Positions 1 through 33,690 of a stretch of 33,690 bases of DNA are shown here, piece by piece (the first letter of the stretch is position 1; each line of letters begins with the position of its first letter). The notes below the pieces were generated by a model. That model did no database searches and had not been told where the DNA came from. It saw only the letters and a program-made list of their open reading frames with translations. The position numbers and the translations under genes are program-made. The DNA comes from Actinomycetota bacterium (GTDB lineage Bacteria; Actinomycetota; Acidimicrobiia; Acidimicrobiales; Ilumatobacteraceae): positions 1 to 33,690 of the forward strand of contig SXZT01000019.1 in NCBI GenBank assembly GCA_005787785.1, given 5' to 3'.

Positions 1-116
<116 letters not shown>

Positions 117-155
117 AAGCGCGGATAACGGGGATCCGGGCAGGCTTGCCACCCC

Positions 156-653
156 ATGGGGGTGACGAGCCGCCAGAATAGAGACGTGAACTCCCGCTCG
201 CTCACCCGCGATCTCACGCGCCCCGTGTCGCGTGACTCGCGGCTGATTCCGAACCCCGGCATGCGCCGCGTCGTTCTCGGCCTCGGCGTCGTGCTCGGAA
301 TACTCGTCGCTGTCGTTTTGTTCATCTACCCGATCCGCGACTACATCGCCCAGCGTCAGACGATCGACGGCAGCGAGGCCGAGTTCTCCGCTCTCGAAGA
401 CGCAAATGAACAGATCCAAAAAGACATCCAGCGTCTCGAGACACCCGCCGGCGTGAAGGAAGCCGCCCGCCGCGAACTCGGTTACCTACTCCCCGGCGAA
501 CGCCGCCTTGCCCTCCTCGACCTGCCCGCGGTGACGGGCAGCTTCCCTGCGACCTGGCCCTACAACGTGGTCGATGCCATCCTTGCCGTGCGCGCCTCAG
601 CCGTCGCCGCCAACCGTCCGGGCATGCTCGGGCCCCTCGGCGACAATCCGTAG
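156..653 (+). CDS. ftsB: FtsB/DivIC-family septum formation initiator
   Basis: A 165-residue bitopic membrane protein. It has a basic cytoplasmic N-terminus, one membrane segment at about residues 37-58, then a heptad-like coiled coil at about 64-95, and the family hallmark A-R-R-E-L-G-Y-L-L-P-G-E at about 104-115. FtsB/DivIC proteins join the divisome through this extracytoplasmic coiled coil, with FtsL and FtsQ as partners. Its place right after eno is the standard actinobacterial arrangement. The ATG at 156 lacks a clear ribosome binding site; GTG at 162 or 186 in the same frame are alternatives and would only shorten the basic tail. Confidence 0.85.
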   Translation: MGVTSRQNRDVNSRSLTRDLTRPVSRDSRLIPNPGMRRVVLGLGVVLGILVAVVLFIYPIRDYIAQRQTIDGSEAEFSALEDANEQIQKDIQRLETPAGVKEAARRELGYLLPGERRLALLDLPAVTGSFPATWPYNVVDAILAVRASAVAANRPGMLGPLGDNP

Positions 654-684
654 CCCGCGTTGCAGGGGCCCGTGGGCCTCTGGG

Positions 685-690
685 TAGTGT
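685..690 (+). promoter_or_regulatory. Candidate -10 element (TAGTGT) and RBS for the coxL-like gene
   Basis: TAGTGT lies about 39 bases upstream of the ATG at 729, with a weak TTGCAG 19 bases further upstream as a possible -35. A good purine-rich ribosome binding site (GAAGGGA, 716-722) precedes the ATG by six bases. This RBS is what decides 729 as the start rather than the in-frame ATG at 660. Confidence 0.35.
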
Positions 691-728
691 CGAGTAGTCA
701 TTCGACATTTGTCTCGAAGGGAAATCAC

Positions 729-3017
729 ATGGGTGGAAGCATTCTCGGCAACCGTGTCATCCGCAAGGAAGACCCGAAGTTCCTGACAACCGGCGGCGTA
801 TACGTCGACGACCTTCTCGACGAGCCGTTACTGGCTGGCGCTGCGCACGTCACGTACGTTCGCAGCACCGTCGCCCACGGTCGCATCACAGGCATCGATG
901 TGTCCGACGCATTGTCGGCGCCCGGAGTCATCGCGGTCTACACCGCCGCTGATCTCGAACTTCAGGCGATGCCCGCCACCTTCAACCCCGGTGCCAAGCG
1001 CACGCTCCTCTCCAGCGACAAGGTTCGTTTCGTCGGTGAACCCGTCGCAGCCGTCATCACCGAAACGCGCGAGCAGGGTGAAGACGCGGCCGAAATGGTC
1101 ATCATCGACTACGACGTCCTGCCGGTGCTCGTCGACATGGAAGAAGCGATGACCAGCAGCACGCTGATCTTCGAAGAGTGCGGTAGCAACGTCGTGTTCG
1201 ACTCGACCGCTCTCGGAATGCCCGACAACACCGGCGAGGCATTCTTCGAGGGATGCGAAGTCGTCGTGAAGGGTCGCTTCATCAACCAGCGCGTCGCTCC
1301 GTGCCCGCTCGAAGTGCGCGGCTCGGCGGTCGCATGGGTTGACGGACGCCTCTACCAGTGGCTCAGCACACAGCACGCGCAGGGCGCAAAGGACGGCATC
1401 AAGGCCGCACTCGGTCTCGACGATGCGCAATTGCGCGTCATCACCCCCGACGTCGGCGGTGGCTTCGGTGCGAAGATCGGCGTCTACCCCGAAGAGAGTC
1501 TGCTCGGCATGATGTCGAAGAAGCTCGGCCGTCCGCTGTGCTGGCGCGAGACGCGCAGCGAGTCGATGCTCGGCATGGGCCACGGTCGCGCGCAGATCCA
1601 GTACGTCACCATCGGTGGCACGCGCGAAGGCAAGGTCCTCGCCTACCAGATGCACGTCCTGCAGGACTGTGGTGCATGGGTCGACATGGGCACGATCCTC
1701 GCCCCGTTCATGACACGACCGATGTCATCGGCCGTGTACGCGTTTCCCAAGGTCGAATGCCGCACCACGTCGATCGTCACGAATACCACGCCGACGACCG
1801 CATACCGCGGTGCGGGTCGCCCCGAGGCCACCGCGGCCGCCGAGCGCGCGATGGACATGTTCGCCCTCGAGATCGGCAAGGACCCCGTTGACGTGCGTCG
1901 CATGAACCTCATTCCGAAGTTCCTCGACAAGCACACCACCGTGATCGGCCAGACCTACGACGTCGGCGATTACGAGACCGCACTCGACAAGGTGCTCGAC
2001 GCTGCCGACTACAAGTCGCTGCGCGCCGAGCAGGCCAAGCGCCGCGCATCGGGCGACGTCAAGCAACTCGGTATCGGCGTCTCTGTCTACGTGGAAATCA
2101 CCGGCGGCGTTCCGCCGATGGGTGAGACCGCAAAGATCGAGGTGCAGGAAAACGGTCGTGCCGTCGTCTACACCGGCACCAGCCCGCACGGCCAGGGCCA
2201 CGCGACTGCGTGGTCAATGATCGCATCGGACCAGACCGGCATCCCGATGGACATGATCGACCTCGTGTGGGGCGACACCGACCTCGTTCCCGTTGGCGGC
2301 GGCACGATGGGTTCGCGCTCGCTGCAGCAGGGCGGCGCTGCGGTCAACCTCGCATCGATCGAGCTGGTCGACCAGGCGAAGAAACTCGCAGCACGTCAGC
2401 TCGAGGCCAACGAAGCCGACATCGAACTCGACCGCGATCGCGGCGTGTTCCACGTGTCGGGAACGCCGGCCATCGCAAAAACGTGGGCCGATCTCGCAAC
2501 GGCGGCAAAGGGCGACGGCGGTCTCTCACAAGAGTCGCGCTTCACTGCCGAGGGCGCATCGTTCCCCTTCGGTGCGCACGTTGCAGTGGTCGAAGTCGAC
2601 ACCGAAACCGGCAAGGTGCGCCATCTGCGTCACGTTGCCCTCGACGACGCAGGTCGCGTTCTCAACCCGCTGCTTCTCGAGGGCCAGATCCACGGTGGTC
2701 TCGCACAGGGCACCGCGCAGGCGTTGCTCGAGGAAGTGCGTTACGACTCCGATGGCAACCCGATCACGTCGAACCTCGCCGACTACGCCTTCATCTCGGC
2801 GGCAGAACTGCCGAGTTTCGAAGTCGTACACATGGAGACACCGACATACCTGAACCCGCTCGGTGCCAAGGGAATCGGCGAGTCGGGCACGATCGGCTCC
2901 ACGCCGGCCGTGCAATCGGCGGTTGTCGACGCGGTGTCGCACCTGGGCGTGAAGCACATCGACATGCCGACGACGTCGGAGCGTGTGTGGGCCGCCATCA
3001 TGTCGGCCAAGTCCTGA
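729..3017 (+). CDS. coxL: Molybdenum hydroxylase large subunit, form II CO-dehydrogenase-like (CoxL family)
   Basis: A 762-residue protein of the xanthine oxidase family, which binds molybdopterin cytosine dinucleotide. The molybdopterin-binding motif GGGFGAK is at residues 243-249 and the active-site glutamate is in G-I-G-E-S-G (E718). The active-site loop reads AYRGAGR (residues 358-364). Form I CO dehydrogenases have AYxCSFR here, with the cysteine that holds copper; the AYRGAGR form II group has no such cysteine and its substrate is not settled. It should form an (LMS)2 enzyme with the small and medium subunits at 5771-7056, although three ABC-transporter genes lie between. An aldehyde or N-heterocycle is a more likely substrate than CO. 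Family is certain, substrate unknown. Confidence 0.9.
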   Translation: MGGSILGNRVIRKEDPKFLTTGGVYVDDLLDEPLLAGAAHVTYVRSTVAHGRITGIDVSDALSAPGVIAVYTAADLELQAMPATFNPGAKRTLLSSDKVRFVGEPVAAVITETREQGEDAAEMVIIDYDVLPVLVDMEEAMTSSTLIFEECGSNVVFDSTALGMPDNTGEAFFEGCEVVVKGRFINQRVAPCPLEVRGSAVAWVDGRLYQWLSTQHAQGAKDGIKAALGLDDAQLRVITPDVGGGFGAKIGVYPEESLLGMMSKKLGRPLCWRETRSESMLGMGHGRAQIQYVTIGGTREGKVLAYQMHVLQDCGAWVDMGTILAPFMTRPMSSAVYAFPKVECRTTSIVTNTTPTTAYRGAGRPEATAAAERAMDMFALEIGKDPVDVRRMNLIPKFLDKHTTVIGQTYDVGDYETALDKVLDAADYKSLRAEQAKRRASGDVKQLGIGVSVYVEITGGVPPMGETAKIEVQENGRAVVYTGTSPHGQGHATAWSMIASDQTGIPMDMIDLVWGDTDLVPVGGGTMGSRSLQQGGAAVNLASIELVDQAKKLAARQLEANEADIELDRDRGVFHVSGTPAIAKTWADLATAAKGDGGLSQESRFTAEGASFPFGAHVAVVEVDTETGKVRHLRHVALDDAGRVLNPLLLEGQIHGGLAQGTAQALLEEVRYDSDGNPITSNLADYAFISAAELPSFEVVHMETPTYLNPLGAKGIGESGTIGSTPAVQSAVVDAVSHLGVKHIDMPTTSERVWAAIMSAKS

Positions 3018-3051
3018 CGCAACAGTCGCACCGAAAGTTTCCCAACGGGCG

Positions 3052-3057
3052 TAGGGT
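3052..3057 (+). promoter_or_regulatory. Candidate -10 element (TAGGGT) for the ABC exporter genes
   Basis: TAGGGT lies 49 bases upstream of the ATG at 3106 in the 88-bp gap after coxL. No convincing -35 hexamer is visible. It would let the exporter be transcribed independently of coxL. Confidence 0.35.
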
Positions 3058-3105
3058 CTGACGTCGCCGTCCGTCGATTGTCGGCCGGCAGATTGGAAGT
3101 CCCCC

Positions 3106-4062
3106 ATGTCATCGAAATCCCCGATCGTCGCGTCCCGGTTGGTGCGCCACTTCGGTTCGTCCGACAATCCTGTTCGCGCCGTTGACGGTGTCGATCTCGA
3201 GGTCCGTGAAGGCGAGATCTTTGGCTTCCTCGGGCCCAACGGCGCGGGCAAGTCGACGACGGTGCGCATGCTCACCACGCTCTTGCGTCCCACATCGGGT
3301 ACCGCGCACGTCGCGGGATTCGACATCGTGCGCGAGGCCGACAAGGTGCGTCGCAACATCGGCGTTGCCCTGCAGGATGCCGCGATCGATCCGTTGATGA
3401 CGGGCCATGAGCTGCTCGAACTACAGGCCGTGCTGTACGGCATCGCGCCGGCCAGCGTGAAGCCGCGGGCGGGCGAACTCCTCGAGCGCGTCGGCCTCAC
3501 CGCTGCGGCTGATCGTCGCGTCGGCACTTACTCGGGCGGCATGCGTCGTCGACTCGACCTCGCGCTGTCGCTCATTCACGAGCCAACCGTTCTCTTCCTC
3601 GACGAACCAACGACGGGCCTCGACCCGATGAGCCGCGTCACGCTGTGGGACGAGGTGCGGCGCCTGAACAAAGAGGGCACAACGGTCCTGCTCACCACGC
3701 AGTACCTGGAAGAAGCCGACCAGTTGGCCGACCGCATCGCCATCATCGACGGCGGCAAGATCGTGCGGGAAGGTGTCCCGCGCGACCTGAAGGCCCAGGT
3801 CGGTGCACCAACACTGCTGATCAGCGTCGATGCGGCCCACAACGACGCTGCCGCGCGAGTGCTCGGCGAGTTCGGCGACATGCGCCCCACCACGGAAGGG
3901 GCGCTCGCTGTCGGCCTCTCGGCCGGTGCACGTGCGGTCACCGACGTCGTTCGCAGGCTCGACGAACAAGGCATCGTCGTGCACCACCTCGAATTGAACG
4001 AGCCCAGCCTCGACGACGTGTTCGCTGAAGCGACGGGCCACCGCCTCGAGGGTGAGAAATGA
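3106..4062 (+). CDS. ABC exporter ATP-binding protein, DrrA-like
   Basis: A 318-residue nucleotide-binding subunit. Walker A GPNGAGKST is at 43-51, the signature YSGGM at 142-146 and Walker B VLFLDEP at 162-168, followed by the D-loop. The switch position reads TTQYLEEAD, with Gln at residue 199 where many ABC proteins have His; this is common in the DrrA (daunorubicin resistance) group. The C-terminal hundred residues match the DrrA-type extension. It should power the two ABC-2 permeases that follow, the first of which overlaps its stop codon by four bases (ATGA). What is exported cannot be told from sequence. Its position between the hydroxylase subunit genes suggests, but does not show, a link with that pathway. 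Confidence 0.9.
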   Translation: MSSKSPIVASRLVRHFGSSDNPVRAVDGVDLEVREGEIFGFLGPNGAGKSTTVRMLTTLLRPTSGTAHVAGFDIVREADKVRRNIGVALQDAAIDPLMTGHELLELQAVLYGIAPASVKPRAGELLERVGLTAAADRRVGTYSGGMRRRLDLALSLIHEPTVLFLDEPTTGLDPMSRVTLWDEVRRLNKEGTTVLLTTQYLEEADQLADRIAIIDGGKIVREGVPRDLKAQVGAPTLLISVDAAHNDAAARVLGEFGDMRPTTEGALAVGLSAGARAVTDVVRRLDEQGIVVHHLELNEPSLDDVFAEATGHRLEGEK

Positions 4063-4862
4063 CCTCAACCATGACCACCGCGAGGACGGTGGGTTCGCTG
4101 CGCCAAACCTTGGCGATGTCCAAGCGCTCGATCATGGCCCTCGTGCGCCAACCGGCGTTGGTCATTCCATCGATCACTTTCCCACTGTTCTTTGCCGCCC
4201 TCGGCACGTCGTCGTTCGGCCGCGCCACCGGCCTGCCGGGCTTCCCGAAGGTTGATTCGTTCCTCGACTTCAGCCTTGCCGGCACGATCGTGCAGGGCGT
4301 GCTGTTCGGTTCGGTGCAGAGCGGGTCCGCTCTCGCCACCGACATCGAGAACGGTTTCTTTTATCGCCTGCTCGCTTCACCGACATCGCGGCTCGGAATC
4401 CTGATCGGCCGCCTCATGGGTGCGGCCGCGTACGGTGCCGCACAAACAGCATTCTTCACCGTACTGCTGATTCCTTTCGGTCTGCACGTAAAGGGTGGCG
4501 TTCCCGGCGCGATCGTCATGCTCGTGTCCGGAGGCCTCACCGCGATCGCCATTGCCGGCTTCATGGCCGCGATGGCATTGCGCACGGGCTCCTCCGAGGC
4601 CGTGCAGGGCGTGTTCCCACTCGTGTTCATCGCACTCTTCTTTTCGAGTGCATTCTTCCCGCGCCAGACGATGAGCGGCGCGTACCGTCACATTGCGGAT
4701 GCAAACCCGATCTCATACCTCATCGAGGGACTGCGTGATCTGTGCATCACGGGCTTCACCGCATCGGCATGCGCCAAGGCATTGCTCGTACCGATCGGCA
4801 TCATGGTGGTTTCGTTCGCACTCGCCCTGCGCTCGCTCGCACGAAGGGTGGCGGCACAATGA
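4059..4862 (+). CDS. ABC-2 type permease, DrrB-like (first of two)
   Basis: A 267-residue integral membrane protein with about six hydrophobic segments in the ABC-2 (DrrB) arrangement: a basic N-terminal stretch, a first segment near residues 30-45, and the ABC-2 core ENGFFYRLLASPTSR at about 98-112, which lies on the cytoplasmic face and contacts the ATPase. Its ATG overlaps the ATPase stop codon by four bases, and its own stop overlaps the next permease start by four bases, so the three genes are translationally coupled. It likely pairs with the second permease to form a heterodimeric pore. Confidence 0.87.
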   Translation: MTSTMTTARTVGSLRQTLAMSKRSIMALVRQPALVIPSITFPLFFAALGTSSFGRATGLPGFPKVDSFLDFSLAGTIVQGVLFGSVQSGSALATDIENGFFYRLLASPTSRLGILIGRLMGAAAYGAAQTAFFTVLLIPFGLHVKGGVPGAIVMLVSGGLTAIAIAGFMAAMALRTGSSEAVQGVFPLVFIALFFSSAFFPRQTMSGAYRHIADANPISYLIEGLRDLCITGFTASACAKALLVPIGIMVVSFALALRSLARRVAAQ

Positions 4863-5653
4863 CCGCGACACATCTCTCGACGCACCTCTCAGCCATGCGC
4901 TCGTCGCGCGCGCTGTCGGCGCGCGGCATGCGCAATATGCGCCGCCTCCCGTCGACGTTCATCCCCACGCTTGCGATGCCGATCTTCCAGGCAATCGCAT
5001 TTTCGGGCACGTTTTTCGCAATCACGAAGTTGCCGGGATTCCCCACCGACCGAAGCATCAATTGGTACCTGCCGCTCGCAGTCGTCATGGGTTCGGCGTT
5101 CGCCGGCATCGGCCTGGGCTTCACCACCATTCGCGACATCGAGACCGGGTTCTTCGACCGACTGCGCATGTCTCCGACCCCGCGCTCCGCGCTCATTGTC
5201 GGGCCGCTCATCATGACGTGGATCCGCACGTGCATCGTCGTCACCATGGTGGTCATCATCGGCTTCGCGTTCGGCGCGCGCCTCACCGGCGGCATCGTCG
5301 GCCTGGCGTGTCTGTATCTCGCGTCGATCGGTCTCGCCACCGTGTCGGCCGGCTGGGGTCTCGGCATCGCGTACCGCTTCCGCGACATGCGTGGTGCGGC
5401 GATCATGCAGTTGACGCTCTTTCTCGTCATGTTCCTCTCGAGCGCCCAGACACCCCTCTTTGTCATGACGGGCTGGCTCCACGGGGTCGCCCGGGTCAAT
5501 CCGGCCACCAACGTGCTGCGTCTCTCCCGACAGGGGTTCCTCGGCGACGTCACCTGGAACGGGGTCTGGGGCGGCGTTCTCGCCCTCGTGGGCGGGTCTT
5601 TCCTCACCCTTACGTTCGCCTACCGCGGCCTGCGTGGCCTGGAACGCAATTAA
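4859..5653 (+). CDS. ABC-2 type permease, DrrB-like (second of two)
   Basis: A 264-residue paralogue of the preceding permease, with the same layout and the core motif ETGFFDRLRMSPTPR at about 97-111. The start at 4859 is chosen because it forms the ATGA overlap with the upstream stop; in-frame codons further upstream would run back through the upstream gene. The last codons (G-L-E-R-N-stop) lie inside a 36-bp tandem duplication, whose second copy would read S-L-E-R-D-stop. It ends the exporter gene set. Confidence 0.87.
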   Translation: MTATHLSTHLSAMRSSRALSARGMRNMRRLPSTFIPTLAMPIFQAIAFSGTFFAITKLPGFPTDRSINWYLPLAVVMGSAFAGIGLGFTTIRDIETGFFDRLRMSPTPRSALIVGPLIMTWIRTCIVVTMVVIIGFAFGARLTGGIVGLACLYLASIGLATVSAGWGLGIAYRFRDMRGAAIMQLTLFLVMFLSSAQTPLFVMTGWLHGVARVNPATNVLRLSRQGFLGDVTWNGVWGGVLALVGGSFLTLTFAYRGLRGLERN

Positions 5654-5708
5654 CCCCCGGTCGGCTGGCGGAGCCTCGAGCGCGATTAACCCCCCGGTCG
5701 GCTGGCGG
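5637..5708 (+). repeat. 36-bp tandem duplication spanning a gene's last codons and stop
   Basis: Two adjacent copies of about 36 bp, 5637-5672 and 5673-5708. Both contain ATTAACCCCC(C)GGTCGGCTGGCGG. The copies differ at a handful of bases plus one extra C in the second. The first copy encodes the terminal residues and stop codon of the second permease. Confidence 0.85.
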
Positions 5709-5713
5709 GGAGT

Positions 5714-5728
5714 GCCCCGGTTTGGGGC
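5714..5728 (+). terminator. Short hairpin between the exporter genes and coxS
   Basis: GCCCC (5714-5718) pairs with GGGGC (5724-5728) around a five-base loop. There is no T-run after it, so it is at best a weak or Rho-type terminator, or an element in the coxS leader. A purine-rich stretch (GAAGAAGGGGAA) just before the ATG at 5771 serves as the coxS ribosome binding site. Confidence 0.25.
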
Positions 5729-5770
5729 AAGATAGAGGACGCCTCGAGCCGGGGCCGAAGAAGGGGAACC

Positions 5771-6232
5771 ATGAAGATCAGCGTCACCGTGAACGGGGAA
5801 AAGCGCGAAAGCGAGATCGAACCGCGCACTCTGCTCGTGCAGTACATCCGTGAGAATCTTGCGCTCACCGGCACCAACGTCGGCTGCGACACATCCAGTT
5901 GTGGTGCGTGCTCGATGCACCTGAATGGCGAAGCCGTGAAGAGCTGCACCGTGCTGGCGGTGCAGGCCGACGGCTGCGACCTCACCACGATCGAAGGTGT
6001 TGCCAAGGGCGGCAAGATGCACCCGATGCAGGAAGCGTTCATGCAGAACCACGGCCTGCAGTGCGGCTCCTGCACTCCCGGCATGGTCATGGCGGCGATT
6101 TCTCTCTTGAAGGAAAACCCCAACCCGACCGAGGAACAGGTGCGCCTCGGCCTCGAAGGCAACCTCTGCCGCTGCACCGGGTACCACAACATCGTCCAGT
6201 CGGTTCTGGCCTGTGCGAAGGGTGGCAACTGA
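5771..6232 (+). CDS. coxS: Molybdenum hydroxylase small subunit, two [2Fe-2S] clusters (CoxS family)
   Basis: A 153-residue iron-sulfur protein of standard CoxS length. The N-terminal plant-ferredoxin-like domain holds cysteines 39, 44, 47 and 59 (C-x4-C-x2-C-x11-C). The C-terminal helical domain holds C98, C101, C133 and C135 (C-x2-C ... C-R-C), the pattern that binds the cluster nearest the molybdenum. It passes electrons from the molybdenum site on CoxL to the FAD on CoxM. Its stop codon overlaps the coxM start by one base. The subunit order here is L, then S-M after an exporter, unlike the M-S-L order of form I coxMSL. Confidence 0.93.
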
Positions 6233-7056
6233 TGCTTCCCGCAGCCTTCGATTACAAGCGCGCCGGTTCCGCGGCCGAGGCGATCAGCCTCGTGTCCGAA
6301 TACGGTGAAGATGCCAAGTTCCTCGCCGGCGGTCACTCGCTTCTGCCGCTCATGAAGTTGCGCCTCGCAGCGCCGAGCGTTCTCGTCGACATCGGTCGTC
6401 TCTCCGATCTCTCGTACATCCGCGACGCCGGTGACCACATCGCCATCGGCGCACTCACGCGCCACATGGACGTCGAGACATCGCCCGTGCTCGCCCAACA
6501 CGTACCCCTGCTCGCGCATGCAGCAGGCCACGTCGGCGACCCGCAGGTACGTCACCGCGGCACGATCGGTGGGTCGATCGCCCACGCCGACCCGGCCTCC
6601 GACCTGCCCGCTACCACGCTCGCTCTCGGCGCGACGTACGTCGTGCAAGGCTCGTCCGGCACGCGTGAAATCGCCGCGAAGGACTTCTACAAGGGTTTCC
6701 TCGAGAGCGCGTTGCGCCCCGACGAAATGCTCACCGAAATCCGCGTGCCGAAGATGAACGGTGCCGGCTGGAGCTTCCAGAAATTCAACCGTCGCGCCCA
6801 GGACTGGGCGATCGTCGGGGTTGCGGCATGGCGCCGCGGCAGCGAGTCGGGCGTCGGTCTCGTGAACATGGGTTCGACACCGGTGCTCGCATCCAGCGTC
6901 GCCTCGGCCATCGCGTCGGGCGCATCGGTTGCCGATGCCGCACACAAGGCGTCGGCCGAGGCCGAGCCGCAGTCCGACCTGAACGCGACTAGCGACTACC
7001 GCAAGCATCTCGCCACGGTTCTCGTGCGTCGCGCGCTCGAAGAAGCCTCCAAGTAA
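6232..7056 (+). CDS. coxM: Molybdenum hydroxylase medium subunit, FAD-binding (CoxM family)
   Basis: A 274-residue flavoprotein of the FAD_binding_5/CO_deh_flav_C type. The two diphosphate-binding signatures are clear: AGGHS at residues 32-36 and TIGGS at 111-115, followed by A-D-P-A-S-D-L-P at 119-126. It accepts electrons from CoxS and hands them to the respiratory chain or another acceptor. The ATG at 6232 overlaps the coxS stop by one base, showing translational coupling. In-frame codons upstream run through coxS and are not used. Confidence 0.93.
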   Translation: MLPAAFDYKRAGSAAEAISLVSEYGEDAKFLAGGHSLLPLMKLRLAAPSVLVDIGRLSDLSYIRDAGDHIAIGALTRHMDVETSPVLAQHVPLLAHAAGHVGDPQVRHRGTIGGSIAHADPASDLPATTLALGATYVVQGSSGTREIAAKDFYKGFLESALRPDEMLTEIRVPKMNGAGWSFQKFNRRAQDWAIVGVAAWRRGSESGVGLVNMGSTPVLASSVASAIASGASVADAAHKASAEAEPQSDLNATSDYRKHLATVLVRRALEEASK

Positions 7057-7078
7057 CCGGGGCTTTCCCGTCATAACA

Positions 7079-7966
7079 GTGAATCCCCGGCACCTACGGG
7101 CTGTCGCGTTCTCTTCTTACTTCGTCGTATTCGTGTGGGCGGCGTTCGTATACGGCCTGCCCACCGATCGCATTGCCGTGCTGTCGTGGGTGCTCGGCGG
7201 ATTCGTGTGCGGTGCAATGGGCCGCCCGCGGCGTGACTGGTTCTTCATGGTGCGCGACTTTTCACTGTTCGTCGCCATGTGGTTCGCCTACGACTACTCG
7301 CGCGGAATGGCCGACCAGTTGGGTTTTCCCGTCAATCGCACACTCCCCCGCGACATCGACCGTCTGCTGTTCTTTGGCGCTGACCCGAACGTGTGGATGC
7401 AGCGGCACTTCTATGAGGCGGGTTCGGTGCGCTGGTACGACGTCGCCGGGTCACTCGTCTACTTCACCCACTTCTGCGTGCCGATGGGCCTTGCAATCGC
7501 CCTGTGGGCGCGCAACCGTGACCGCTGGATGCAGTACATCCGCCGCCTCGCCACCGTCTTGTTTCTCGGCGTCGCCACCTTCGTCGTCTTTCCCGCCGCA
7601 CCACCGTGGATGGTGGCAAAGGACGGCGGTATGGATGCAATCGCACGACCAACGGTGCGCGGCTGGACACACCTCGGCCTCGACACGGTGTCACGCGTCA
7701 TCGAACGCGGCCGCGAAGTGGTGAACCCGGTCGCCGCGGTTCCCAGCCTGCACGTCGCGTTTTCGCTGATCGTCGTCTTGTTCTTCGCCAAACAGATGCC
7801 GAAGTGGCTGCGGCCGATCATCGTGTTGTTCCCCGCATCGATGATGCTGACGCTTGTCTATTTCGGCGAACACTTCGTCTTTGACGGAATTCTCGGTGTC
7901 GCGTACGTGCTCATCGCGTTCCGCTTCTGGTCCCGCTACGAAACCCGAAAAGGGATCTCGGTGTGA
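7079..7966 (+). CDS. PAP2-superfamily membrane phosphatase/phosphotransferase (AUR1/inositolphosphotransferase-like)
   Basis: A 295-residue multi-pass membrane protein with about six hydrophobic segments. The PAP2 motifs are visible: P-S-L-H at 222-225 (catalytic base region) and H265-x3-D269 in GEHFVFDG. The AAPPW stretch at 173-177 is typical of the AUR1-like, inositolphosphotransferase branch rather than of soluble acid phosphatases. It would act on a phospholipid or polyprenyl phosphate head group at the membrane. It starts with GTG 23 bases after coxM, so it may be co-transcribed, but no known CO-dehydrogenase role exists. The stop codon lies inside the left arm of the inverted repeat at 7956-8006. 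Confidence 0.8.
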   Translation: MNPRHLRAVAFSSYFVVFVWAAFVYGLPTDRIAVLSWVLGGFVCGAMGRPRRDWFFMVRDFSLFVAMWFAYDYSRGMADQLGFPVNRTLPRDIDRLLFFGADPNVWMQRHFYEAGSVRWYDVAGSLVYFTHFCVPMGLAIALWARNRDRWMQYIRRLATVLFLGVATFVVFPAAPPWMVAKDGGMDAIARPTVRGWTHLGLDTVSRVIERGREVVNPVAAVPSLHVAFSLIVVLFFAKQMPKWLRPIIVLFPASMMLTLVYFGEHFVFDGILGVAYVLIAFRFWSRYETRKGISV

Positions 7967-8006
7967 AATTACCCGCTTTTTGCAACACGGCACACCGAGA
8001 AGTGAA
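7956..8006 (+). repeat. Left arm of a 51-bp inverted repeat flanking the Dabb gene
   Basis: This arm matches the reverse complement of 8334-8384 at 47 of 51 positions: 33 identical bases, four mismatches, then 14 identical bases. The arm is also a stem in itself, since 7956-7965 (TCTCGGTGTG) pairs perfectly with 7991-8000 (CACACCGAGA). It sits between two convergent gene ends, so it could act as a bidirectional terminator. Confidence 0.9.
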
Positions 8007-8018
8007 ACATTGGAGCGC

Positions 8019-8321
8019 CTAGTTCACGCTGAATTGAACGCTCGCCCGCTCCGCAATGCGCGGGGCCAACGACTCGTCGCGCACCGCCTCGTGAGCCGGG
8101 TGTGAGAGGTATTCGCGCCACCCCGCTTCGTCATCAAATTGAGCAGAGATCGCGAAATCCCAACTTACGCCCGGCTGACCAAGACCAAGGTCCCGGCCAA
8201 ACTTGTATGAACGAATCGACGGAACCTTGCCGGGCAGAGTGCCAAGCGCAGTAGCCATCTCATCGACATGCGAAGTCGTAGTGCCGGGTTTCCACTTGAA
8301 GAAAACGTTATGAACAAACAT
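8019..8321 (-). CDS. Dabb (stress-responsive A/B barrel) domain protein
   Basis: A 100-residue single-domain protein. It opens MFVHNVFFKWKPG, the typical first beta strand of Dabb proteins, and has the conserved F-G-R-D-L-G and W-R-E-Y-L-S-H-P-A-H-E parts; the histidine-rich end of the second helix is characteristic. These small dimeric barrels are related to plant stress proteins and olivetolic acid cyclase-like enzymes; the specific role here is unknown. The ATG at 8321 is preferred over the one at 8330 because GAAGGG, which is partly in the right repeat arm, is correctly spaced only for 8321. It lies downstream of the SDR gene on the same strand and between the two repeat arms. Confidence 0.82.
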   Translation of the reverse strand: MFVHNVFFKWKPGTTTSHVDEMATALGTLPGKVPSIRSYKFGRDLGLGQPGVSWDFAISAQFDDEAGWREYLSHPAHEAVRDESLAPRIAERASVQFSVN

Positions 8322-8333
8322 GGACGTCATCCC

Positions 8334-8384
8334 TTCACTTCTCGGTGCATGGTGTTGCAAAAAGCGGGTAATTTCACACCGAGA
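8334..8384 (-). repeat. Right arm of the 51-bp inverted repeat flanking the Dabb gene
   Basis: Reverse-complement partner of 7956-8006. It begins immediately below the SDR stop codon (8389-8391) and its far end supplies the purine stretch before the Dabb start. Its own inner stem pairs TTCTCGGTG (8339-8347) with CACCGAGAA (8377-8385). Confidence 0.9.
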
Positions 8385-8388
8385 ACCC

Positions 8389-9135
8389 TTATTGGAGGCC
8401 GGCGTATTGGCCGCCGTCCACGTTCAGGTGTGCGCCGGTGATGTACTTCGCCTGCTCGCTGGCAAAGAACGCGCAGATCTCGCCGAAGTCGGCCGGGTCG
8501 CCGATGAAACCGGCGGGAATCCCGAAGGCCTGTGCCGAGAGCGTATTGCCCGATACATCCCTGATCCGGTCGGTGAGATGGATGCCCGGCTGCACCGAAT
8601 TCACCGTCACTCCTTCGCTTGCCACGTCGCGGGCGAGTGACTTGAGGTAACCCGTCACACCGGCGCGTGCGGTGTTCGAGAGCGCGAGCGTGGCGATCGG
8701 CTGCTTGACCGACACTGAAGTGATCGCGACGATACGACCCCACTTCTGGGCGCGCATGTGCGGCAATGCAACCTGGCACATTCCGATCACCGACAAGAGA
8801 CTCAGTTCGAGCGCGGCTGGATACTTGTCGATCGGTGTGTCAAGAGCGGTCCCGGGCGGCGGCCCGCCGCCATTCGTCACCAGAATGTCGACGCCACCCA
8901 GGGCATCGATTGCCTTCTGCACGAAAGCCATCGCTGTCTCATGTGTCGCAACGTCATGTCGTATACCGACGCATCCATGGCGAACGATTTCGATTGCGTG
9001 CTGTAAACGCTGTTCGTCGCGACCGCAGATCACCACTTTTGCACCGTTGCGTGCAAGGCTGGCAGCCGTCGCAAGACCCAATCCCGCGGTGCCTGCAGCG
9101 ACAACCGCTCTTTTCCCCGAGATACCAAGATCCAT
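8389..9135 (-). CDS. Short-chain dehydrogenase/reductase family protein lacking the Tyr-Lys pair
   Basis: A 248-residue Rossmann-fold protein of classical SDR length. The nucleotide-binding glycine motif is AGTAGLG (14-20), and the usual NNAG is TNGGGPPPG (87-95). The catalytic serine is S140. The expected Y-x3-K is replaced by S153-N-T-A-R157. This S/R form occurs in an SDR subgroup often annotated as 3-oxoacyl-ACP reductase-like, so reductase chemistry should not be assumed. The C-terminal N-V-D-G-G motif is intact. It starts at an ATG six bases after a TAAGGT hexamer, suggesting a leaderless transcript that continues into the Dabb gene. Confidence 0.85.
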   Translation of the reverse strand: MDLGISGKRAVVAAGTAGLGLATAASLARNGAKVVICGRDEQRLQHAIEIVRHGCVGIRHDVATHETAMAFVQKAIDALGGVDILVTNGGGPPPGTALDTPIDKYPAALELSLLSVIGMCQVALPHMRAQKWGRIVAITSVSVKQPIATLALSNTARAGVTGYLKSLARDVASEGVTVNSVQPGIHLTDRIRDVSGNTLSAQAFGIPAGFIGDPADFGEICAFFASEQAKYITGAHLNVDGGQYAGLQ

Positions 9136-9141
9136 GTGCAG

Positions 9142-9147
9142 ACCTTA
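9142..9147 (-). promoter_or_regulatory. Candidate -10 (TAAGGT) of a leaderless SDR transcript
   Basis: On the reverse strand TAAGGT is followed by six bases and then the ATG at 9135. This spacing puts the transcription start at or next to the start codon. Confidence 0.5.
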
Positions 9148-9163
9148 TTCCGTGGCCATTGAG

Positions 9164-9169
9164 TAGGCT
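9164..9169 (+). promoter_or_regulatory. Candidate -10 (TAGGCT) of the FAD oxidoreductase gene
   Basis: TAGGCT lies 38 bases before the ATG at 9208, giving a short leader of about 30 bases that carries a hairpin and a GGTGGGG ribosome binding site. It is divergent from the SDR promoter in the same 72-bp gap. Confidence 0.4.
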
Positions 9170-9177
9170 CATCACAT

Positions 9178-9194
9178 CGGGAGAACGACTCCCG
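9178..9194 (+). promoter_or_regulatory. Leader hairpin just before the ribosome binding site
   Basis: CGGGAG (9178-9183) pairs perfectly with CTCCCG (9189-9194) around AACGA. The ribosome binding site GGTGGGG begins in the last base of the stem. Such placement could control initiation, but no known riboswitch fold is recognised. Confidence 0.4.
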
Positions 9195-9207
9195 GTGGGG
9201 TGAAACA

Positions 9208-10629
9208 ATGGAAAACCCGGCGATTGACCCGCGTCATCTCGACGCCATCGCCGACGCAGATCCGTATCCGTACTGGTACGACGATGCAGACGAGCCCGAT
9301 GCGAACCCGACATTGGTGCGCACCGAGAGTTGCGATCTCTGCATCATTGGCGGCGGTTACACGGGTCTCTGGACGGCCATCATCGCAAAGGAGCGCGACC
9401 CGTCGCGCGACATCATCCTGATCGATGCCCAGCAAGTGGGCTCGGCGGCGAGCGGTCGCAACGGCGGCTTCATGGAGGCGTCGCTCACCCACGGGATAGC
9501 GAACGCCCAGCAGCGCTTTCCCGACGAGATTCCCGTTCTTGAGGAACTCGGCCTCCAAAACCTGAACGAAATCGAAGCGGCCATTCGCCGCTACAACATC
9601 GACTGCGACTTCGAACGTACGGGCGTCATCGACGTCGCAACGACGTTTCATCCAACTTCGTACGGCGACGAAATGCGCGAGGACTTCCAGCAGCTGCGCT
9701 CACTTGGCCACAACGTCGAATGGCTCGACCGCGAGGCGATGCAGGCCCAGATCCACTCACCCACCTACGTCGGCGGACTGTGGCGCAAGGAACGCGCGGC
9801 TCTCGTCGACCCCGCCCGCCTGGCATGGGGACTCAAACGCGTCGCCGAGTCACTCGGTGTCAGAATATTCGAGGACACCAAGGCAACCGCGATCGAACGC
9901 GACGGCGTCGGAGTGCTCGTCGAAACATCGCTCGGTCGCGTCCGCGCCGGCAAGGTTGCGTTGTGCACCAACGCGTTCAAACCACTGCTCAAACGCCTCG
10001 GTCACTACATCGTGCCGGTGTACGACTACTGCATGGTGACCGAACCACTGACCGACAACCAACTCGAATCGATCGGCTGGAAGAATCGCCAGGGACTTTC
10101 CGACATCCCGAACCAGTTCCACTACTACCGACTGACTGCTGACAACCGCATCCTGTGGGGCGGCTATGACGCGGTGTACTACTTCCGCGGAAAAGTGAAC
10201 GCCGAACTCGAGTCGCGACCCGAGTCATGGGCACTTCTCTCGCGTCATTTCTTCGAAACCTTTCCGCAACTCGAGGATGTTCGCTTCAGCCACATGTGGG
10301 GCGGCGCGATTGACACGTGCACCCGCTTCACGGTCTTCTGGGGCCGCGCAATGGGCGGACGCGTTGCCTACGCACTCGGCTACACCGGACTCGGTACCGG
10401 CTCGTCGCGATTCGGCGGCGAGGTGTTGCTCGACCAGCTCGACGGCCGTCGAAGCAAGGCGACATCGACGAAATTCGTCCAGGACAAGCCGCTTCCCTTC
10501 CCACCCGAGCCCTTCCGCTTCATGGGCATCCAGGCCACGCGCTGGTCGATGCGCCGCGAAGACAGGACCGGCAAACGAAACCTCTGGTTGCGCTCGCTCG
10601 ATCGCCTTGGACTCGGTTTCGACTCGTGA
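9208..10629 (+). CDS. FAD-dependent oxidoreductase of the DAO family (PuuB-like amine oxidase)
   Basis: A 473-residue flavoprotein. After about 42 residues of acidic N-terminus comes the dinucleotide-binding motif C-I-I-G-G-G-Y-T-G-L (45-54), then A-S-G-R-N-G-G-F (about 80-87), typical of the glycine oxidase/gamma-glutamylputrescine oxidase branch, and near the C-terminus G-Y-T-G-L-G-T-G, the second FAD-contacting loop. Family members oxidise primary or secondary amines to aldehydes with H2O2 release. The link to a molybdenum hydroxylase, which oxidises aldehydes or heterocycles, is suggestive only. The N- and C-terminal ends are longer than in typical PuuB (about 425 residues). A strong RBS supports the ATG. 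Confidence 0.85.
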   Translation: MENPAIDPRHLDAIADADPYPYWYDDADEPDANPTLVRTESCDLCIIGGGYTGLWTAIIAKERDPSRDIILIDAQQVGSAASGRNGGFMEASLTHGIANAQQRFPDEIPVLEELGLQNLNEIEAAIRRYNIDCDFERTGVIDVATTFHPTSYGDEMREDFQQLRSLGHNVEWLDREAMQAQIHSPTYVGGLWRKERAALVDPARLAWGLKRVAESLGVRIFEDTKATAIERDGVGVLVETSLGRVRAGKVALCTNAFKPLLKRLGHYIVPVYDYCMVTEPLTDNQLESIGWKNRQGLSDIPNQFHYYRLTADNRILWGGYDAVYYFRGKVNAELESRPESWALLSRHFFETFPQLEDVRFSHMWGGAIDTCTRFTVFWGRAMGGRVAYALGYTGLGTGSSRFGGEVLLDQLDGRRSKATSTKFVQDKPLPFPPEPFRFMGIQATRWSMRREDRTGKRNLWLRSLDRLGLGFDS

Positions 10630-10655
10630 GAGTCGGGGAACACAGTTTTGACTCG

Positions 10656-10661
10656 TAGTAT
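10656..10661 (+). promoter_or_regulatory. Candidate -10 (TAGTAT) of a leaderless coxD transcript
   Basis: TAGTAT, six bases, then the GTG start at 10668. No ribosome binding site is present, consistent with a leaderless mRNA. Confidence 0.55.
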
Positions 10662-10667
10662 TTCGTC

Positions 10668-11600
10668 GTGGCCTACCTCAGCGCGGCACCCGAATCGACC
10701 GACATCGTTCGCGACGCACTGATCGCCCACGACTATCTGGTGGACGAGGGTCTCACGACCGCGGTGTTCCTCGCACTCACGCTGCAGAGGCCACTGCTGC
10801 TCGAAGGTGAAGCCGGCGTCGGCAAGACCGAGCTCGCCAAGGTCCTCGCCGAGGCGCGCGGCAGTGACCTCATCCGCCTGCCGTGCTACGAGGGCATCGA
10901 CGCCGCACAAGCGGTCTACGACTGGGACTACGCCCGTCAGTTGCTGCACCTGCGCGCCGCCGAGGCGTCAGGTGAGGCTGCCGGTGCGGGAACGAAAGCC
11001 CTCGAATCACAGCTCTACAGCGAGCAGTTTCTCCTCAAGAGGGCGTTGCTGCGCGCCATCGAGCCAACAACCGGTGCCTCGCCCGTTCTGCTCATCGATG
11101 AAATCGACCGTGCCGACGACGAGTTCGAGGCGTACCTCCTCGAGGTCCTCTCCGACTTCCAGATCACGGTGCCGGAACTCGGTACATTCCGCGCACAGAA
11201 CCCACCCGTCGTCATCCTCACTTCGAACCGCACACGTGACGTGCACGATGCATTGAAGCGCCGTTGCCTGTACCACTGGGTCGAGCATCCGACTTTCGAT
11301 CGTGAAGTCGCCATTGTGAAACTGCGCGTGCCGGGTGTCGGCGTCAACCTCGCCCGCCAGGTTTCCGGTGCGGTCGAAGCGTTGCGGGCACTCCAACTGT
11401 ACAAGCCACCGGGTATTGCCGAAACGATCGACTGGGCCGCCGCGCTCGGCCGACTCGGCACCACCGAACTGAACGACGAGGTCGTCGAAGTCACCCTCGG
11501 CACCGTGCTGAAGTACCGCGAAGACCACGAGCGCGTGCGCGAGACCGGTGTCGCCGCTCTCGTCAAGCAGGCACTCGAACGTGGCGCTTTCCACGGCTGA
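10668..11600 (+). CDS. coxD: MoxR-type AAA+ ATPase (CoxD family)
   Basis: A 310-residue AAA+ protein with Walker A G-E-A-G-V-G-K-T at 47-54, Walker B V-L-L-I-D-E-I-D at 140-147, sensor 1 T-S-N at 185-187 and arginine-finger candidates R198/R199. In Oligotropha carboxidovorans CoxD is a membrane-associated chaperone needed to sulfurate the molybdenum centre. MoxR proteins usually act together with a von Willebrand A partner, here the overlapping coxE gene. The product is encoded from a GTG. The downstream gene overlaps it by 20 bases, so expression is coupled. Confidence 0.9.
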   Translation: MAYLSAAPESTDIVRDALIAHDYLVDEGLTTAVFLALTLQRPLLLEGEAGVGKTELAKVLAEARGSDLIRLPCYEGIDAAQAVYDWDYARQLLHLRAAEASGEAAGAGTKALESQLYSEQFLLKRALLRAIEPTTGASPVLLIDEIDRADDEFEAYLLEVLSDFQITVPELGTFRAQNPPVVILTSNRTRDVHDALKRRCLYHWVEHPTFDREVAIVKLRVPGVGVNLARQVSGAVEALRALQLYKPPGIAETIDWAAALGRLGTTELNDEVVEVTLGTVLKYREDHERVRETGVAALVKQALERGAFHG

Positions 11601-12729
11601 CCCGGTTGCCTCGCCCAACGAGGCCGAGGCGATGGCTGTTGCTTTCGCGCGCGTGTTGCGTGGGGTCGGCATTGTCGCGCCGGTCGACAGCGTCGTCGCG
11701 TTCGTCAATGCATTGCATCGTCTCGGTATCGACGACCGTAGCAACGTGTACTGGGCGGGTCGTGCGACGCTCGTGCGACGGCCCGAAGAGTTCAACTCCT
11801 TCGACCGTGCATTCGCAGTCTTCTGGGATGCTCGCGCAGCGAACGTGACCGACACGGTGACCGAGACCATTCGCATCGCTCTCGCCACCGATGATGGCGA
11901 AGAAGCCGACGACAACGGATCCACGGCGCACAATGAAGCCGACATCACCCTCACCTTGCGTTGGTCGGCGACGGAAGCATTGCGCGAAAAAGACTTCGCA
12001 GAGTATTCCGACGACGAGTTGTATTTGGCCCGGGAGCTGATGTCACGCCTGCGCCTTGCGGGTCCGCGACGACGTTCGCTTCGACTGCGCGCGGCGCACG
12101 GCACCCACACCATCCCCGACCTTCGCCGCACGGTGCGCGCTTCGCTGCGATCGGGTGGCGAGCCCGTTCGTCGTCACTGGCGACGCCCCGACGACAAACT
12201 GCGTCGGCTTGTTCTGCTTCTCGACATCTCCGGATCGATGGAGCCCTATTCGCGGGCCTTTCTGCGTTTCGTACACGCGGCGGTCGCAGGTCGCCAGCGC
12301 GTCGAGGCGTTCACGTTCGGCACGCGGCTCACACGCCTCACGAAGGAGCTGTCCACGCGCAATCCCGACGAGGCGATCACCCGCGCGTCGCGCAACGTCT
12401 CCGATTGGAGCGGCGGCACGCGTCTCGGTGACTGTCTGCGGACATTCAACGACGAATGGGGCGTGCGTGGTCTCGCCCGCGGGTCGATCGTCGTCATCCT
12501 GTCCGACGGCTGGGACCGCGGAAATCCCGACCTTCTCGGTGCCGAAATGCAGCGGCTGCACCGCGCCGCCTTCCGCACCATCTGGGTCAACCCCCTCAAG
12601 GTGACAAAGGGCTATGCCCCTCTCGCCAAGGGCATGGCCGCCGCGTTGCCGCACGTCGACGACTTCGTCGAGGGCCACTCCATCGACGCACTCGACCGCC
12701 TCTGTCGCGCCATCTCACGTCTCGACTGA
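11581..12729 (+). CDS. coxE: Von Willebrand A domain protein (CoxE family)
   Basis: A 382-residue protein with an N-terminal helical region and a C-terminal VWA domain. The metal-ion-dependent adhesion site is complete: D-I-S-G-S at 215-219, T280 in G-G-T-R-L and D309 in L-S-D-G-W-D. CoxE works with CoxD and CoxF in maturing the metal centre of CO dehydrogenase; in form I enzymes this includes copper insertion. The GTG at 11581 is preferred, overlapping coxD by 20 bases; the ATG at 11548 would overlap by more than 50 bases and adds a tail unlike the family. Confidence 0.88.
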   Translation: MALSTADPVASPNEAEAMAVAFARVLRGVGIVAPVDSVVAFVNALHRLGIDDRSNVYWAGRATLVRRPEEFNSFDRAFAVFWDARAANVTDTVTETIRIALATDDGEEADDNGSTAHNEADITLTLRWSATEALREKDFAEYSDDELYLARELMSRLRLAGPRRRSLRLRAAHGTHTIPDLRRTVRASLRSGGEPVRRHWRRPDDKLRRLVLLLDISGSMEPYSRAFLRFVHAAVAGRQRVEAFTFGTRLTRLTKELSTRNPDEAITRASRNVSDWSGGTRLGDCLRTFNDEWGVRGLARGSIVVILSDGWDRGNPDLLGAEMQRLHRAAFRTIWVNPLKVTKGYAPLAKGMAAALPHVDDFVEGHSIDALDRLCRAISRLD

Positions 12730-12735
12730 CGCCCG

Positions 12736-12741
12736 TACACT
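12736..12741 (+). promoter_or_regulatory. Candidate -10 (TACACT) of an internal leaderless promoter for coxF
   Basis: TACACT, seven bases, then the ATG at 12749, all within the 19-bp gap after coxE. There is no ribosome binding site, so coxF may have its own transcript. Confidence 0.45.
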
Positions 12742-12748
12742 TCACCCC

Positions 12749-13891
12749 ATGCGCGATCTTCTCCCCGAGTTCGCGGCCTGGCGCCGCAACGGCGAACGTT
12801 TCGCCATCGCACGCGTCGTCGACATCGAAGGCTCGGGGCCGCGCGAACCCGGCGCAGCCATGGCCGTCAGCGCATCGGGTCAGGTCGTTGGTTCGGTCAG
12901 CGGCGGATGCGTCGAAGGTGCCGTCGTATCCGAGGCGCTCGCGATTCTCGCCGGTGAGGCCCCGTCACGCGTCGTCACGTTCGGCTACTCCGACGACGAG
13001 GCATTCGCCGTCGGCCTCACCTGTGGCGGCACCATTCATCTCTTCATCCAGCCCGCCGACAACCTCGTCGACATCGGAACCGGAACCGCCGCACTCGACA
13101 CTCTCGACGCGCGCATCCGAACGCATGAACCGGTCGCCATCGCAACCGTCATCGACGGACCGCACACAGGTGCCACGATGCTCGTCGCCTCGGGCGAAAG
13201 ACCGAGCGGCTCGCTCGGCAACGCCGAACTCGACCGCATCGTTGTGCGCGATGCACTCGGCGAACTCGAAGCAGGCACCACGGGCATCCGCCACTACGGA
13301 CCCGAGGGTCAAACCACCCCGGAAGACCTGGTCGACGCGCCGACGGTCAAGGTGTTCATCGAGAGCTTTGCGCCCGCGCCACAAATGTGGGTCTTCGGTG
13401 CGGTCGACTTCACCGCGGCACTCGCGCGTGTCGCCAAGATCCTCGGGTACCGCGTCACGGTCTGCGATGCGCGAGAGATCTTCGCCACGCGGCGGCGCTT
13501 CCCCATGGCCGACAACGTGGTCGTGTCATGGCCGGGCGACCTGTTCGCCGCCGAGGGCAAGACGCTCGGCCCGCGCGACGCGGTCTGCATCCTCACCCAC
13601 GATGCGAAGTTCGACGTTCCCGCCGTTCAAGGCGCACTCGCCACTCGCGTCGGCTACATCGGGGTGATGGGATCACGAAAAACCCACACCAAGCGGCTCG
13701 AACGCCTGGCCGGAGCCGGCGTCACGAACCCCGGCGACCTGTCACGTCTGATGTCCCCGATCGGCCTGGACCTCGGTGCACGCACGCCGGAGGAAACCGC
13801 CATCTCGATCTGCGCCGAAATCATCGCACGCCGCACGGGTCGCAATGCTCCGTCGCTGCGCGACTCAAGCGGTCCGATTCACACGAACTAG
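12749..13891 (+). CDS. coxF: XdhC/CoxI-family maturation factor (CoxF)
   Basis: A 380-residue two-domain protein. The N-terminal XdhC_CoxI domain has G-S-G-P-R-E-P-G-A (28-36), S-G-G-C-V-E-G (51-57) and C-G-G (92-94). The C-terminal Rossmann-like XdhC_C domain starts near residue 210 and includes M-G-S-R-K-T and the end motif G-L-D-L-G-A-R-T-P-E-E-T-A. XdhC proteins bind the molybdenum cofactor and protect or sulfurate it before insertion; CoxF is required for the copper-containing site in Oligotropha. The stop overlaps the stop of the convergent NlpC/P60 gene by four bases (CTAG). Confidence 0.9.
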   Translation: MRDLLPEFAAWRRNGERFAIARVVDIEGSGPREPGAAMAVSASGQVVGSVSGGCVEGAVVSEALAILAGEAPSRVVTFGYSDDEAFAVGLTCGGTIHLFIQPADNLVDIGTGTAALDTLDARIRTHEPVAIATVIDGPHTGATMLVASGERPSGSLGNAELDRIVVRDALGELEAGTTGIRHYGPEGQTTPEDLVDAPTVKVFIESFAPAPQMWVFGAVDFTAALARVAKILGYRVTVCDAREIFATRRRFPMADNVVVSWPGDLFAAEGKTLGPRDAVCILTHDAKFDVPAVQGALATRVGYIGVMGSRKTHTKRLERLAGAGVTNPGDLSRLMSPIGLDLGARTPEETAISICAEIIARRTGRNAPSLRDSSGPIHTN

Positions 13892-14622
13892 TCGAGAGGT
13901 GACGGATCCGCGAACTTGACGTTCGGCGATTCCCTCCAGTTGATCGGCCCCACACGTACACCCAGGTTGGGCCGCGCGGAGTGCAAGACGATGTCACCCA
14001 CACCGAGATAGATCATCGTGTGGCCCGGGTACCCGACGATGTCGCCGGCACGTGCCGCCTCGCGCGACACGGTGCGCGACTGGTCAATTTGTCGGTCCGA
14101 CTTCAGCGGCAGCGTCACGCCCGATTTTGCCCATGCATAGGCGACGAGACCGGAACAGTCGAGGCCCTTTTTCGGATTGTCCGAACCGAACAGGTACCCG
14201 GTGCCGAGTGTCGTCATGCCGACAAGGATGGCCTTCTGATGCCGCGATGACGTTGACTGCCAGGCTTCGAACATTTCGGCGCGTGACACGAACGTGCGCG
14301 TAGCGACAATCGACACCACTGCCGCCAAAGCACTCTGATAACGGTCCGCCATCTTCGGATCACTCGATGCGATGGAGCCCTCGTAGGCCGCCAATGCCAC
14401 GACGGCGCGGTCCTTCAACACGTCGTGACGGGGCAGGCCTTCCTTCGTCATCATCTGCGGCGAACGCCAGGTCGTGTGCACGACCGATGGCGGCACGATG
14501 ACCGCACCGCGGCCGGCATGCACCGGGGATGCACCGAAAGTGACCGGCATCGTGGCACCGACGAGCACCGCAGCGACCAACCCGTGCCGGAGCCTCCGGC
14601 GGCGCACGAACTTTCGTTCCAT
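13888..14622 (-). CDS. Secreted NlpC/P60 cell-wall hydrolase
   Basis: A 244-residue exported protein. A signal peptide (R-rich start, hydrophobic core about 14-30, likely cut after V-H-A near residue 36) is followed by about 100 residues of unassigned helical sequence and the NlpC/P60 domain. The catalytic cysteine is C156 in L-D-C-S-G-L; H201 in G-H-T-M-I-Y-L-G is the histidine and H214 the likely third residue. Such enzymes cleave peptide bonds in peptidoglycan stems. It lies against the cox genes on the opposite strand and is probably unrelated. The ATG at 14622 is chosen over GTG 14625 because it is seven bases from a TAGTTT hexamer. Confidence 0.88.
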   Translation of the reverse strand: MERKFVRRRRLRHGLVAAVLVGATMPVTFGASPVHAGRGAVIVPPSVVHTTWRSPQMMTKEGLPRHDVLKDRAVVALAAYEGSIASSDPKMADRYQSALAAVVSIVATRTFVSRAEMFEAWQSTSSRHQKAILVGMTTLGTGYLFGSDNPKKGLDCSGLVAYAWAKSGVTLPLKSDRQIDQSRTVSREAARAGDIVGYPGHTMIYLGVGDIVLHSARPNLGVRVGPINWRESPNVKFADPSPLD

Positions 14623-14629
14623 CACTACA

Positions 14630-14635
14630 AAACTA
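14630..14635 (-). promoter_or_regulatory. Candidate -10 (TAGTTT) of a leaderless NlpC/P60 transcript
   Basis: On the reverse strand TAGTTT is followed by seven bases and the ATG at 14622. Confidence 0.5.
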
Positions 14636-14674
14636 CCGATGCGAAGTGGTGGTCACGACACTTTCGGGGCAGGC

Positions 14675-14680
14675 TAGAGC
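14675..14680 (+). promoter_or_regulatory. Possible -10 (TAGAGC) for the MobA-like gene
   Basis: TAGAGC is seven bases before GTG 14688. The last base departs from the TAnnnT pattern, so support is weaker than for the other leaderless candidates. It is divergent from the NlpC/P60 promoter. Confidence 0.3.
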
Positions 14681-14687
14681 CGTGATC

Positions 14688-15254
14688 GTGGCCCTCGTCC
14701 TCGCTGCCGGCGCAGGTTCACGGTTCCGCGCTGATCAACACAAACTTCTTTCGTCTTTGCGCGGCACACGGGTCATTGACCACTCCGTTGCCGCCGTTCG
14801 CTCGGCGATCTCCGAGGGTGCCCCGATCGATCGCATCATCGTCGTGTCGGGTGCGGTACCCCTCGACCCGCTGCCCGCAGACGTGCTCCTCGTCCACAAC
14901 CCGAACTGGGCCGACGGCCAGGCGACCTCACTTGCGGTCGGCATCGACGTCGCGACGACACTCGGCGCCGACGCCGTCGTCGTCGGTCTCGGTGATCAGC
15001 CATTCATCGACCCCGCCGCGTGGCGCGCCGTCGCCGCGTCCCGTGCCACCATCGCGGTCGCCACGTATTCCGGCTCTGCCACCCGCACCCCCGCCCTCAT
15101 CCGCCGCGAAGCGTGGGAACACCTCCCGAAAACGGGCGACTTTGGCGCACGTCACCTCATCTCCAGTCGCCCCGAACTGGTCGAGCCAGTACCCTGCTCA
15201 GGTAGCCCCGCAGACATCGACACGATCGAGGATCTCGAATCATGGAACCCCTGA
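14688..15254 (+). CDS. MobA/MocA-like nucleotidyltransferase, probably molybdenum-cofactor cytidylyltransferase
   Basis: A 188-residue NTP-transferase-fold protein. It begins ALVLAAGAGSRFRADQHKLL, the NTP-binding loop; further on are G-L-G-D-Q-P-F-I, which matches the G-D-x-P-x-(V/I) metal site, and the closing D-I-D-T-I-E-D-L. MocA-type enzymes attach CMP to the molybdenum cofactor to make the MCD form used by CO-dehydrogenase and xanthine-dehydrogenase-type enzymes, which fits its place between coxF and coxG. Position rather than sequence favours MocA over MobA. GTG 14682 is an alternative start. It overlaps coxG by 13 bases. Confidence 0.82.
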   Translation: MALVLAAGAGSRFRADQHKLLSSLRGTRVIDHSVAAVRSAISEGAPIDRIIVVSGAVPLDPLPADVLLVHNPNWADGQATSLAVGIDVATTLGADAVVVGLGDQPFIDPAAWRAVAASRATIAVATYSGSATRTPALIRREAWEHLPKTGDFGARHLISSRPELVEPVPCSGSPADIDTIEDLESWNP

Positions 15255-15886
15255 ACCACACTTTTTCCGTCCCCGTGCCGATCGCAGAGGCATGGAACGT
15301 TCTCACCAACGTTGAGCTCATTGCACCGTGCCTTCCCGGTGCACAGTTGCAGGAAATCGAAGGCGAGACGTACCGCGGTGCCGTCAAAGTGAAAGTCGGC
15401 CCGATTCAAGCGCAGTTCAAGGGCCAGGCTTCGTTCGTCGAAAAGGATGACGTCAACTACAAGGTCGTGCTGAAGGGTGAAGGCCGCGACACCGGCGGCA
15501 AGGGCAACGCATCGGCGGTCATAACCGCCCAACTGACCGCCATCGACGCAGCCTCGACGCAAGTCAACGTCAACACCGATCTTTCGATCACCGGCAAGGT
15601 TGCACAGTTCGGCCGTGGCGCACTCGCTGACGTCAGCGACAAACTGCTCGCGCAGTTCTCCGACAACCTGAACAACCTCATCGCATCGGAACCTGCGGCC
15701 GCTGCACCTGCGCCCGAGGTGGCACCCACGACCGAAACCGACCAGCCCGTCGTTCGCAAGATCGATGGTCCCGAGGCCACGCCGATCAACCTGATCGAAG
15801 CCGCCGGTGGCACCATCGTCAAGCGCGCGCTGCCCGTCGTTGCCGGTGTCGTGGTGTTGGTGCTCCTTCTCATCGCGATCCTCTGA
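15242..15886 (+). CDS. coxG: CoxG-like SRPBCC protein with C-terminal membrane anchor
   Basis: A 214-residue protein. Residues 1-150 form a CoxG/SRPBCC (START-like) domain starting H-T-F-S-V-P-V-P-I and including C-L-P-G-A, the usual CoxG signature. A Pro/Ala-rich linker (about 153-195) is followed by a single hydrophobic segment at 197-214. In Oligotropha CoxG helps recruit CO dehydrogenase to the membrane; more recent work on mycobacterial CoxG points to quinone binding and transport to the enzyme. The anchor at the C-terminus fits either role. It is the last gene of the cox block. Confidence 0.9.
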   Translation: MEPLNHTFSVPVPIAEAWNVLTNVELIAPCLPGAQLQEIEGETYRGAVKVKVGPIQAQFKGQASFVEKDDVNYKVVLKGEGRDTGGKGNASAVITAQLTAIDAASTQVNVNTDLSITGKVAQFGRGALADVSDKLLAQFSDNLNNLIASEPAAAAPAPEVAPTTETDQPVVRKIDGPEATPINLIEAAGGTIVKRALPVVAGVVVLVLLLIAIL

Positions 15887-15903
15887 CCAGTCGCGAGACC
15901 CAC

Positions 15904-16368
15904 ATGGCGACACAAGCCGACGTCGCTCGCGTCACCGAATTGCTCGGTCGCCCGCCGCAGGGCGAGTTCGAAGTCGTCGTGCGTCGCGCCGGTGGCGACC
16001 CGGTGGTCGTTCGCAATGCGCCGTTGCTCGCGGATGGAACCCCGATGCCCACGCTCTTTTGGCTGGTGGGCCGCACCGAGTACGCCGCGGTCTCGCGTCT
16101 CGAAGCCGCCGGCGGCGTTGACCAGGCCGAGGCCGACATCGACCCCGCTGTCCTCGAGACAGCGCACAACGAGTACGCGGCACTGCGCAGCGCGGATCTT
16201 CCCGCGCATCACACGGGTCCCTCACCGTCGGCGGGTGTCGCCGGGACCCGCCGTGGCGTGAAGTGCCTGCACGCGCACTTCGCGTGGTGGTTGGCCGGCG
16301 GCAACGATCCCGTCGGTGAATGGGTCGCGCAACGCATCGACTACGCGGCGGAGTTGCGTCGTGCCTGA
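15904..16368 (+). CDS. DUF501 family protein
   Basis: A 154-residue protein recognised by its C-terminal signature K-C-L-H-A-H-F-A-W-W-L-A-G-G (120-133) and the upstream P-T-L-F-W-L-V-G. Function is unknown; the conserved Cys-x-His-x-His suggests metal binding. In most actinobacteria DUF501 lies between ftsB and ppx; here ppx still follows, overlapping by eight bases, but ftsB is about 15 kb away. Start 17 bases after coxG, so it may now be transcribed with the cox genes. Confidence 0.9.
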   Translation: MATQADVARVTELLGRPPQGEFEVVVRRAGGDPVVVRNAPLLADGTPMPTLFWLVGRTEYAAVSRLEAAGGVDQAEADIDPAVLETAHNEYAALRSADLPAHHTGPSPSAGVAGTRRGVKCLHAHFAWWLAGGNDPVGEWVAQRIDYAAELRRA

Positions 16369-17347
16369 GATCGACAAAATCGGCGTCGTCGACATCGGCA
16401 GCAACTCGGTGAAGTTGCTCATTCTCGAAGGCAATGAAGCACTGCATCGCGACAGTGTCGTCACACGGTTGGGCTCGGGCATCAACGACACGGGCAGGCT
16501 CGCGGAAAAATCCATTGCCAACACCCTCAATCGCATCGGCGAAATTCGCACGATTCTCGACACGCATGCGGTCGCAAACGTACATGCCGTGGCAACCGCG
16601 GCGGTGCGTTCGGCGAACAACTCCGCACCGTTCGTTTCCGCTGCCTCGACGGCGCTCGGCTGCGACGTCACCGTCATCGACGGTGTCACCGAGGGTTCAC
16701 TTGCGTTCGTCGGCGCGCAACGCAACCTCGAATCACAACTCGGCACCCAGCCGCTCACCGTCGTCGACATCGGTGGCGGTTCGACCGAGTTCAGCATCGG
16801 TATGCCGGGTTCGACGCCGCGCGTCGCCAGCATCCCTTACGGCGCCCGCAACCTCTCCGAGCGGATCTTTGAGCATGACCCGCCACGGCCCGAAGAGCTC
16901 ACCAACGCAATCGGTGCCGTCATCGACGAAATCGACGATGTGGTGCGCGAGATCCCCGACCTCGAACGCTGCGACCGCTTCCTCGGCGTTGCGGGCACCA
17001 TAGTCACCATCGCAATGGTCGAACTCGGTCTGCACGAATTCGATGCCCGGATTCTGCACGGCATGGAACTCACCAAAGCGGCGGCCGAAGACGTGTTCCG
17101 GACCCTCGCGACGGAGACGCTCGGCGACCGCATCCACAATCCGGGCCTGCCCGTCGACCGCGCCGACATCATCGTCGGTGGCTGCTGCGTGCTCGTCGCC
17201 GTGCTGAGAAAACTGCAGTTGCCCGCAATCACAGTCTCGACGACAGCTCTTGCTGACGGTGTCGCCATGGTTGCGCGACACCATGCCGACCGATTGGCCA
17301 CCGGCGACGGCCTCGCCGACGTTCTGCGAGACTTCGTCCGCCCATGA
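16361..17347 (+). CDS. ppx: Ppx/GppA family exopolyphosphatase
   Basis: A 328-residue ASKHA-fold protein. Phosphate 1 motif V-V-D-I-G-S-N-S is at about 9-16 and the second, D-I-G-G-G-S-T-E-F, near 135. The short length (about 330) is that of the actinobacterial Ppx1/Ppx2-type, without the long C-terminal HD domain of E. coli Ppx. It should hydrolyse polyphosphate or pppGpp; which one cannot be told from sequence. GTG at 16361 is chosen because it overlaps the DUF501 stop by eight bases and gives the family's usual N-terminus. Confidence 0.88.
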   Translation: MPEIDKIGVVDIGSNSVKLLILEGNEALHRDSVVTRLGSGINDTGRLAEKSIANTLNRIGEIRTILDTHAVANVHAVATAAVRSANNSAPFVSAASTALGCDVTVIDGVTEGSLAFVGAQRNLESQLGTQPLTVVDIGGGSTEFSIGMPGSTPRVASIPYGARNLSERIFEHDPPRPEELTNAIGAVIDEIDDVVREIPDLERCDRFLGVAGTIVTIAMVELGLHEFDARILHGMELTKAAAEDVFRTLATETLGDRIHNPGLPVDRADIIVGGCCVLVAVLRKLQLPAITVSTTALADGVAMVARHHADRLATGDGLADVLRDFVRP

Positions 17348-17994
17348 ATGCCGCCCGCCACCCCGCCAACACCGGCTCCGTCGGTGCCACGGGTCTGCGT
17401 TTGTACGGGAAGCGGGTCGTTCTGCGACCGCTGAACGCCCAGGACTTCTCAACGTGGGCCGACTGCCGCAGGTGCAACGCCGACTGGTTGTTGAAGTGGG
17501 AGCCGCTGCGCCCCATCACCCAGCCCGATCCGGCCAACGACCGCGACATCTTTGCCGCACGCTGCAACATCCGCGATCGTGAACGCCAGACGGGCACCTC
17601 GTACGCCTTTGGCCTGTTCGTCGACAACACCTTTTGCGGCGAGGTCAACCTGAACAATGTCGTGCGTGGCGCCATGCAGTGCGCGACCGTGGGCTACTGG
17701 ATCGACCAGAAGCGTGCCGGCAACGGCTACGTCGCCGAGGCGGTCGCGGTGTTGCTGAAGTTCGCCTTTGACGAACTACATCTGCACCGCGTCGAAGTGT
17801 GCATCATCCCACGCAACACGAACAGCCTGCGGGTGGTCGAAAAACTGGAACTGCGCAACGAGGGCCTTGCCGAACGGTTCCTCGAGATCAACGGCCTGTG
17901 GGAAGATCACTACCGCTTTGCCATCACCGCCGAGGAATGGATCTGCAGGCGCAGCGATCTCACCGCGGCGTGGCTCGCCGCCGGCAAGTCCTGA
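17344..17994 (+). CDS. GNAT N-acetyltransferase, RimJ/RimL-like
   Basis: A 216-residue protein of the GNAT fold. The N-terminal L-R-L-Y-G-K-R-V-V-L-R-P-L (18-30) is the RimJ/RimL first strand. Motif A is V-G-Y-W-I-D-Q-K-R-A-G-N-G-Y-V (about 112-126), with the acetyl-CoA pyrophosphate loop K-R-A-G-N-G, followed by N-T-N-S-L-R-V-V-E-K-L. RimJ/RimL enzymes acetylate N-termini of ribosomal proteins, but relatives act on other amines. ATG overlaps the ppx stop by four bases (ATGA), making DUF501-ppx-GNAT one coupled unit. Confidence 0.85.
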   Translation: MNAARHPANTGSVGATGLRLYGKRVVLRPLNAQDFSTWADCRRCNADWLLKWEPLRPITQPDPANDRDIFAARCNIRDRERQTGTSYAFGLFVDNTFCGEVNLNNVVRGAMQCATVGYWIDQKRAGNGYVAEAVAVLLKFAFDELHLHRVEVCIIPRNTNSLRVVEKLELRNEGLAERFLEINGLWEDHYRFAITAEEWICRRSDLTAAWLAAGKS

Positions 17995-18012
17995 CCTACG
18001 GAAATCGCGGAA

Positions 18013-18324
18013 TCAGTCGGCGAGTTGTCGGAACGCCAAAGCGCGCTGCTTGCGCAACACGGTACGGCGCTTCCAGTCCTTTGTCTTCCAGTGACGCTTC
18101 GCCGCACGGCCTTTCTTCTGCAACGCCCGCTCCTTGTTGTGGTGTGCCTCGACACGCCACGCCTGGCCGGGCTCGTGCACGTCGTCGGGCTCCACACCGT
18201 TGCTGACCAGACCGGCAACCGTGTGCAATTCCGCATGCATTCGGTGCCGCTCGTTGTGGGCGTGGGCGCGAAGTTCGACGCGCGGAGGTGGAACAGTCTC
18301 TTGACTGCGATGACGCTTGCTCAT
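18013..18324 (-). CDS. Small, very basic protein of unknown function
   Basis: A 103-residue protein rich in Lys, Arg and His, with no membrane segment or signal peptide. The C-terminal half is a run of Lys/Arg-rich helix (A-L-Q-K-K-G-R-A-A-K-R-H onward). The start is firm: a perfect AAAGGAG ribosome binding site (18330-18336) precedes the ATG by five bases, unlike the leaderless starts elsewhere. I do not recognise the family. Composition suggests nucleic-acid or ribosome association. It is alone on its transcript, convergent with the GNAT gene. Confidence 0.65.
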   Translation of the reverse strand: MSKRHRSQETVPPPRVELRAHAHNERHRMHAELHTVAGLVSNGVEPDDVHEPGQAWRVEAHHNKERALQKKGRAAKRHWKTKDWKRRTVLRKQRALAFRQLAD

Positions 18325-18371
18325 CGGGTCTCCTTTCAGAGATGAACCGGAGTTAAAGCTCCTCGAGACGC

Positions 18372-18377
18372 AAGGTA
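18372..18377 (-). promoter_or_regulatory. Candidate -10 (TACCTT) for the small basic protein gene
   Basis: TACCTT on the reverse strand, about 47 bases upstream of the ATG at 18324. The leader includes a weak GGAG/CTCC stem (18348-18362) and the AAAGGAG site. Confidence 0.35.
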
Positions 18378-18438
18378 CACCCACGGTTCCGACTCGCGAG
18401 GCACATCTGCCATCACGCACGAAAAAGTCACGCGGCGG

Positions 18439-20505
18439 TCATGGAACGATGACGAGTAATTTCGTTCGTGTCACATACGACCGAAACCACTTGCCGTCGG
18501 GCGGCGGAACAAAAACTGCCCCATCGGAAGCCGCCAATCCCAACGATTCGGGGCTGAATTCGTCGACGATCTCACGGAACTCGACCGTGGCCGCACCGTT
18601 CTGCCCCACGAAGCCCCCGGCGCCACGCGCCAGTTTGTAACGCCCCGTTACGGGTGGCGAGACCGTCCCAACCACCGCCGTACTGCGCAGAACGTCGTTG
18701 TTCGCATCGATTGCAAACAGCCGTCGGGAGCTGCGGTCATAGACCATGCGACGACCCGAGCCGCTGCCCGTGGGAGCATCCGCCTCGGCGGGCGTGAACG
18801 TTCTGCCAACCGCGATGTTCGTGTACGCGGGAACGATCGACACACCGCACTGAGCGCTGCGCGTGAACCACAGGCGCGACCCGCCGGCCAACACGCGGCA
18901 ATTCCACTTCTGAGCGTCGTCGACCGTCCAGTTGCCGCGGACCTTCGCCTCGGTAGAAAACGCAAGCGACGAGGTGCGCACCTTCCCGCCTGTCGTCACA
19001 TCGGACGGGCTGACGGCGACCGACCTCTCGGACCAGTCACTGACCCCCATCGTGGTGCTGCGTCGCATGCTGACGCGGTACGTGGAATCAGCATCGAGTC
19101 CACGCACGACGACACGCGCCGCATTCCGAACCTTCATGGTTCGCAGCGGAGTCGTTTCCTTGTTCCGGTACACCCGCACGCTCGTGACACCATCGGTTGC
19201 TCCGCCATCGCAGCCCGGGTCCCACGACACCACGATTCCGTCGGCCAACGGGCTCGACACCAATGCACTCGGCGTGCCCGGCACCGTGTCACGCGGTGCC
19301 GAGACGTCGCTCACGTTCAGCAACAGATTTGGCGACCCTGCACCCGCATTCTTCAGGACGTCTTTCGTCGCTCGCTCGGTCACAGCCTCGTGCACCGCCT
19401 CGGGACACGCAGTCGGGTGGGCCTCACCGATCAGCGCCACGTAGCCCGCAACCAATGGCGACGCCATCGACGTACCGGTGAGCGTTTGTTCGGCGGTGTC
19501 GGTGGCGATGCCCGCGGACAAGATGCGCACACCCGGTGCAAAAACATCGACGCAGCGGCCGTAGCTCGAGGTGCCGAGCGACATCGCCAGTCGTTCGTCG
19601 GTTTGGTTCGTCGCGCCGACGTTCAGGGCCTCGGCCGTGTGACCGGGCGACACCTCGCAGGCGTCCTGGCCCTTGTTGCCCGACGCCGTCACGGGCACGA
19701 TGCCGTCGAGCATGAGATCGACGACCGCCAGGTCCATCGGTCGCGAATCCTCATCGGCGTCGACACCGAGGCTCAGGTTCGCCACCGCCAAACTTCCCGA
19801 GCGGTGGTGACGGATCACCCAATCGATTCCGCGGATGACACTGTCGACGTCGCCCTCGCCGTAGCAGTCGAGAACCCGCACGGCAACGACCGTCGCCTTT
19901 TTTGCCACGCCGTATTCGGTGCCCGCGGCCAGAGCAGCAGTGTGAGTTCCGTGACCGTCGCAGTCGTCGGCCGGAATCGCCGGCACACCACGCTCGTCGA
20001 CACCGACGACATCGGTGCCGTGAACGACACGCCCGACAAGGTCGACGTGCGTCGCGCGCACCCCGGTGTCGATCATGTAGATCTGCACGCCCTCGCCCGT
20101 ACCCGGTGGTGCGTACGCACCGTCGAGGGGCAACGCCCGCTGGTCGATGCGGTCGAGTTGGTACTGCACGTCGCTCTGCACCGCGGGGGTGGCGGCCGAA
20201 GCATCGACGCGCTTGCGCACGCGCTTGTTGCGCGACACGCTGTCGACCCGCGGGTCGACCAACAGCGACGCAACTTGCGCAGCGGTCAGTCGGGCGGAGA
20301 AACCACCGACGGCCCAGCGGTACACCGATGTGACGGCTCCCCCGGCTGCAACGACGTCGGCAGTGACGGCGTCGATGTCGTCGCGAGATGCGACGACCAC
20401 GATGTACGAACCGGTCGGTTCGCGCGCCGGGGCAGCCTCGGCAAGGGCCGGCATCACGAGCCCGATCAGGATTCCGCAGACCAGAGCCGCGGACCAACGC
20501 CTCAC
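18439..20505 (-). CDS. Secreted S8 serine peptidase (subtilase)
   Basis: A 688-residue preproenzyme. A signal peptide (about 1-26, ending A-E-A-A-P-A) is followed by an I9 inhibitor-type propeptide (about 33-95) and the subtilisin domain. The catalytic triad is D146 (M-I-D-T-G), H185 (G-H-G-T-H) and S346 (G-T-S-M-A-S-P), with N277 (S-G-N) as oxyanion-hole residue. A fibronectin-III-like segment (about 410-500, W-D-P-G-C and Y-R-V-S motifs) and a C-terminal domain of unknown type follow. It starts from GTG eight bases after the crotonase stop, so the two genes are probably co-transcribed. An extracellular proteolytic role is likely. Confidence 0.9.
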   Translation of the reverse strand: MRRWSAALVCGILIGLVMPALAEAAPAREPTGSYIVVVASRDDIDAVTADVVAAGGAVTSVYRWAVGGFSARLTAAQVASLLVDPRVDSVSRNKRVRKRVDASAATPAVQSDVQYQLDRIDQRALPLDGAYAPPGTGEGVQIYMIDTGVRATHVDLVGRVVHGTDVVGVDERGVPAIPADDCDGHGTHTAALAAGTEYGVAKKATVVAVRVLDCYGEGDVDSVIRGIDWVIRHHRSGSLAVANLSLGVDADEDSRPMDLAVVDLMLDGIVPVTASGNKGQDACEVSPGHTAEALNVGATNQTDERLAMSLGTSSYGRCVDVFAPGVRILSAGIATDTAEQTLTGTSMASPLVAGYVALIGEAHPTACPEAVHEAVTERATKDVLKNAGAGSPNLLLNVSDVSAPRDTVPGTPSALVSSPLADGIVVSWDPGCDGGATDGVTSVRVYRNKETTPLRTMKVRNAARVVVRGLDADSTYRVSMRRSTTMGVSDWSERSVAVSPSDVTTGGKVRTSSLAFSTEAKVRGNWTVDDAQKWNCRVLAGGSRLWFTRSAQCGVSIVPAYTNIAVGRTFTPAEADAPTGSGSGRRMVYDRSSRRLFAIDANNDVLRSTAVVGTVSPPVTGRYKLARGAGGFVGQNGAATVEFREIVDEFSPESLGLAASDGAVFVPPPDGKWFRSYVTRTKLLVIVP

Positions 20506-20513
20506 GTCGACGA

Positions 20514-21266
20514 CTACTTCTTCGTGATCTTTGCTTGCAACGCGGCGAGCATTTCGGCGAACCACGGCTGACGGGTGCTCCACACCTGCGGGTCGAGTTC
20601 ACGTTCGACCGCAGCGGGGTGTTCCGAGACGTGAGCCATGTCCTGAATGGTGCGCTTCGTGACCTTCAGCAGTTCGCGTGGTCGCGACGCGGCACGCGCA
20701 GCCATCTCGTGTGCGTACGTCATCAGTTGATCGTCGTCGACACACTTCCATGCCAAACCGATGCGCTCGGCCTCGGCGCCGTCGAGAATCTCACCGAAAA
20801 TGACCGACGCCATCGCCGCCTGCGGTCCGGCGATGCGCCGCAACATCCACGTGTGGCCACCACCGGGATGAATACCGATCTGCAGGAAGCGTGTGTCGAA
20901 CTTCGCGCGGCGCGCCGCGACACGCACGTCGCAGCCGAGGGCCAGGTTCATGCCCGCACCGACGGCTGCGCCGTTCACCGCAGCCAACGTCGGCAGCGGA
21001 CTGTACGCAATGCGCAGAAAGCCCTCGTAGATGTTCTTCAGGCTGTCGCCCGTGGCCTCGGCAAGGTTGCCGAGGTTCGCACCCGCACAAAATGCGGGGG
21101 CGGCGCCCGTCACGACGACTGCGCCGATCTTTTCGTCGGCCTCGATGTCGTCCATCGCCGCAATGATCTCGGCAACCATCGGTGCGGTCAACGTGTTGCG
21201 CTCACCGGGGTTGTTCAGCGTGATCGTTGCAACGCCGTCGGATTTGTCGAGGAGTACCAAACTCAT
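20514..21266 (-). CDS. Crotonase-fold protein, enoyl-CoA hydratase/isomerase family, catalytic Glu pair missing
   Basis: A 250-residue protein of normal crotonase length. The first oxyanion-hole stretch is A-F-C-A-G-A-N-L, the second G-A-A-V-G-A-G-M-N-L-A. The two glutamates of rat enoyl-CoA hydratase (E144 and E164) correspond here to Asn (in G-M-N-L-A) and Phe (in D-T-R-F-L-Q), so simple hydratase chemistry is unlikely; it may be an isomerase, hydrolase or another acyl-CoA enzyme. It is divergent from the gene at 21310 and upstream of the subtilase on its own strand. A CAGACT hexamer seven bases before the ATG may be its -10. Confidence 0.85.
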   Translation of the reverse strand: MSLVLLDKSDGVATITLNNPGERNTLTAPMVAEIIAAMDDIEADEKIGAVVVTGAAPAFCAGANLGNLAEATGDSLKNIYEGFLRIAYSPLPTLAAVNGAAVGAGMNLALGCDVRVAARRAKFDTRFLQIGIHPGGGHTWMLRRIAGPQAAMASVIFGEILDGAEAERIGLAWKCVDDDQLMTYAHEMAARAASRPRELLKVTKRTIQDMAHVSEHPAAVERELDPQVWSTRQPWFAEMLAALQAKITKK

Positions 21267-21273
21267 GTCGGAC

Positions 21274-21279
21274 AGTCTG
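21274..21279 (-). promoter_or_regulatory. Possible -10 (CAGACT) of the crotonase gene
   Basis: Seven bases upstream of the ATG at 21266 on the reverse strand. It differs from TAnnnT at the first base. Confidence 0.25.
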
Positions 21280-21294
21280 CCAGCAGTACCTCGC

Positions 21295-21300
21295 TACGCT
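21295..21300 (+). promoter_or_regulatory. Possible -10 (TACGCT) of the gene at 21310
   Basis: TACGCT is nine bases upstream of the ATG at 21310, which would give a leader of only a few bases. Confidence 0.3.
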
Positions 21301-21309
21301 TCGGTTGGA

Positions 21310-21927
21310 ATGTTGGACCACGTCTTTACCGATGCCATCGGCGCACTGCGCGAGGCCTTCGAGGGTGCCTTCCTCGAACGCCAGGCGTTCGAGGAGCACT
21401 TCCAGTCCGACGTTCTCCTCGGCGACCTGACGTGGGAAACCAGCTACGGCCTGCCGGGCGAGGGCTCACCCCCGCGGGTCGTCGCACACATCACCCTCGA
21501 CTGGCCGTCGTGGAGCCAGGCCATGTACCGACGCTGGTACCTCGAGGAAACCCTCGTCGACCTGCCCGCCATCGAGATCGAGATCGTCTTTCGCGCCCAG
21601 CGCATCTCGTCCATGCCCGACCATGCAAAGGTGCTCACCCTCGCACCCGCGACCAGCCCGACCATCGGAAACGCAGCAATGGAACGGGCCAGCCTTGCCA
21701 CCGAAATCAGTCACCCGATCGACGGCACCGGACGCACCGAGTACGCACTCGAGATCACCTACGAAGGCCTCTACGACCTGTCCGAGGAGACGCTCGCCGA
21801 CGGGTCCAGCACGATCCTCGACGACCACTTCGGCACCCTCGGCGGTTGGATCGCATCGACGCTCGTGAAGTTGGGCGACCTCGCGTTCTCCTACTTTCCA
21901 CCCGAGACACCCGACCTGCAAGCATGA
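21310..21927 (+). CDS. Hypothetical acidic protein
   Basis: A 205-residue, acidic, probably cytosolic protein without signal peptide or clear membrane segments. Long stretches of alternating hydrophobic residues (V-V-A-H-I-T-L-D-W, I-E-I-E-I-V-F-R-A-Q, Y-A-L-E-I-T-Y-E-G-L) suggest a beta-rich fold. I do not recognise a family. It starts the forward run of catabolic-looking genes and ends four bases before the next ATG, so it is likely to be co-transcribed with the enoyl-CoA hydratase. The ATG at 21310 is the first one downstream of the divergent gene. Confidence 0.65.
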   Translation: MLDHVFTDAIGALREAFEGAFLERQAFEEHFQSDVLLGDLTWETSYGLPGEGSPPRVVAHITLDWPSWSQAMYRRWYLEETLVDLPAIEIEIVFRAQRISSMPDHAKVLTLAPATSPTIGNAAMERASLATEISHPIDGTGRTEYALEITYEGLYDLSEETLADGSSTILDDHFGTLGGWIASTLVKLGDLAFSYFPPETPDLQA

Positions 21928-21931
21928 CTGC

Positions 21932-22726
21932 ATGACGCAGTCCTCCGAACCGGTCGTTCTTCTCGACATCTCCGAGCGCATCGCCACGATCACGCTCAAC
22001 CGCCCCGGCGCGCGCAACGCGCTCAGCAGCGAACTCCTGCGTCTTCTCAACGAAACGATGAAGGCCGCCGATGCGAACGACGACGTCGACGTCATCATCC
22101 TGACCGGCGCCGATCCGGCGTTCACCGCGGGCCTCGACCTGAAGGAACTCGGCGATCCGTCGAGCAATCTGCTCGGTGGCACCGGCGCCGATGGCACACC
22201 GAACTCCGATGGCATGCGCGGACCCTTTCCGAAACTCTCGAAGCCCCTCATCGGCGCCATCAACGGCGTCGCCGTCACCGGCGGGTTCGAACTCGCCCTC
22301 AACTGCGACTTCCTCGTCGCCTCGGAAAACGCCAAGTTCGGTGACACCCACGCCCGCGTCGGCGTCATGCCCGGTTGGGGCCTTTCAGTTCTTCTCCCCC
22401 AGGCCATCGGCATCCGTCGCGCGCGGGAGATGAGCTTCACCGGCAACTTCATCGACGCCCATGAGGCAAAAGAACTCGGCCTCGTGAACCACGTCGTCCC
22501 CCACGCCGAACTCATCCCCTTCAGCCGCAAGATCGCGCTCGACATCATCGGCAACGAGCAGTCAGGCGTGCGCGCCATCCGCAACACCTACGCGCTGACC
22601 ACCACCGACGCCGACGCATGGGCAACCGAAGCTGCAGAAGCCAAGGCGTGGCGCAAGCGCGCCTTCAGCGCCGACGCCGTGGCCGAACGCCGCGACAAGA
22701 TCATGCAGCGCGGCCGCGCGCAGTAG
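21932..22726 (+). CDS. Enoyl-CoA hydratase family protein
   Basis: A 264-residue crotonase. The oxyanion-hole segments are A-F-T-A-G-L-D-L and V-A-V-T-G-G-F-E-L-A. Here the E144-equivalent glutamate is kept (G-F-E-L-A), while the E164 position is His (F-G-D-T-H-A). About 15 extra residues after the first segment (S-S-N-L-L-G-G-T-G...) form an insertion seen in some actinobacterial homologues. It probably hydrates or isomerises an unsaturated acyl-CoA. It sits four bases after the hypothetical gene and 77 bases before the CMD-like gene, at the head of the putative aromatic operon. Confidence 0.87.
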   Translation: MTQSSEPVVLLDISERIATITLNRPGARNALSSELLRLLNETMKAADANDDVDVIILTGADPAFTAGLDLKELGDPSSNLLGGTGADGTPNSDGMRGPFPKLSKPLIGAINGVAVTGGFELALNCDFLVASENAKFGDTHARVGVMPGWGLSVLLPQAIGIRRAREMSFTGNFIDAHEAKELGLVNHVVPHAELIPFSRKIALDIIGNEQSGVRAIRNTYALTTTDADAWATEAAEAKAWRKRAFSADAVAERRDKIMQRGRAQ

Positions 22727-22772
22727 CCGCGAACCAACGGAGTACGGGCAAAAGTCGTCGTCCCGCAACCTG

Positions 22773-22795
22773 TTACATTGTCACTTGACTAGTAA
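22773..22795 (+). promoter_or_regulatory. Candidate operator upstream of the ring-cleavage gene cluster
   Basis: Within the 77-bp gap, GTCA-CT-TGAC (22780-22789) is a perfect short inverted repeat flanked by TTAC (22773-22776) and GTAA (22792-22795). TetR proteins bind such dyads, and a TetR gene ends the operon. The outer and inner dyads are offset by half a base, so this is tentative. Confidence 0.25.
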
Positions 22796-22803
22796 TTGGG
22801 GGC

Positions 22804-23205
22804 ATGATGAGCAACGACCAACCCGACCCACGCATCGTCGCGGGACGTGAACTCGCAGGGCGTCTCTTTGCAGGTGGCCCGGCGACACCGGCGATCCACA
22901 AAAGCCTCGCCCGCCACACCGTCGCCCACCTGTTCGGCGACGTCTGGCAGGACCCGACTCTCGAGGTGCAGGAACGCTCACTGATCACCTGCACCGTTCT
23001 CGTTGCCACCGGTCGCGAAGCCGAACAGCACCTCCACTTCCGAGGTGCACGCAACCTCGGAATCAGCCGCGACAAGTTGGAGGCGATGATCACCCACGTC
23101 GCTCACTACGCAGGTTGGCCCGTGGCGGTCAGCGCCTCGCGCACGCTCGCCGAAGTCTGGGAAACAATGGATCGCGAAGAAGAAGCACGGAAGGGCAACA
23201 AATAG
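22804..23205 (+). CDS. Carboxymuconolactone decarboxylase-family protein
   Basis: A 133-residue all-helical protein of the CMD/AhpD superfamily. The core is E-R-S-L-I-T-C-T-V-L-V-A (57-68), then H-L-H-F-R-G-A-R-N-L-G-I-S, typical of the PcaC-like branch. There is no CxxC pair, so it is not an AhpD-type peroxidase. Family members decarboxylate muconolactone derivatives in aromatic breakdown, or are uncharacterised. Placed just before FAH and extradiol dioxygenase genes, it may process a ring-cleavage product. ATG at 22807 is an equivalent start. Confidence 0.82.
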   Translation: MMSNDQPDPRIVAGRELAGRLFAGGPATPAIHKSLARHTVAHLFGDVWQDPTLEVQERSLITCTVLVATGREAEQHLHFRGARNLGISRDKLEAMITHVAHYAGWPVAVSASRTLAEVWETMDREEEARKGNK

Positions 23206-23207
23206 CC

Positions 23208-24083
23208 ATGGCATTCACGTTTGCAAATCACGCAGGACGCTCGGTTCTCGTCGATGGCGACAACTACCACGACCTCGAAGCACTCAGCGCCGGCGCGGTG
23301 CCGTCCGATCCTGCGGCCGCACTCGCCCACGGCGACAAGCTCCACGACCTGCAAAAGAAAACGGCAGGCCGCGCACCCGACGGCAAGGTCGACCCCACGA
23401 AGCTCGGCGCACCGTCACCCACGCCACAAAAGGTGTTCGGCATCGGCCTGAACTACAAGACGCACGCCGCCGAATCGAACATGGAAGTACCCGACAACCC
23501 GGTCGTGTTCGCAAAATTCTCGTCGTGTATCTGCGCACCGAACTCGACGATCGAACTGCGCAGCGACCGCGTCGACTACGAAGGCGAAATCGTCGTCATT
23601 ATCGGCAACGGCGGCAAGGACATTTCTCTCGCAGATGCGTGGAACCACGTCTTTGCCATCACCGCCGGGCAAGACGTCTCCGACCGACCGGTGCAAATGG
23701 CGAGCAAGCCGCCGCACTTCGACCTCGGCAAGTCGTTCGACACCTTCGGCCCCATCGGCCCGGTCGCCGTGTCGCCCGATGCGCTGCCCAACCGCGACGT
23801 CATCGCGATCAAGTGCCTCGTCAACGGTGAGGAGCGCCAAAACGACACCTCGGCCAACCTGATCTTCGGCATCCCGTTCCTCATCGAGTATCTGTCGCAC
23901 ATCACCACGCTGAACACCGGCGACGTCATCTTCACCGGGACCCCCGCGGGTGTCGGTGCGGCGCAGAAGAAGCTGCTGCGCGACGGCGACGTCGTCACCA
24001 CGACCATCGACGGGGTCGGCACGATGGTCAACACCTGCAGGCGCGTCTCCGACCACAATCTGCCGCTCACCAAGAAGGCCTAG
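23208..24083 (+). CDS. Fumarylacetoacetate hydrolase-family enzyme
   Basis: A 291-residue protein with a C-terminal FAH fold and a short N-terminal domain. Seen motifs are L-N-Y-K-T-H-A-A-E (81-89), D-Y-E-G-E (123-127) carrying metal ligands E125 and E127, G-Q-D-V-S-D-R with D156, K175 in G-K-S-F-D-T-F-G-P, and the closing F-T-G-T-P-A-G-V-G. Enzymes with this fold hydrolyse or isomerise acylpyruvates and 2-hydroxy-hepta-2,4-dienedioates, products of meta-cleavage pathways. The start is two bases after the CMD-like stop; the next gene begins two bases after its own stop. Confidence 0.9.
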   Translation: MAFTFANHAGRSVLVDGDNYHDLEALSAGAVPSDPAAALAHGDKLHDLQKKTAGRAPDGKVDPTKLGAPSPTPQKVFGIGLNYKTHAAESNMEVPDNPVVFAKFSSCICAPNSTIELRSDRVDYEGEIVVIIGNGGKDISLADAWNHVFAITAGQDVSDRPVQMASKPPHFDLGKSFDTFGPIGPVAVSPDALPNRDVIAIKCLVNGEERQNDTSANLIFGIPFLIEYLSHITTLNTGDVIFTGTPAGVGAAQKKLLRDGDVVTTTIDGVGTMVNTCRRVSDHNLPLTKKA

Positions 24084-24085
24084 CC

Positions 24086-25039
24086 ATGGCACTGAACGGA
24101 TTCCTCGACATCGAGCTGAGCGTGAAGAACCCCGCCGACCTCGGGGCGTTCTGGGAACGGCACGGCTTCGTTCGCACCGCGGACGGCGTGTACGGCACGA
24201 CCGAACGCCCGACCGTCATGACCATCAAGGAAGGCGACCACCGTCATCTCTCGGCCATGCACTTTTCTTGCGCAGCCGAGCGCGACATCGCCGACACCGC
24301 CAAGCGCCTCGAAGAACTCGGCGTTGCCTCACGCATCACGTCGACCACACTCGAGTGCACCGACCCTGTGCTCGGCCACTCGATCCGCATCGATGTCGGC
24401 GCGCCGGCACCGCTCAAGGAATCAGGCCCGCGCACCGGCAACCGACCCGGCGAACGCACGCGGTGGAACAACCGCGCATCATCGCTCGACCCGTCGCGTC
24501 GCCGCCCCCCGCGTCGACTCGGCCACGTCGTTCTCGGCTCACCACAGATCGAAAAGTCGACGGCTTTCTACTTCGAGGGTCTCGGCTTTCGCATCAGCGA
24601 TCAGTTCGTCGGCGCCAACGGCACGTTCGGTCGCGTCGAAACCGACCACCACAACCTGCTCATTCACCGGGCCCGCGTCGGCTACCTCAATCACTACGCA
24701 CTCGAAGTAGACGACTTCGACGCCATCGGTGAAAACGGAACCGCGGTGATGAAGGAAAACCCCGAGTCGCACATCATCGGGGTCGGCCGCCACCTGCTCG
24801 GCTCGAACCTCTTCTGGTACATGCGCGACCCGTCGGGCAACATGTTCGAGTTCTTCGCCGACATGGATCACATCAACGACGACGAACACTGGGCAAACAA
24901 CGTGCGCCGCACCGATTGGGGTTCGCCGGATGCGCCGGCACCCGTCGAAGCGTGGGGCCCGGGCCCGAACGAGGCGTTCATCGCCGTCCCTGACATCGAG
25001 GAGATCGCCCAAGCCCGGACGAAGCGAGGGCTTGCATGA
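24086..25039 (+). CDS. Extradiol ring-cleavage dioxygenase-like protein (two VOC domains)
   Basis: A 317-residue protein with two vicinal-oxygen-chelate domains, as in type I extradiol dioxygenases (BphC, catechol 2,3-dioxygenase). The C-terminal domain carries the iron-ligand triad H147 (L-G-H-V-V-L), H203 (L-N-H-Y-A-L) and E255 (N-M-F-E-F-F) with the usual spacing. The N-terminal domain (1-105) keeps the fold but not the ligands, as expected. A charged Arg/Pro-rich linker lies at 113-143. It would open a catechol-type ring next to the hydroxyls using O2. Substrate unknown. The stop overlaps the TetR ATG by four bases. Confidence 0.85.
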   Translation: MALNGFLDIELSVKNPADLGAFWERHGFVRTADGVYGTTERPTVMTIKEGDHRHLSAMHFSCAAERDIADTAKRLEELGVASRITSTTLECTDPVLGHSIRIDVGAPAPLKESGPRTGNRPGERTRWNNRASSLDPSRRRPPRRLGHVVLGSPQIEKSTAFYFEGLGFRISDQFVGANGTFGRVETDHHNLLIHRARVGYLNHYALEVDDFDAIGENGTAVMKENPESHIIGVGRHLLGSNLFWYMRDPSGNMFEFFADMDHINDDEHWANNVRRTDWGSPDAPAPVEAWGPGPNEAFIAVPDIEEIAQARTKRGLA

Positions 25040-25671
25040 GCACGGCTGCGACGGCGCAGGGTCGTGGCCGACCAAAACTGCACAGCGACGAAGAAATTCT
25101 CGAGGCAGCGCTGCGCATGTTCGCCACCCACGGCTACGACGGCATGTCGTTGCGATCGCTCAATCGTGAACTCGGTCTCAGCCACAGCGCGATTCACCAG
25201 CGCTTCGGCACCAAGGAAGACCTGTACAAGGCCGTCATCGACCACGAATTCGGTGCGATGTTCAGCGAGATCAGAAGTCACCTGCGTTCCCTCCCTCGCC
25301 CCGACACACAATTGGGCGAGTTGCAGGCACGGTTCAAGGCGTTTCTCCTCGTGTCGAGCAAACACCCGTATCTGAATCGCTTGATGAACAACGAGGGCCT
25401 GGAGGATTCCTGGCATCTCGACCACATCTACAAGAAGTACGTGCAGCCGTCACTGGCGCCGGTTCGCAGGTTGATGGACGAATTGACGAAGAAAAAAGTC
25501 ATCAAGTCCACCGCCGTGCGCACGCCGTTCTTCCTCGTCGCACACGGAGCAGCCGCCATCTTCACTCTGCACGCACTGTCGGCGAAGTTCAATTCCACCG
25601 ACGGCGCCTTCGACATCGACACGCTGGTCGACGAGGCCGCATGGATGATCGTCAACGGCATGCGCCGTTGA
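25036..25671 (+). CDS. TetR-family transcriptional regulator
   Basis: A 211-residue regulator. The N-terminal helix-turn-helix lies at about 20-65, with G-Y-D-G-M-S-L-R-S-L and L-S-H-S-A-I-H-Q-R-F-G-T-K-E-D-L-Y, the TetR signature. The C-terminal domain (about 70-211) binds a ligand that cannot be predicted. ATG overlaps the dioxygenase stop by four bases, so it is coupled to the operon and probably controls it, with a candidate site at 22773-22795. Confidence 0.9.
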   Translation: MSTAATAQGRGRPKLHSDEEILEAALRMFATHGYDGMSLRSLNRELGLSHSAIHQRFGTKEDLYKAVIDHEFGAMFSEIRSHLRSLPRPDTQLGELQARFKAFLLVSSKHPYLNRLMNNEGLEDSWHLDHIYKKYVQPSLAPVRRLMDELTKKKVIKSTAVRTPFFLVAHGAAAIFTLHALSAKFNSTDGAFDIDTLVDEAAWMIVNGMRR

Positions 25672-25884
25672 GCGCTAGCAACCCATCCGCAAACAACCAT
25701 CGCACGGGCCGCCACGCCAACGACCAGACCCACAGCAATGTCGGGAGCGACCCCATTGACTCCAACGACATCCAAGGTGACCGTGCTGCAGATCACGACC
25801 CCGCAGACGGACGCCAAAACGCCAACACCGACAACCATCAGGAAGTGGCGCTGCGCTCGGCTTTACTTTGCGCTGCGCTCGGCT
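25672..25884. other. 213-bp gap between convergent TetR and queF genes
   Basis: No convincing gene. A reverse-strand open frame from an ATG at 25838 begins with about 55 hydrophobic residues (two possible membrane segments), but it lacks a ribosome binding site and runs far into the antisense of the TetR gene. The right end holds the tandem repeat at 25848-25907. No terminator hairpin with a T-run is seen. Confidence 0.5.
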
Positions 25885-25907
25885 TTACTTTGCGCTGCGC
25901 TCGGCTT
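25848..25907 (-). repeat. 22-bp tandem repeat (2.7 copies) at the queF 3' end
   Basis: Copies begin at 25848, 25870 and 25892 (the last partial, 16 bases), each GCGCTGCGCTCGGCTTTACT plus two bases. Read on the reverse strand each unit encodes A-E-R-S-A-K-stop in a different frame; the copy around 25885 is the real end of queF. Confidence 0.9.
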
Positions 25908-26259
25908 CGGCATGCACTTCGATGCCGCCGCGGGGGCGTTGCGTCAGCGACACCTTCACGTGATGGGGCTTGACGGTCGTCATCACTTCATCGGCAATCT
26001 CGGCGGCCAGCGCCTCGGCGAACACCGCCATGTCGCGGAAACGCCACAGGTACAACTTCAACGACTTCGACTCGATGCACCACTCACGCGGCAAGTACTC
26101 GATGACGACTGTTGCAACATCGGGCTGCTGGGTGACCGGGCACACCGACGACAGCTCATCGGTGGTGAAACGCACCTTCGTCACGTGCGCAGGCGCGGGA
26201 AACACCTCGACGTGGTCGATGGGATGACGAACGGTCCGGCCGAGAACGGTGAGTTCCAT
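25885..26259 (-). CDS. queF: NADPH-dependent preQ0 reductase QueF, short (type I) form, His position altered
   Basis: A 124-residue unimodular QueF. This enzyme reduces the nitrile of 7-cyano-7-deazaguanine to the amine preQ1 in queuosine synthesis. The nucleophile is C40 (S-V-C-P-V-T-Q-Q-P-D), with D47 as proton donor and the family motif E-S-K-S-L-K-L-Y-L at 63-71. In Bacillus QueF the motif F-H-E supplies a histidine and a glutamate; here it reads F-A-E (80-82), so the Glu is kept but the His is Ala. Usual G in C-P-x-T-G is Q44. The C-terminal codons are in a tandem repeat. Start lies seven bases after TAGCCT. Confidence 0.88.
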   Translation of the reverse strand: MELTVLGRTVRHPIDHVEVFPAPAHVTKVRFTTDELSSVCPVTQQPDVATVVIEYLPREWCIESKSLKLYLWRFRDMAVFAEALAAEIADEVMTTVKPHHVKVSLTQRPRGGIEVHAEAERSAK

Positions 26260-26266
26260 GGCAATC

Positions 26267-26272
26267 AGGCTA
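26267..26272 (-). promoter_or_regulatory. Candidate -10 (TAGCCT) of a leaderless queF transcript
   Basis: TAGCCT, seven bases, then ATG 26259 on the reverse strand; no ribosome binding site. Confidence 0.5.
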
Positions 26273-26292
26273 ACGGCATGAGCGCCGCGGCA

Positions 26293-27330
26293 TCAGAGGG
26301 CCGGTATCAGCGACGCCAACGACACCAAGGGTCGCGGGCCGACGTGTGAAATCACCTCGGCCGAAGCAATGTGGCCCAGGTCTGCGCACGTGGCCAACGG
26401 CAGACCGCGCGTGTAGCCGAACAGGAACCCCGCCGCGTACAGGTCACCTGCACCGGTGGTGTCGATCACTTGTGCGACGGGCTTGGCCGGAACCGCAATC
26501 ACCTCGTCGGGTGTCACCACGACCGAGCCGTGTTCGCTGCGCGTGATGGCAGCAACGGTGCATTCGCACCGCAGTTGCGACACGGCGAACTCGAACGTGT
26601 CGGTTTCGTACAGCGACAGCAATTCCACCTCGTTGCCGAACAGCACGTCGACACCGTCGGCAATCAACGCACGAAAATCTGCGCGGTGCCGGTCGACGCA
26701 GAACGAATCGCTCAATGTCAGCGCCACCTGGCGTCCGGCGGCGTGCGCGTGGCCCGCCGCGATGCGGAACGCCGTCTTTGCCTCGTCACGGTCGAACAGG
26801 TAGCCCTCGAGATACAGCATCGCCGCAGACGCGATGGCCGATGCATCAATGTCCTCGGGCATCAACAGCGACGAGATACCGAGATAGGTGTTCATCGTGC
26901 GTTGCGCGTCGGGCGTGACCACGATCATGCAACGGCCCGTCGGAATCGAGTTTCCGCCGAAGGGCTTCACGAACGTCACACCGATGGCACGCAGGTCGTG
27001 GCCGAACACGTCGCCCACCGCATCGTCGGCCACCTTGCCGATGAACGCCGCCTTGCCGCCGAAACTGGCGATGCCCGCAATCGTGTTCGCCGCGGAACCA
27101 CCGCTCATCTGCACCGCACCGTCGAGAGCCGAATACAGCTGCAGCGCGCGGTCGCCGTCGATCAGCATCATCGACCCCTTCTCCATCTGCATCGACGCCA
27201 CGAAGTTGTCGTCGCGCGTGGCGATCACGTCAACCAACGCGTTGCCCACCGCGATCACGTCGTGGGTCACGCCCGGGTCATTGCGCAAATCTCGCGGGCT
27301 GCAGGATGAAGCAGAAGGGGTTTTCGACAC
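26293..27330 (-). CDS. PfkB-family sugar/nucleoside kinase, adenosine-kinase-like
   Basis: A 345-residue ribokinase-fold protein. PfkB motif 1 is M-S-G-G-S-A-A-N-T (about 75-83) and motif 2 D-T-T-G-A-G-D-L-Y-A-A-G-F (290-302), with D296 as catalytic base. The opening D-V-I-A-V-G-N-A-L-V-D-V and the long lid region resemble bacterial adenosine kinase homologues; ribokinase or another sugar kinase is possible. GTG 27330 is preferred because TACGGT lies exactly seven bases before it; GTG 27270 would give the shorter, more usual N-terminus. It is divergent from pepN. Confidence 0.82.
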   Translation of the reverse strand: MSKTPSASSCSPRDLRNDPGVTHDVIAVGNALVDVIATRDDNFVASMQMEKGSMMLIDGDRALQLYSALDGAVQMSGGSAANTIAGIASFGGKAAFIGKVADDAVGDVFGHDLRAIGVTFVKPFGGNSIPTGRCMIVVTPDAQRTMNTYLGISSLLMPEDIDASAIASAAMLYLEGYLFDRDEAKTAFRIAAGHAHAAGRQVALTLSDSFCVDRHRADFRALIADGVDVLFGNEVELLSLYETDTFEFAVSQLRCECTVAAITRSEHGSVVVTPDEVIAVPAKPVAQVIDTTGAGDLYAAGFLFGYTRGLPLATCADLGHIASAEVISHVGPRPLVSLASLIPAL

Positions 27331-27337
27331 GGCGACA

Positions 27338-27343
27338 ACCGTA
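27338..27343 (-). promoter_or_regulatory. Candidate -10 (TACGGT) of a leaderless PfkB-kinase transcript
   Basis: TACGGT, seven bases, then GTG 27330 on the reverse strand. It decides the kinase start suggested here. Confidence 0.45.
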
Positions 27344-27394
27344 GTGCCCGCCCTACGGAGCACAGCCCACTACCCAACCCTTCACACCCCCCAC

Positions 27395-27400
27395 TAGCGT
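27395..27400 (+). promoter_or_regulatory. Candidate -10 (TAGCGT) of a leaderless pepN transcript
   Basis: TAGCGT, six bases, then GTG 27407; no ribosome binding site. It shares the short divergent gap with the kinase promoter. Confidence 0.5.
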
Positions 27401-27406
27401 CGCCTC

Positions 27407-29962
27407 GTGCACACCGACGCAGCCGCCCATCTCGCCAGCCCCTACCGCCTGCCGCGCCACATCGCGCCAAAGCGCTACGACCTCGAACTCACCCCCGACC
27501 TCGTCGCGGCCACCTTCACCGGCGAAGTCGTCGTCACCCTTCAGGTGAGCGCACCGGGCAACGTCATCGTGCTGAACGCGAAGGAACTCGGCATCAACTC
27601 GGTGCGCGTCGATGGCGCCTCCGCAAAATTCGAACTGCACGCCGAGACCGAACGCCTCGTCATCACCACCGAGAACACCCTCAACCCCGGCACCTCGTCG
27701 CTCAGCATCAGCTTCACCGGAATCCTGAACGACAAGCTGCGCGGCTTCTACCGTTCCACCTACACCGACGATGCGGGCAACGAACAGGTCATCGCCACCA
27801 CGCAGATGCAGTCCACCGACTGCCGCCGTGCCTTCCCCTGCTGGGACGAACCCGACTTCAAGGCCGTTTTTGGCACAACCCTCGTCGTCGACAACGACCT
27901 GATGGCCATCTCGAACGGCCCCGAGGTCTCGCGCACCGCAACGACAAGCAGCAAAGTCGCCGTGCGCTTCGCCGACACCATCCCGATGTCGACCTATCTC
28001 GTCGCCTTCGTCGTCGGCCGCCTCGAGGCAACCGCACCCGTCGACGTCAACGGCACGCCGATGCGCCTCGTCCACGTACCGGGCAAGTCGCACCTCACCG
28101 ACTTCGGCCTGCGCGTCGGTGCGTATTCACTGAAGTGGTTCGAGGACTACTACGGCATCAAGTACCCGGGCACCAAGGTCGACCTCATCGCACTTCCCGA
28201 CTTCGCCGCCGGTGCGATGGAGAACCTCGGCTGCATCACCTTCCGCGAAGTCCTGCTGCTCGTCGACCCGGCAAAGAGCACACAGATGGAACAGCAGCTG
28301 GTCGCCGATGTGGTGTCGCACGAAAACTCCCACATGTGGTTCTGCTATCTCGTCACCATGAAGTGGTGGAACGTCATCTTGCTGAACGAATCCTTTGCCA
28401 CCTTCATGGAAGTCGCCGCCTGCGACGCGTTCGCACCGCAGTGGAAGCGTTGGACCTCGTTCGGTCTCGAACGTTCTGCCGCCTTCGAAGTCGACTCGCT
28501 GCACAGCACCCGCCCCGTCGAATTCCCCGTCAACTCGCCCGAAGACTGTGAGGGAATGTTCGACGTCCTCACCTACCAAAAGGGCGGATCGCTTCTCCGC
28601 ATGCTCGAGATGTTCCTCGGCCAAGACCGCTTCCGCGCCGGCGTCAGCCACTACCTCACCAAGCACTCGTACGCGAACACCGAAACCAACGACCTGTGGG
28701 ACGCAATTGAAGAAAGTGTGAAGGCCGGCGGCCAGGGCGACGTTCCCGTGCGCGCGCTCATGGACTCGTGGATCTGGCAGCCGGGCTATCCGCTCGTCAG
28801 CGCCGACATCGACAACGGCGCACTCGTGCTGCGCCAGAACCGTTTCGCCTTCGACGAAACCAACGACCCCACCGTGTGGCTGGTGCCCGTGCACCTGCGC
28901 AACGGCAACAACGAAACAAAGGTGTTGCTCGACCAACCCGCCGCGCGCATCACGCTCGCCGACCCCAACGCCCCCGTCGTCGTCAACGCCGGCGGCCACG
29001 GTTACTACCGCGTCGCCTATTCGCCCGCGCTTCTCGCCCGCCTGAACGCAACGACGATCGCCGGCATGTCGACCATCGAGCGTTACAACCTCGTCGACGA
29101 CGCATGGAACGCGGTCGTTGCCGGTCGTCTGTCCACCGTCGACTTCCTTACCTTCCTCAACGGCTTTGCCAACGAACGCGAACTTGCCGTGTGGCAGTCA
29201 ATGGCCATCGGCCTGCGCGGTTGCGAACGCCTGCTTCCCGGCCACCAGCAACACTTGTTGCAGCGCCGCATCGCCAACCTCGTCGCACCCGCCCTTGCCG
29301 ACCTCGGCTGGTACCCGAAGCCGGGCGAAGACGATCTCACCGGAAAACTGCGCGGCCTTCTCATCGTGCTGCTTGCCTGCGATGCCGGTGACCTCGATGC
29401 ACAACAAACCGCACGCACGTTCCACGCCGCCGCTGAAGCCGGACAAGACGTGCACCCCGAAGTCGCAGCAGCAGCCACCACCGTCGTTGCATCAACCGGC
29501 GGCGAAGCCGAGTTCAACCGCTTCGTCGACAAGTTCAAGACCGCCGAGTCACCCCAAGACCAAATGCGCGCGCTCTACGCACTCGCCGACTTCCAGTCGG
29601 CCGACCTCATCGAACGCGCCTGCCAGTTCGCCTTCTCGGGCGAAGTGAAGACACAGAACGCGCCGTTCCTTCTCAACCGCTGCATCGCCAACCGCGAGTT
29701 CGGCAACGTCGCATGGCGCGTCGTACGCCAACGCTGGACCGAGGCCAACGAGAAATTCCCCGTCAACACCATCGTCCGCATGATCGACACCACCAAGCTG
29801 CTCAACTCCCCCGAGCAGCTGGCCGACGTGCAGGCCTTCTTCGCCGAACACCCCATCCCGCAATCGGTGAAGACCCTGGAACAGGTGATGGAACGCCAGC
29901 GCGTCAACGCCGCCCTGCGCGCCCGCGAGGCCGACACCCTCGCCACGCACCTCCAGGGCTGA
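27407..29962 (+). CDS. pepN: M1-family aminopeptidase N
   Basis: An 851-residue zinc metallopeptidase, full length for actinobacterial PepN. The substrate-amine motif G-A-M-E-N is at 269-273. The zinc site is H305-E306-N-S-H309 with E328 exactly 18 residues further on (N-E-S-F-A). C-terminal residues from about 530 form the ERAP1-like helical domain. No signal peptide, so cytosolic. It removes single N-terminal residues from peptides. The sequence around the zinc site (H-E-N-S-H-M-W-F-C-Y) departs from the usual H-E-L-A-H-Q-W-F-G-N but keeps all ligands. Confidence 0.93.
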   Translation: MHTDAAAHLASPYRLPRHIAPKRYDLELTPDLVAATFTGEVVVTLQVSAPGNVIVLNAKELGINSVRVDGASAKFELHAETERLVITTENTLNPGTSSLSISFTGILNDKLRGFYRSTYTDDAGNEQVIATTQMQSTDCRRAFPCWDEPDFKAVFGTTLVVDNDLMAISNGPEVSRTATTSSKVAVRFADTIPMSTYLVAFVVGRLEATAPVDVNGTPMRLVHVPGKSHLTDFGLRVGAYSLKWFEDYYGIKYPGTKVDLIALPDFAAGAMENLGCITFREVLLLVDPAKSTQMEQQLVADVVSHENSHMWFCYLVTMKWWNVILLNESFATFMEVAACDAFAPQWKRWTSFGLERSAAFEVDSLHSTRPVEFPVNSPEDCEGMFDVLTYQKGGSLLRMLEMFLGQDRFRAGVSHYLTKHSYANTETNDLWDAIEESVKAGGQGDVPVRALMDSWIWQPGYPLVSADIDNGALVLRQNRFAFDETNDPTVWLVPVHLRNGNNETKVLLDQPAARITLADPNAPVVVNAGGHGYYRVAYSPALLARLNATTIAGMSTIERYNLVDDAWNAVVAGRLSTVDFLTFLNGFANERELAVWQSMAIGLRGCERLLPGHQQHLLQRRIANLVAPALADLGWYPKPGEDDLTGKLRGLLIVLLACDAGDLDAQQTARTFHAAAEAGQDVHPEVAAAATTVVASTGGEAEFNRFVDKFKTAESPQDQMRALYALADFQSADLIERACQFAFSGEVKTQNAPFLLNRCIANREFGNVAWRVVRQRWTEANEKFPVNTIVRMIDTTKLLNSPEQLADVQAFFAEHPIPQSVKTLEQVMERQRVNAALRAREADTLATHLQG

Positions 29963-29986
29963 CCAGACACCCCAAACAAACGCGGT

Positions 29987-29992
29987 TAGTCT
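29987..29992 (+). promoter_or_regulatory. Candidate -10 (TAGTCT) of a leaderless transcript
   Basis: TAGTCT, six bases, then GTG 29999; no ribosome binding site. Confidence 0.5.
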
Positions 29993-29998
29993 ATTTGC

Positions 29999-30319
29999 GT
30001 GACAAAACGCCGCCCCATCATCGCCGCCGTTCTCGCCCTCACCACCGTCGCTGGAGGCATCGTCGCATCCGGTTCGGCCGGAGCCGAGACCTACAACTCG
30101 CCCCGCCGGTCAACCACCACGCTGCCGCCCAAACTCCCGCGCACCAAGAACGCTGCGCTCCCGACGACAACCAAGCCGAAGACCGTCTCCACGCCGCCCC
30201 TGATCAGGCCGCGCACGAAGAACGCTGCGCTGCCGACCTCGACGACGAAACCGACAGCGACAACCAGGCCGCGCACCGTCACCACCCCGCTGCCGCCGGT
30301 CAACACCATCAAGCGCTGA
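29999..30319 (+). CDS. Small secreted Pro/Thr-rich protein with an internal repeat
   Basis: A 106-residue protein. A signal peptide (M-T-K-R-R, hydrophobic 7-25, A-G-A cut near 29) is followed by a low-complexity, basic, Pro/Thr-rich tail. The ten-residue unit PRTKNAALPT occurs exactly twice (47-56 and 71-80), 24 residues apart. No domain is recognised. Such tails are often extended and cell-wall associated or O-mannosylated in actinobacteria, which is inference here. A leaderless promoter pattern supports it as a real gene. Confidence 0.6.
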   Translation: MTKRRPIIAAVLALTTVAGGIVASGSAGAETYNSPRRSTTTLPPKLPRTKNAALPTTTKPKTVSTPPLIRPRTKNAALPTSTTKPTATTRPRTVTTPLPPVNTIKR

Positions 30320-30343
30320 CCGACACCGGCAGTCAGCGAACAA

Positions 30344-32038
30344 CTAGCGGCTGACGGCCGCCAAAGAACCCTTCTCCACCAGCTCGCGTAGTTCACGCTT
30401 CAGGAACTTGCCCGCCGCATTGCGCGGCAACGGCTCGTTCATGATCACCACGTGGTTCGGCACCTTGAAGTTCGCGATCTTGCCGTCCAGGTGCTTCCAC
30501 AAATCGGCAGCAGAGAAAGAAACACCGTCGTTCGGCAGAATCGCCACGGCCACGTCCTCGCCCAAACGGTCGTGGGGCACACCAAAAACGGCGGCTTCGT
30601 GCACCGCCGGGTGCTCGTAGATCGCGCTTTCCACTTCGGCGCAGTACACGTTCTCGCCCCCGCGCAGGATCATGTCCTTCACGCGGTCTTCCACGTACAC
30701 GAAGCCGTCGGCATCCAAACGACCCACGTCGCCCGACCGCAGCCAGCCATCGACAATCGTCTCGGCCGTCGCCTCGGGCTTGTTCCAGTAGCCACGAATC
30801 AGCATCGGCCCGAAGAACCAAATCTCACCGCGCTCGCCCACCGGCAATGCACGCAGATTCTCGTCGCGAATCTCCACCTTCATCGGTGGGGTCGCGCGGC
30901 CCGTGCTCGTCGGGCGTGCGGTGTAGTCGGCACCCCGGTTTCCGGGGCCGTACGCGTTCGTCTCGGTCATGCCGTAGCCCAACTGCGGCTGGCCCTTCTT
31001 CACCGACTCGGCCACCTTGGCCACCAGCGGAGCGGGTGCCGGAGCACCGCCGCCACCCACCGCCCGCAGGCTTGATGTGTCGAACTCGGCAAAGCGCGGA
31101 TGGTTCACCAGGTCCCAGCTCTGCGTCGGCACACCCACGAAGTTCGTGATCTGCTCGCGCTCGATGATCTCCAACGCCTTCTCGGCATCCCACTTGTACA
31201 TGATCACCAGCTTCAGGCCGGCCACCCAGCAGCTCATCATCACCGGGATGCAGCCGGTCACATGGAACAGCGGCACGATCAAAATGAACGAGGGCGGTAG
31301 ATCATCGGGGTCTCCGGCCGGGTTCTTGCCCTGACGCAGCGCATCGATCGGGTTGCGCATCGCAAACGCCATCAACGCATTCACAATCGCCCGGTGTGTC
31401 GACACCGCACCCTTCGGCCGGCCCGTCGTACCCGACGTGTACAGAATCGTTGCGTCATCATCGGGGGCAATCTGCGCACCCGGGTGCTTGGCACCCATCG
31501 GCAGCACCGACTCCCATGCATCAACACCATCGGGCAATGCACCCGACGAACGCACCACCAGACACTTCACACCCAACCGCGCAGCCGCAGCAGCACCCGA
31601 CGCATAACGCTGCTCGTCGCAGATCATCACCGTCGAACCGCTGTCTTCCAGCGCATAGTCCATCTCGTCGGCGGTCCACCACGAGTTCATCGACACCGAG
31701 ACCGCGCCAATCGACAGAATCGCACCGAACGACACCACCCATTCCGGGTAGTTGCGCATGGCGATCGCCACGCGATCGCCCTTCTTCACCCCGTAGGTGT
31801 TCACCAGCAGCGAGGCCAGTGCGTCCAACCGGTCAACCGCATCGTTGAACGACCACCGCTCGCCCTCGTACACCAGGAACGTCTTGTCACCATGCTGACG
31901 GGCCGCAGCAAATACGAAGCCCAGGTGCGGCGGCGCATTCTTGAACACGTCCATCTCGACGCCGTTCACCGTCGCCTTCACGAACTCAAAGGGCTGCCCC
32001 GCCGATGTCACTGCCCCAATTGCCTGTTCCCACGTCAT
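30344..32038 (-). CDS. Acyl-CoA synthetase (AMP-forming, class I adenylate-forming enzyme)
   Basis: A 564-residue ligase of the long/medium-chain fatty-acid CoA ligase family. The phosphate-binding loop Y-T-S-G-T-T-G-R-P-K-G is at 200-210, the adenine motif G-Y-G-M-T-E-T-N near 355, the hinge S-G-D-V-G-R-L-D-A-D-G-F near 435, and the catalytic lysine in N-A-A-G-K-F-L-K-R near 546. It activates a carboxylic acid to acyl-AMP and then acyl-CoA, and could feed the crotonase-type enzymes in the window; substrate unknown. The ATG at 32038 is chosen (32044 and 32068 are in-frame alternatives) because TAGCCC lies seven bases before it. Confidence 0.9.
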   Translation of the reverse strand: MTWEQAIGAVTSAGQPFEFVKATVNGVEMDVFKNAPPHLGFVFAAARQHGDKTFLVYEGERWSFNDAVDRLDALASLLVNTYGVKKGDRVAIAMRNYPEWVVSFGAILSIGAVSVSMNSWWTADEMDYALEDSGSTVMICDEQRYASGAAAAARLGVKCLVVRSSGALPDGVDAWESVLPMGAKHPGAQIAPDDDATILYTSGTTGRPKGAVSTHRAIVNALMAFAMRNPIDALRQGKNPAGDPDDLPPSFILIVPLFHVTGCIPVMMSCWVAGLKLVIMYKWDAEKALEIIEREQITNFVGVPTQSWDLVNHPRFAEFDTSSLRAVGGGGAPAPAPLVAKVAESVKKGQPQLGYGMTETNAYGPGNRGADYTARPTSTGRATPPMKVEIRDENLRALPVGERGEIWFFGPMLIRGYWNKPEATAETIVDGWLRSGDVGRLDADGFVYVEDRVKDMILRGGENVYCAEVESAIYEHPAVHEAAVFGVPHDRLGEDVAVAILPNDGVSFSAADLWKHLDGKIANFKVPNHVVIMNEPLPRNAAGKFLKRELRELVEKGSLAAVSR

Positions 32039-32045
32039 CCCCATG

Positions 32046-32051
32046 GGGCTA
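32046..32051 (-). promoter_or_regulatory. Possible -10 (TAGCCC) of the acyl-CoA synthetase gene
   Basis: Seven bases upstream of ATG 32038 on the reverse strand; the last base departs from TAnnnT. Confidence 0.25.
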
Positions 32052-32082
32052 GAGCATGACACAGGCATTTACGTAGAAGAAG

Positions 32083-32155
32083 TGGAGCTGAGGGGAATTG
32101 AACCCCTGACCTCTTCATTGCGAACGAAGCGCTCTGCCAACTGAGCTACAGCCCC
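32083..32155 (-). tRNA. tRNA-Ala (anticodon CGC)
   Basis: A 73-base cloverleaf on the reverse strand. The acceptor GGGGCTG pairs with CAGCTCC, including the G3-U70 wobble pair that identifies alanine tRNAs. The D arm AGCTCAGTTGGCAGAGC, the anticodon stem CTTCG/TGAAG with loop TTCGCAA (anticodon CGC) and the T arm GGGGTTCAATTCCCC are all canonical. Discriminator base A. The 3' CCA is not encoded. Confidence 0.96.
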
Positions 32156-32208
32156 TAAACGTTGAGAAGACTATCGGTGTCAGCGCCAATTGAGCGCAAC
32201 GACCGTGA

Positions 32209-32787
32209 CTACGCGGCGCGGTAGTACGGGCGTGCGTAACGGCGGTTCGTCTGCTGCGCGCGGAGCTGCGCGAGGACGTAGCAGTAGCCGATGAAAGAGA
32301 GGAACGCGATCGCAAAGACCCAGATCATGAGGGTCGAGCCGGTGGTGAAGGCAAGGAACAGCGAGCCGATGTTGAGGCCGAGCAGGCCGTTGAAGATGTT
32401 CTGACGGCGGCGGCGGACAAGTTCGCGCTGCGGGATTCCGTAGAGGTTGGTGGCCGGGCGCGGAATGCCGTGTGTGCTGGTGTGGTGCGTGCGCATGCCG
32501 GGCTGCGGCACGATTGGTGCGCGACGCTGTGCCGGAGCGGCGGGTGCGAAGGGGCGGGCCATCTGGCGCATCGGGTAACCGGCCTGCACGGGGCGGCGGT
32601 ACCCGGGGGCGGCGGAGCGGTAGCCGGGCTGCGGGCGGGGTGCATAGGCGCCGTGCTGCAGGGTGGTGAGCTGGCGACGGAAGACGTCGACCGACGACTG
32701 CGGGCGGTCGAACTTCGTGCGGAAGAGCGGCGGCAGCAGCACTGCGCACCACATGGCTCCCACGAGAAGAAGAATGACTTTGCTCAC
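32209..32787 (-). CDS. Membrane protein resembling SepX/GlpR of actinobacteria
   Basis: A 192-residue protein. An N-terminal membrane segment (3-22, ending L-L-P-P-L-F-R) is followed by a short S-V-D-V-F-R-R-Q-L stretch, a long Pro/Arg/Tyr/Gln-rich linker (about 46-118), then R-R-R-R-Q-N and two more membrane segments (about 131-150 and 153-172). The first ~45 residues resemble SepX (also called GlpR), a divisome membrane protein of Streptomyces whose gene commonly lies near the moeA/moaC group; moaC is indeed adjacent here. Assignment rests on N-terminal similarity, topology and context, recalled from memory. Start is GTG 32787. Confidence 0.55.
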   Translation of the reverse strand: MSKVILLLVGAMWCAVLLPPLFRTKFDRPQSSVDVFRRQLTTLQHGAYAPRPQPGYRSAAPGYRRPVQAGYPMRQMARPFAPAAPAQRRAPIVPQPGMRTHHTSTHGIPRPATNLYGIPQRELVRRRRQNIFNGLLGLNIGSLFLAFTTGSTLMIWVFAIAFLSFIGYCYVLAQLRAQQTNRRYARPYYRAA

Positions 32788-32927
32788 GTTCGTAACTGTC
32801 CCGTCATGTCGGCGTTGCGTTGTTCGTGTCGTTCGGGGGTCCGAGCAACCTTGGCAAGTCTAAAAGCGTCGCTTCAAGATGGAAACAACCTGAATGTGAT
32901 TTGCGGGTCGCAGGGCGGGTGTCACAA

Positions 32928-32962
32928 GGGGACAATCCCCCGTTTTGGCCCGTTTTGGCGGG
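32928..32962 (-). terminator. Paired GC-rich hairpins downstream of moaC
   Basis: CCCG (32949-32952) pairs with CGGG (32959-32962), and GGGG (32928-32931) with CCCC (32937-32940), both with short loops, within 50 bases below the moaC stop. Neither has a T-run, so termination is only suggested. The rest of the 184-bp gap up to the SepX-like start shows nothing I can name. Confidence 0.3.
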
Positions 32963-32971
32963 TTTCGGGGC

Positions 32972-33454
32972 CTAGATGCTGTCGCGGCGGTAGGTGCCGT
33001 CGCGGCCGCCGCTCTTTTCCCACAGGGCGACTTCGCCGATGACCATGCCCTTGTCGGCCGACTTGCACATGTCGTAGATGGTGAGGGCGGCGACGGTGCA
33101 GGCGTGGAGAGCTTCCATTTCGACGCCGGTGCGATCGATCGTGTCGACCTGGACCTCGATGGCGACGTGGTCGTCGCCGATTTCGAAGTTGATGTAGACC
33201 GAGCCGATGAGAAGGGGGTGGCACAGCGGGATCATGTCGCTGGTGCGCTTTGCCGCCTGGATGCCGGCCACGCGGGCGACGGCTAGAACGTCGCCCTTCT
33301 TCACCTCGCGGTTGGCGATGGCGGCGGTGGTTTCGGGTTTCATGAAGACCTTGGCGCGGGCCACGGCGCGGCGGGCGGTGGGGTCCTTCTGCGTCACGTC
33401 GACCATGCGGGCGCGGCCGAGCGGGTCGAGGTGGCTGAAGGTGAGATCGGACAT
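32972..33454 (-). CDS. moaC: Cyclic pyranopterin monophosphate synthase MoaC
   Basis: A 160-residue protein. It carries the MoaC signature M-V-D-V-T-x-K (17-23), K-G-D-V-x-A-x-A-R-x-A-G-I-Q-A-A-K-R (53-70), I-P-L-C-H-P-L (75-81) and G-V-E-M-E-A-L-H-A-C-T-V (110-121), with active-site candidates K53 and D128. It converts the MoaA product to cyclic pyranopterin monophosphate, the first stable intermediate of the molybdenum cofactor needed by the hydroxylase at 729-7056. The ATG at 33454 is seven bases after TACGCT; frames further upstream cross the divergent operator and are not used. Confidence 0.95.
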   Translation of the reverse strand: MSDLTFSHLDPLGRARMVDVTQKDPTARRAVARAKVFMKPETTAAIANREVKKGDVLAVARVAGIQAAKRTSDMIPLCHPLLIGSVYINFEIGDDHVAIEVQVDTIDRTGVEMEALHACTVAALTIYDMCKSADKGMVIGEVALWEKSGGRDGTYRRDSI

Positions 33455-33461
33455 GTGTTCG

Positions 33462-33467
33462 AGCGTA
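33462..33467 (-). promoter_or_regulatory. Candidate -10 (TACGCT) of a leaderless moaC transcript
   Basis: TACGCT, seven bases, then ATG 33454 on the reverse strand; no ribosome binding site. Confidence 0.5.
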
Positions 33468-33497
33468 CTGTCCGCGGTGGCCCGACAATGAGGGCAG

Positions 33498-33513
33498 ATA
33501 CCCCCGGGGGTAT
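33498..33513 (+). promoter_or_regulatory. 16-bp perfect palindrome, CsoR/CstR-type operator
   Basis: ATACCCCCGGGGGTAT is a perfect dyad. CsoR-family repressors (copper-sensing CsoR, persulfide-sensing CstR) bind ATACCC...GGGTAT sites, and CstR sites typically control rhodaneses. Its right end overlaps the candidate -10 TATAGT, where a bound repressor would block polymerase. No CsoR-type gene is in the window. Confidence 0.65.
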
Positions 33514-33516
33514 AGT
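33511..33516 (+). promoter_or_regulatory. -10 element (TATAGT) of the rhodanese gene
   Basis: A near-consensus TATAGT 28 bases before the ATG at 33545, with a GGAG ribosome binding site at 33536-33539. The operator covers its first three bases. Confidence 0.55.
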
Positions 33517-33544
33517 GGGAACCAGTCGCAATGATGGAGTCACG

Positions 33545-33690
33545 ATGCTGAATCTGAACGCAGACACCGACGTTGCCAATGTCCACTCCGTCGTTGCGGC
33601 GGGGGCGTTGCTGGTCGACGTGCGCGAGCCCGACGAGTTCGCCGAAGGCACCATCGAGGGTGCGATCAACGTTCCGCTGGGCGAAGTCGA
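33545..33690 (+). CDS. Rhodanese-domain sulfurtransferase, N-terminal part (cut by window end)
   Basis: The first 48 codons are present. After a short start comes A-L-L-V-D-V-R-E-P-D-E-F and E-G-A-I-N-V-P-L, the classic CH2A and following motif of rhodanese domains. The catalytic cysteine lies beyond the window. Rhodaneses move sulfane sulfur, for example from persulfides. The CsoR/CstR-type palindrome in its promoter suggests induction by sulfide/persulfide or copper. Confidence 0.9.
   Translation, partial: MLNLNADTDVANVHSVVAAGALLVDVREPDEFAEGTIEGAINVPLGEV

Follow-up and report, generated by a model that had tools for sequence, protein, structure and literature searches.

The window analysed here is a 33,690-nt stretch of DNA from an Actinomycetota bacterium of the family Ilumatobacteraceae (contig SXZT01000019.1 of assembly GCA_005787785.1). 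It contains an inverted repeat enclosing a short Dabb gene between a PAP2-family gene and an SDR gene (Table 1). Direct reading of both arms bore out the original prediction of a 51-bp inverted repeat around this gene: positions 7956-8006 and 8334-8384 are inverted copies that are identical at 47 of 51 positions, and the inverted match lengthens to 62 nt (7945-8006 and 8334-8395) at 89% identity. The four mismatches are contiguous, as had been described, but their place is within each arm's inner half, off the exact centre. The gene ends were also placed correctly: the left arm contains the PAP2 stop codon (TGA, 7964-7966), and the tag of the right arm touches the SDR stop codon.

Table 1. Positions of the hairpins, their tags and the neighbouring genes in the window
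Feature	Position	Strand	Remarks
PAP2-family gene	7079-7966	+	Name from first reading of the letters; 3' end carries left hairpin
AGGG tag outside left hairpin	7951-7954	+	AG(G/T)G outer-side tag of 111 asymmetric copies
Left 47-nt hairpin	7955-8001	+	Half A 7955-7975, spacer 7976-7980, half B 7981-8001; overlaps PAP2 stop
Enclosed Dabb domain protein gene, 100 aa	8019-8321	-	Pfam Dabb, E 3.1e-17; resident, not cargo
Right 47-nt hairpin	8339-8385	-	Half A 8365-8385, spacer 8360-8364, half B 8339-8359
AGGG tag outside right hairpin	8386-8389	-	Touches SDR stop codon
SDR gene	8389-9135	-	Name from first reading of the letters; upstream of Dabb, same strand

The 23-base core of the arms occurs twice in the window and in none of 100 shuffles, even with 3 mismatches allowed. 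When 13 window genes were scored for flanking inverted repeats, Dabb reached 44.5 and the other twelve 9.0 to 12.5. Folded as a hairpin, each arm forms an outer stem of 9-10 bp, the same self-complementary end that had been predicted; equally good folds arose in 5, 3, 2 and 35 of 200 shuffles for the four arm strands. The natural repeat unit at each arm is 47 nt long. Nothing in Rfam matched positions 7700-8700 at E values up to 1. An uptake-sequence-like repeat was rejected: taken by itself, the 10-bp end occurs 8 times in the window where 3.5 are expected, a mild enrichment only. Elsewhere in the window, positions 25848-25913 hold three tandem 22-nt units (GCGCTGCGCTCGGCTTTACTTT), the third of them diverged.

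Among the readings first offered for the arms was a REP-like dispersed element used twice, to be checked by a genome-wide search for the core, and this proved right in kind. The window's own genome (G000), a MAG of 1.87 Mb in 162 contigs that is 78% complete, has 10 matches to the window subtype at E<=0.01, and two congeners have 17 and 22. A general pattern (GGGTTCTCGG, 33 free bases and CCGAGAA, with at most 2 mismatches) gave 6-24 matches per strand in each of the 13 genus genomes, compared with 0-2 for the reversed pattern used as a control. Across 150 genomes of the family, nearly all of them MAGs like the other genomes compared, the exact pattern occurs in 24 (all 13 of the genus and 11 of 137 others; control 0-1). 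Outside the genus, G068 carries 82 copies and G102 carries 17. Most G068 copies stand in tandem doublets, whose spacer measures exactly 16 bases and varies in sequence from place to place (L213-L232). On virus contigs, a half-site pattern gave five matches, all lacking the second half, and carriage of the repeat by viruses or plasmids was set aside as a reading.

We read the copies in detail in seven of the 13 genus genomes, picked for having copies, and counted 142 of 147 matches, dropping five by eye as chance matches in coding sequence. The unit measures exactly 47 nt and consists of two 21-nt half-sites, inverted relative to each other, with 5 mostly A/T bases between them; outer half A and inner half B differ in sequence. 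A/A' palindromes are also present, as is one B/B' palindrome. Outside half A, nearly all of the 111 asymmetric copies carry the tag AG(G/T)G (A in 101, G in 109, G or T in 104 and G in 100), while their B side has no such tag and no T-run. Conservation extends to the outer stem: its positions 2-9 pair in 71-100% of these copies, and C-G/T-A exchange at pair 8/40 leaves 0.86 paired versus 0.50 when shuffled. Because covariation in the inner stem did not exceed shuffles except at pair 8/40 and, weakly, 10/38, we claim only the outer stem.

These hairpins begin a few bases past stop codons. With genes called by a simple codon-usage caller, the 111 oriented copies turn half A towards the end of a gene (68 copies), the start of one (37) or no called gene (6). 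In G068, 12 of 23 copy groups lie between convergent genes and none between divergent genes, against a background of 46 and 46 of 270 gene pairs (groups from 20 fetched stretches, with genes from the same caller). Placement just behind stop codons and a kept outer stem with exchange at pair 8/40 are what one would expect of bidirectional terminators or mRNA 3'-end stabilisers that are alike through duplication, and matching terminators had been among the first readings. However, the window hairpins differ from intrinsic terminators in having no T-run after the stem at either arm, as on the B side of the 111 copies. Moreover, tag-out polarity ignores gene direction, with A toward a gene start and B toward a gene end in 24 of 111 oriented copies, and the stem sequence itself, beyond its pairing, is uniform within a genome. 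We therefore regard termination or stabilisation as a very unlikely main explanation, although the hairpins may have an effect on transcription at these gene 3' ends.

Neighbouring copies form brackets with the tags outside. Among 45 neighbouring pairs at most 3.5 kb apart in the seven genomes, 38 have half A outside on both copies ('+-') and none has A inside on both ('-+'); the rest are three '++', one '--' and three with a palindrome or an undecided copy. Since the A/B type lists had been typed after looking at the pairs, orientation was repeated with the tag alone, which gave 25 '+-', no '-+', three '++', one '--' and 16 pairs not oriented or palindromic. Copies at orthologous sites are not independent, and the 25 tag-only '+-' pairs represent 13 distinct loci. 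Such brackets span from 36 nt without a gene up to about 2.6 kb with several genes, and the genes enclosed include Dabb, EamA, PhyH, SMP-30, nitroreductase plus enoyl-CoA hydratase, aldehyde dehydrogenase (ALDH) and AbiEi-DUF559. One bracket in G002 (L124, G002:C27, 1827-2471) holds a 214-aa gene with no Pfam match, whose neighbours are parted by one hairpin alone in G004 and G012. G068 also has a different, perfect 55-nt palindrome pair (L215, G068:C5, 11646-11700 and 13580-13634) around a sigma-factor-like gene and the next gene, of 438 aa.

The Dabb gene is kept with or without its bracket. PAP2 was found in all 13 genus genomes, and the left hairpin is present at its end in 10 of the 12 where this site is visible (absent from G007 and G009; cut off in G001). 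The right hairpin lies between SDR and Dabb in four of ten genomes examined (G000, G002, G010 and G011) and is absent from G003, G004, G005, G006, G007 and G012; Dabb is kept in all ten. G004 and G006 have a wider bracket, in which the left hairpin is partnered by a copy beyond SDR and the FAD oxidoreductase. At two loci in a more distant relative, from another genus (PAP2 identity 42%), Dabb still neighbours SDR. The PAP2-Dabb-SDR order thus persists in the absence of an arm, which removes the suggestion of a small mobile cassette at this locus: Dabb is a resident bystander enclosed by two copies and, unlike a cassette gene, is present without arms in relatives. Nor was an inversion of any enclosed gene seen where orthologous brackets were compared, a rearrangement that the original prediction had asked about. 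The empty sites already carry the tag (AAGGG at the PAP2 end in G007 and G009, where no clear target duplication of the kind left by a MITE or a transposon with terminal inverted repeats was seen, and TAAGGA at the SDR end), so that the tag looks like target rather than insert.

We also considered whether brackets elsewhere might travel with their genes as mobile cassettes. The ALDH locus speaks for this: the order in G011 is acyltransferase, hairpin, ALDH, hairpin, acyl-CoA dehydrogenase (L106, G011:C10, 1535-3028; the counterpart site in G000 is at L096, G000:C133, 1506), while in G010 ALDH lies beside a palindrome and it is absent from G000 and from all six other-lineage genomes seen there. 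However, the G000 site keeps a decayed outer half next to a new palindrome, which resembles a deletion and not a clean excision, and Dabb and EamA remain in place where an arm is missing. Travelling cassettes are thus extremely improbable. The same locus had first seemed to be a pair of empty (A/A') and filled (A-B..B'-A') sites of site-specific integration into a palindrome centre. That mechanism was rejected, as a decayed remnant of the old right arm's outer half persists in G000 some 30-odd bases off, and A/A' palindromes also occur with the gene present (G006 at PhyH).

Comparison of the copies between genomes revealed three sequence types: group 1, the window type (G000, G002 and G010), group 2 (G004, G006 and G012, together with the remaining genus genomes as judged by their listed sequences) and group 3 (G011). 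Different groups have 16 sites in common. We measured A-half identity as agreement at the variable bases of that half. Copies at different sites of the same genome agree at 0.73 (1417 pairs), compared with 0.435 at the same site in different lineages (59 pairs) and 0.425 where both site and lineage differ (5573 pairs). For the B half the corresponding values are 0.610, 0.483 and 0.494. Given 0.73 within a genome versus 0.435 at one site across lineages, the copies show concerted evolution: hairpin sequence tracks the genome, not the site. At most shared sites, polarity is nevertheless equal in all genomes despite the replaced sequence. Decayed group 3 relics persist in group 1 genomes, and at one site (G002:C73) an older, group 3 copy has a newer, group 1 copy of the same polarity 8 nt after it. 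This pattern fits waves of new copies written into or beside old ones.

One bracket common to several genus genomes holds an AbiEi-DUF559 protein gene, and in G068 a different palindrome pair, with a hairpin sequence unlike that genome's main family, encloses an AbiEi protein; the DUF559 family (PF04480) was therefore used as a query. It matched 29 of 101 family genomes, 26 of them with a single match (G006 and G010 were not drawn in this search, and the gene is present in their fetched loci). Thirty DUF559 loci were fetched, 28 of which had enough flank on both sides. Inverted flank repeats scoring at least 16 occur at 18 of these 28 loci, in 8 genera, whereas in a null of 150 mismatched flank pairs, with a 95th percentile of 12.8, 3 did so; this null includes same-genus pairs, the presumed source of its few high scores. 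Among 112 control genes of similar length, taken regardless of repeats from G068 stretches picked for holding hairpins, only one reached 16, and it is itself an AbiEi gene. The other 10 DUF559 loci have no flanking repeat above threshold, some of which is explained by one-sided hairpins or contig ends (L239, L251 and L260). Many of the flanks are 47-nt hairpins of the TTCT..AGAA kind, with a lineage-specific sequence, and those in G000-type, group 2, G068 and G102 genomes match the dispersed copies in type.

The state of the gene and that of the repeat also go together in one genome. In the window's own genome the DUF559 gene (299 aa, G000:C132) is intact and has flanks of decayed group 1 type, while the matching bracket in G011 holds only DUF559 fragments, a pseudogene. 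The G011 hairpins are the most degraded, with 1.47 mismatches in the 14 end bases versus 0.19-0.68 in the six other genomes, and perfect ends in 1 of 19 copies versus 83 of 123. In G007 and G012 hairpins are well preserved, yet no DUF559 was found at E<=1e-6 in these incomplete MAGs (78% and 89%). Position and the parallel decay in G011 together show a strong statistical tie between this family-wide hairpin repeat and the endonuclease gene.

All 12 aligned proteins match DUF559 and REase_MTES_1575, and all four scanned proteins match PADLOC AbiEi profiles. Their alignment has invariant E, D and E-x-D-G residues, which resemble a PD-(D/E)XK site. Against solved structures, the profile matched 3hrl (endonuclease-like, E 1.8e-12) and 3r3p (a mobile intron protein, E 0.0068), and Vsr (1cw0 and 1vsr) weakly. 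Relatives of the nuclease part are encoded on 11 virus contigs; the protein query found no plasmid record, and our search of the open-access literature brought up no publication that connects DUF559 or AbiEi-DUF559 to repeats of this kind.

Taken together, these data lead us to favour, by a modest margin over doubt, the reading that both arms in the window belong to a dispersed family of tagged 47-nt hairpins whose cognate enzyme is probably AbiEi-DUF559; the association of gene and hairpins is shown, the activity inferred. Related hairpins around a gene for a DNA-cutting enzyme hint at a little-known kind of self-spreading repeat. AbiEi is described as binding two 23-bp inverted repeats 3 bp apart (PMC7319586), a centre-to-centre distance of 26 bp that is the same as the 21 + 5 of the hairpin, and the homing endonuclease I-Bth0305I as dimerising on a target of nearly 60 bp (PMC3943268). 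From this geometry and this dimer target, binding of the 47-bp hairpin by two AbiEi-DUF559 molecules together is a natural guess. The AbiEi part would bind the two 21-nt half-sites as a pair and the Vsr-like part would cut at the hairpin. Repair from another copy, in a homing-like conversion, would then write the current hairpin type into the cut site or beside it. Such cut-and-repair would overwrite sites in place with their polarity kept, and would allow REP-like spread without a RAYT transposase.

More tentatively, and as a proposal we think could well be wrong, a Vsr-like endonuclease with an AbiEi DNA-binding half, and not a transposase, may recognise and overwrite the dispersed hairpins, such that the copies of one genome would all change in step, at unchanged positions and with unchanged polarity; the AbiEi-DUF559 genes would be the selfish core. 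Overwriting one hairpin at a time leaves without explanation why pairs always stand tag-out around resident genes; either the bracket would be the unit copied, or it would have a host function.

The conserved positions and polarity between lineages would also be expected if the hairpins were binding sites of an AbiEi-type regulator, its own operator plus a regulon, that do not spread and are all dragged along by a change in specificity. AbiEi antitoxins are reported to autoregulate through just such paired repeats, with the hairpin's centre distance (PMC7319586). We consider this unlikely, as copies lie mostly at gene 3' ends (with no divergent group in G068), DUF559 genes have copies on both sides, and older and newer types stand side by side at one site. 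If the enzyme link holds, it would give a function to AbiEi-DUF559, a common orphan protein family whose genes have so far been read as orphan antitoxins or unknowns. It would also show that REP-like repeats can arise by a second enzymatic route, and would offer a natural example of dispersed sites evolving in concert, directly testable with one protein and a 47-bp DNA.

The nearest described kind is REP/REPIN-RAYT. Both systems consist of short, tagged, imperfect hairpins that are dispersed, extragenic and 3'-biased, form frequent inverted dimers with the tags outside, are uniform within a genome and flank a mostly single-copy enzyme gene. The published descriptions of these REP traits (PMC3733652, PMC3116915) raise the possibility that the present hairpins are REP/REPIN elements moved by a missed RAYT, an HUH Y1 transposase. 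This is quite improbable: no Y1_Tnp match was found in seven of seven genus genomes, while the control was positive in 5 of 14, the tag is AG(G/T)G and not GTAG or CGTC, and the flanked gene is DUF559, a Vsr-like enzyme; a RAYT was thus rejected as the mover. The repeats differ further in having a fixed 47-nt, 21-5-21 layout compared with 20-40 bp for REPs, and in forming pairs that, unlike REPINs, may enclose whole genes. By the tests made, the hairpin family works like REP/REPIN-RAYT but is not a member. CGTC-tagged REPs, which according to their authors apparently have no dedicated transposase (PMC3733652), are likewise tagged palindromes with HH dimers, but have another tag and other host groups, while here there is a candidate enzyme. 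Operators of AbiEi antitoxins share the AbiEi-type domain and the paired inverted half-sites 26 bp centre to centre; here, however, AbiEi is fused to a nuclease, and the sites flank the gene on either side and recur, dispersed, at 3' ends. Finally, EDxHD homing endonucleases such as I-Bth0305I belong to the same nuclease superfamily by profile and have a long dimeric target, as we infer here, whereas AbiEi-DUF559 is not intron-borne, has an AbiEi-type N-terminal half and has a dispersed hairpin as its putative target. As in a homing endonuclease system, the nuclease gene sits at its own putative target, with DUF559 flanked by the very hairpins that it would recognise.
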